Below are positions 1 to 64,000 of a stretch of DNA of 64,000 nucleotides, piece by piece. The notes beneath the pieces were generated by a model, which saw only the letters and a program-made list of their open reading frames with translations, did not search any database and was not told the origin of the DNA. Source of the stretch: Polyodon spathula (Eukaryota > Chordata > Actinopteri > Acipenseriformes > Polyodontidae). The DNA lies in assembly GCF_017654505.1 (NCBI RefSeq), contig NC_054534.1:25673189-25737188 (forward strand), in the 5' to 3' direction. Both the position numbers and the translations under genes were made by a program. Within the stretch, counting starts at the first letter, position 1. Every line of letters starts with the position of its first letter.

Positions 1-1500
1 TTCTTGTTTTAGTAAACTGCTGCTTGGAAGTCAAAAAAACGTTTTTAACTATAATATCCTGTTCAAAAATACATTTTGTCTATTGATGTGACTAGTTACT
101 GTAAAGGCCATCTGGACTACTGTGATTATTGATTCTACTTGTTAACATCCTAATTCCGTTTCATTTATTAGGGTATATTATGATATAGGCCAAGCAGAAA
201 GCTTTCTTCTACTGCTGTCTGGGGTTTCCAGTCTTTTGGAGTAGTTCCCGGTTTTGTTGCTCCAATATGAAGATAATATAATTTCTCTATAAATGTGTCT
301 TTAGCTAGCTTTGAGCTTACTGGGAGCTTTTCTGGACAATCCATAGTGCCGGGAACAATATGACCTTTTTAACTCGGCTAGCCTCCCCTACTCCCTGTTT
401 ATATGTCAGTGAGGCTGAGTTGAAACTGAACTTGAAAGAAATGAGGAAGGCTGTTTAGTTTCAGCACCAAGCTCAAAGCCAAATCCAGGTGAAAGCAGAT
501 TTAGAAAAAAAAGAATAACTGAATATTGGAGGCGCAGAACGCAAACACCATAAAAACAATGTAAAAAAATAAATGGAAATAACATTTGAAGTTAACTTTC
601 ATAGCTTACAGACTGCCCTATTGAAACAAATTCTTGGAGATTTTTTTTCAATTAGCAATACAGACATCTCCTTGGGGTACTGGTACAGTAACTCCATTTC
701 CATTCTTTCTATATTCCGTTTCACAATACTTTACCTCTGCAGTAGGTGCAAAAACTGTTGCTGACTTGCTCCTAGATCAGGTAGTCGTAACATTTAGTAA
801 TACTCCACCGTCCCTCCCTTAGACAGAGCACCCTAATATTAATATACTTGTTACAGCTTTGTTGTCTATGACTACGCCAACGGAAGGCTATATTATTATA
901 TTACATTAAATGTTTGGATTAGAGGGCTTGCCAACTTCACAAAACAGTGAAATCTAATGGAGTGTAACCAACAAGGCCTGTCAGCTGCAGCATCGTGTTG
1001 GACATGACTTTACAGTGCCCCATACACTCCAGACTGCCATGATCACAATCACATTATTTATGGTCAGACCATAGAGAAGTTACTCTTGCAAAATGTTCAA
1101 TTAATTACTTCTATATTCTTTACAGTGACATGCCCCATGTAGAATATTTTTTGCACTGATTATTACATTTATTTGAAAACATTTAGGCAGAGTTGTGTGG
1201 AGGTTCTATGCAGTATATTCTGCAGTACAACACTATACCACTGCTAGCATCATGGCAATACAAATATTAACATTCCCGCAACTACCAAACCAGCAGTGCT
1301 GTCTAGTCTTTAAACAACTGTTGCAAATCCAACATCTTACCTCTAATTTCTGTTTCATTCACACCCAATACACGTCTGGTGCCCTCTCTGTGTCACTGCC
1401 AGGTTGTTATATTACTGGGCATAAAACAGATCTCCCAAGGTCCCAGGTTCGAAACCTCTTATTAATACGTACTGCGAGTAAACATTCAGTTAACTAATAA
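1..1500. other. Intergenic, no gene recognised
   Basis: AT-rich sequence with only short chance reading frames. A GGTTCGAAACC-like string near 1450 resembles a tRNA B box, but no matching A box or SINE body is evident. I see no other support for a gene or a defined repeat. Confidence 0.5.
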
Positions 1501-1559
1501 GCACTAACAATAAATATAGTTGCAAACTGCTGTCTCACATAGTCTGTACCCAGGAAGTT

Positions 1560-1800
1560 ACGTCCAAACACCTCCTGCCGACTGTTGCCATGAAAAACAT
1601 CCAGGCCAGCCTCCAACGCACCGTGCGTCTACCACGTGTGTCGTCATATCGCTGCAATGTAACGTCACTACGTTATCCAGATAGGAAAGGGTTCCTCTGT
1701 TGGAGTAATGTGTCTTGCGGCGAACTAGCTGAACGTCTAATAAAAACATTTGTTACCGAGACGTCACGATTTATAAATAGCTCTAAGAAGCAGAAATAGC
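1560..1800 (+). promoter_or_regulatory. CpG-richer patch with CRE-like and TATA-like motifs
   Basis: Seen: this stretch has many more CpG dinucleotides than its surroundings. It contains TAACGTCAC near 1660, GACGTCACG near 1760 (CRE-like), and TTTATAAATAG a few bases further on. The spacing resembles a small CRE/TATA promoter, possibly an old LTR or SINE promoter. No transcript or first exon can be assigned. The 69-residue frame over it has no recognised domain. Confidence 0.2.
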
Positions 1801-2530
1801 AGACTGTGCTTACTTGCTCAAAGTGGCTGGTACAGAATGTTGTGGTGCAGTTTGTAAACTTGTACGTGTGCCAGACGTCGGGCTGTAGCAACGTTATGCG
1901 ATGGTGTCCACTTGTTCTGTTTTTGTATATTTTTTCCCCCAGCCAGCCTTCTTCCAAACTAGCTAGTTACAGAACAGTAAAATCAGATTTCTTGAGAAAA
2001 TGAAACAGAATACTGCACAAATATTCTTAAAATGAGCACAATTCTTGTTTAGTTTTTCTCTATACTGCTGCAGTTAGGAGTATGTATTTGGCTCCAACTT
2101 GCAACTTGTCTTGTGGCAGCATGAGAAAGTGCTTCCATATCATTGTACATGTTTCATATTCTACAAATACCATGTCCCAATCAGTCTACATTTTGTTTTA
2201 AACAAGTTATTTGCAATCCATGTTCTTTTAGATTTATGAAAATTATTACTGATCCTTTGTATATTGTTTTGAGAGGGTTTTCAATAATAAAAGTGGGACC
2301 AGTGCTAATGTTAGATGATAAGATAATTGATTTTTAAATCCTTGGAAAGTTTTCCTATCAATGTTATTGGCAGCATACATGCTGGTCCTACTGTATACAT
2401 TTCCCATATGCAGTAGCAATTATAAAGTACAGATTAGTGTGCTTTGAGAAGGCTACATTAAATAACTGATACAGAACAACTACATAAATCACTCTCAGAG
2501 TTGTATTACCCAATCAGAATATTATAATTT

Positions 2531-2754
2531 GTTTATTTAGCAGATGCCTTTATCCAAGGTGGCTTACAGAGACTAGGGTGTGAACTATACATCAGCTGCA
2601 GAGTCACTTTCAACAACAATGTATCACCCGAAAGACAGAGCACAAGGTGGTCAAGTGACTTGCTCAGGGTGACACAATGAGTCAGTGAGGATTCGAACTG
2701 GGGACCTCCTGGTTACAATCCTAACTCTTTACCGACTGGCCCACACAGCCTCCT
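2531..2754 (-). repeat. tRNA-derived SINE with L2-like tail (V-SINE type)
   Basis: Read on the minus strand, the element starts with a tRNA-like head. The A-box-like part is GGCCAGTCGGTAAAG and the B-box-like part is AGTTCGAATCC (about 2690-2700). A central body follows, including GAGCAAGTCACTTGACC. It ends in a tail, GGATAAAGGCATCTGCTAAA, of the type shared with fish L2 LINEs. Head, core and L2-like tail match the layout of V-SINEs, so the family name is inference. Tail fragments recur near 37.2 and 42.9 kb. Confidence 0.7.
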
Positions 2755-3166
2755 TATATGGTAAGTAGTGTAAATTAAAAGTTGAGGTGCCCTACAATCA
2801 TGTTCAGTGTTGCACAATTCCTTTATATTGGTTTACACTCTACTATTGTTTTGCCATCTATGTCTTCAAATTTACAGATTGTGATGGCAGTTCAGTTTGT
2901 GTATTTTCAGATCAAGTGATCTTCAGCATGTGACCTTATCATCAAGGAAAACACCTGCAAGCATGTCTAAGCAATTTTTCATATATTTTTTAAAGCTAAC
3001 TTGTCGTGGTTGTAGGGTACTTTATAAGTGTCAACCATGTTACATGAAGTAAATCAGAAAACTTTTTTTCCAAAAATATAACCCCATGAAGACCTTTACT
3101 AGAAGCACAACAGGTGCACCCATTCTGTTTACCTAATGGGACATAAAGGCCAAATTGTGTTATATA
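2755..3166. other. Spacer between SINE and Tc1 relic
   Basis: AT-rich sequence; nothing recognisable. Confidence 0.5.
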
Positions 3167-3890
3167 CAGGTAGTGGACAAGAAAATGGAAATACCAATGT
3201 AAAGTCACTTAATAGGGTGTTGGGCCACCATTTGCAGCCAGTACGGCCTCTTTGCACCATGGCATAGAGTCTACTAGCCTCTGGAATTCTGCAGGAGGGA
3301 TGCAGCACCATTCTTCCATGAGAAAGTCAATCAACTCACGCCTGGTTGATTGAGTTGGAAAACGCTGTCTCAGGCGTCGTTCCAGAATATCCCATAAATG
3401 CTCGATTGGGTTCAGATCTGGTGACCCTGAATGCCGTGACATATGGTTAACATCAGTGTCATGCTCATCAAACCACTGGGCGACTACACATGCTCTGTGG
3501 ATGGGGGCATTGTCATCCTGGAAGACACCCCTCCCACCCCCACCCCCAGCAGAAAACAAATGCTGCAACAGGGGCTGAAGATGATCGCTTAGTACCATTA
3601 AGTAGCGATTAGCATTGACCTTGCCTTCTAAGGGAATGAGTGCACTCAAACCATGCCAGGAAAATGTCCCCCATAACATTATGGAACCACCAGAACCCTT
3701 CACTGTTGGAACCAAGCACTCAGGGCTGTAGAGTTCTTTAGGTTGGCGCCACACACACACTCGTCCATTTGTCGAGAACAAACATGCATTGCCAGGTGTG
3801 ATGAGCAGTTTGTGAACTGCAACCCGAATATGGTATCCCACTCTGTGGAGTTCTTGGGGGGCAAAGGTGCATTTTGTGGAGACTTCAGTC
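3167..3890 (-). mobile_element. Tc1/mariner relic, 5'-truncated
   Basis: The element runs on the minus strand. One terminal repeat, starting CAGGTAGTGGAC at 3167 next to a TA, is present. No matching inverted end is seen upstream of the transposase. Homology fades near 3890, so the 5' terminal repeat and the DNA-binding domain are gone. The remaining frame at 3209-3841 holds the C-terminal two thirds of the transposase. Confidence 0.85.
3209..3841 (-). pseudogene. Tc1-like transposase catalytic fragment
   Basis: This is a 210-codon open frame with the Tc1 catalytic core. FQDDNAP supplies the second Asp (about residue 110) and SPDLNPIEHLWD supplies the Glu (residue 147). The spacing is 36 residues, unlike the classical 34. 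The LWG motif and the C-terminal tail are present. The first catalytic Asp is missing. TPGN runs directly into NGRVCVW, so the segment normally carrying FSDES is deleted. The N-terminal paired-like helix-turn-helix is also missing. A full Tc1 transposase is about 340 residues, so this copy cannot be active. Family assignment is firm; subfamily by Asp-Glu spacing is inference. Confidence 0.9.
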
Positions 3891-4968
3891 TATGTGCACA
3901 TCTTTCTAGGATGAAATCAGCTGGAATTTAAAAAATACATAGGCAGCTCAGTAACTGGCATTTCTTGACTAAACTCGTTCTCAAGGAGACTGGAGTCCAA
4001 ATCAAAACAACAACAGACAACTGACATGATTTGAGACATTTTTAAGTATTTATAATACAGGTACCGGCGCCAGTATTGTTTGAACTAATGAAGCGCAGCT
4101 CTGTCCTGAATTTAAGCAGTACACCTCTGGATTGGACTGGAAGCATGAAACTAGTCCCAGTAAGCATATTATTTCTCTGAAGTGGAATAACAAAAATGTA
4201 TCCCACCCTAATTATACCCACACTTGTGGTATAAATAAAAATATATACAGTAGTGTTCCAAAAATTAATGTATGATTCCACCTCCACAGCTACCAGCCCT
4301 GTAGAGAGCTCCAAAACCAAAATGTACATTGCATAGAAAAATGTAAAGATGGTCTGACTTTTTTAACGGAAATCCACTTTGATAACAGTGATGTATAACT
4401 AAACTGTGATCTGTTGCACCTTGCTTACATTGATAAGGCCTGCTCTCTCTTGTTCATGTTGCATTACTGATGGCACTGTCAGCACTGCAGAATCGCTATT
4501 TCTATTGTCTTTCTATTCCCATGGTTGTTTTTTTTTTTTTTTGCACTTTGTTGCACTTTGTATTAGTTGCTGTGTGATTTACTGGTTGACTGTGGCATTA
4601 ATAAAGAAGTGAGTGGTGACTTCTTGCTTTGATAAATTTAACCACAAGTAAAAACCTTTATGAATTTAATCTCTCCGTTTCCAAACTGAATAAAGTGTTT
4701 TGTACTGTTTATAAACCCTATACCTTGTGTCTCCTTCTGCTTGGTCACATTCAGCCTTCCCTATGTAGTGCACATATAGCATTATGTTACAGTGTTTTAA
4801 ATGGTAATGCAACTGTTTTAAATAGCATTGCACAAATCAATAGTGTTACAGCAATTAATAAGCAAAAAGTGTGAAAAAAAAATGTTCCTAAACAATCATC
4901 AATGTTTCTGTGTGTAATGGCCTGTCTGTGACATCGATGGAGTCGTTTTACTTTTGACATAAATCAAC

Positions 4969-4970
<2 letters not shown>
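3891..4970. other. Intergenic, no gene recognised
   Basis: AT-rich sequence with poly-T near 4530. No domain or repeat family was identified. Confidence 0.5.
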
Positions 4971-5001
<31 letters not shown>

Positions 5002-5004
5002 TTA

Positions 5005-5056
<52 letters not shown>
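4971..5056. repeat. Compound (ATTT)n-(ATT)n microsatellite
   Basis: About 45 bases of TTTA units pass directly into about 40 bases of TTA units. The tract lies roughly 370 bases upstream of the probable ESM1 start site. Confidence 0.95.
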
Positions 5057-5057
<1 letters not shown>

Positions 5058-5419
5058 GTTCTGACAAAACTGTCCAAAGGACAAACCTTACACTCAGTTT
5101 ATTTTAAGTGTCCTATATTTTAAGGCGACCTTGAAGACCTACGTAACAGTACCCTCAATCTGACCACAAAAAAAAAAAAAAAAAAGAAAAACAACTAAAC
5201 ATAATAGATGACATCAACTCATGCAATTTCAATTCCTGGATGGCAGTTGAGTGCTAATCCCATTTCCATCCCGGATTTCTCAAACTAAAACAAGGGGCAG
5301 GCTGGCAAATGCACAACAACACCGGATTGAGGAAATTGACGAGGGCAGCCCCATGCAAAGCAAACTTGTTAAAAACAGAAAAGCATGCAACCTGATGTTC
5401 ATTTCGAGGCAACCTGAGC

Positions 5420-5428
5420 ATATATCGC
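5420..5428 (+). promoter_or_regulatory. TATA-like box, candidate ESM1 promoter
   Basis: ATATATCGC lies about 100 bases upstream of the ESM1 ATG. A start about 30 bases downstream would give a 5' UTR of roughly 70 bases. This is positional inference only. Confidence 0.35.
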
Positions 5429-5522
5429 GTATTCATGTCAGGTCCGTACTGTGACTGGAGCTTCATTTACCAGAGCAATTTTGAATCGGAGACACGGGAG
5501 AACGACTAGTAGTTTTGCGGAC

Positions 5523-5832
5523 ATGCAGCTGTCGCGGTTCACGGTGTTTTTGGTGCTGCTGCTGATTTGGGAGGTGGATGCCTGGAGCGTGAATGTCAAG
5601 TACGTAGTGGATTGCCCCCAGCGCTGCGATGTTAAAGTGTGCACTGGAACCCATCGCTGCAAGCGAACCGTGATGGATGATTGCGGCTGCTGCCAGGTTT
5701 GTGCTGCGGCCAGGGGAGAACTGTGTTACCGCACTGTCTCAGGAATGGACGGGGTGAAGTGCGGACCAGGGCTACGGTGCCACTTCTACAACGAAGAGGA
5801 CGACTTCGGAGATGAGTATGGCATTTGCAAAG
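5523..5832 (+). CDS. esm1: ESM1 coding exon 1
   Basis: Encodes residues 1-103 plus the first base of codon 104: the signal peptide and the IGFBP-like domain with 12 cysteines. It ends at ICK and is followed by the donor GTAGGC. Confidence 0.95.
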
Positions 5833-8800
5833 GTAGGCTACCCTCTGTGGCACACCTCCTGTGCACTAACTAAAGCATGTTAGTGTTTACTGTATTTAGG
5901 CTACAGACTGTATTATTTTGTGCGTTGCAACTCGGCAACAGTACGAGTGATAATAAAATAAATATAATAAGAAGTACCATATTTCCTTTCGGTAACCTGC
6001 TTATATTTTTGCCAAATTGCTAATTTGCCAACATACGAATAAGTACATCTGATGCTCTGGTGTACCGTATGCTGTATGGGAATATGTTGCATACTGAGAT
6101 ACCACAGAAAGATAGGTCCCGGTGCTGCAGGTATGCACTTATATTCACTCAGTCAAATTGCCTTTCCCATTTAGATTAAAATGGATGCGTTTCGGGTTTG
6201 TTTGATAACACCTGGAGGAACACAGACCGGCTCACCAATTTTTTAATTTTTTTTTTAAAATGAAATTAATGAATATTAAAAGCATATCAAATAACTGTCA
6301 TATTTGTTTGTACTGCCCACACAACAAGGCGATTCATAATGAAAAGTCTGTCGACAATATACTGTACTTAAACTGGTGTAGCTAAATGTCAGTCAAGGAA
6401 TTAATGTTAAGCCAGGAATGTGAGCAATATTAAGAAAATACTTCTTACAAGAAGTAATGGTTCACAAATATTTTAAGCACTGTCTTAATTTGTTAATTCT
6501 AAACACTACACGTTGAAGTATTCACGTTTTGATGTAATGAAGAATCACTGGGCATTCTGCCGGTTTGATTGAGATTATGGAATTTGCTCCAAGTTTCTGG
6601 CCAATATAGGCCTGTTAGTATAAGTATAGAAATATTAATAATATATTTTTTTTGTGCAAACTCCTTCTACCTCAGTTTATAAATATCTATATACAAATAT
6701 ATTGAAATGGTGTCTGCTTAAGTGTCATCTATATCATCAGTCAGCGGTGCTATTATTAATCTCTTTAAAACAAAATAACACACACACACACACACACATA
6801 AGAAAAATTAACAGACTATGTCTATATGCATGGGTTGCTAATTAACTAAACAGTTTTGAAATGTTCTGTATAAAAAAAAAAAAAAAAAAAATTTAGCAGC
6901 ATTGTTTGCCTGAGCGATTTACACATATTTACTTTTTGTTTTTGCTAAATTGTCATCTCTATTGACAATATGTGTGCTGTAGTGTAATCTGCAGGATAGC
7001 AGATATACCTATATATAACAGTACTGTACCTAGAAGGACATGTTTCACTCAGTGCCACACTTTGTTTCTGTTGCTCTTAGACATCCAGGTTCACAGCTCT
7101 AGGAACAGAACATTTCTGTTCAAGGTAAATGGTTTACATCTGTTGTTTAAACAGCACCAACAAAGCAGTGTATGAGCTATATATTTATCACCAGCTTGTC
7201 CATATCAATATAAAACATTCGCGTAAAAAGCATGTGCAATTACTTGTATGCACTCCATCTATTCAACGGTATTTTTTATTTGGACAGGTGTCCTCTATTT
7301 TATACCCATTGTTAAGCTCCATTGTTCTAACCATCCTTAAAATATTCTTTGGTGGAAAAAAAGGGGCTAAAACCATGTAGTCCCAAGTTCTCAGACTGGT
7401 TAGCTAATTAAACAAAGCATTAGTGTTGAGTGAAATCATTGCTATTGGCAGACTTTGAATTGTTTCCTGCACATTGCTGGTTGTTTTGACATGTTTCTTT
7501 TAAAGTTACTGTTGGCAGTTTAGGGCAAAGCTGATATATTTTTTAAAACTATCATAATAAGTTTAAACAACCTGTTAAAAGTCTGCGCTAAGAAATATGA
7601 TCTGTATTAAAAACACGCTTAATCTCTAATAGGATAACACTTCCTGCAAACCATTCATTTAGAAATGCTTTGTATAAACACACTGAATAGGCTTCCAACA
7701 GTGCTGACAGTTTCCACAACACTGGATTTATATAAAGCTTTTTTTTTACCTTGTTCTAATATTTTATTTTCAAAAGATACTGATTGCTGGGTGAAAGAAA
7801 ATACAGCCTCAAATCATTAGCGGTTTCTAATAAAATATGTAAATCTTATAAGGTGAAAGATTTGGAAGTCTGTATACCTTGTCTACTAAATTGATTGAAT
7901 AACTTAAATAACTTAATTGTGAGTGAGTGAATCTTTCTTCTTTAATTGTAATATTGTCTGTTTTTGTCATTTGCAGACTGCCCATATGGGACACATGGAC
8001 TGGAATGCAGGGATACATGCAACTGTAACACTGGGATCTGTGACAGAGAAACTGGAAAATGTCTGAAGCTCCCGTTTTTTTCAGTGCCGGTCTCCAAGCC
8101 AGCCAGCAGACTCAAATTCAGAGCACAAACAGGTAAGTGCCTGTCCTTCCAAACGTTCACTCAGTAAATTACTTCTTACCTTTAGCTTGGTGAGGATTGG
8201 GAATTTCAGAAGGAGTTTAACTTAACATACAATGATAGTGAACTCCAAGTCATTTCTACTGTGATAAAAGCTAAATTATAAATATGTTTAATAATGTGTA
8301 AGCTGCATTTTTAACTAATTGGTTAGGGTAAAAAAAAAAAAAATTCTAGCAAAGATAAATATTGTGAATGGAACCTTCAAATACAATGTATTATTGTATG
8401 TATGTTAATAAGGACTTTTCCTGAGTTGGGGCACACATTTTCCTGGGTGCAAAGATTTAATAAATGTCTCTTACTGCTTACTTATCAGAAGCATTACAGG
8501 ACATGCTCTAGTTCAGTGGTTCTCAACCCTAGTCCTCGGGGGACCCCTGTGTCTTTCATTCCAATTACTTAATTAAACCCCTCATTGAACTAATACTTAG
8601 CTTAATTAGGCCTTTCCAATTGTTCTGGGCCCCGAAAAAGTTGCAGATTTCAAGTTATAACATTTTATAGTTAAGTTGAAATCTCCAACTGTTTAAGAGC
8701 TGTTAAAAAGACCTAATTAAAGTAATTATTAGTTCAATTAAGGGTTTAGTTAAGTAATTGAGAGCTCAGGTGGAATGAAAACCAGAAGACACAAGGGATG

Positions 8801-9274
8801 TAAATTAGAGTACATTTTTTGAAAAGCATGCTGTGTCATTCTGTTTTAGAGAGCAGTTGTGCCCAACAGCTATGTAAAAACCAAAATCATAACGCTACTT
8901 CATATAGCTGTTGTCTAGTTTCAAACCATGTGTTGCAGGGATGGAAATAAAACTTCTATTGCATAACAGTTTCACCCATTCCAGGTTTTAATATGTGCTT
9001 GATTAGCCGTGGTGTTTAGGTAACAAGCTCAGGTGTGTCTTATTAACTTTTAGTAAATCCAGGAATGCACAAAACTGCTATGCAATGAGAGTCTTATTTA
9101 CATCCCTGTATTCATTCAGTGAATAAACACCATCTAAAGACTTATGTATGTTTTCTAAATTCTTTTTTAGACAATGAGATGGGATCAGGAGACCACAGCA
9201 GAGATCTAAAAGAGGATTTGTTAAAGGAGAAAAATGTGCGATCTTCAGCAATGAAATGGTTAAACCCGCGCTGA
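5523..9274 (+). CDS. esm1: Endocan (endothelial cell-specific molecule 1), three exons
   Basis: A secreted cysteine-rich proteoglycan core protein. In mammals, endothelial cells release it and it carries one dermatan sulfate chain. Exons are 5523-5832, 7977-8132 and 9171-9274, all with GT/AG borders and phase-1 junctions, giving 189 residues (human about 184). Residues 1-20 form a signal peptide. About 21-104 is an IGFBP-type N-terminal domain with CGCCQVCAA and RTVSGMDG. About 104-145 is a second cysteine cluster (CPYGTHGLECRDTCNC). The 18 mature cysteines match the mammalian number. Ser161 in MGSGD aligns with the mammalian glycosaminoglycan site, and the end MKWLNPR is conserved. The ATG at 5523 is chosen because the signal peptide starts there; an upstream in-frame ATG at 5451 would add 24 residues unlike a signal sequence. 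I see no lesion. Confidence 0.97.
5833..7976 (+). other. ESM1 intron 1
   Basis: A 2,144-base phase-1 intron from GTAGGC to TTTGCAG. It contains a short CA repeat at 6778-6799 and a poly-A run near 6870. No further exon or transposon was recognised. Confidence 0.9.
6778..6799. repeat. Short (CA)n microsatellite
   Basis: About eleven CA units within ESM1 intron 1. Confidence 0.9.
7977..8132 (+). CDS. esm1: ESM1 coding exon 2
   Basis: Encodes residues 104-155: six cysteines in the second cysteine-rich module, then the LKLPFF segment that is phenylalanine-rich in the human protein too. Acceptor TTTGCAG, donor GTAAGT. Confidence 0.96.
8514..8797. mobile_element. Foldback hAT-like non-autonomous element
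   Basis: Starts with CAGTGGTTCTCAACC, a common hAT-type terminus in fish. Long imperfect inverted arms follow. TTCATTCCAATTACTTAATT near 8555 is mirrored by AAGTAATTGAGAGCTCAGGT near 8752-8772. TTAATTAGG near 8603 is mirrored by CCTAATTAA near 8711. The right terminus is eroded. No coding capacity. Confidence 0.6.
8936..9108. mobile_element. Small foldback element, copy A
   Basis: About 173 bases bounded by CAGGGATG and CATCCCTG. TGGAAATAAAACTTCTATTG at the left is mirrored by CAATGAGAGTCTTATTTACA at the right. The centre holds AGCTCAGGTGTGTCTTATTA. Same family as copies at 11671 and about 44983. It looks like a MITE, but I cannot confirm a target duplication. Confidence 0.7.
9171..9274 (+). 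CDS. esm1: ESM1 coding exon 3 with stop
   Basis: Encodes residues 156-189 and TGA (9272-9274). It contains the Ser-Gly of MGSGD, an acidic/basic stretch and the conserved C-terminus MKWLNPR. Confidence 0.95.
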
Positions 9275-9668
9275 CATCTTTAACCCTGGAATTAACTCAT
9301 TTAATGAATAATTGTAGCATCATGGTCACTGAAAAGAGGTTTTCTATTTTATGATGTATGCGGATACAGGGCTGCCAAGACTGTACAGCTTTGGAAAAAC
9401 TGGGACTCCTCTTTCTACTCATTCATCTCAGATTTTTGTTTTATTTCGGTGTATCTGAAAGCAAAAGTTTTGTGTTGTAGTTTTTCTAAGTGTGAAGGTG
9501 TTATTGTGGGGACTGTTTGATATATATTTTTAATCTTTCGGTAGCCTTAAATGTTTTATTTAAGAATTGTTCATATCTTTATCTTTTTCTGACAAACTTT
9601 ATAGTTACATCTTCTTTAAAAGCACAGAATGGAGTTTAACTGTGAGTTGCCAAAAGCCAAGTGAACAC

Positions 9669-9674
9669 AATAAA
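9669..9674 (+). promoter_or_regulatory. Proximal AATAAA, ESM1
   Basis: Poly(A) signal hexamer about 395 bases after the stop codon. It would give a short transcript form. Confidence 0.4.
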
Positions 9675-10911
9675 TCAATTATAATGAAGCAGAGTGTCCT
9701 GTGCTTTACACTTTTATAGAGAGATGTTACTGTTCATGTTCCCTCTGAAATAACACCAGTAAAGATCATTTGGGAATATTTCTGTGTAAATAAATGTGAC
9801 ACAGCGAAAGTAGGCAGGCCCCTACTAGTCCGGCACCAAGGTTTGGTTATTAAAACTACCTTGTGAAAAACCTGCTCTGAACTGACTAGCTCAGGATGCA
9901 TAGTCATAAAGCATTTACCACTGTACTAAGAAAACAATATCTAATAGAACTATAAACAACTAGGGTCTATAGAAGCTCTTAACTTTCCTCCTGAGTTACT
10001 TATTTTAAGCTTTAGTAAAAAAAAAAAAAAAAAACTAATGTAAAAGGCAGTCCATAGCATTAGTGACAAGAGATATGTGACATGCAGACAGACAGGCAGA
10101 CTCCAGACATACCACATATTCACAGGCCTTTGAGAGTATACCTTGGAAACTTTTTTTCCTGCCGCTCTGTGGCATAAATAAAAACATAACTGTTAAATAA
10201 CAATTAAAAAAAAAAAGTTTCTTCAATAGCTGTTTATTTGACATGTACAGAAGCAATTTTGGAAAGGAATATCAGAATATTAGAATTAAAATTAATAAAG
10301 GATCTATGAATGTCCATTCCATGACTATTGCACTACTGTCGAAATCCTCTATAACAACTTATGTAAGAAGCTACAGGTAAAAGAAATGATTTGGACTGTA
10401 GACAGCTGGATGCATTTTGATTCATTATGGTAATTGTTACAATGACCCTTGTTACAGCTAGCCCTGGTGTCCCCTATTGGAAAGCAAAGAACCAAGAAAA
10501 AAAAGAGACCAGTGGTATTGTTGCTCGTGTCATAAGACGTACAGTAAAAAAAACAGATTTTAAAACCTTGGAAACTGTAACAATCACTTGAAGTAATTAT
10601 GCAAATGTGTAAAGAAGCAGATTGGATATGAAGGACATAAAGTTACATTTGTAGCCTTTTCTTTCATAAGCATTGCACACAGCAGCATTGTGTTGTAAAA
10701 GTCCTGTAAGTGAATAAATTGCACATTAAGTCTTTCTGTTGTTTCTGAGATTTACCCTGACATGATCCCTTTATCGGAAAAGGACACAGGCTTGAGTGTA
10801 TCCCTCATAACAGCGTTCTAAGTTGGAAGCACGTGCCAAGTCGGAAGCATATGAGCATCGTTTGCTGTACACTTTGTTTAAATTTCATTGTAACTATTGT
10901 CTTTAAAAGGG

Positions 10912-10917
10912 AATAAA
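10912..10917 (+). promoter_or_regulatory. Distal AATAAA, ESM1
   Basis: Hexamer in GGGAATAAAAAG about 1.64 kb after the stop, followed by a T-rich region (TGTGTCTTTTAT). Confidence 0.45.
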
Positions 10918-10935
10918 AAGATCATTCATGGTTTC

Positions 10936-11670
10936 AATGTGTCTTTTATAACTCTATTCTCTGATGCATGGCAACTGTGCTTGTTTAAACCAGTGCAGAG
11001 CCTTCAGTGTAATACTCTCTGCACCAAATTACACAAATAATATAATGATTCAAAGCTTGCTGTTTTTTCCTTTTTTTAAGTTTCTAAAACAGTAGAAAAA
11101 AAGTTGATTTGCATACAGTGTTGGTGTTTGCAACTACTGTACTATTCGGTATTGGGCACATTCACAAAAAAAGCTAATCTTTCCAAAGCTTAATTAAGTT
11201 TAAGCACCAAAAAACTGTATTAGCATTAAATGTAGTAACTCTGTTTCGGAAGTTGTACAATTTTTATGCTACCTTAAAAAATAAGGACTGGGTGTGAGAA
11301 CAATTACCATTACCCAATAGAGGATGAATGTCATTACCGAGGATTTCGTTTACCAGTAATGTGTTTTCATAATACAATGTGTTAGACATTTACACAGACA
11401 ACACATTGTTTCATCAGATCTTTTTTCATGAAGAAAACATATTTTTCCTGAACAACACTTGAAAAAAAAGGAAAACAAGTTGAGCTGTGTATAGAGAGTA
11501 ACTGGAAAGATTGGGTGTGCAAGATACTTTTCATCAAATTCTGCAGTACCTGCACAGCTTTACACTGATACTGTCAAACTCAAATACAAGAATGCATGTG
11601 TTGAGCAAAACAATGTAATAGTGTTGAAATTCAGTTAAATACAATGACTTAATCAAATGAAAACCTGTAC
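10936..11670. other. Intergenic, nothing recognised
   Basis: AT-rich sequence without a supported gene or repeat. Confidence 0.5.
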
Positions 11671-11844
11671 CAGGTTTGGAAACAAGACTCCAACTTTGTA
11701 GCAGTTTTAGCCATTCCTGGTTTTGCTATGAATTTAATAAGACACACCAGAGCTAGTTACCTATGCACTGGTGCAAATCAAGTACATAATAAAACATGGA
11801 ATGGGTGGAACTGCTATGCAATAGGAATCTTATTTCCATCCCTG
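11671..11844. mobile_element. Small foldback element, copy B
   Basis: Starts CAGGTTTGGAAACAAGACTC and ends with CATCCCTG. The right arm read in reverse is CAGGGATGGAAATAAGATTC, almost the same as the left arm of copy A. The interior carries AATAAGACACACCAGAGCTAG, the reverse of the copy A core. Confidence 0.7.
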
Positions 11845-14800
11845 CTGTTCTGGCATACTAAATAAGGTTTTAAAGGGCACATTAGTGTCAATTGATTCCT
11901 CTGTCAAGCTTTTTATAAAATTTGTTTCAGGTGGTATATTATTAAAAGAGAATGGAAATCAATTTGCTATAACGTTTGTCTACTTGTTCTATTGTTTTGG
12001 CCATGAATGAAAACCAACCTCACGTTAATACCTGAATTACTCAGCATAACAGAAGATCCAGATCAATGAACACTGCACACTACAGCTTTGTGGCATTCAA
12101 TCTGTGGTATCAATATACTTGACCTTACAAGTTCTGCCTATATGAAACACCCAGCCCTAAAACTTAACAGAAACTGGGATGCAGTAAGCTACAATATTGT
12201 ATCTACAGCCTGTACCTTTCCCATTGATTGAGCAAAAACGAAATGAAGAGCAAGCCATTTTTGTCCCTAGATTTAATTGGTGGAGTGGCCTTCCATTCAC
12301 CAAGAACACTAGCTCTGGGGCAAGTTAGTAAGTGACTTCTTTCTACCCTGTTATTGTTAAGTATACAGGTTGTTTATTTCCTACATTTCCTGACACCTCC
12401 GAAATTGGCCACCACTTCCTGTTGTTGTTGTTGTGTCTGCCCCAAACAGGATTTTAACAAACTGGACTTCGTCAAGTGACACACGTCATGATAGGACAGT
12501 CAAGGCAGCTCAAGACACTGAGTTTCCGGCTGTGTTATCCAAATTCTTTCCTGAGTCTAACCAATCCTATTGTAAACAATCAAGCTCTATCTGGAAGCTT
12601 CTTTGAAGATATATCTTTTTTTAATTGTTACGGTTTAGTTTAAGGGATACTGTTAACAGCTAGCTTACTGACATCAGACCCTCCGGATTAGCAGTCCTGT
12701 ATTGATCATTGAAAAAAGGTTTTATTTGTTTAAAATCACATTGAAAGATGCTACTGTAGTAATGTTTAGCAAAGGAGATCATGTTTTATTGCATTATACC
12801 TGGAAGGGAACATGATTAAAAAATACAGATACATTACAAACTTCTTTACTTAGCACTATGTTTACTTAAGTGCTGTTTGTAACTACTGTTTTTGAAGCAA
12901 TATTAAAATAGCCCTAGCCCTAATTTAAAAATGTCCATAAATTCAAGACAATTTTTGTTTTTTCTTTATTCTGTTCTAACGTCCGCTACGGCACAGGTTC
13001 TTATTTTTAGCTTCCTATTCCCGGGATCTTATTTTGTTCTTATTTTGGACTTTCCTTTACTTCCTTTGTTGTTTCCCTTTGTAATGTGTTTCCTAATATA
13101 ACTAACGCTGTCCTTGTGCAGCAAGCAGATATACTCTTATTGGAAAGATAAGAAAAAATGAAGGAATCTTTTCAGCCACCACCAGCAATATGCCAATGTC
13201 AACATCATGATCAATATTGGTTTTATTAAACATCTTTCATGCCATACATAACCAAGTGAAAAAGCAATGTAAAAACAGTCTGGATTATGTTGAAATACTT
13301 TGCTGTGATACAGACCTCTCAGGATACAGCAAAGTAATACGATCCTTGCAGCACTGCAGGGTCATCTTTGAGTCTTTAAGGTGCATTATAAAGAACAGTG
13401 TTGACTGGTACAGTTTAGAGGATTGTCCAGTTATGTAGAACGTGGGGAGTGTGTGGTTAAAAAAGTAATAATTAACGCTTTAAAATATTTGCCTTTATTA
13501 ACATTGTCACAGGTCCCACTTGTATTGTGCTGAGAATCTTCTTAAATTCAGGACATGCAGATATTTCAGATACATCATTATAGATAAAGCGCTACATCCT
13601 GGTTCCTTTGCTGTATGGTAAGTCAAATGGTCTGGTTGCAGCTAGACCATTGGAGACAGTTTGAACTACAACACATGATGCGAATTAAGGTCCAGGAAAC
13701 AGCAACTTTGGATCTATAGCATTGCCTGTTTAATGGTTGCATAAGCATTAAATACAAGCAAATAATAAAACTACAAGGACTAAGGACTGCTTTTTGAAGA
13801 GTGTTTATAACTATTTATAAATATAAAGTTAAACATATATATCTTTTTTTTTTAAAACAAGAATACACTTCAATATTGCCAGTGCTAACAGGGTTAGAAT
13901 ATTGTGAAACCTTGGTTAGCACTCTTTGTAACAATGAATAAAAAGATAAGCGGTCAATGACACCTAGATTTTCTGGCCATTTAGGGTTTAGCTTGTGATT
14001 TTATATGTATTTGTACTCCATTCACTATAGCATTCATTTTGCCTAAAAAAGAGCAGGGACTATGATTTCTCAATCCATTAATTGCACTTGTCTCTACCCT
14101 TCACATAAACGGGTTGAAGCAAGCAGCAGTTTTGAAAAATGCTTCTGCTAAGAACAAGCATGACTGAAAGCTTAAGGGAGGGAGAACAAAGTGATCTCAA
14201 ATGCCATGGAAACCAAAGTGAGAAAAAAAGAAGAAAAACGTCCAGCAGGGAATGTATGCCTGTTTAAAATGTTCTGTTGCATTTCATACCATGGTTTTAC
14301 AGTAAGCATACAGAGGAGGCCATTTGTCCCATCAGTGTTCTTCTCTAAGTCTACACCAGTGCATTTTACAACATCATCACAGCCACACTTGATTTGTACT
14401 CTTTGCTTTTGACTTCTGTATATAGTAAAGCATTGAGTTTTCCTTTTTAATTGCTTCCCCACCCTGTCTGGTAACTAACATCATACATCGTGGCTGGCTA
14501 GTTCGATACCACCCATTTGATATTTGGAGTTTTGTGAACTGAATGTGAAGCATAGTGTAAACCACAGACTTAGCAAATCAAATAAAATATACTTTCTTGG
14601 CAGCATTGCGTATTAGAACAGAATATGAACAACATTAATCGACAATTGTACTCTATGATTTGCTGCTCTTAGAAATCCCATCTAGGAAATTTTGGGGTTA
14701 GGTGGTCTACACATCTCAGGCTGGAAATGTCAAACATCTTATAGAGCTGGCAAAAAGGCATGTATTAAAAACTATAGGAATGCATTTCTTTGGTGCTGCA

Positions 14801-15860
14801 TGTACTGAATTACCACCACCACCCCAGAACATGGTTAAAAGTAAGTCAGTATTGGATTCTCTCTCACTCCCGATGTTAATTTTAAATGAACAGGCACTAA
14901 AACTGGTGGTAATTCTGTTCAACAATGGAGTGCCACTTCACATTCCGAACCAGGTATTTACTAAGGACTGGGCTAGTAGGACAAAAAATGAGGTCATTGG
15001 AACATGAGCTATTATTAGGAACAATTTAATATTTTCCGTTCACATTATGCCAGATTGAAATGATATACTGTGAATATCCGGCAATCAATGTAGAATAACA
15101 AGTTTCAGGGCCAGAGTGTCCTGGTGGCGAGACTTGGTGATAAGATAAACTTGAGGGGTGGTGTTAATATGGTTCAAATGTGTATACAGTATAATTCCCT
15201 TGAGAACAGAGAAGCAGGGAGATTGCAAATAAACAAAGGCATATCAATAACAGGAAACTGTTGGTGAGAAATACACTTTTTCTTCCTGTTGATGCACGTC
15301 ACCACCGCCTTCGGAGACAAAGGTGCGTGAACAGCATGATAAATAAAAATGATTTAATGCACGCTGTTTCCACGATGTTTACTGTAAAACCACGAAAATG
15401 AATTGTTCATTAAAGGGACAAGTAAGTAAAAAATAGCAACACTCCCTGATTTTAGGAAATCAAGTGATGCCTGAGTCTATAAAAACAAGCCTGAGACCCA
15501 AACTAAGGAGAAAAAAGTTTATGACCTGTATATTACACCACCCATTATAAGCACTTGTTTCCCACAATTCCTAAAAAGCATAATCCTTTTAAAGAAAATA
15601 CCTCACCCAGAAACGGACGTGCATTCCTTATTGACTGAAACTGAACAGCCTCAACTGGAGTCTCCTGTGTTTCAGATTCATTAATCACTCCAGTGGTTCT
15701 TTAGCTTTAAAAGAGCAACAGGTGTTTTTATTATGATATACTGCAGACTTGAGAAAGCTGTTCTTTGTTATACTATATACTAAACCTTTCATTCCTACTT
15801 TGAATAATATAGAATTAGCAGACAGGTGGTATGAATAAGCAAGTAGACATGATTTTGTTT
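11845..15860. other. Intergenic, no gene recognised
   Basis: About 4 kb of AT-rich sequence. Short open frames at 13217-13438 and 14172-15007 show no domain, splice context or composition that supports coding. A CpG-containing patch near 15290-15400 may be old transposon sequence. Confidence 0.5.
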
Positions 15861-15869
15861 GACTGGAAC

Positions 15870-16195
15870 ACTTTTTGCTCACCTGGTAAAGGCACATCAC
15901 CATGGTGTGCAGGGGGAGTCATACAGTCAGGTCTTGGCTCTGGTGCGCCCATCAATTAAGGAGGCAAAATCATCAGGGCCTTTCCTTAGTGACCTACTGT
16001 GGACCTTACTGGCCAGCACCCGGTGAGGTCAAGCGGACACCTTTGCTCTCCAACATCCACTGTCAAGCTCCTGTGCGTAAAGACAATTGGCTTAGCTGTG
16101 TGATCAGAAGGGGCCCACTAACCTGCAGTTCTCCTGAACTGTTGTGGATAAAAGCTGCCAGGAGGTTACATAATTGGACATTCAAAATTTGAGGG
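15870..16195. repeat. Unclassified GC-richer interspersed repeat
   Basis: About 320 bases of clearly higher GC than both flanks, with sharp edges. It contains CTTAGTGACCTACTGTGG and ACCTGCAGTTCTCCTGAAC. The look is of an inserted SINE-like or non-autonomous element, but no tRNA boxes or terminal repeats were found. The resemblance to sturgeon repeats is from memory only. Confidence 0.35.
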
Positions 16196-20216
<4,021 letters not shown>

Positions 20217-20793
20217 TGCACAGAGTCCTTTTCTTCAGTCAGTTGCCAGGTTTATTGAGAGATGCAGGGAGTCTGGTCCAGGGTACAGGACAAACACAAT
20301 ACTCATCATTACAATGTTTGCATGACATTAAATACCCTTCTGTATAGATGGTCCACCTCCCCTTTCTCTGACACTTAACCAATGGTCAAGGTACAACACA
20401 TTATTCTGTTAATTTAGTGTGTGTGTGTGTGTCTGTATGTATGTGTGTGTGTGTGTAGTCTAGTGTGACAACCTCTGAACTCAGTGTATTCTTCACACTC
20501 CTGGAGAAAAAAGGTCCATAAATCTGTCCCTTTGATCCCAGTGGCATTATCTCTTTCAATCTCTCTGAGAACCTCTGTGTCCAACGTCAGTCCCTGGGAG
20601 CCTTTTAGCCCCTTTATGCTTTGCATTCCAAAGTCTTACAGCCTGGCCCCTTCTGGTCCACAGCATTGTTATCTTTTTAGCTTGCAGTCAATGCTGGGCA
20701 AGAAGCTTGTAGACGCAATGTCTCTATCAATTGTAAGCAGTACATGCAATTTGAACCAAACAGTCTGCTATCTGCAATATTAGTCTCTTTTCA
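20217..20793 (-). mobile_element. Solo LTR, minus orientation, GAAAA target duplication
   Basis: Read on the minus strand it begins TGAAAAGAGACT and ends CTCTGTGCA (TG...CA). A TATA-like CATAAAGG lies near 20610. An AATAAA at 20251-20256 is followed by a short U5 of about 35 bases. Flanking 5-mers are identical: GAAAA at 20212-20216 and at 20794-20798. The interior has picked up a GT microsatellite. It is the solo LTR of an endogenous retrovirus or retrotransposon; no coding part remains. Confidence 0.65.
20418..20457. repeat. (GT)n microsatellite inside solo LTR
   Basis: Interrupted GT tract in the transcribed part of the 20.2-kb LTR. Confidence 0.9.
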
Positions 20794-20919
20794 GAAAAAA
20801 ACACCAGTATAGCTCTGCCAGTCCACATGCGTAGCAAACTGCTAATCAATTCTCAATCCATGTTTTCCAACAATTGCCTTTAATATCTACAAGTTGGAAA
20901 TGTAGGACTTTATGGACAC

Positions 20920-20990
20920 CATGTGTGTATCTACAAAATATACAGTAACTGGTACATATATCTGCAAAATACACAGTAACTGGTACATGT
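20920..20990. repeat. Two-copy tandem duplication
   Basis: The segment around TACAGTAACTGGTACAT occurs twice in direct succession with few differences, unit about 30 bases. Confidence 0.7.
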
Positions 20991-21544
20991 GTGTAACCTG
21001 CTTACAAAATGCTTTTCTACAAATCTAAGATATTTGCCTGCTTTTTGATGATTTCTGCATTTCACTGCAGGTTCAAATTTGATCCTTTTGTTTAGGTGCT
21101 GTAGTTGTCTAAATTCTGTTTTCTTTCAGTTGTATTTTACTGTCAGACACATGACAGAAAATGAAAGTGACAAGAGTTTTGTGTGTCATGTGTGGGTCAA
21201 TTTTGTGTTAATTTTAGTTCAGATTTCGGTGAGAGGCATAATAGGGAGCTGAGACCATGGCTGAAGACATTCTAATAAAACCTCTTCAACAGATGTGGTG
21301 GCATGTTTTGTCATCAGAAATCAAATATATAAAGCTACTTTACTACAATGACTCTCAAAACATTCACTATCTGAATTATCAACGGGTTACAGAAGCAACT
21401 TTAAAATCAACAAGGTCTGTTTGTTTTTTTTTTTTTTTCCCCAAACGACAAGCCTTAGCCATACAGCTAGATTTCTCATTCTTTTTTAGCCAACCCCACC
21501 AAGTGGACTTTCATGTTTTAAAAACACTAGAAAAGTGACTTTAC

Positions 21545-21697
21545 CTGATGGATCCACTGTGGCTGGTAATAAGGATCTTTGATCCCTGCATGATAGACTC
21601 TACCATAGGGGTTGCTTTGCGCAATACCCAACGAAGGAGGTTGTGAAGGAGGTTGCTCCTGTTTGATGTTGGGAAATGAGGGAGCTTCCTGAGGTTC
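21545..21697 (-). CDS. Candidate orphan coding exon, gene not identified
   Basis: On the minus strand, 153 bases (51 codons) are fully open between an acceptor-like ATTTAG and a donor GTAAAG. The peptide includes PNIKQEQPPSQPPS and NPYGRVYHAG, and ends YYQPQWIHQ. It is Pro/Gln-rich with a IKQEQ string like a SUMO-acceptor site in transcription factors. No start or stop codon falls inside, and no partner exons were found nearby. The polypyrimidine tract is weak. I do not recognise the gene. It lies downstream of the hydrolase relic and is not part of that fold. It may be a real internal exon of a second minus-strand gene or a stranded duplicate. Confidence 0.35.
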
Positions 21698-21699
21698 CT

Positions 21700-23100
21700 A
21701 AATCTCAATGTGACTCACTAGAAATCCCCACAGCAGCACAACAAAATATAATACTAGCTGAAATATTACACTTCTCACAACTACATTTAAATGGTACTTT
21801 CCATGAATAAACTAACACACATGGTTTAACAATATTTATTACAGTACAACATACCCAGCTCAGTCACATTGAAAAAAAAATCTCAATACATTTTCTACAG
21901 ACTGACACATATCGGATCATCTTTTTGTCATATCTTGTTACTGATTTAGTTTGATGTGTGCAATTTATTTTGTATGCGACTGTCATTTAATTTCCATGTC
22001 ATTTTGCTCCAATGCCATAAGTGGTGTAAAGGAGGATGAATCCATCTTTTTGGAAATTGCATTTGCCATCAGCTGTGACTGGGCATTCCTCTGCTGCATT
22101 AATAGCATTCTAGTCCATTTTGGTTTTTTTTAGAAACCCATTTATTAAGCCAAAACAATATACTTCCTGTGTTACCTAGGATACCACCAACCTGACTCTC
22201 CACAGCCAGATGTCCCCTATGAGCAGCAAATAATGATGCATGTTTAATTTACCCATTAACTGCCATTATCTTCAATTTTTTTTAGCATTATTTAACTGGT
22301 ATCTACATCTTAATTCAATTTTCGCTTTAACTATTTTGTTATAAGCTACCCTAATTTTATTTACCGCAAAAGTTACATCTAAATGTAACTTTATTCTGCA
22401 AATATAACCCTTCAGGTACTTTCAAGATGCCTCACTATAAAATAAGAAACTGGAGCCTAAAAATGATCAATTTCTTGGTGTTTTCCTCCCCACAGTGATA
22501 ATAAAGCTTAATTTTCTTGAGCTTCATAGTCGGTGTGAAACTTCATTGGTCTGATTACGGCATGCCTACCGTGACTGCCCTCAAAATAAGACGCAACGCT
22601 TTGTAGCCAAAATAAGGGATTTACTTTTTTTTCGGTGTTCTGATTTTATCAAAGAAAATGTTATTAGGTACTTAATGGGTTAATATAACTTTGCTTGACA
22701 ATTAAGTGTTTATGATTTTGGTAAGTATTAAATGTATTCACTTTCATACTGCAGTTTATGTATGCCTATTCTGTAAATAAGTGAGGAAACTGTTAATAAC
22801 CAATTACAATGACATTTGAAGGCTTTAAGCTCAATTGACATGCTTTCGTCTGTTTAAAACAGTCAAGGGTCTGAGTCACTTCTTACAGCAGGTACTTAAC
22901 ACCTGCAAGTCCCGGACTTCAAACATGACATTGATTAGGGGGATGTACTCAGTCTGTTAATGAGAGGGGTTGGGACAACATCACTCTAAAGGGAAATGAC
23001 CTAAAAACTACCTGAAAGTAAGGCATGTAAACACAGCTTTCCCTTTACCTAGAATAGTATCAGATATCATAGTTTTAACCCCTTTTTTTTGTAAAGATGC
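21700..23100. other. Intergenic, nothing recognised
   Basis: AT-rich sequence between the orphan exon and the hydrolase last exon. I see no further exon that I can defend. Confidence 0.5.
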
Positions 23101-23104
23101 TTCT

Positions 23105-23348
23105 TTATCTATTACAAGTAAATATTTTGAAGGTTTGCAAGTCTTTGCGTATACGTTCATGCAGTGTTGTGTAGTTGCTTCTATTTCTGTCCATAAGATC
23201 CATGACGATAGCTGCGTGATCCACATCGGGTATCACGTTCAATGGCTCTTTTACAGATGCCATCAAAAGAGCGCTGGAAAAGCGCAGTCAAGATTCCACT
23301 GGCATCACTTTATCCTTGATCCCATGCAGCACAAAGAAAGGGGGTAAC
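23105..23348 (-). pseudogene. Hydrolase relic, last exon
   Basis: Acceptor GTGTAG, then LPPFFVLHGIKDKVMPVES, an in-frame TGA at 23288-23290, and an open frame to TAA at 23105-23107. It carries the catalytic Asp (GIKDKV) and His (VDHAAIV). The C-terminus has the usual amphipathic helix (LHERIRKDLQTF). Confidence 0.75.
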
Positions 23349-23889
23349 CTACACACAATACAACAGAGCTATCAAGACTGGATTCCAAATATTTTTTACA
23401 ACAGCAGAAAATCTTTTTTAAAAATGCACAGTGTTTAAATAACAATTACATTTATACTAGGCAGAAACATGAACATGGGACAATGTCGCTTTAAACTGTT
23501 GCCTTGCTTTGACAAATCAGACTTAAGACGTATTAATAAAAACATACCTGAAGAATAGATTTACTTCATCAAATGTTGTGCAATTTTGTTTTTGGTTAAA
23601 CTCTTTACTGCACTATACAGGCATCGTTGATTTAAATTGTTAAAATAAAGCCTGTGCACAATTACTGGATGTGTTTTTAATAGTTGTCTAAAAAAAGACA
23701 TAACAAATCTTAATTTTGTACTTGTACACATTTTTGCGTGGAGATAGTCTACATACAATACTCTACAGTAGCACCAACAAGTTTCAATATTCATTACCTA
23801 CAACCACGTTAAGTATGCTATCAAAACTTTTTTATACCAGACCATGCTGGACTAGGGCAGCGTATTGTACAGCTGGCTCTTTGAGCTAG

Positions 23890-23890
<1 letters not shown>

Positions 23891-23932
<42 letters not shown>
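23891..23932. repeat. (TA)n microsatellite
   Basis: About 21 TA units; a second short TA tract follows near 23955-23985. Confidence 0.95.
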
Positions 23933-24903
23933 GATGCTGAGACAGGGCAGCATATATATATCGAATATAATTATATATATATATATGACATCCACAGGTG
24001 TCCACTTTTAACATATTAATTTCTGTGAAGCTTGAAATCTCTCACCATAGATAATGGAATGAGTCTTCAGCTGCACATGCCACCCATGCTAATCAACAAA
24101 AAACAACAGTTAAAGTAACAGACACCAGGAAAGCAGATTCAACAATAATTGTCAGCTTGTCGGAGCCCACCAGGTTAAAGAGGGGGCTGTTCAACATTAC
24201 AAATAGGGTTACTGTCTCATTTACTGTCCCATGATTACACTACACATTTCTTTACCTACTGCATATCTGAATACAAGTCCTTTTTCAGATTTGTTTAATA
24301 CTGCTAAGAGTTTCCTCTACACAAGAGAAAAGAAAGCCACTGTAGTTACCAAATTAATCTTAATGATGCTACTTGGAGACAGACAGATCAAGTCTAAACT
24401 AAACTGGGCAGGAAATACGTTTAGGAACTTGTGCTCTAAAATATATCTTTAACTACCTCTATAGGTATTTCTGGTTGACAATTTACAGTCTATTTAATTG
24501 ATTTTAATCAGCCGTGGTACGAAATATTGCCATTTAGAGAAAAAAAAACATAACGAATCTGTCTTTTTCTCTGAAGCCACACTGCCAGGCGCATGATCCC
24601 AGGTCCAGATGGTGTGGACTGCTTGACTGAGAAGCTCCCCCCAGCTACAGAATATTTTAACATGCAGTAGTTCAAAAATGACTTATAAATTTGTTTAAAG
24701 AAAAACAAAGTTTAACATAGCCATTGACAAGCCATTTAAATATCTTCAAAATACTAGTTAAGCTTTACATGAAGCGTTTACTAAATGACTATGAAAGCTG
24801 GATTTCGATTCAACTCCTGGTGTGAGTTCCTGGTTGATTTAAGATATTTAGCAAAGCCTGACTGCTAATGTAATCCTGATATTTTAAACAATTAAAAAAA
24901 TAC

Positions 24904-25045
24904 CTATTATGCCCTTTAAAGATGATAGAAGCTCTCTCTGCTTGGTGGTGTCAATCCCGATTTTCTCATTTTCTCCAGCCAAAAACAAAGCAGTAAGTGC
25001 ACAGAGATGGGCCCCACGTGAGTGACCCATCAGTGCAACTTTTTC
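24904..25045 (-). pseudogene. Hydrolase relic, nucleophile exon
   Basis: 142 bases open between TTACAG and GTATTT. Begins EKVALMGHSRGAHL, the nucleophile elbow G-x-S-x-G with Ser at its centre, and ends SSLKGII plus one base. This exon is undamaged. Confidence 0.8.
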
Positions 25046-25458
25046 CTGTAATACAGGAAACTTTACAACACTTATCCACCTGCATTACACATTTTTCTCC
25101 ATTGCACAATCTAACTGACTGCCATTTTTCTTATGGGGCTGTGTCTTTGGTTCGAGGTTCTTGATAAATCATGTGATATTGACCTTTCAATTCCACTTCC
25201 TTTATGGTATAGTGTAAAAGCAGGTGCAGCCAACAGAGATGAAGGGTTACAATATCCCAGTGACCTCAATAGGCAGGAACCAAAGACATGTGGCAAAACA
25301 TGAACTGACCAGAGGGGGCCACTAAAGAGCCCCAAGACAAGATCAGCAATTCAGCCTTCTCCCAATTGCATAGTATAACTCACCCTACACACCCTCCTTT
25401 GAATTTTAACATCCGAGACAACAACATGTTACTTTTGAATGACGTGTCCTGTATTTAC

Positions 25459-25542
25459 CTTGTCGAGTCCATAGTTGTGCCTGTGGTCTCTTGTCCATCC
25501 AATACAATCAACCAGGACCTGGACCACATCTACAATTGTGCA
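25459..25542 (-). pseudogene. Hydrolase relic, 28-codon exon
   Basis: Open between CTGCAG and GTAAAT. Includes VDVVQVLVDCIGWTRDH, matching the helix before the nucleophile elbow. It joins in phase to DYSLYPK upstream and to EKVALMG downstream. Confidence 0.75.
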
Positions 25543-26760
25543 CTGCAGGAGAAATGAAAGAATCAGCTGCTATATTATTGTCAGAGTAGCAACAGGTTAC
25601 CTGCTGTTCCAGAGTGAATGGAGTTAAAGCAGTTAATCAGAGTACTGTGTCTTGCAACAAAACATACAGGTATGACTAGACAACACATGTACTGGTAGTG
25701 AAACATTGCTTCTACATGTGGTCCTGGATTAAGTCTTAACATATTAAATTAAAACGTCTGTGTGATTTACCTTCTTGATAACAGAGCGGACCTAGGGTTC
25801 CTTTATTTGAAACAAACTTGTGTTAATCTGCTGGACTATGTCCCTTATAGTGGGCTGAGAAAAAAAAAGAAAAAAGAAATTAGTAAAATTGACTGGAACA
25901 CTATAACCTAGAGAAGTCTAGACCTTCTATTAAGTTTGTATCCCTATCTGGCCTTTAAAAAACCAAACAAAAAAAACCAAACAATTGGTCTCCAGGTTTC
26001 AGAAAGAGCTTCTAGGTATAAGACTGCAACAGTTACAGCCATGGCCAGTTATTCACCAATCACAATTTCAAGATTGGTCCACAACACAAAAATCACAGTT
26101 TTTATGACCAGCTTTGATCCAGCTTGAAATGACTTTGCGAGCTGCGAGTTAGCAGCCTGCTAAGTACTAGAAATGCTTTGTGTAACTGGGCCTAGAACAG
26201 TAACACCTGCACCCAGTGATCAAATTGGGATTTTAAAAGAGGTGGAACGGCCGTGGCCTGTGTAAGGGGAAGGGAATCCTACTTTCAATCAGAAGACCAG
26301 GAAGGGAATCCTGAAGAGGCAGAAAGCTGCTCCGGACCGATATGCATCAATTTAACCCCTGCCTACACCCACAAGCAATAGTGCAGTATGTAATTTCATT
26401 CATTTATTATTGTTGGCAAAAGAAAAGGAAGTCTGACATAAAAAAATGCCATCAGCCTGAAGTGCAGATACAATTATAGGTGGATGCAAAAACAGCAGCG
26501 TGTTTGGCTAGCAGTATTACTACTACTACAATATGCCAATGCTGACCTCTACTGCTAAAATGTCCTTAGTAATTAGTCTAACACAATGGTCTGCGGTAAT
26601 TTTAAGAAGCTGTTTCATAGACTTCTGGTTCCCATGGTAACCACACTTTGATAGCATTAATGGGTGCTTCGGATTACACTTTTTAAATAAATTGGTACTG
26701 TCAGTGTTTGCCTGCAATAACAGAAAAGTAGCCTGGAGGAAGATTGTTTGCTTACAGTAC

Positions 26761-26841
26761 CTTAGGATAAAGCGAATAGTCGGTTCAAATGACGACAACA
26801 TTTAACTCATTAGCCACTTGCTGAGCCAGCAGGCAGTACAT
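26761..26841 (-). pseudogene. Hydrolase relic, DYSLYPK exon with premature stop
   Basis: MYCLLAQQVANELNVVVI, then TGA at 26785-26787, then TDYSLYPK and donor GTACTG. The codons immediately upstream (taa, tag in frame) and the unrelated sequence that follows show that the 5' part of this exon has been replaced. Confidence 0.7.
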
Positions 26842-27060
26842 TTACATTTTCTAGACAATATAATATAGCAAGGGTCCAAAATTCAAGTTCTTGAGGTCCA
26901 GAGGCCTCCTGGTCTTTATTCCACCGAAGAGGCAAGTCAATCAACAACTTCCCTGCAGGGAAGTACAATGTTAGGGTGAAGTTTCCAAACTTCTCTCTAA
27001 CTGACATTCCCTCCAACTCGAACTCAACCTCGTGCAACTTCCCAGGAACTTTTTTTTTTT
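26842..27060 (-). repeat. Possible insertion at hydrolase exon
   Basis: Sequence abutting the broken exon. The minus-strand frame 26810-27037 is open but fits no hydrolase segment. It contains short palindromes (AAGTTTGGAAACTT) and reads like inserted interspersed DNA. Family unknown. Confidence 0.3.
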
Positions 27061-27592
27061 TTTTTAACAGAGAAAGGGGAGTGACATATTTAAAATGAGG
27101 TATGATACTACTCCTAGGTAGTCAATCAAAGAAATTGGTTTATGTTTGGCTTTCTCCTTTACTATGTTTACTTTTTGGGAATAAATTGTATTTTGTTTTT
27201 AAACAAAAGTTAACCGGTTTTTGAATGGTGAAATGTACTGTGCGTTGCTTTTACTTTTCCAAATGGACCGCACAGCAGTCTTAATTTATCCAGTGGGATT
27301 CCAGGTCTTAACTTATTTTTTTTTAGATACAGTACCTAATGTATAAAACTAGAACAAGAAGAAGCTTTCATTAATTCAAACCCAATCATGGTAATTTTAG
27401 GGCAAACAATGCCTGGCTGATGCCTGCTCTGCCATGGTGCCAGAGGAAAACCAGCTGTGGTATATTGCTGCCTGACAATATGTCACTCATGAATACTTAT
27501 TCATGCAGAGGTTTTACACTAAACTACTTCAGATAAACCATGACACTTTGACATGTACAGTACTGTTTACTAATAATTTCCACATACTGTAC

Positions 27593-27731
27593 CTTGGACT
27601 TATAGCTTCCAAATACTTTTTGTATCCAGGTAAATTTGACAGGCCTTGTAACCACTGGCCAGCCACAGACAGACAGTAGGGAATCCCCACTATCAGGACT
27701 CCAGCAGCAAACAATGCAGAATACATTTGGG
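27593..27731 (-). pseudogene. Hydrolase relic, N-terminal exon
   Basis: Acceptor TTTGTAG five bases before an ATG (27726). Codes 44 codons plus two bases: a hydrophobic anchor (SALFAAGVLIVGIPYCLSVAG), then QGLSNLPGYKKYLEAISP, with donor GTACAG. An upstream non-coding exon is implied by the acceptor. Confidence 0.65.
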
Positions 27732-27746
27732 CTACAAAAACACAAT

Positions 27747-27877
27747 ACTATACATTGGAGGCTGTGTGGGCCAGCGATTTGATTGGCTCCTGTAATGCTG
27801 AAATGTCCATGTTGCACGATTAGCATTACAAGAGCCAATCAAATCGTTGGACCACACATCCTCCAATGTATACTATA
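27747..27877. repeat. Long near-perfect hairpin
   Basis: Arms of about 53 bases (TACATTGGAGGCTGTGTGGG ... and its mirror CCACACATCCTCCAATGTA) around a loop of about 22 bases. The core ATTTGATTGGCTC is mirrored by GAGCCAATCAAAT. It looks like a foldback MITE, inserted 14 bases upstream of the hydrolase acceptor. Confidence 0.8.
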
Positions 27878-28993
27878 GTACTCTACACAAAGCGGGCGGA
27901 GTTCATTTGCATACAAACTCCAGATTTAGCTGGACAGTTAAATATTTAGCTAAATGTTAAATCTTGTAACTAGATTTCTAAATTATATCTGAATGTACAC
28001 ATTTAAAAAATGCTTTATTTATTTTCACATTTATAAATCTGGTGAAAAAAATACAAGATACAAGATTTAAGTTAAATCTGGGAAAAAATACAAGATTTAA
28101 GCTAAATCTGGAAAAAAAAGACATGTTAAAATATTAACCTGCTTTTTTTTTTACACATGGCACCTCATAAATATAGAATAGCTTTTTCTCCATGTAGGTA
28201 CTGTTTAAATCTACTTATTTGACTACAACTCTTCTTGAAGGTTATACCTCCTGGTGGTTTGGGCTGGTACTGCACCCCTGCCAAACTGGGCGCACTGTTA
28301 TTATATGGTGTTTTTCATTATTATTGGTGTGATTTATTTGTTGAGTTGAGTTCTGTTTGTTTGTTTGGTTTATTTGATTGGTTTGTATTGTATTAGAATC
28401 AGACTTGGTTTTGTTCACTATTCTGTGTTATTTGAGTTGATTTCTTTTGCACTGTTTTTTTTTTTTTTTTGGATTAAGCAGAGCTGTGTCTCCAGCCACC
28501 CACCCCTCCTGGTACAGCTGTGACTGAAATAAAACCAAGATTGACCTGTATTTTTAAAAAAACCTGTGTCTTGGGCATTCGTTGAAAGCTTATTGTGATA
28601 ACTTACCTGATTTCTAAAAGAGTCTGTGATATTATATGTAATGTACATATAGAAACTTTTTCCTGGGCTACAAACCTTTCCCAGTTTTTAATTTCTATTG
28701 CCCTTGCTTGATTGGCGAGGTGTCTTTATAGCGAATGTTCCACGCTGGTATCACGTAATGACTTGTACAACTAAATAATACATGGTTTTAAGGTTCTGAT
28801 TTGACAATTGATTATAAAAACTTGTATCTGCAATTCTGTAAGTAGTGTGTTGTTTAGAGTGCTAATGTTGTTTTTTTTTTAATTGATGGGGGTATATTTT
28901 ACACAGTGACTGCAGTTATTTGAATGCATTAAAATGCTCTTAGTGGAGGCATGTATGAAATCAGCTGAATAAAATAAATTTTCTTTAGGTGGT
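27878..28993. other. Intergenic with small tandem duplication
   Basis: Near 28040-28110 the string ACAAGATTTAAG-TTAAATCTGG occurs twice in tandem. Otherwise AT-rich, no gene. Confidence 0.5.
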
Positions 28994-29610
28994 TGTTGCA
29001 GGAAATGACATTGCAGTGACGTCAGGCCAGAAGGAGGAACAAGACACAGACAGGCAGGTACTGCAGTTCAAAGGCGCCGCTCGCCGTTTATTAAACAACA
29101 AAAATAAAATATTTAAACAAAAATAAACACTTGTTCACAGAGCACAAATAAAATATTTAAACAAAATCACAAACACAAACAATAACAAATATAGGTCAGG
29201 CTGGGCGATCTTCACTGTTCCTATACTGTTTTAAATGACTATCGCTCTCCGCTCTCCTATACTATCTCTCTGTACACCCACCCTGAGCAGGGAAAACTGC
29301 AGGGTTTAAATACGGTGGCCGAGGGGTTTAACTAGTTTGTAATTATTCTATTACCCCTCGGTCACAATCTGCACAGGTTTATTAATTGTGTGACTGCCGG
29401 TTAGTTTAACAACGCACTGAGCCGACAGCCACACATTACCACAAGGTTTTTAAACAACAGATAGAAAAACAACAAAATACACTTTCAAAACAAAACACAG
29501 CGACATTTATATATTAATAATAAATAAACAAACACAAAACACAGTACAGGGGCAGAGGGGGAAACCCTGTTCTAAAATAAATACTGAACAGGGCTGCTCT
29601 CCCTGTTACA
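28994..29610 (-). mobile_element. Solo LTR, minus orientation, GTGGT target duplication
   Basis: On the minus strand it starts TGTAACAGGGAGAGC and ends TCATTTCCTGCAACA. It aligns along its length with the LTRs of the element at 47037-49702: the TTTAGAACAGGG block, the TATA-region (TATTTAAACCCTGCAG), the AATAAACGGCG block and the CCTTCTGG...TGCCATTTCCTGCCA end. Identical 5-mers GTGGT flank it (28989-28993 and 29611-29615). It is a solo LTR left by LTR-LTR recombination. Confidence 0.85.
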
Positions 29611-29789
29611 GTGGTATACCTTTTTTGTGATTTGTGCCTCACCTGTCAAAAGAGACATGCAAATGCAAAATGAGGAAGTGCAGCAATACTTGGAAATGGG
29701 GATTACTGAACTGCGACCGCTGTGTGTTGTAATGTTACGAGGTGTTGTCAAACAAAAGTTTGAAGCAAGCTAATCTTCGGCGCCACTTA

Positions 29790-30190
29790 TACCCCATTCA
29801 CACTTGTGGTTTAGGCTTGCCCAGGGCTGCCTTATCTCATGTGTGAACGCTCGAAAAATGAAAAGGCGAAATTTAGATCAGCTTTTTGATGCGGCCTAAA
29901 GTACCAATGCCGCCTCAGGGCCGGCCTATCTGCATGTGTGAACCCAACGCAGGCCCTGGGCCGGCCTTAACGCATCAGTGCAGTGACGTAGCTCAAACCA
30001 CTCCCCTACTAGGTCGAGTGCAGTAGATCAAAACAATATCGGTTTTAAGGGGTAGCACCTGGGACGATGCAAAAATGAACCCTTAGCGGTCAATTTATTC
30101 AGCGTTTGTCAGGCGCGTCAGGTCCAATTGATTTTCACATGCGCTGTTTTATATATAGAGTAAAATCAATTGGACCTGACGCGCCAGAGT
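29790..30190. repeat. GC-rich inverted-repeat sequence, possible DNA-transposon debris
   Basis: Contains repeated GTGTGAAC and GGGCCGGCC strings (about 29830-29980), typical of non-autonomous Harbinger/hAT termini. It also holds a perfect 24-base inverted repeat: 30112-30135 mirrored by 30162-30185, with a 26-base AT-rich loop. Element borders not resolved. Confidence 0.45.
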
Positions 30191-30457
30191 AAAACAGGTT
30201 TAAAATGTATTGAATCGCAAAAGGACAGTCCTGCATCTCCAGCCAAGCCTCACCCCTTGTTCGCTGCATTTTTGACGTAGATACTCTCCCCATCATTTGT
30301 TTCATTACCAAACTCTTCAATAATGCGATCCAAGTCATTTTTTTTTATCACTATAACATCTCAAAAACCTCTGCAAATGCTCGTGATATTCTTTGAGCGC
30401 TGGATGCAGAAGCAGCTACCTCCTTTATGTCTGTGTTATCTCTGGTGAAAACCTGCA

Positions 30458-30630
30458 AGTTTGTCTGAGAACTCAGAAATACTGATCAGCAGGCCAGAAA
30501 TAAACCCACCACAGATAGTGGATTTTATGGAACCTACGGCAATTACCAGCCCGGAAAATAGCAATGGGGAATGCATTGAATACACCCATACTTTTGACGA
30601 TGATTATGCTGGGTCAGTCATGAATGGTAA
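30458..30630 (+). other. Possible exon or transposon coding fragment
   Basis: An open stretch coding SENSEILISRPEINPPQIVD and TFDDDYAGSVMN runs into a donor-like GGTAAGTA at about 30625-30632. Acidic and Asn/Ser-rich. No domain recognised. It may come from the accessory protein of a DNA transposon, given the debris next to it. Confidence 0.25.
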
Positions 30631-30683
30631 GTATTTCTTCATTGTACAGCTTTCATTAAAGCGATAAAACTTGCGCTCTCTCT

Positions 30684-30685
<2 letters not shown>

Positions 30686-30727
<42 letters not shown>
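30686..30727. repeat. (GT)n-(TA)n microsatellite
   Basis: About 16 GT units followed by five TA units. Confidence 0.95.
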
Positions 30728-31179
30728 CAGATTGTAGCTAAGATTGTAAATCTCAATCTTGATAAATAATGCATACAACATTGCATATTCAGTCACCATT
30801 AATATAATAATCTGTATTGTGACTATTGTAATGTACACGCTCTTGTTTGCTGCATTTACGCAAGATCCAACACGATCGCTTCTTTCCACAGTAACCGACT
30901 GCACTGTCAACACAAGCCTTTGTCGTATTTTATGCAATAAGTAAAGTACCAACAGTGTTGCAGAAAATAAGATTGCCATATTTACGTCTGCAAATTCCAC
31001 AGCTCAATCTCTTATGTTGACATCCAGGAATGCAGTGTTTATGTCACTGTTTACATTCCCGACAAGCACTTGCCGCAATTATCATTATCAATTATCGTTA
31101 TCAATTGCCGCACTATAGTGGAAAGCAAAATGAATAGACTTTCCTTGTACAGCGGCTGTGTGTCACTATGATAACAATA

Positions 31180-31253
31180 CATGGATGGTGGGCTGCGGGA
31201 ATTTTTGGGGGTTCAAAAGGGGGCCACACACCCAAAAAGGTTAGAACCCACTG
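31180..31253 (-). repeat. hAT-type terminal fragment
   Basis: On the minus strand it begins CAGTGGGTTCTAACC and continues TTTTTGGGTGTGTGGCCCCC, a fish hAT-like terminus. Only one end was seen. Confidence 0.45.
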
Positions 31254-31440
31254 GCCTTGAAACTACCTTACTCCCCCCAGGAAGAGCGTTTCTATTCATA
31301 TTGGGCATCCGGGCATCATTTTGCAGTGCAGACCACAAAGAGGAACTTTTACAGTAAAATCATTTTTAACAGAGGTATTTTTTTTTCTTGGACCAGCTTA
31401 ACTATCTCTTCAACCACGCCCATTCTAAGACATTGATACA

Positions 31441-31600
31441 TTAAGAACATAAGAAAATGTACAAACAAGAGGAGGCCATTCGGGCCATCTGTGCTTGTCC
31501 AGTGCCTGGTAGCTGATCGACCTCAAAGTTGGGTTTTAAAGGATCCAAGTGATTCAGCTGTTTTAACTATATCAACTCCTTTTAAGGGTTTAAAGATTTT
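31441..31600. repeat. Interspersed repeat fragment
   Basis: TTAAGAACATAAGAAAATGT followed by ACAAGAGGAGGCCATTCGGG and a text that continues about 100 bases. I associate this consensus with an abundant repeat of early-branching ray-finned fishes, possibly a LINE 3' part. Family not named with confidence. Confidence 0.4.
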
Positions 31601-34600
31601 AAATGCAATCACATGGGAGATTGCCCCGGGAGATCCACTAACCTCTCCTTGTACCTCGCTGCACCTGGAAGTCATTGGATACCTCCCATCCTGCTACTGT
31701 CCAGGCCCACATTTCCACAGCTTTGCGGGAGAGGTTATATACATAGTACCAGATATGAATTCTTACAAAAGTGCACATAAAAGGCCATTAGAAATGCACA
31801 GCAGGTACAGTATAATAGGTCAGACTATTAAAGTTGTAGTGTTAATTGTTAAAACAAAATGAATAGTGTGCAGCCCACACTTGGAATGACCATGTTTGAA
31901 TACACTTCCCAACCCTCTGCTGAAGCGTGGTCAGAAGTGTGTTTGAGAGCGTTTTCATAATGGGAGTGGAAATGGCATGACATGCAAAGCTGTCGATGAA
32001 TTTGACTGGGACGTGAAAACACAGAAAATATCTGCACTGGGCTATGGAGTTGCTTCTAAACCTCAACATTTAGTAACATACAGTGTAGCCAGTGATGCTG
32101 TCAATTTTACTGCAATTTTAAAACAAACTGTACAGTGAAGAACTGTAACAGCCTGGAATAATTTCAGTTTATGCTCAGTGGATACCATTTGTTTAAAAAA
32201 GGTTTTGTCAGCAGAACTGGGGGGGGGGGAGACGACAACACAACTTCATTATAATTATTAAATAAATGTTCTGGATATATCACTTCCAGACTTGAAACAG
32301 AAATACTTGTGCTAATTTTGCCTCAAAGAAAGAATCTGGCCCATTTATCATGTGCAAAGTTTTACATTGCAAATAACTGAGAATAAATATTTTGTGTAGG
32401 AGCACTCAATGAGACTAATAATTATAAATATCCAGTTTAGCCTAAAGGACAAAAATGCTTTCATATTCCACAGATTGAGAGTCAATCAACCAGTGATTTT
32501 TTTTCTTTTCTATGTTCAGCATGAAACCCGTAGTAAGCATATGGAGATCTCCGGTTGGCTGATTTTAGATTAGCAACACTCGTGTATCCCCGTGCAAGAA
32601 AAGAGCAGGTGGAAGCACTGCTAGAAACACCACAGCATTCAAGTAGACAGTGAGGGGATTGAGTCAGTCTTGCATATTTGTATTTGCTTATTCGTGGATT
32701 TGGGAAATGCAGACCCTTCCCTTTGCACTGAGAGGAACACTCCTTCCAGGATTAGTGGCTACAGCATTTAGCCAAAAACAGCCCGATGTCAGTGAGTATT
32801 GTCTTATATTGTATGCCTGTTTGGAAGCTGATAGGTATTTATTTTCTGTGCTGTCCCTTAAGGTAAGTGTAGTATTGATTTAGTGATGCTGACACTAGCC
32901 ACGTAGACTTGGCTTTACAAACTTGAGTGCTCATAAATTAACTGTTGATTCAGGTGGTATACTGTAAGTGTCATCAAAGATTGTTGCTTCTGTTAGTTTT
33001 GTTGTTTTATTCCAGTGGATGATTTTGATCCCCAGGACTTAAACTTGCCTAATACAGCTTGTGTATAGAGCATATCTTGAAAAGATATTAACTGCGATGG
33101 GAGAAATTACATTCAGTCAGACATTGTCAAAAAAAAGAATACATTTCTTAACAGCTTTATACATTACTGTCAGCCTCTTCACTCACTAAGGCTTTCACTA
33201 AAATGCATTTCCATGGAAACATTTTGATAAAAGTAAGCATAGACTGTTCTGGACTTTAATGAAAGAGCAAACAGTGTGGTACCTAACTGAAGTAGCAATC
33301 AGGCTTTCTAGTCAGCAGTTGTTCGTAACATTTTAAAACGGATGCGGGAAAACATTTTACAGTAAGACACTTACTGATTTGAACAGGAATATGTAAGGCA
33401 CTGAATGAATTCATTCCTAAACCGTGCAAAACATGCTTGTTCTGGAAACCAGAATTAAACCATTGATTTTCTTTCTACTGGCAAAGATGCATCAGTTCTA
33501 TTAAACTGTGAAATCATGTCTTGCGTGTACAGGATGTTTTAATGTGTTTTCTTGTGTGGATGTTTGTTTTTATGAAAGCTAGCCACTGGTTATAAGCATA
33601 ATCATTTGCGAGCGCACGTGGAGTGATGTGCCATCCATGTTAGGCAAACAACCTACTCGTTTTTTGTTTTGTTTTTTGTGCTTGTTTGTTTGTATTAAAT
33701 AAAGAAAAATAAATTATTTAACAAAGACACAAAGTCAAAGGAGGGGGTCCGTAGTCAAGCCAAAATGTAGGTATGCATGTATTTTATCCTTATATTTGTA
33801 AGCCAGGTAGTGCTGCCAGTGAAGATAGTCCTTGGACCCTTTTTAGAGATGTATGACAATTTTGTTTATGTAAACAGCCTGGCAGTGAGGGATTATCTAT
33901 TTTAATAAACTGTGAGCGTGCCCACGGAGGGGGCGTGAGACAGGGAGATAACAACAGATGGGTATCTCATACCTACTGTATCTAGTTGTTGCTAATTTGG
34001 AAATATTGTGAGCCAAAGCTATGTATCTCACACAGTGGCTGTAAGAACAGACCAAAGAACTGGAGCGCATCTCATTGGAAGTTGTTGTTGAGTACAGCGC
34101 TCAGCCCATATTTGAGTGGTTTTAGCACGTCATTATGAGCAGTATGTTTTATAGGTGCACAAAGTGATTTAAGCTTGAATTATACACAGTGGGGTTTATT
34201 CAGTTGATCTTAACAGTGGCAGATCTACAGTAAATACTGTACAGTACTGCCTTTAAATCATTAAAAGAAGGAAACTTTGACTACCATTTCTAATAATGTG
34301 TGCATTCTGCCTTCATTTATAGTAATTGAATAGACCCTGACTGGAGATGGCAAGTTGTTTTTTTCTGTGTGGCTAAAAAGGTCTAGTGGAAGACAAGAAA
34401 CAACCAACAAAACAACAGACTGGTCTTAGGCTTATACAGTGTATGATTTGACAGGATTTCAGTGATGAAAAAACAAGACGTGTGAACTTCATGTTTTGTT
34501 TTGGCACTGGAAGTCTTTTAAAGAAACTTCCCGTCACCTTTTCAGTTGTTTCAAGTGTCAAAAGATTACTTTCCAACCAATTAATTGAGCCATTCCTTTA

Positions 34601-35508
34601 TTTGTGGGGCATAGACCTATGCAAGTTGATGCGGTTTTTATTTTATTTTTATTATTACTAAGCAAGTGCACACACGTACAGAGAGTCCTCATAATAGGGT
34701 AATAATCAATTCACAGGCAGATCTGCCCAAAACTAAGTTGGCCTAACTGCTGTCAGACGTAAGTGAAATCGGACGAAAGTCTCCTGGTACCTAGAGTGTG
34801 TAAAATCTGATGAAATCCAACTCGGGCCACAGTGACATCAGAGGTTCTTCATTAACCTGTACTATGCTGTGGGTCCCCACAAAGACAGAGAGGAAATTAA
34901 AAGTGAAACTGTGGAAGTGTTGTGTTGCACTGCGTACTATTATGACTGTTGTACTATTAATATATGTTGTGTAGACTAACGATGTATGACTTTAGAATTT
35001 CAAAATACTGTCAAATGTATCCTCGTCTTGGGCTGACCTAGGCATGAGACCTGGAATAATCGCACAGTACCTGAAAAGTTAAAAACAGGCTAGGTGTGTA
35101 TGACAAAAGTTTACTGCAAAAGCAAGGCATAGAGTGTGACAGACACAAGCAATGAACATATCGACGGCCGGACACAATCAGCACCTCATTATTTATTTAT
35201 TTATTTATTTAGAATATCAATTAATTGACTGTTGGAATAAAAATAAAGCAGTGTGAGCTTAATTTGAAAAACAAAACAAACAAAACTAATGAAATTGGGC
35301 TTCATGCTTTCTATAGAGGCCTGGAAGGCATATGGGCTTCTGGTCTCTTTAATGTTCTCAATAATAGAGCAGTCATGGCCTATGTTTTTACATGGGAGTG
35401 TATAATACATGTATGATTAGTATTATTGCCAACCAATCATTATTGTGTGATTATGTGATGCTATATCATGGATTGTCTGACCAAGATTGAAAGCGTTCTG
35501 TTGACGGG
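31601..35508. other. Intergenic, no gene recognised
   Basis: AT-rich sequence. A poly-G run lies near 32220 and a short ATTT run near 35190. A short open stretch with a donor-like end at 32707-32791 is too weak to call. Confidence 0.5.
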
Positions 35509-36124
35509 TGTGGTAGAAGTTTTTCACTCAACTTCTGAAAGAGACTCAGTGAGACAAACAAGGTCGAATCGAACAAAGTTTATTACTCAAGGCTTGCAAA
35601 CCTGAGAACACACTCAAGACACGCAGGTGTTAGGAAACCGAGCAATGTTCTGACTTTGCAGAGTCAGTAAGCATAATATATAACTTGTAACTTGCAGTCT
35701 ATATTACAATCACAGAATCTTAACTCAATATTCGTGGATAGCAACAGCTTGGAAGATTAAGATGAGACCAGTCATATGCAACAATAACAACTTATCTAAA
35801 TTGCAAACATCCTAAAATTATACCAATTCTGACTAAGCCAGTGACATTTCTGTGAACTGTCACGGATGCAGCTTGTGGTTGCTAAATAAAGAGAACTTCA
35901 GAGAACTTCTTCTTTCGAGCTGGTAGTCAGTATCTTACCATCCCTTATATGGGCCGCTTACCCTGCAGCAAGAAAGAGGAAGTATGTACAACAACAACTA
36001 CTGGTACATAATACATTATTATTATATTATACCTAAATTTTATAACCTGTAATAGCATTTAAACCTGAGCATGGAAACCCTAAACAATCTTTAGCAGTAG
36101 CACCATTGTAATTTTCCCACCACA
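35509..36124 (-). mobile_element. Probable solo LTR, minus orientation
   Basis: On the minus strand: start TGTGGTGGGAAAAT, TATA-like CATATAAGGG near 35950, AATAAA at 35579-35584, and end CTTCTACCACA. The TG...CA ends and the promoter and poly(A) order fit an LTR of about 616 bases. Flanking bases do not form a target duplication, so the outer border at 36124 is uncertain. Confidence 0.45.
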
Positions 36125-37216
36125 TGGGCGAACAATGTTTATTTAACATTAACCTTTCGTTGTGCAAAATGAACACGGAAAAACTAATTTTATTCTAAAT
36201 ACTTTGAACACCTGAAAATGATTAAAAAAGAAGTATAATGGCCTGCATCAAATATACACATAACTTTTTACAGTCAGTACTTTATTGATTGGCAATCAAA
36301 AAAGTCTTTGCAAGATAACTGTCAAATCTGTGCACCAAACATCCGTTTCATACTGTGCTGCTTTTTGTGCCCATGCATATTTCTCTGCAGAGTGTATCTT
36401 TCTCAGCAGTGGTTGAAGTAGCTCAAAAAGTATTTGCAATTTGTGTGCCTGAAGTTGTGCTGCACGAACAGGATTCCTTTCATAGACTCAACAGTCAAGT
36501 TGTTCTTTCCCTTTGTCCACTGGCTTTGCATCATTGAAAAAACTCACTCTACATTTGCATTGAGAGGGAACAGCAAATAACTGTGCAATACAGTATGTAA
36601 CAGTGCTGAATGACATTCAATGTTTTTGGACCTTTGAAATATTTGGCCTATTTTTGGAGTGCTAGCAAGTTCTTGAACTCTTCATCACGCTTCATCTTCA
36701 TCAACCTTCCACACATTTCTTGATGTTTCTTGCAAGATTGCAAAACACTTACCTAAACAACAAGAAAACATTTTAAATTTGGAACTCACTGTAGCTCGGT
36801 ATTGTTTACGTTATCGTCTGTGCCCTGCTGCAGTTTGATGTTCAAGCACTATGTATTTTAAGTGATGGAAACTGAAACTTTCAAAGTATTGTTAAATCCA
36901 GTTGTCTTAAATACCAATACAGTACTGGTAGCATTTTAATAGCAAACTGTACTTATCTTATGAACCGGTATTTAAACGTCAGTGTTTCCAGAAATATATT
37001 TTAAGGGGAATTCTCATACCTCCCATTAAAATCTACATTATGCCACACTCACTTTAGCGTTCAGGGATAATAAAGAGCACATTCTAACATGAAAATTGGA
37101 AGGTCTCATATATCCGCTGGTAAAAGTGCAGGTGGTCAACACAATACATACCGGTAGTGATTTTGTTATGCAAATCTCTTTGATTTATTTGTGCAGGGCA
37201 ACTGAATGAACTAATT

Positions 37217-37272
37217 CCTGTTTATTTATTTATTTAGCAGCCACCTTTGTCCAAGGCGACTTGCAAGTGTTA
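37217..37272 (-). repeat. SINE/L2-type tail fragment
   Basis: TTATTTAGCAGCCACCTTTG followed by TCCAAGGCGACTTGCAAGTG matches the tail of the SINE at 2531-2754 in the same orientation. Confidence 0.6.
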
Positions 37273-39702
37273 CATGGCAATACAAGGTTAAAGAATATGT
37301 ATATAATATATAAGCCTATACACTGTGTTTTTTTTCCTAGTGATGCCCAAAAAACAGAAAGATCAAAAAAAAACATGAAGTCACATCATTTTTTAATTAG
37401 TTACATGTTTTGACGCATTCATGTTTGGCTCGTTTAACAGGTGTGTTATATTATAGTTGAACCAAACAAGTGTTTTATGTTTGTTGTTATTAGGTGGCTG
37501 TGATGCAAATTTATTAAAGGCATACAAAAAAGAAGGGCTGTTTTATCCTGTTTCATTTTAGTATATTTTATATTGCACAGTGCATTTACTTCAAGCAAAA
37601 CTAAAGTATTGCAGAGCACGCTATAACGCAATAAACCAGAAGAGGCTTTTTTTTGCTGATCACGAAATATGCACTCCCGTCAGTCTATGAATGAGCTGCT
37701 GTAGTTCCTCCATTTAAATACGTTCAATCAAGCTCTTATCCGAATGTGATTCTGCTCTGAAACAAGATCGAGTTAGGATAGGATTTTGGGCTCAAGCTGA
37801 GCTCAGGATCAACCCTGATTCTTTTCGTACAACCCAGTACGTCACAGGAGCAAGATCAAATCTGGGATCCAGTACAACCGGCCCCAGTGAACAATACAGT
37901 TGTCTGCGCAGGCGCGGCGCTATCAGGTTAGGTTAGGGTAAAAAGAGGGCATGTCCAGGAAAAAACGGACATATGGTAACCCTAAGTAATGAAATGAGAA
38001 ACTATTATTTTATTTATAAATATTTATTTTGAGAACATAAATTGAGAGTAGTGTCCATTATTGTTTATAAAGACCCTGAGAATAAACGTGTATTATGTCA
38101 TTGCAATCACTGGGGTGAAAGTGTTTTGTAATATCAATATTTGTCAACAAAACTTTCAGGAAATATTGTAAAGTCCCTCGGGTCATAGAATAACATGTTT
38201 TTATACATGTATCTCTAAGCAGAATACATAATTAAAATGACTTAACATAAACAAAACAAACAAAAAAAAAATCTAACAAAAAATTAAATATTGTGTTTAC
38301 AAAAAGGTGAAAAGTTTATATGGTTTCTGAAGTACTTGTAATATTCCCCAGTGTTCTGAAAGAAAAGGACACCATTTGCAAGATGCTAAGATGTTTAGTG
38401 AATTTTTATAGGACGAGAGTAAACTAGAGCCAAAAAACGCCTGGTCGTGGGGGAGCACCCCACTGAAAAATGCTTTGTCCTGAAAGGGTTAAATAGCAGG
38501 ATCTCAAGTAGGCATACCAAAATCCTGGGATAGCTACCTCAAGATAGTGAAAACAGAACAGAGCAGATGACCAGCCTACCTACTATATGCTGTAATTGTT
38601 ATTAGAAAATTTAAGTAGACCAACAAAGTAGATTTCTAAGCAGTTCTTGAGTTTAAATGTTTTTGCTGGAGAGTGACGTCAAGTATGGCGTGACTCAAAC
38701 GAGTATAATAGCAAAATATTTGTAGGATTGTTTGAGAATGTATTGTCCTTCAAGCAGTGGGAAACTGTCTAGCAGACTTCATTTTTTTGTAATGCTGTAT
38801 AACAAAGTGTTTCAATACAAAGTTTACTGTAATGTTAAGCCCAAGGGAAACACTGGTTTAATTGCTTTTGACTTATTGAATAGCGCAATTGAAAACAGAG
38901 TTAAAACTATGATCTAGTAATGATTGCTTTCTGAAGAGACCATGTGGATAATCAATCTTACAAAATAGTCTTTAAATGAGAACATTTTAAATAAACTCAC
39001 CTTGGGAAAGTTGCAGAAATGTATATATTTGTGAGTCTAATCCAGCTTTATATTGCTTTTGTAATTACTTGGCAGAAAGTGTTGTAGCTGTCCTGATGGC
39101 TTTTATTCATTTACCTTGTGGGCATTCAAACTCAGTTTTACAATTGAATCCAAGCCTGATTCAATATAATTAAACAGCGTCCTGTACTGATTTGCCATGC
39201 AAACGCAAGCATTCCGCTACAAATTTGAATGTCGCTAGTGCTAGAAGGAGAAAGGAATTGCTACTGTGACCTTTTAAGTCGGTTGTTGTTTAAATGCACG
39301 CCACTTGACTTCTTCTTTGCTCTTCTGCATTTAAAAACAAAATGCAATGACAATTGACAAGGATGAACAACAAGATTCTTGAACTATGACTCAGTGTCAT
39401 GGACCGAGCTGTAGCTTCAGTCTTCAATTGTTATATTGCATTAACCATGATTTTTAAACTGATGTTACTGACATGATGAAAGAGGACTTGAAAAGCATTA
39501 GAGGGAGATCTGCACTTTACTTAAACATTTTTAGTCACTACATATTAATTAACCATTAAAGTATGAAACACTTTTTGTTGCTTGTGTTTAAAATCATTAT
39601 TAAACAAAAAACGTAGCTATTACAATAAAGCCTTACTCTTATACTCGTCCTTGATAGCTGAGGATCCAGTACATCCTAAAATTGTATATAAAAAAAAACA
39701 GA

Positions 39703-39733
39703 ATCTATCTATCTATCTATCTATCTATATATA

Positions 39734-39803
<70 letters not shown>

Positions 39804-39831
39804 CATACATACATACATACACACACACACA
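39703..39831. repeat. Four-part compound microsatellite
   Basis: (TCTA)n, then (TA)n, then (CATA)n, then (CA)n in one uninterrupted 129-base tract. Confidence 0.95.
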
Positions 39832-40521
39832 GTGTATAAAACATTGGTTACTAAAAGTCAGGGTCCCCAGAGTCTAAGGCTAAAATGTGCACATTTGTCG
39901 TAGTAATTGGCAACAACCTTCACACTCAGTTTACTAACTTTCGCAAGTTATTATAATAAATATCAACTTCAGTCGAGACTCCAGTCTCTCGAGGTAAACC
40001 TATTATTTTAAGAACATCCTTACAAAGCATTAACACAAGCATATTTGTGTCTGTCTTGCAGCTGACTGTGATTTCCCTCTGTGAAAATGCATGTCACATT
40101 AGTGCAGAGCTCGCTCGGGCACCAGCGAATGTACAGGGTGGGCGAAGCAGGCGTCTGGCGATTCTGCCCCTAGAGAGTGCTGCTCGGTGCTGCTCATGAA
40201 CTTTACAGTTTTTAACTGGTCGTATAATTGAATACTAAAAGCAGTGAAGCACAATCTTCCAGCGTTATTTAGAACAATAAATACTCCTATAAACATAAAT
40301 AAAAATCACAATACTCACACTTTGACGGTTTCTGTTTTATTTCCCTTTTAAAAAACGACCATTTCAGAACTCAAAGCGTTTTGAAACTGGTGAAAATGCA
40401 ATCAACACATTAGCTGAACATGCACATTTGTGTATAGTACTTGAAGACATACCACGTCCATTATTTTTTTGCAAGTTTACTCATCATGTGACTTCACTCC
40501 ATGTCTCTGCTGAAACTCAAC

Positions 40522-40758
40522 ATGGCGGCTGTACCAACGAAGAAAAAAAAAAAAAAAAGCAATGTTTCAGTAAGACAGAGCTAAAATAAATCTGATTATC
40601 TATATGAGGATGGTGGGACAGTATTCTTAAAGTTTTGCTGTAATTCGCGTGATCATGTACGAGTCAATACCATTAAATATTATAATGCCAGTCGTAAACA
40701 TAATAAGAAAACAAATAAGACGGCAACAATGGCAAAGCACTGCATTCTTCTATGCTGA
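40522..40758 (+). pseudogene. CGGBP1-like / hAT-derived zinc-finger relic
   Basis: ATG in good context (CAACATGG) starts MAAVPTKKK, then the frame meets TAA at 40582-40584 and stays open in the same frame to TGA at 40756-40758. The open part reads YEDGGTVFLKFCCNS, then DHVRVNTIKYYNASRKHNKK. This aligns with the EDGG...F-C-x2-C...H-V-R...H-x(5)-H BED-type finger of CGGBP1 (EDGGKLFCTSC), itself a domesticated hAT protein. The first finger Cys position is Leu here. One nonsense codon, the lost Cys and the absence of the C-terminal half mark it as a relic. Confidence 0.5.
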
Positions 40759-42499
40759 CAAACTAAGACCTACTGCGCTCAAGGCGGATGTTTCCCGAAG
40801 TATGCTAAATTAATTGCGTATTTCATTATTTAGTTTATTTCTTTCCCACTACCTGCCTTTGATGAAGCTACAATTAGCAATTCACTTAATTGAATTATAT
40901 TTTCTGACGACGAAGAAATGAGCTCAAAACTATTTTTCTAGCTACACAATCCTTAAAGGAATTGGAATTGATTTAGAGCACCAAATTACAACGTAGACTG
41001 ACTGGCAGATTACAAACCTGGTAGCCTTATTTCTTCTACCCTGGAGGGAACCCCACCATTAATACTGGGCCAACGTTTTGATTTTATTCTCTAAATCTAT
41101 TCCAATTGCAACGAGTAAGTGAGCTGGGGATAAGTTGATCCTCAGATTTATAATAATAATATTGCTACAGGTGTTAAAGCCATATTGCACTAAGGCCAGT
41201 GTCCAAAATTTGCTGAAATTGGCACGATTTTTTTCCGAATTCATATTTGCTTTTTTTAATTGTGCACTCTGCCTTATTTCTGTGAAATGCATTTCCATGT
41301 TCTTTGGTTTGTTTCTTTATTGAATATTATTTGTAATAAAACGTCTTTTTTTAACTGAAGGATAAGGGGCTCAATGTTTTTGTGATGTGCATGCTTGTGT
41401 TTTTTATTGTAGGCTAGTCTGGAGTTGAGCTGGGGGCTTCCAAATTCCTGTTAATTAGTACCCATTTTCTATTTAAACCCTGATCACTTGGTCCTTCACT
41501 GTCTAATATTTCTTTTTGTAGCAAATCTCAGATGCCGTATTTCGTGCTTCACCGCTAATTTACACTTCTTTGCCTTTCACTAGAGGTCAATTCTCTGCGC
41601 AGCGCTACCAAGATATTATCAATTATTTTCCTACCGGTGATTCTACTCATCATTCAGCTTTTCTATTCGGCTGCAGGAGCTCCAACGTTAGTCTTTCCTG
41701 CTCCATCCAGCCCAGAAACCACGCTGTACAAACCGCAGCTTCATTACTCAACTTGTCCACGTCTTTGTCAGAAAGACTGTCCTTGACATTCCCGTTGTCA
41801 GTGATTGCCCTGCCATAGCTCTATTTAAGTCCACCACAAAGCTTTGTCAGCTGAATCTTTCTTTACTCCTCATATATATAAAGTTGCTGCAAAGTTATAT
41901 CTGACATAACCAAACCACAACCTTTCGGCAATGTTGTGAAATATAGAAACCTTGTGTTAGCTGGGTAGTTTTGGGGTGGTAATATGCATTCAGTGCTGTA
42001 CCAGGTAATCACAATTTTTTCTGGTTCTCAGGACTGAAGTATAATGTTGGCTCTAGTACCCCTCTAGTACCTCTTTTCCACTGGCCTACACTGCTGTTAT
42101 GTCCAGCCGAGCAGGAACCAACCGTGAAATTCTGGCCCCGCAACCTACACAGTATCTAATACTGGTTCGGTTGCAAGCAAGCCAAGGGGCGTTAAAGGAA
42201 CTCGTCCTTACTTTGAGTCAGTCAGTGCAGTGCACTGAAAGTAAACAGTAGGCTAAACGCTGACTTTTGCTAGTTAGCTGCCCTGTATTAAGTATTTAAA
42301 TTGAATATAGCAAATACAAATAAAGTGTAAACAAATAGTGTTTGCAGTGTTTCGCTAGTAAAGTTTGAGCTGGTAACTGAAATGTACACAAACACAGACT
42401 GTTACTTTTACATTAAGATAGATGTGTTTGTGTACAAAGATAAAGAACACCTTCATGTAAGTCAAGTTTTTTTTTTTTTGATGTTATCCTATTTTCTAG
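40759..42499. other. Sequence between the two coding relics
   Basis: No exon recognised. CTCTTTTCCACTGG near 42071 resembles the terminus of fish Harbinger-type elements. Confidence 0.4.
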
Positions 42500-42751
42500 G
42501 AGGAGCAAAAAAATCACCAAACCTGCCAAAGTTATAAAAAGGTGTAATAAACAAACAGAAGAAAATATTCTGCAGAAGATGAAACTAAAGGTTAGTAACG
42601 GCTTGTTGAAAGTCTCAAATAAAGTTTTCTAGCACTTTTATAAAAATGTTTAGTTTCTAATATATTGTACATTTTTACCTAGGTGACGCAATTAAAACAA
42701 AAGGAAAAAAAAATCATCTGAGAACTCATCCATACATACAAGATACCAGCA

Positions 42752-42753
<2 letters not shown>

Positions 42754-42822
<69 letters not shown>

Positions 42823-42838
42823 TATATATATAATGTGT
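42754..42838. repeat. (TA)n-(CA)n microsatellite
   Basis: About 55 bases of TA followed by short CA and TA runs, inside the BEN-like locus. Confidence 0.95.
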
Positions 42839-42859
42839 GTATGTATGTGTCCTTGTATC

Positions 42860-42906
42860 TATTATTATTTCTTAGAAGACGTCCTTACCCAGGATGACTT
42901 TCAGTT
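42860..42906 (-). repeat. SINE/L2-type tail fragment, degraded
   Basis: ATTTCTTAGAAGACGTCCTT and ACCCAGGATGACTTTCAG match, with substitutions, the tail of the SINE at 2531-2754. Confidence 0.45.
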
Positions 42907-44186
42907 GTTACAAAATATACATACATTACAATAACAATAACTTCTGTTCAAAAAAGGGGAAATTTAACTAGGAGCTAGTCCAAAATTCAGAATGATTCAG
43001 TTAAGGGGCAGAACAAGTAAAATCAAATAATCTGGCAATAGCACAGATTAGACAACAGGTGCAATTAAAAGTAATAGAGATGTTAACAGCAAAAGTGACT
43101 TCAGGATGCATTAGAAGTTGTAGATTACAGATATGCATACACTGTCTATTTTTACTAACTATCACCTGTTAGGTAGTGTTCTGCAGCCAACTTTAGTTTT
43201 TGCCCCCCCCCCCCCAAGTTTTAGGGACTCTTTCTGAACAAATAAAAGCACTGGTGGAGAAGACATGGGGTGTAAGTTAATCTAGCTGAACAGATAAACA
43301 CGGTTATTTAAAGATGCACATGCAATTGCTGCTATTATACTGTCATTCTGTATTTTATTTTTCAATTTAATTTATAAATCAGAGGCAAGAAGATTCAGAG
43401 CCAAATGCACAGACAACTGGGTTCCCACCATCAGAAGTAAGAATAGTGATCCATCCAGTGAAGAAAACCTAGAATTGCTTAATCTATGATTAGCCTATTA
43501 TGAACTAACTACGCAGATGTGCGTTTATGTTTCACTTAATGTTTCACTATGATGTATGCCAATAACTCTCTATTTTGTTTATCCCTAGTTTATTACAAGA
43601 GGCTTTATTGATCACTGCCAAAAGCAAACCCCACAAAAATTCATTAACCATCTCCTGCACGGTCTGTACAGCACAATATATCTGTCTAGTCGTTCCCTTT
43701 CTGGTGCTGCCTATAACAAAGGGTACAAGCCAGAGCCACCAGTACTGGGAGCACGAAATAATAGGTAAGTAAAAAATTTAAGATTTAGAAATATGTTTTT
43801 ATTATGAAAAGCTCTCCAGTGTTGTAAATGATTAATGTTGCACTTGCATGCTTTCACTCAAGACATAGATGGCTAATTGTGAAAAGCATTAGGTACCTGA
43901 AACGTTTTTGTAATATCATATTGCATAGAGCGACAGTAGACTACGATAGTTGCTGCAGCATCTTTAGATATATATGCTTTATTGACCAAACATATAGCAA
44001 CCTGTGTAAAATTACCGTTTCTTTTATTTTACAAATAGGAGCAGTGAGAACAGTATTTCCTGACCAGAATACCTCTGGAATTAGAAGCTGCATCAGACAG
44101 AAACTCCAAAATGCCTGCAAGAGACTACGATGAAAGGGCAGTGATGCTGCTACTGCTGCTGCTGCTGCAAAAAAAAAAACAATAAT

Positions 44187-44192
44187 AATAAA
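44187..44192 (+). promoter_or_regulatory. AATAAA after BEN-like relic
   Basis: Poly(A) hexamer 54 bases after the TGA at 44131-44133, just after a (CTG)n and an A-rich run. Confidence 0.35.
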
Positions 44193-44333
44193 TGTATTTT
44201 TTAAAATTGAATTAGCATTAGTTATTTTACTTGATCTGATGTTTGTACACTAATATGTAACTGTCAAATGTGTGGGAATGGGAAAAGAAAGGCTAAAATA
44301 TGTTCTGCTATAGGAATGATAGGCTGTACATGT

Positions 44334-44592
44334 GGTATTCATACCATGGATCCAGAAAATGGTAAATGTTGGTGTTCATACCAACGTTCCAGAACATGGT
44401 AAACTGTGGTAATTATGCCACGGTACTTGAACACGGTAAAAGGTGGTATTTATACCACGGTACATAAACATGGTAAAAGGCGGTATTTATACTACAGTAC
44501 ATAAACATGGTAAAAGGCAGTATTAATACCACGGTACATAAACATGGTAAAGGGCAGTATTTATACCATGTTAAATGGTGAACAGGGTAAAC
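44334..44592. repeat. 37-bp minisatellite
   Basis: Units start at 44334, 44371, 44408, 44445, 44482, 44519 and 44556, exactly 37 bases apart. The consensus reads roughly GGTATTTATACCACGGTAC then ATAAACATGGTAAAAGGC. The unit is full of GGTA/TACC mirror pairs, so each repeat can fold on itself. The tract degenerates after 44592. Confidence 0.95.
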
Positions 44593-44982
44593 CATGGCAC
44601 TTTTACCATGCTAACTGTGAAAATGCTGTGTTTTTTTTTTTTTACTATGTTTTTTACCATGGTAAACTTGCATAAGGGGATTGCAATACAATAAATAATG
44701 TATGACATACTCAGAGCAAATACTTAGTGTATTAGGAGGAATGTCGATTTGAAGTTTATATCTGAGACTAATGACCTTTTCAAGTGTTGCTCCATGCCCA
44801 CTAGAGGGCAGTACATGTATAATCGGGGCTGTGATCCAATATTCTAATCTAAACATTACCAGAAAGTCTTAGCACATCCAACCCGAGCACACCCTATACA
44901 GATGCATCTCCCCCAGGCGTGCATGGAACAGGATCTTATTGGTCCAATAACTTTATTCGACATCCACTTCAACAGTTATTGA

Positions 44983-45155
44983 CACAAAACTTAGAGTTTT
45001 TTAGCGTTGCATAGGAGTTTGATCCATTCCTACTTTTACTATGAGTGTAATAAGACACACCTGAGCTTGTTGACTATACACTGGTCAGTCAAGCTCGTAG
45101 TAAAACCTGGCACGGGTGAAACTGCTATGCAATACGAGTTACATTATCATCACTG
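44983..45155. mobile_element. Small foldback element, copy C
   Basis: Carries ATAAGACACACCTGAGCTTG and CTGCTATGCAATACGAGT, matching copies A and B. The outer ends are more decayed (right end ATCACTG). This shows the family is dispersed. Confidence 0.6.
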
Positions 45156-45321
45156 TGTTGTGTTTAGTTTATAATAAGTCTCAATGTACAATCAAACTGC
45201 AAAGATCATGAAAGCCTATCCAAAAGGTAATCTTATTCAATTTAAGCACTGTTCATGGTTCAATTTAGAAACTGTCTGCGTGCTTAAAATTATTTTATTA
45301 CCCCCTTCTGGGTGATGCATA

Positions 45322-46464
45322 CAGTGGCTTGCGAAAGTATTGACCCCCCCTTAGCATTTTTCCTATTTTGTTGCCTTACAACCTGGAATTAAAATTGATT
45401 TTTTGGGGGTTTGTATCATTTGATTTACACAACATGCCTACCACTTTGAAGATGCAAAATATTTGTTATTGTGAAACAAACAAGAAATAAGACAAAAAAA
45501 TAGAAAACTTGAGCGTGCATAAGTATTCACCCCCCCAAAGTCAATACTTTGTAGAGCCACCTTTTGCAGCAATTACAGCTGCAAGTCTCTTGGGGTATGT
45601 ATCAATAAGCTTGGCATATATGCTTGGGGAGTCTCCCACATGCCTTTTGGCGAACACCAAACGTGTCTGCTTATTTTTTTCGTTAAGCAATGGCTTTTTT
45701 TCTGGCCACTCTTCCATAAAGCCCAGCTCTGTGGAGTGTACGGCTTAAAGTGGTCCTATGGACAGATACTCCAATCTGCGCTGTGGAGCTTTGCAGCTCC
45801 TTCAAGGTTATCTTTGGTCTCTTTGTTGCCTCTCTGATTAATGCCTTCCTTGCCTGGTCCGTGAGTTTTGGTGGGCAGCCCTCTCTTGTCAGGTTTGTTG
45901 TGGTGCCATATTCTTTCCATTTTTTAATAATGGCTTTAATGGTGCTCCGTGGGATGTTCAAAGTTTCGGATATTTTTTTATAACCCAACCCTGATCTGTA
46001 CTTCTCCACAACTTTGTCCCTGACCTGTTTGGAGAGCTCCTTGGTATTCATGGTGATGCTTGCTTGGTGGTGCCCCTTGCTTAGTGGTGTTGCAGACTCT
46101 GGGGCCTTTCAGAACAGGTGTATATATACTGAGATCATGTGACAGATCATGTGACACTTAGATTGCAAACAGGTGGACTTTATTTAACAAATTATGTGAC
46201 TTCTGAAGGTAATTGGTTGCACCAGATCTTATTTAGAGGCTTAATAGCAAAGGGGGTGAATACATATGCACGCACCACTTTTCCGTTATTTAATTTTTTA
46301 AATTTTTTGAAACAAGTTATTTTTTTCATTTCACTTCACCAATTTGAACTATTCTGTGTATGTCCATTACATGAAATCCAAATAAAAATACCTTTTAATT
46401 CCAGGTTGTAAGGCAACAAAACAGGAAAAATGCCAAGGGGGGTCAATACTTTCGCAAGCCACTG
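45322..46464 (-). mobile_element. Internally deleted Tc1/mariner element with IR/DR ends
   Basis: Complete 1,143-base element with matching inverted ends, CAGTGGCTTGCGAAAGTATT at 45322 and its reverse complement ending at 46464, and TA on both sides. The terminal repeats match over about 70 bases with few differences. Inner repeats (GTGCATAAGTATTCACCCC near 45515 and GGGGGTGAATACATATGCAC near 46253) give the IR/DR arrangement of fish Tc1 elements. The catalytic half of the transposase has been deleted. Confidence 0.92.
45683..46051 (-). pseudogene. Tc1 transposase, DNA-binding half only
   Basis: A 122-codon frame beginning MNTKELSKQVRDKVVEKYRS. It has two helix-turn-helix units of the paired-like domain: GYKKISETLNIPRSTIKAII at about 23-42 and KRPKITLKELQSS at about 77-89, with GRVARKK near the end as the basic segment. 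The frame stops at TAA (45683-45685), and none of the three catalytic acidic residues is present. The DNA-binding half is free of stops, so it could still bind the ends as an inhibitor, which is inference. Confidence 0.85.
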
Positions 46465-46589
46465 TATCCATGCCAGGGAATATAGTGGGGGCATCATTAC
46501 ATGTGAATGTCTCTTTAGAGTTGTACATGTATTATCCAAATGTGATTTTTTTTTTTTTTTTTTTTTTAAACACAGGTTTCACTTTTTCC

Positions 46590-46720
46590 AAACGTGATGA
46601 GACTTGCTAAGAATTTGTTTTAACACAGGTTATTGTGTCTCAGGCTGTCTCTCTGTCTGTGTCACATTTACAGTTTTACTTGTAAAGAACCGCTTATCCA
46701 GTTAATGTATGGTGAAACTT
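46590..46720. repeat. Single relative of the 56.6-kb repeat unit
   Basis: CTGTCTGTGTCACATTTACA, then GAACCGCTTATCCAGTTAAT. The same order of motifs occurs three times in tandem at 56590-56950. Confidence 0.55.
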
Positions 46721-47031
46721 AAAATAGACATTCCTAGAGCATCAGAGTATGGGTTATAAATATGACATCTATTAGAGATCTATCAGGAGCGTGGACAAGT
46801 AGATCACTATCCTCTTCAGGCACAGTATGCACATGTAAGCATGTAAATCTATACAACAGACAGACATACAGATGCCTTCTTATAATCGTTTTACTAATGG
46901 TTTGCTTTGCATGCCACAGATGAATCACTGTTTCTGACTCTGACTGAAAGTTAATATGTTGTGAGGGTTGAAAGAAATCGACCCCTGAAAGAGAAGACGA
47001 GCACTTGAGCACTGAGGCGTCAAGGCTGTAG

Positions 47032-47036
47032 GGCAC
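47032..47036. repeat. Target site duplication, left copy
   Basis: GGCAC, repeated directly after the right LTR at 49703-49707. Confidence 0.9.
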
Positions 47037-47717
47037 TGTAGCATGGCGGTAGGAAAGCCCTGCTGTTTAATCATATTGTTTGTTTATTTTTAGAACGGGG
47101 TCTCCTCCTCCGCCCCTGTGTTATTTTGTATTTTTTTATTTTTTTATATTTTTGTTTATAGATGACGGCGAACCGCCGTGTGTTTTGTTTGTTTATTATT
47201 TTGTATGACAGCGTAGCTGTGCTTTTAGTTTTGTTATTATTTTGCAGCGTGGATGGGAAGCCCCATCCACATTATGAAATTCGTGCAGAAGGTGGCCATC
47301 TCCCAAATTAGTTAAGTGTCTAATTTGTTGCTAATCGGGAGATGGTCACCTGTATAAATACCTGCAGCTCTCTGCACTCGGGGTGGGTGTTCACAGGAGG
47401 AACGAGTGTGAGTGAGTGAGTGAGTGAGTGAGTGAGTGAGTGAGTGAGTGAGAGGGAGAGAGGGAGGAGAAACTAAATTTAAAAGAATATAAGCATCCAT
47501 GAAGGCTACTGCCCAGCCGGACCTTAATTCATTATTTGTGTTCGAGATTTGTTTTATTTCAAACCTTTAATTTTGCTCTGTGAGCAAGTGCTTATTTTTG
47601 TTTAAATATATTGTTTATTTTTCTTTATTAAACGGCGTACGCGCCACTGCACTGTACCTTTTGTTTTTGTTCTTCCTCCTTCTGGTGTGGGTCACCGTAA
47701 CGCCATTTTTTGCCATA
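47037..47717 (+). repeat. 5' LTR
   Basis: About 681 bases, starting TGTAGCATGGCGG. TATAAATA is at 47353-47360. A (GTGA)n expansion at about 47408-47450 is absent from the 3' LTR. The poly(A) signal is changed to TATTAAA, and the LTR ends GCCATA where the 3' LTR has GCCACA. Confidence 0.9.
47408..47452. repeat. (GTGA)n microsatellite in 5' LTR
   Basis: About eleven GTGA units just after the LTR transcription start region. The 3' LTR has only degenerate GAGAGCGAGTGAGG here, so the expansion arose after insertion. Confidence 0.9.
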
Positions 47718-47719
47718 CG

Positions 47720-47737
47720 TGGTGTTAGCAGTGAGAT
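47720..47737 (+). promoter_or_regulatory. Primer binding site, tRNA-Leu type
   Basis: TGGTGTTAGCAGTGAGAT begins two bases after the 5' LTR. It pairs, with three mismatches, with the 3' end of a vertebrate tRNA-Leu (TGGTGTCAGAAGTGGGAT in complement). Confidence 0.8.
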
Positions 47738-47854
47738 CACCAGCGCCTCCTGGACTCAGGCCAGAAGAGGTACTGCAGTTTCGTTTTTTTTTTTTTTTTT
47801 TTTTTAATTAATCATTATAATTATTTTTTTTGGAGTGAGGAATAGGAAGGAAGG

Positions 47855-48334
47855 ATGGGAGGAAAGAGGAGGAGCTGCAAGAAGCAGCAGCAGAGGCAAC
47901 AGCAGCAGCTGCAGCAACCTCAGCAGCAGAAGGTTTGGACCTCGACTGGGCAGCCGAGCAGGAAGAATGGAGGGCTGAAGGGGCCCCTATGTGCGGAGTC
48001 TGTGGTGAGTTTGGGCACGTTCGGGAGGACTTCCCCTATGGTGACCCCCTAATATGAGGAGGCCTGGAACCAGGGCCTGGTTGGGGATGCGGCAGAGTGG
48101 TTCTGGGTGAGATACCAGACTCCGCCAACGCCCAAGAGGGAGGATCCCGAACAGCCACAGCCCAAGCCTGCCCCAGCGGAGGAGTGGTGCCTGCTGGTCC
48201 CACCACAGCAGCTGGAGGTTGTCTGGGAAGCCCTCCTCCACAGCATGGGCGTACAGTATGGTTGCTGCATCTGTGGGGAGTGTGGCCATTTCCCAGCTAA
48301 CTGCCCCCTCCCACCAGAAGAAGCCCCTGCATAG
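47855..48334 (+). pseudogene. gag-like frame with two CCHC knuckles, frame-broken
   Basis: An acidic, Gln/Ala-rich segment (QEAAAEATAAAAATSAAEG) leads into a first zinc knuckle at 47992-48033 (CGVCGEFGHVREDF, last Cys replaced by Phe). A TGA at 48055-48057 ends that frame. The next frame, one base on, continues EEAWNQGLVGDAAEWFWVRY. It then reads EEWCLLVPPQQLEVVWEALL and a second, perfect knuckle at 48263-48304 (CCICGECGHFPANC, C-x2-C-x4-H-x4-C), ending at 48334. Such knuckles bind genomic RNA in retrotransposon nucleocapsid. No capsid-like domain was recognised before them. It is not clear whether the frame change is a mutation or a programmed shift. Confidence 0.65.
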
Positions 48335-48995
48335 GTTGCTGAGGGGAGCACAGGAGAAAAACGCCCGGCCACAGTGGCTGCGAAGATGGCCAAACCCCGC
48401 ACCACAGCTAGGCCTGGTTCTCCTCCCACCGTCGCCTTCCGAGGGTCCGCCGCTGCCCTGCCTTGCACCGCCTGGGGCTGCCTGTCGCTCTACATCGCCT
48501 GGGGCTGCTTCTCTCTCTCTTTTATCCCCTATGGTCGCCGAGGGTCCTGCTTCGCCTGGGGTTTCTTGTCTCTCCGCTGCTTCGCCTGGGGTCGCCAAGG
48601 GTCCCGCTTCGCCTGGGGTTTCTTGTCTCTCCTCTGCTTCACCTGGGGTCGCCAAGGGTCCCGCTTCGCCTGGGGTTGCCTGTCTCTCCTCTGCTTCGCC
48701 TGGGGCCACTGTCGGCACGGCTTTGCTTGGGGCCACTGTCTGGCTTGCGCCGCCTGGAGCAGGTACTAGTCCTGCAGGACCGCAGGAATCACCGGGGCCG
48801 GCGCCTCAGAAAAGGGGGAGGCCGGCTACAAAGAAGCGGGGAGGTCAGGAGACCAGCACCCCCAGCCGTACTTTCGTGGCAGGAGGAACAGTGGCTGAAG
48901 CCCCGGAAGAGGGAGCTACCAGCCAGGAAGACATGGGGGGAGGAAGACCTCCCACCATGGCCACCCCCATGGATTACTCCAGACCCCTCTTCTAG
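48219..48995 (+). CDS. Ala/Ser/Pro/Gly-rich open frame in LTR element
   Basis: A 258-codon frame overlapping the end of the gag-like part in another phase. It spans the 57-bp repeats, then a basic segment (KRGRPATKKRGG, like an AT-hook) and ends 50 bases before the polypurine tract. Other frames on both strands are also open over the GC-rich repeat, so openness alone is weak evidence. The basic segment outside the repeat and the end position next to the tract make this frame the most plausible one. Confidence 0.3.
   Translation: MSGKPSSTAWAYSMVAASVGSVAISQLTAPSHQKKPLHRLLRGAQEKNARPQWLRRWPNPAPQLGLVLLPPSPSEGPPLPCLAPPGAACRSTSPGAASLSLLSPMVAEGPASPGVSCLSAASPGVAKGPASPGVSCLSSASPGVAKGPASPGVACLSSASPGATVGTALLGATVWLAPPGAGTSPAGPQESPGPAPQKRGRPATKKRGGQETSTPSRTFVAGGTVAEAPEEGATSQEDMGGGRPPTMATPMDYSRPLF
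48535..48705. repeat. Three 57-bp tandem repeats in the LTR element
   Basis: Units start at 48535, 48592 and 48649, each TCGCCAAGGGTCCCGCTTCG-like. 57 is a multiple of three, so all six frames stay open. In the 48219-48995 frame each unit codes SPGVAKGPASPGVSCLSSA. Confidence 0.95.
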
Positions 48996-49047
48996 GACAT
49001 TGAGACTGAGGGGGGAGGTGGCCGTTGGGGCCATGTGTGCTTTGCAC

Positions 49048-49058
49048 AAGGAGGGGGA
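49048..49058 (+). promoter_or_regulatory. Polypurine tract
   Basis: AAGGAGGGGGA immediately before the 3' LTR (TGTAGCA at 49061). This is the plus-strand priming site. Confidence 0.85.
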
Positions 49059-49060
49059 TA

Positions 49061-49702
49061 TGTAGCAGGGCAGTAGGAAAGCCCTGCTGTTTAATCATAT
49101 TGTTTGTTTATTTTTAGAACAGGTTCTCTCCCTCCGCCCCTGTGTTATTTTATATTTGTTTATTGTTTTATATTTTTGTTTATAGATGACGGCAAACCAC
49201 TGTGTGTTTTGTTTGTTTATTTTGTATGACAGCATAGCTATGCTTTTAGTTTTGTTATTGTTTTGCAGCGTGGGTGGGATGCCCCATCCACATTATGAAA
49301 CTTGTGCAGAAGATGGCCATCTCCCAAATTAGTTAAGTGTCTAATTTGTTGCTAATCGGGAGATGGTCACCTGTATAAATACCTGCAGCTCTCTGCACTC
49401 GGGGTGGGTGTTCAGAGGAGAAATGAGAGAGCGAGTGAGGAGTGAGAGAGGAGAAACTAAATTTAAAAGAATATAAGGATCCGTGAAGGCTACTGCCCAG
49501 CCGGACCTTAATTCATTATTTGTGTTCGAGATTTGTTTTATTTCAAACCTTTTATTTTGCTCTGTGAGCAAGTGTTTATTTTTGTTTAAATATTTTGTTT
49601 ATTTTTTCTTTAATAAACGGCGCACGCGCCACTGCACTGTACCTTTTGTTTTTGTTGTGCTTCCTTCTGGTCTGAGTCACCGCAATGCCATTTCCTGCCA
49701 CA
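49061..49702 (+). repeat. 3' LTR
   Basis: About 642 bases, TGTAGCAGGGCAG to TTCCTGCCACA. TATAAATA is at 49374-49381 and AATAAA at about 49611-49616, just before CGGCGCACGCG. By eye it is highly similar to the 5' LTR apart from the GTGA expansion and scattered substitutions. Confidence 0.92.
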
Positions 49703-49707
49703 GGCAC
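49703..49707. repeat. Target site duplication, right copy
   Basis: GGCAC, identical to 47032-47036. Confidence 0.9.
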
Positions 49708-51101
49708 CGAGGGCGCTGAGGCAGCAAGGACCTGAGGGTAAAGGGGTGTCAAGGCCGAGACACGGGCGCCGAAGCACCGAGCACCAAGTACCGAGGGCTT
49801 CAAGCACCAAAGGTGCTGAGCTGTGTGTTGCAGTCTGGGCTGTTTGCAGTCACACAACCAGGAACAGCGCAGTTGCGCAACATTTAGCTCAGACATCAGC
49901 TGCAGAGTCCTGAGTCCGGGGAAGTGGCAAGCCGACTTCCAGCAATAAATTGCCAAGGAACTTACAGAAAAATTCGGAGAGAAGGGCTCTTTTAAAAGAT
50001 ACAATCAAGCAACTGGAAAGAGGTTAGTTATACGCACCTTACTTACCTGGTTGTGAGAGGCAAAAGAGAACGAGTTCTTCGTGTGGTAATTATTTATTAC
50101 CTCGGTGAGGCGGGACCAAGGACATTACTCCGTGGAGGGGCCTATCGGCAGCTTTGATATAAAATGTTCAGTGAATACCTGACAAGCAGGCATGTCCCAA
50201 AGGTATTGGTTGGTGGTTGTCTTCCAATTGAAAGGGAACCTGAGCTTTGCTGGACGGTGAAAGAGCAAGCTTTTCAAATACTAACATACATTCATATTGC
50301 CACTTGGCAGGTGACATTTAACTTAAAAGGGAAAAGGAAAGGATTTGACAATGTTATAAATGTTGCTATTGACCAGAAACCGTAAGTGTGTAATCTTAGC
50401 TGGAAGAAGCCTCCTTCCAAAGTATAATAGCGGACATGACAGCTCATTTGCACTTTATTTGCAAGGAAATCTTTCCAGGGAAACTTTATTTTCCACTCTT
50501 GTCCATACTTCCTGGGCCCAAAGCTGCTAAAAAAAATAGGGATGTGGCTGTAGTGTTGATTTACCAAGTATATTAGAAATGACCTTGGGAAGGGGACCAG
50601 GGGCTTTGTGATATATCTCACTCCAGCACTTTCCTTTCATTTGATGGGTCTTTTGAGTTCAAAGTAGATGACACAGGTTTAGGACTCCCAGTGGGCGTTA
50701 AGAAAATGAAGGCTGTGAAAATTTTAGTACTTTACTGTCATATAGCTTGTGTCAAGTGATTTATACAGGAAATGCTACAACAGTGTTTACTGTGTGGAAG
50801 CTTCGCCCTGTGTATCATGTCACAACACATACAGTGGCCTACCAATTCATGCAGTATCCTAAAAAGAAAAACTAAAACAATAAAACCAATCCAAACACAA
50901 TTCAAACCTGAATCCCATCACAAAGCATTATTTAGTACACCCCCGGCTACCTACCTGTCTTTTAAAAGTTGCTTACAGATTAATTTCTAAAATATTAGGG
51001 GGAAGGTTAGTTGCTGCACCAAAAACTATGCCCTTCCTGCAGCTAGTTTTAATTGTAAGGGCTTGCATGGGCAGACGCTGGCGTGGTTTACATGCAAAAA
51101 T
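49708..51101. other. Intergenic, no gene recognised
   Basis: Mixed composition, with a GC-richer patch of GGCACCGAG-like words at 49703-49810. The frame at 50164-50385 has no recognisable domain. Confidence 0.45.
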
Positions 51102-51349
51102 AAGCCACAGCCATATGATATTCAAAGGGAGCCAAATCCTTTGTTTTAGAAGAGGATTCAGTGAAGGGGAATGCCCAGCCTGAACAGGGGGAAGAGCGTT
51201 ACTAAAAGGTTAGTTAATACACTTCAATAGCCAAAGCTTGGGTGTTTTTAGTAACTTTCTCCTTGTTCAGGCTGGGAATTCACGTTCACTGAACCCTCAC
51301 CTCAGACAAAACATTTGGTTCCCTTTTTATTCCATATGGCTGGGACTTG
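51102..51349. repeat. Long imperfect foldback repeat
   Basis: The left arm (AGCCACAGCCATATGATATT ... CCCAGCCTGAACAGGGGGAA) is mirrored by the right arm (TCTCCTTGTTCAGGCTGGGA ... TTCCATATGGCTGGGACTT). Each arm is about 100 bases, the loop about 50. It is probably a non-autonomous foldback transposon. No coding capacity. Confidence 0.75.
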
Positions 51350-51394
51350 ATTGATCATCAGTTAATCAATCAAGACGGATGTAATGTGGGGCTA

Positions 51395-51719
51395 TGTAGC
51401 ATGAATGTTGTTAAAATGTATATTTGTATTTAGGCACGGGGATTGCACAATGGGTGGAAGAAAGGGGAGCACAATTAGTTCACGTGCAGATGTACCGAGA
51501 TTCCAGTTGAATGATTGATTAGCAGTCGAGTTTCGGTACAGCTGCATAAAAGAGGCAGTGTTTCACACACTCAGGGTTGTGTGTTCAGAGAGAGAGTCTG
51601 TCTATTTGTTTTGTAACAGTGCCTGTTTTGCTGAAATCTTTCAATTTGAATAAATGCACAGGAAGCGCAGTTTTATCCCAGTCTGCTACAGTGCTGTGGA
51701 TTCATTTCCTGGTCTGACA
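51395..51719 (+). mobile_element. Probable solo LTR
   Basis: Starts near TGTAGCATGAATG and ends near GGTCTGACA. Inside are a TATA-like GCATAAAAGAGG near 51545 and GAATAAATGCAC near 51648, in the order expected for U3-R-U5. No target duplication could be matched, so borders may be off by tens of bases. Confidence 0.4.
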
Positions 51720-51884
51720 CCACCCCTACATCCATTCCTATCACAATTCCACATGTGGATTTGGCTAGAATGGGATTTTATCCCCATCCCTGCCAAACTT
51801 AAATTCAAAATTTAAAATCTTTATTTATACACTACACTAACCATACATTATTTACACTTGCAGGGCTTCCACCCTGCCACAAGG

Positions 51885-51885
<1 letters not shown>

Positions 51886-51932
<47 letters not shown>
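51886..51932. repeat. (ATT)n microsatellite
   Basis: About 15 ATT units. Confidence 0.95.
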
Positions 51933-51935
<3 letters not shown>

Positions 51936-53227
51936 AATTAGGATTAAACCACTAGTCATTGGAAAAACAACAAAATCAGTTAGATACAGAGTATACTTGT
52001 ACTTCTCTGCTAAAATAATACATTCCTGTTAAACATAATTAATAGCTTTTGAACATTGCAAACATTATTTTCTGGAAAGTAATGTCTTAGTAATTTCCTG
52101 CAGCACATAATACAGAAATATAATGTACCTTAAGTATTTTTTGTTTCTTTGGTATACAGTAGCAGATTCAGACTGTCGTCTGCATGTGAACATGACCAGC
52201 ACTGCAATGTGATAATCAGGCAGTATTGGCGCTGTACTGTAAGACAATAACACATAACAAATGTTATGTAGAAGTGTTCATAAACAGTGATAAATAACGC
52301 AACATCTGAAATCTGTCTGTCTGTTTGACTTCTACATGATGTTTTTTAAGGTTAATGATGAAAGATATGTTTTTTTAAAGAGATATTTATAGTTTGTCAG
52401 TTTTGTTTCCTGTTTTCTTCACTTTGAGTTTATGTCAAGTTCACAGATGAAAATCAGCACTGTAGATTCTTCCTGGAAAAAGACGGTGCTGTATAACATG
52501 GGTCATTTTGAAAGAGCTGATCCTCTTTTATTTATTTATGTTTGTTCCTTTCTGAGCTATAACGTTTCTCTATGATGTAATTTAACTGCTGCAGGGGTAA
52601 CAGACTGACAATGCAGGGAAGATAAGCTTCATCGTATAACTACACTTGTAAAACACAGGCAAGGTCAGTTTCCACACAGTGCACAGAAGGACAAACTATT
52701 CAGGAATGTCTTCAGTGATAAGCCATGGAATTTTATTTATAACATTTAACATAACCTTGAGGTCACTGCAGCTTTAAAATGTCAAGCAGAAACAAGTAAA
52801 AATGGAGAACTACAAGTAATACCCGAATGCATAGCACTCAAGTTTAAAACAACAGAATAAAAAGATTGCACTAATGTAAAGCTGCATATGTTTATTCTTT
52901 GATTAATCATATTATTCATGATTGTTTCTGTGTTACTGTACAGTTTTTAACAAATTAACAAAATGGTTCATCTGAAAAAAGAACTGTATTGGCCATTTTT
53001 TTGGTGCTAGTTCTATTTCACACCACTAAGTGGTGCTGTGCAGCAACAAAACAACTAAAGTGTCAGACTGTTCAAATGTAAACAAACAAGAATGTGTTTA
53101 TTTTTGTTCATGTTTAGACAGAAACATTTATTGGGGGGTTATTTTTTTGTGTTGCTATAAATATAACTTTATACAATGCACAGAGTTTAAAACCATACAT
53201 ACCACTTTATTCACTTTAAACAGGGGA

Positions 53228-53230
53228 TAT

Positions 53231-53284
<54 letters not shown>

Positions 53285-53293
53285 TATATAATA
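53228..53293. repeat. (TA)n microsatellite
   Basis: About 24 TA units with a short interrupted extension. Open frames across it encode YI repeats only. Confidence 0.95.
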
Positions 53294-54248
53294 TGCATAT
53301 GCATGCTAGGTAGAGTGTACAATGTGCAGTTTCTTTCTTCATTATAAATGTAGTCTGATATGAAGCAATTTTTTGTTACTAATTCAGTACCATTATAGAT
53401 TGCAATGTCTATGTAAAGAAAAGTGGTTAAAAAGCTTTGTAAATTCAATCCTTAATGTTTTGGAAATTCCAGAGTTACTCATATTTCTTACATGATCCAG
53501 CTGTAAATATTCAATTAAATTGCATGAATGCCTAATACACCAGTCTGTTTTACCCAGCTGGTGGCTTGCCCTGAATCTTTTTTCATTAACCCCTATCGTT
53601 ACATCACCCACCCACCCCCTGACCACTTATTTTTCAGGGCTCAGCAATGAAAGTTATCACATACTATAGCTTCTCGTAGAAGATGGCTGCCACACCATCA
53701 CAGCAGTTTACATGACACTCAGCCATTCCACAATAAAACATGTCATCTTTATTTGATGTAGCACATACTCATTACAACCGTTTTAAATCTGCTATGTGAT
53801 TATGGATTTAATGGAGCAGAGGTAGTTTAAGAAACAGGGTCATTGTTTGAACCAGTAAGGAGCTACTTGGTACTAGTATAAAATATCAGAATAATCATAA
53901 TTCATTGATTCTTTTAACTGTTTAAATTCACTTTGTATCATTTTGTAGTTCAGTTTTCACACCCTGGTGTATTTTAAAGAAGATTAAAGCACCATTGTGG
54001 TTTCAGGGCCGAAGTAACCATATAGTATTGCAAATTGAAGAGGACGGCAGGGGGGCTGGGGGAGGGCAAAAACGGTACATAATTACATTTTATACTTCAC
54101 ATTTCTTTAGTCGTAAAATGTTCAACATCTTAGATCACTGTTTCTTGTTCTGCAAAACATATTGCTGATGTTAGGGAACCATATCACTAGCAGTGATGTA
54201 GTCCTAAATGTGGAAGTACGGGAACGCTTGGTGTCAGGCGAAATCAGG

Positions 54249-55551
54249 GTGCGTTCAACTAGGCTAGTTCGCAGGGAACCGTGTTCGGCAAGTTGAACGG
54301 TTTACTGAACATTACCCCCAAACATTTAAAAATGGCGTTTAGATCAACTTTGGATTTAGCTGCACTAATGGCTTTATCAGTTATATTAGACGAATTTATG
54401 GATGATAGCGACCTTAATAGCGCTCAGTTGGTTGAAATTTTTAACGTAACGTCACTTACAAAAGTATTAAAGCGAAATACGAAATGAGTAAAGCGAGACA
54501 TGGATTCGGAGCTAACTCGGTTTTTATTTGCCAACACGGAACTGATCAACAGGCAACTAAATGAGTGCTGCACTGTTATATGACTCTCCGGTTGCTATCA
54601 GCTGCAGCCACGCTCTCTAATCCAGTTCTCTCCTATTTCTCAGCACTGTTCCGTTTGTCTCTAGTCGAGGTTATACGCCGAGAGGATAACTTTTTTCATT
54701 AAGAAACCGTTTTTCATTAAGAAAACCTGACTCCTCTTTTCTAGCACCCCTCCAAACCCTTCTGCTCTCTTTTACTGCGTGACCACCTATTTGGTAGTGC
54801 TGCTGCCGTCCACAGACAAGAATGGGTCTCCAGTTCCGCCGCCGCTACACTATGTTTTATATTGAGTAGCATAATAAAACATGAGAAACTCTACATTGCT
54901 TTTGAAATAGTTTAATAATCACATAATTTAATAGTGAAACCTACAACGTAATACATGACGGCTCAGCTGTAGAGGTGCTACATATATTCTGCCATTTCAT
55001 GCTAGTTCTGTGCAAGGCTGAGTTTTGAGTAGCCTATTTAAATCATCCCTAGTCACTTTATTTAAAAGTTTCAGGCAAAGTATGTCAATTTTTTTTGCTT
55101 GTATCAGGCTAGGTTGCGGTTTAATTAGCAACTTTGTATTTACTGCAGTATACTATCTTGCAACTTTTAAAATGATGTAAACTGACCCTTATTCAAATTA
55201 GATATTTACTAATTACTCACTTTAGACTAATTAGTTAATATTTATCATCAGCAATATACATATGCCTATATATTTTACCATTTTTAAACATATTTGACCA
55301 ATTTTATATTTAAAAAACATGTGTTTAATTCACATTATATTATAAACAAACATATCTGATGTAATTCTTTCTGCTTCTTGCTTTGTCATACATTGACAAA
55401 ACCTATCCATCGCCGAGAGTCACAGAAATGTTCTTCCATCCAGTAGCCATTTTTGTTCGCATTAAACTGCCTCTTTAGAGTGTTCGCTACCGTTCGCAAA
55501 TGTTTGCGACGAACAGACCACAAACGCAAACGTTCGTCTAGTTGAACGCAT
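54249..55551. mobile_element. Harbinger/PIF-like non-autonomous element
   Basis: The left end GTGCGTTCAACTAGGCTAG is mirrored by the right end CTAGTTGAACGCATG, giving terminal inverted repeats of about 14 bases. GTTCG words are enriched inside both ends. Length about 1.3 kb. The interior has one short open frame at 54281-54487 and no transposase. The class is suggested by the GCGTTC-type ends; a 3-base TWA duplication was not confirmed. Confidence 0.5.
54332..54487 (+). pseudogene. Short acidic N-terminal fragment in the element
   Basis: From the inner ATG at 54332, 51 codons read MAFRSTLDLAALMALSVILD and then EFMDDSDLNSAQLVEIFN, ending in TGA at 54485-54487. Acidic and helical, without a catalytic motif. 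It could be the leftover start of a Harbinger protein; this is inference from its place. Confidence 0.3.
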
Positions 55552-55739
55552 GCCTGGTCTCCCCTGGAGCAGGCTTGTGGTTGTGGAGCCTGTTGCTAAG
55601 CAAAGGACGCATTGAAGTTCCTTCCATATTCAAATGAGACGGAGCATTATTGGATTTCATTAAATTACCCTGACAATGATTCTTATACAAAAACGTTACT
55701 AATACAGGGTAATCGAAACGTTTTACCGATTTTATATCT

Positions 55740-55868
55740 CTGAAAATCTCCGATGACTGTCCTGGAAATCGCTAGATTTGTAGCTAGTTGCTTTTGACAA
55801 CGCTTCTCGCCAAGTCAGCTCTTAAAGTCACTAGATTTGGAGAGAAATTCGCTAAATTGGCAACACTG
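55740..55868 (-). repeat. DNA-transposon terminal fragment
   Basis: On the minus strand it starts CAGTGTTGCCAATTTAGCGA and continues with repeated CTAGATTT-type words. This text resembles the end of a fish hAT-like element. The other end was not found. Confidence 0.4.
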
Positions 55869-56589
55869 CTTGAAGGTGAAGGGAAAAAAAAAAAAAAAAG
55901 ATTTCCGCAGGGCTTACTGACACAACAAGGACAACAGATCTCAAGCCCAAGCACTGAAATTAGAGTGCCACTGAAATTATGTGCCATTTAAGCATTTTCC
56001 TAACACATCGGTAAAGATTATTTAATTCTTTAAAGTTAATTCTTAGGATCTGCCTACAGAAAACAGTACCGGAGGATTTGCTCTGCATGATTATATGATC
56101 ACTAACCTACACGTTAGAGACCAGTTTTATTGTAGTTAAGGAACACAATACGATATTGTACAAATGAGGTACAATGAAAATACGATGTGTTTGAAGTAGC
56201 CTGCACATCTGTTATCAATTGTTATTTATAACTGTAAGCTCATGTATGGTGGTAGAATCCATTGATCATAAATATTGTCACTGTAGAGCTGACAATAGAT
56301 GTCACTAAAGTTTGTAACCAGAGTGATGATAGTCGTATTGTTTTGTGATGATGTAAAAAACAAACAAACAAACAAAAACATAATCTGGTGTACATAATTT
56401 GTTTATACATTGATGTGGTAAGAGGTTATTGTCTCACTCCACAGGTTAGACCTAATAGCTCAATTTGTGTGTGCTGAGTAATTTGCATTGCTCTTAAGCT
56501 TACATAGGCCGCAATGCAAAATAATTGCCTGCCACGAGGCAATTTGGATTTTGCAGCCGCAATTGTTTGCACTGCGCCTATTCTTACAT

Positions 56590-56950
56590 CAGACCCTGAG
56601 ACTACTAGATTCTGGGAATATATGTCTGTCCGTCTGTATCTCACACACACGTGTGGAGAACCGCTTATCCAATTGTCATGACACTTGTTCTTAACATTTT
56701 TTTAGTATATGTTAAAAAGAATATCAGATTCTGGGAAATTAGGGGCTTCTGTCTGTCACACTTACAGTTCTGCATATATCTGGAGAACTGTGTATCCAAT
56801 TGTCATTGAACTTGGTATTAACATTATGTATGAGTCATTAAGAATATCACATTCTGGGGATATATGGATGTGTCTGTACATCTATCTGTCTGTATTTCAC
56901 AATAACATTTTTCATATCTTGAAAACCACTTATTAAATTATGATGAAACA
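56590..56950. repeat. Three-unit tandem array, about 120-bp unit
   Basis: Units begin with AGATTCTGGG/ACATTCTGGG near 56608, 56726 and 56849. Each continues with CTGTCTGT, a CACA or TCACA stretch, GGAGAACCGCTTATCCAATT-like text and a CATTAAGAATATCA-like end. Divergence between units is moderate. One unit also occurs alone at 46590-46720. Confidence 0.75.
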
Positions 56951-58342
56951 TTTAATTGCCATTTCTTATTCTATTATACTATGCTTTACATACTATATCA
57001 TTGTGTTTGCTCCAGGTTTTCACTGAAGCCACGAGAGGTAAAAGTCTGGCCAAGAGCAGCTGTTAGGAGCATGTGTGGTCCTCCAGTACAATGGCTAGGC
57101 AGGCCAGTACCCTCAGCTGGCTAAGGGCACAAGGCTGTATAAATATAGGTCAAGTTGTTGCAATTGTAAACTTTCTTGGAGCACCAAATTGTCTCACAGA
57201 CTAACTCAAGTAGCATAAGGGTAGGAAGGTATGGTGTCAATTCATACCAGAAAGCAACATATATTAGAAATTCCAATAGACATTCAAGAGAATTCGAATA
57301 CAGTCATTATAAAGAATTTACAGAATAAAAAGACGGTATATGAGATCATGGAAGTTCCCTAACTAACATTTCTTTCTCAGAAGGCACCGGTGCCTTGAAT
57401 TTCAAACCGTTTGTTCTGGTTGTGATTTGTATTGGATTGCCATTTTTCTATGTAATGTAAATGTTTCAGCAACCAATGCTCCCATTTGGTTTTTCATAGG
57501 GTAAGAAAAGGTGACATCAAAGCTGTCTCATACTCTCGGACACAGCATTTTACAGGAGGTCAAGTGTAGGCTACTGCCTGAGCTGAAGTTAGAAAGAGAG
57601 TAGCAGTATAGCAAACTCAGCCCTGAGGTTTGTTCAGATGACTTGGACTGTCTTACTAATTGGCTGTAGTTTTCATAGGTCTGAAGAGTAACAGTAGAGG
57701 GTTAAAGGTTGCTTTGTTGGGAAGATTATTATTTCTATCCATAGCTGAAATGAGACTGAGCTTTGTAAAGTAATTTTTTTACTGTGTAAATTAGTGTAGT
57801 ATGTTGTAAGGATCTCTGTCTGGTAACAGACACGGTTGATTTTACTCAGTAGAGGAACCAATCACAAGTTCACTGTGTTTTTATGACGTCACAATATTTA
57901 TATCCACCTAATTCCTTTTCATCTGTGACTCTGAGGTCCAGTGAACTGTATATGCAAGTCTGTGGATGGTATCAACATAGAAGAGAAAGGGTTTGTTGTG
58001 CTGTAAAATGGTCCTGCATGACTTCAACATGTCTTCAAAACTAGCAGATCAAAGTATTTATGTCACTTAAGCACAATGCCTATTGCAGCGGATTCTTTTT
58101 ATCAGGAATCAATTTTTAATGCTTCACATTTTCAGTGAAGCAGTTACACCACAATGATAGGTAACCCGCCGTGTCTACACTCACCTTTTTAGTGCAAACT
58201 CCAGTGGTGTAAGAATGAGTTGTAGACAGTCTGTGGCTCTAGGCCTTTTCCCTGACTGGTATTTACATGGATCCACTGACATTTTGCCAAAGAAGCAGCA
58301 TAAGCTGCCTAGGCAAAAACTGCTCTGGAAACATTTTAGGGG
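56951..58342. other. Intergenic, nothing recognised
   Basis: AT-rich sequence without a supported gene or transposon. Confidence 0.5.
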
Positions 58343-58442
58343 TAACATGTATATTCTTCATGTATATATTCATGTATATTCTTCATGTATATATTCATGT
58401 ATATTCTTCATGTATATATTCATGTATATGTTCATGTATATT
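58343..58442. repeat. 25-bp tandem repeat
   Basis: About four units of ATTCTTCATGTATATATTCA-TGTAT in tandem. Overlapping open frames code only FMYI-type repeats. Confidence 0.9.
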
Positions 58443-61400
58443 CTTTTGCAATGATAGAATCTATACAAGTCTGTTAAAAGGGGGTTGTGAATTTACACAG
58501 TTCCAAATGATACATTTAATTATAATGAGGATTTGCAAGTAGGTTTGTTTATACAGTATGATGCTGCCAGGCCTGAGGGAATAACCTGCGAATAATCATA
58601 CAACTCGCTGGTGTGGAATCAGGACAGTTGTGTTTGTACTGGAGGAATGCACTGCAGGTTCACCATGAACCCCTCTAGTTATAGTACAATGCAGACCTGT
58701 CTCCATGTGACTGCTGTTATTCCTGAGGGTATTCACGTGAGTTACCAGCTCAGCAATGTAAATATTCTGCAGAGATATATGATAGCCCAGGCTGGTGTTC
58801 TACAAACTCAACTACAGAGCAGATTTCACACATGAAACTGTAAATGTAACACTTTAAGTGCTGTCAGCTAATAATCTATGCACTTCGTTCTCTGAACATT
58901 GTTAGCTTTTATACCATTTCCTTTTACTAGAAGAAACACGTTTCCAGGGTTTGCAAGAGCTAAATGAGGAACAAGAGCCAGACACATAGTTTATATTTAC
59001 CTGGCTTTGAAATGTTACCAGGCTAATCGTCAAATACAAACATTTTTGACTGGTCAAGCACTACAGCCAATGGGGTAAGGGCAATTCTTAGAGCCCTGTG
59101 AACTTTTTGTTATTGTTTATAATTTTTCGTTTTATTACAGATACACATTAATAAAACAACTCAAATAGATTTATATCAATAATTGTATAGTATACATCAT
59201 GTTTTAACTACATACATATTTTTTATTCAATATTATGTTTTTTGTTTTGTTTCTTACATTTTGACAAACAGACCTCGCACAGAAAAATAATTTAGTTATC
59301 ATAATTTCTCATTAGCGACAGTAATGGTAGCATACAATCCCTCAATCTTTTAAATTAACTGCCTATTTGCAATAAATACTGCCTATATAATAACACAATA
59401 AGGTAAAATACAAAATATATATTTACACTGCCCTACTGTTGTGGGGTTGCCATAATAATTGCACATACAGCAATCTACCAATAAAAAAAAAAAAAAAAAA
59501 AAAAGAAAGAAAAAAGATAGGAATTCTATTTCAATCCGATTGCACTGATTCATTCCTTCAAATCCATTCACAACTAAAACGACATTTGCTCCAGTGCAAA
59601 GTTTGCCCTACTTGAAATAAAACAAAGAATTAGCATACTAATACAAAACACAAGCAAACCAGCCACATTTTTCCAAATAAACAGCTAATGCTTAGCAACA
59701 GTATCTTTCGATTCCTATTCCAGCCAACATATCAAAATCTGCACATCATGATTTTGTCAACAACAGCTGCATACATCCCCTCATGCTCAAATTCTTTGCC
59801 GAGTTGTTTAATTGTTATGTGAGGTTTCTGCATTTTAGAAACAAACGTTTCTTCTCTTACGTCACAATCTGAATTCCCAAACGACTCGCTCCAAATTATA
59901 CATGTGCACATAGTCAGAGCTTCCGTTTCCCTTCAGACAGTGTATGTGGTAACGGCTGAGCCTTGGCAACTACGACTGCAGGTATTTATTTCAAGTATTT
60001 TTTATGTAAACCCCCCAATTTAAAAATGCCATTCTATGTTTGCTTTATAATGATTTTTAGTTTAGTTTCGTTTTATATTTGCATTTCGGTTTATTTCATA
60101 TATATGTTATATTTCGTTTTATTTCGTGCTTTTTCGTATTTGCGAAAAACACGGGGCTCTAGCAATTTTCAACTCCTTCAACTCCTCAACCCAGCACATT
60201 CTACCAGTTTTGCTTTACAATTTGATTTAATAAGTTGCTGCTAGCTAATGTATTAAAAATATTCTTCAACTCACCACCAATATTGTGAGAAAATAAACAA
60301 AACTCCCACAACATTTTTTGTTGCCTGTAATTTAGCAATACATTAAAATTAATTTGATTAATTATATATAGAAAGGGATGGTTGTCAGTGACATCTGTCA
60401 CTTGCATTAAGCTATGAGCTAGCCATTTAAGCCCAAGGGCTGCAACTGTTGATAGTGCCTGTCAGCAAAGTGAGGAGCAGCAGCTACTTTCCTGTTTTTA
60501 TTTCACATGTCAATGTGAGGTGAATGGAAAAAGTCACAACAGTCATGCCTGTAATTGGATGTCTCAGAGCGACTCAATGCTTGGCTACATTTCAACCTGC
60601 AGAACCACCACATTTCTAATCAATGAAACCATGATTGCATCATGAAGCACTGACACTTCCACAAAGACACGTCTGGAACAGTTATAAATATGCTTTGGCT
60701 TTGCTGCAGACTCGGGTGTTTCACTCTATAATAACATTTGATTGTATTTCTGAATCATTTCTGTTAATCGGAATTTTCTTTGTAAATGTTCTTTATAGTA
60801 AAACTAGCTCAATGTTTGGGGTACAGGTGGAACCAGGGAGCTCCGGACCTTGAGGCCCTGAACTGGAAATGTAACCATCTATATCACACACCATAGATCT
60901 CTAAAAACAATGTCCAGAGGATGATTATTACTAACATACATTTTGTAGTCTCAAAGGGAGTCTTCAGACAGATTTGATAGCATACGATTTATTTGTTCAG
61001 AAAATGCTGTTTTTGGACAAAAGCTGCCCCAGTACATTTCTTTATGGTATGAACTGTCGTCACATGTGGCTACTGGCTTTCTGCCCTGAGGGTGATTTTT
61101 GTGCTGACAGCGTCAGAAAAGATGCGTTTTGGCAAACAGCTTCACGTTCGGAAGAACATAGCTGTCATCCCTGAGACGCACAGAGAGCAATTTAGCATAG
61201 CCGTGCACCGATGGGCAGCGAGATCCCTGATCAGGAAATTGAACCTCCCCACTGGCAATCCATCCAATTGCATTGCTGCAGAGTGGCCTTCCAGCCCAGC
61301 AACCAGCACCCTCGATTTAATTGGAGCCTGAGGCACTGGTTTTTACTGCTACGCCATGGGACCATTTTGTTCATTTTTAATAGCATATATTCTAAACAGT

Positions 61401-62932
61401 TTAACATAAGCTAAACTCAAAAACTGAAATATCGTTCCTGTGTGTAACATACAAAATGCAGAGGCGCTGTGTTGCATTTGTGGAGGACACTGCAGCCATA
61501 ATTGCTGTGGATAGACATACATTTTGATGGGCATTGCACCAATTGAGAAGGTCACCCCGTACAGCGATAATTTTGAGCCCTGCATTATGTTATGATGTAG
61601 AAGCGTCTTAACCATTCATTCTGTCCAGAATTACCAATAGAAGCTTTTTTTTTTTTTTTTTAATTGTTCTTTTGGCTATGTAGGAAACTAGAAACAGTAT
61701 ATTGTACTACATATAAAAGTGTTGTGATGCCAATCACTGAAAGATAAAATAGTTAAAAACTACAGGTCATCTGGTTTAACCTGTTGTAGACAGAAAATAG
61801 TTGAAATTAGAGATGCATGGAACAGGCACACACAATTATACAATTTCCTTTCACATTTCAAGGCTTGTCTGGCAAATCTGGAATAGAAAAATTGACAGGT
61901 GTTTTTGTAATGTCCTACAGAACTGAATGGGTGAACATCCTTCAGTAAGCCAAGGTTTTCACAAGACACAGCACTGGAACAGAGTAAATCTAGCTTTCCG
62001 TACCACACTCATGGAGATTTGACTTCAGATCTGTTTGGATTAGGTTCTTAAGCATACCAGAATGTTGGAATTCCAAATGATTCAATTAAGTTTTGGGAGA
62101 TCCCTCATGAGGCTTTAGGACTGGGCTGCACTGAAGAAGTAGGTGTGATGGTCTGCCAGGCAGCTTCCTGATTTCCTTAGCCAGCTGCCTGTTTCTGAGT
62201 GTCTGATAAAAAGGATTCTTTGTGGGGTGCAGGTAAGGTCCATTCAAGAAATGCAGCATCAGATCATTCATTTAACTGCTGTGCCACTGTTATTTATTGC
62301 TCCTCGTAGCTCTGAAGGGGTGCGCTGTCTGAGCGCATTTAGACTTGTTATGAACCGTGGAAATGAAAGCTGATCAAAGTATTTACAGCCTTCCTGTCTC
62401 TGTTCTGCTGTGCTGTTATTGCTATACATGTAAGTAAACCCAGATGCACTGTGCCTGAAGACTTTACAGTGTTAGAATAATCAATCAAATCTATCACTGT
62501 TCTTGGATTGCTAGTTACTTGTTGCTGGCTTCAAAAACAGTAGGTTATTTCATACATATAAGTAAACAGTAGCAATAAAAAAGTAAGCAAAAGGTAATGG
62601 TTAAAAATAGAAGTAAAACATTATAAGGTAATAGAGTTTTTTTTATTTGGTGCTATTCATAGCATTAGATATGAATGGCATAGTTGCTCATTGTTTTTGT
62701 ATATCAAGTTGTTACACCAATAAACAGGCAAATCTATTTTTTCTCAGTGTACTTTCAGGAAATTTCAGCAGTGTTCATAAAACATTTACACATTGGGGGT
62801 ATATTAATCTATTAAAAAATAGATTTTTTATGTTGAGTTTTGGTGTTTACAACCAATTACCCCTGCACCTATTTTCTGCCCTTAGTCTCTGTGACATAAA
62901 GACAATGATTCTTGGTGGTAAATCTCCCCAAG
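58443..62932. other. Intergenic, no gene recognised
   Basis: Mostly AT-rich. A GC-richer block at about 61085-61335 has overlapping open frames on both strands but no domain or splice logic that I can support. Confidence 0.45.
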
Positions 62933-63601
62933 TGTGAGGGCGCTAAGTAACGGGAACAAAGTATCCTGGACTGCTTGGCCTGACACTTCGTTCCTAGGGT
63001 TAAAAGGAAGTTGGTCATTTAGAAAAGGGGCAGAGCTTCGGTACATTAACTCATCGACCCGGAAGGGAAATTATGTGGCAGCCGCGGATTGGAATCGTTT
63101 ACCAATGGGTCATGAGTGAGAGTATAAACAGGGAACGAAGAGACGTAATCTGTTCCTTTGTTTTGGTTAAAAAGCATTTAACCCAGAAGGACCCGTATTG
63201 TTGTATCGTGAGTGTTTTGTTTGTTTGTCTAACTGTTACTTGTTATTTGTTAGACAGCTAAACACGTTCCGGAGCTGTTGCTAAAGACCAGCACATACCC
63301 GGAACATCACTGCACTAGAGCACGATAAATTGTATATTCACCACGAGCACTACTCCACTCACTGAGGACTGGTGATTGTGTATGTGTATTGTGTGTGTGT
63401 CTTTTTGTGGATTATCGCGTATTATTATTTGGAACTGCCCGTGCATTAATTATGCCTGTATTACATTTATAATTTCTGTTTGTCAGTTTCGACCATTTGG
63501 ATTACAATTAAAAAACTCATCACTTCATCAGAATTGTGTTTGTCGTTGTTTGGAGCACCGCATCACCTCTACCCCGGCACACTATAACCGACTTTGCCAC
63601 A
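62933..63601 (+). mobile_element. Probable solo LTR
   Basis: About 669 bases from TGTGAGGGCGCTAAG to GACTTTGCCACA, so TG...CA. A TATA-like GAGTATAAACAGGG lies near 63120. It is GC-richer than the flanks at the start, with an AATTAAAAA poly(A)-like site near 63507. The flanking 5-mers (CCAAG and GTCTC) differ, so no target duplication is visible. Not of the 47-kb family. Confidence 0.55.
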
Positions 63602-64000
63602 GTCTCCCTTAGACTTTCTTATGCAATGTAAGTCTCCTAGGACTTTAGAGAACATCAGTCCAGTAATGAAAACAACACTGCGGCCTCCTGTAGTTAAATA
63701 ATAACACATCCTCAGGCAGCACTGTTACACACTGAATGAATTACTGTCTTCATTTATTAGCGTACTTCTATAAATATGTATATAAAAAAAGTAGTTTTTG
63801 GCTTGTTGCCAGGCACCATCAAAAGAGCTACACGTTGGAGTTGCAATGTACTATATTATATGAGATGCTCAATATTTTTAACGTCAGGTGTGTTAACAAC
63901 TGCTCTAAAAACAGTTTTTTATACGGAAATTATATTGCGGCAGACTTTAACTCGCTAACGTTGGTCTTGCATTAATTGCATACGCATGTTGCATGCCATC
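63602..64000. other. Window end, nothing recognised
   Basis: AT-rich sequence; short open frames at 63736-63975 have no domain. Confidence 0.5.

Follow-up and report, generated by a model that had tools for sequence, protein, structure and literature searches.

The element at positions 47037-49702 of the window, the 64-kb stretch of paddlefish (Polyodon spathula) DNA analysed here, is with a probability of roughly 0.78 an old member of a non-autonomous LTR retrotransposon family that is present in many copies, encodes a zinc-knuckle protein and relies on borrowed enzymes. In the mechanism that we propose, the LTR would drive synthesis of an RNA, a tRNA would prime at the site that follows the 5' LTR, another element would supply reverse transcriptase, RNase H and integrase, and integration would yield a 5-bp duplication. 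The family RNA would also encode a protein that combines two CCHC knuckles with a proline-rich tail and is likely to bind nucleic acid. Among the families sampled, the probable source of the enzymes would be one of the Gypsy type that has matching ends and open frames of ~1450 aa.

Anatomy of the window copy and its family

The element consists of paired LTRs with TG...CA ends, a primer binding site, a polypurine tract and an interior without detected pol, and is enclosed by a GGCAC target site duplication (Table 1). These parts and their coordinates had been given in an initial annotation of the DNA and were all found correct by sequence inspection and blastn. The same holds for its description of a pol-less interior of about 1.34 kb: a Pfam search of five interior ORFs (E up to 1) returned no pol or gag domain, and a set of 119 pol-bearing proteins, compared with the window and 24 further loci, had no match inside the element. 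The 5' LTR of the window copy terminates in TA, not CA, while sibling copies end in CACA. Its primer site, which we take to be of the tRNA-Leu type, reads TGGTGTTAGCAGTGAGATC, and sibling sites read TGGTGTC....GTGAGATC or ....GTGGGATC. No tRNA gene was detected in the 64-kb window by ARAGORN, and Rfam gave no tRNA match to the element up to E 5, the matches at E 3.1 and 4.8 being taken as chance. The two LTRs are 88% identical by blastn with gaps counted and 93.3% identical over 641 aligned columns, corresponding to a K2P divergence of 0.071 (0.058 without CpG sites); the LTR pair of a relative, L019, stands at K2P 0.069. Both copies look like old insertions; no clock was applied.

Table 1. 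Positions of the element's parts and of a related solo LTR in the window
Feature	Position	Strand	Basis
Target site duplication GGCAC (left)	47032-47036		sequence
5' LTR, 681 bp, TGTAGCATGG...TTGCCATA, with GTGA repeat at 47408-47452	47037-47717	+	sequence; siblings end in CACA
Primer binding site, presumed tRNA-Leu type, after CG spacer	47720-47738	+	sequence and siblings
Interior, 1343 bp	47718-49060		between LTRs
ORF piece in frame of family start Met (47855), frameshift-broken	47846-48052	+	alignment to family
First CCHC knuckle CGVCGEFGHVREDF, fourth ligand (last Cys) lost, C..C....H....F, another frame	47992-48033	+	motif and alignment
Second CCHC knuckle CCICGECGHFPANC, complete, in frame of 48053-48334	48263-48304	+	motif and alignment
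57-bp tandem repeats of proline-rich part, 3.7 copies	48495-48705	+	repeat search
Polypurine tract AAGGAGGGGGATA	49048-49060	+	sequence; same junction in L009 and L082
3' LTR, 642 bp, TGTAGCAGGG...CTGCCACA	49061-49702	+	sequence comparison
Target site duplication GGCAC (right)	49703-49707		sequence
Related solo LTR, ~72% to element LTR over matching parts, flanked by ACCAC	28994-29610	-	sequence comparison

Elsewhere in the window, the only match of the 119-protein set (27%, at 3263-3703) involves the Tc1-like start of one query. By eye, Tc1/mariner-like transposase remains lie at 3209-3889 (-) and 45683-46108 (-), and an open frame at 5418-5873 (+) resembles an exon of ESM1 (endocan). A 37-bp unit is tandemly repeated 6.4 times at 44334-44568.

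Searching the paddlefish genome with the LTR and scoring the best 40 of 4314 loose candidates gave identities of 92-100%, and for the interior the best 40 of 1152 loose candidates had best pieces at 81-100% identity; both totals are loose first-look numbers and not copy counts. The 40 LTR rows represent 38 loci, 37 of them outside the window, of which 20 were read over ~10 kb each (L026 minus 4447 bases), 16 at their edges only (~500 bases each) and L051 over 3.7 kb. Family interior or the purine-tract junction is present in seven of the 37 (L009, L012, L015, L019, L022, L051 and L082). Single LTRs have an exact 5-bp duplication at 16 loci, a duplication with one mismatch at six and none at one (L013); the LTR end is not visible in five, and L017 and L018, truncated or complex, were left out of this test. 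Because the test used several alternative LTR-end motifs, one of which was added post hoc for L020, the chance rate of a duplication is somewhat above 0.001 per locus.

A combined search with the interior and the LTR edges showed the 5' junction in 24 of the best 40 clusters, the 3' junction in 30 and both in 15; in the other 25, one or both junctions are absent from the scored pieces. This tally was made from 66 of 98 rows, and none of the other 32 spans the 5' junction. The interiors of the 15 two-junction clusters measure 1343-1997 bp, and four of these match the query only partly around its first knuckle. L052 has a longer interior of ~2.4 kb, and L012 has retained the proline-rich part alone. 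That the window interior is the shortest of the 15 could suggest that this copy arose by its own internal deletion from an autonomous element carrying this LTR. We regard this reading as very improbable, since all 15 two-junction clusters are short and no pol was found inside L009, L012, L015, L019, L022, L049, L050, L051 or L052, several of which are truncated; a single internal deletion was rejected on the range of these interior lengths. The call of a non-autonomous family made by the initial annotation is thereby supported: there are many copies, no pol was detected inside them, and in the clusters scored there is no sign that most are longer and encode pol. The sequence search for pol covered 24 loci and the window; for the remaining copies, the length of the interior served as the criterion. 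Among the literature matches listed, none describes an element of this kind from a sturgeon or paddlefish, although one may exist in print.

The two-knuckle reading frame

In L019 the frame is open over 449 codons (436 aa counted from the first Met) and encodes a protein that begins with a short basic stretch rich in glutamine, continues with two C-x2-C-x4-H-x4-C knuckles separated by 90 residues and ends in a proline-rich tail; tandem repeats are also present in the interior. Relative to this ORF, the window copy has three out-of-phase length changes that place the start, the first knuckle and the second knuckle in three frames. The window copy, with its frameshifted ORF and a first knuckle short of one ligand, cannot make the family protein. 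The knuckle motifs named in the initial annotation are there, but in this copy the reading frame that carries them is interrupted.

To follow the ORF across copies we used a 162-codon block from 25 sequences, namely L019 as the frame reference, the window copy, 20 of the best interior places, L009, L015 and L022. The block is alignable wholly or partly in all 25, and three (L019, L041 and the partial L015) contain neither stop nor frameshift. All four ligands are kept in 17 of 25 sequences for each knuckle (L015 does not reach the second), and single ligand sites are retained in 88-96% compared with a background of 82%. Length changes common to several copies are of 3 or 18 nt; the block includes a glutamine-rich stretch in which changes by whole triplets are to be expected.

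Of 240 changes found in a single copy, 62 are synonymous, against an expected 26.7%, a pattern that is as for decay after insertion. Among changes common to at least three copies, 21 of 58 are synonymous (36%, p 0.10), and in the second knuckle block, where the sequences fall into two sub-types (19 and 6), these are separated by 9 synonymous and 18 non-synonymous differences, with 27.8% synonymous expected. Codon tests on these 25 copies from one genome detected no purifying selection, so that we treat the family protein as predicted and not as established to work; purifying selection could be confined to a few source elements.

Pfam matched zinc knuckles below threshold (E 0.1 and 0.18) and, for the family ORF of L019, returned no gag family or capsid, its other weak matches being taken for chance. 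The AlphaFold model of the family protein (mean pLDDT 61.4, four short helices) was too uncertain for a fold search; a capsid-like domain was not seen in it, and at this confidence the protein may harbour a hidden fold. A sequence search of the PDB gave a single weak match, to TUT4 (E 0.81).

Two protein database searches, with ~8000 best candidates scored in each, yielded 71 and 73 homologues, 111 of them distinct. One carries no source name; the source of all others is a sturgeon (Acipenser sinensis, A. ruthenus or Huso huso). At least one exact CCHC motif occurs in 77 of the 111, compared with an average of 0.06 after shuffling. A second sturgeon subfamily is ~28-34% identical to P0004 and by eye has the same layout, with a knuckle, PY-x-DP and then A-x3-G-x4-A-x-E-W. 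Many of these sturgeon homologues come from unverified gene models, and fusions to other domains occur among them; in P0016 and P0049, parts of the element ORF are joined to a SCAN or a reverse transcriptase stretch, probably through annotation joining neighbouring elements. For the two acipenseriform families, a passage in PMC8042750 places the split near 81.5 Ma.

With its two knuckles and proline-rich tail, the predicted protein most likely binds nucleic acid. The earlier proposal that the element may bring its own RNA-binding protein has partial support. The two-knuckle ORF belongs to the family and sturgeon homologues are predicted, but the window copy is unable to make the protein, and the copies compared show no sign of purifying selection. 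A competing explanation takes the knuckle ORF for the decayed end of an ancestral gag without a role, the element being an ordinary passenger whose RNA alone is mobilised by the donor. The neutral substitution pattern, the broken window frame and the knuckle matches below the Pfam cut-off agree with it; the CCHC layout kept in predicted sturgeon proteins at ~28-34% identity between subfamilies, the frame of L019 open over 449 codons and the common length changes of 3 or 18 nt, though partly in the glutamine-rich tract, do not. We give this explanation a little less than an even chance.

Pol remains and a candidate enzyme donor

Outside the element, the 119 proteins matched a reverse transcriptase in L024 and an integrase beside L050; all other listed matches were to the start of query P0172, which by eye resembles a Tc1 transposase. 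The reverse transcriptase in L024 was rejected because the single LTR downstream of it is flanked by an exact duplication of its own. As an autonomous version, the integrase and reverse transcriptase remains next to L050 (in L050 and L053) were rejected, since the family interior ends ~0.6 kb short of these remains, their sequence is degenerate and a family 3' LTR was not found in the following 8 kb. The two older remnants, in L024 and L053, were rejected too, with different sequence downstream and a best match of 18 bases at E 0.006. Two degenerate Gypsy-type pol remnants lie near L050 (L053:188-901 and L053:7959-6370), and in one Gypsy-type remnant there the integrase, located in L050, precedes the reverse transcriptase.

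Two sets of pol families were then compared with the element at their ends. For those nearest to P0112, the best 105 of 15723 loose candidates were scored; none of seven sampled 3' ends matched the element (E up to 0.1), and these families were rejected. Among them is a Gypsy-type family with long open frames near 1569 aa at dozens of places of equal score (835.9 bits), which suggests recent amplification.

The family nearest to P0149 (best 65 of 18183 loose candidates scored; frames mostly 1442 or 1466 aa, hence ~1450-aa family) gave a different picture. With a slash marking each boundary, all four sampled 3' ends read GGATA/TGTAACAGGG, and the consensus shared with the element is GGATA/TGTARCAGGG; the full junctions are GAGGGGAAGGATA/TGTAACAGGGAGAG in this family and AAGGAGGGGGATA/TGTAGCAGGGCAG in the window. 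Both sampled 5' ends read CCACA/CG/TGGTGTCAGAAGTGGGATT, and the 5' end common to candidate and element is CCACA/CG/TGGTGTC...GTGGGAT, the longer junctions being CTTCCACA/CG/TGGTGTCAGAAGTGGGATT for the ~1450-aa family, CTGCCACA/TG/TGGTGTCCAGCGTGGGATC for L019 and CTGCCACA/CG/TGGTGTCGCAGGTGGGATC for L022. What the two have in common is thus the LTR tips, the spacer, the primer site and the purine-tract junction; of the LTRs only the tips agree, as blastn of the LTR bodies found no match beyond one of 18 bases at E 0.1. By its sequence, the solo LTR at 28994-29610 of the window (Table 1) is a link between the two: it shares its first 14 bases with the LTR of the ~1450-aa family, and its U5 resembles the LTR of the element at 72-73%. 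RNase H lies near the 3' LTR in the ~1450-aa family, so that integrase would be expected upstream of reverse transcriptase, an order inferred from this position. Integrase upstream of reverse transcriptase is the arrangement of Gmr1 elements.

The shared parts are targets of priming and integration, which fits use of the enzymes in trans. Matching ends are no proof of such use, since tRNA-Leu primer sites are common and few pol families were sampled. Among the families sampled, the ~1450-aa Gypsy-type family is most likely the donor. The suggestion that the element borrows pol thus remains plausible, with both sets of ends found in one sampled family and an LTR body that differs; compared with the partner that had been envisaged, sharing LTR, primer site and purine tract, this candidate agrees at the ends and not in the LTR bodies. 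It is also quite conceivable, if somewhat short of evens, that the true donor is an unseen family whose whole LTR is alike, the matching-end Gypsy family being merely a cousin. The unmatched LTR bodies leave room for such a family, as does the scoring of the best 105 among 15723 loose pol candidates in one search and the best 65 among 18183 in the other; against it, pol in the same element was found in none of the 37 LTR-chosen loci (16 read at edges only and one over 3.7 kb).

A bolder version of our favoured reading holds that the family is an acipenseriform-specific, long-lived pol-less lineage whose non-gag protein, proline-rich and with two knuckles, chaperones or packages the RNA and whose donor is related only in the purine tract, the primer site, the spacer and the tips of the LTRs. 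We hold this as a speculation with the odds clearly against it; if true, the element would be a parasite mimicking solely what the donor's enzymes recognise.

Comparison with known systems

The family is a non-autonomous LTR family from a vertebrate, and its two-knuckle protein is an orphan. Vertebrates have other pol-less LTR elements, with gag remnants, that use the enzymes of a relative; examples are VL30, ETn and MaLR, which are derived from retroviruses. The paddlefish family resembles these in being a vertebrate pol-less LTR element that would depend on borrowed enzymes; unlike them, it has no named relatives outside sturgeons among the matches listed in the two protein searches. To our knowledge, the well-described pol-less elements of vertebrates that keep a protein are retroviral derivatives.

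TRIM elements are miniature and have a non-coding interior, LARD elements have a long non-coding interior of several kb, and BARE-2 has lost gag and kept pol. Like LARD and BARE-2, the paddlefish family is non-autonomous and would depend on a partner. Its interior is short where that of LARD is long and non-coding, and it is the reverse of BARE-2 in having a gag-like part and no pol. The family is likewise a non-autonomous LTR element as TRIM and Helenus are, the latter known from the same fish order, but its interiors of 1343-1997 bp carry a common ORF, and the initial annotation was right to set it apart from TRIM. LARD and BARE-2 are named as non-autonomous LTR elements in PMC10552921. Helenus, which has tRNA-like LTRs, is present in sterlet and paddlefish according to PMC10886601; animal Helenus elements are described there with 4-bp duplications and tRNA-like LTRs, whereas the family has 5-bp duplications, LTRs of 642-681 bp in the window copy and no Rfam tRNA match up to E 5.

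Plants are known to have pol-less elements with a retained protein; here the protein has no recognised capsid and the likely donor matches at the tips only. The family therefore makes testable which short sequences suffice for the enzymes of an LTR element to work in trans, and raises the question of whether a lone zinc-knuckle protein helps an RNA to be taken along. In mode of working, the closest known kind would be the TR-GAG elements of plants, to judge by analogy. These have paired LTRs, a gag ORF and no pol, and their enzymes are thought to be borrowed (Chaparro et al. 2015, as cited in PMC8704663 and PMC10552921); transposition is reported in Arabidopsis, where the ORF encodes a GAG protein of 562 aa (PMC8704663). 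The paddlefish family shares with them the paired LTRs, a single gag-like ORF, the lack of pol and enzymes presumably taken from another element. It differs from these plant elements and their GAG protein in that its ORF encodes two knuckles and a proline-rich tail with no recognised capsid, and we do not class it as TR-GAG because the defining gag domain was sought by Pfam and not found; the likeness to TR-GAG is thus one of working mode, with an orphan two-knuckle protein in the place of GAG.
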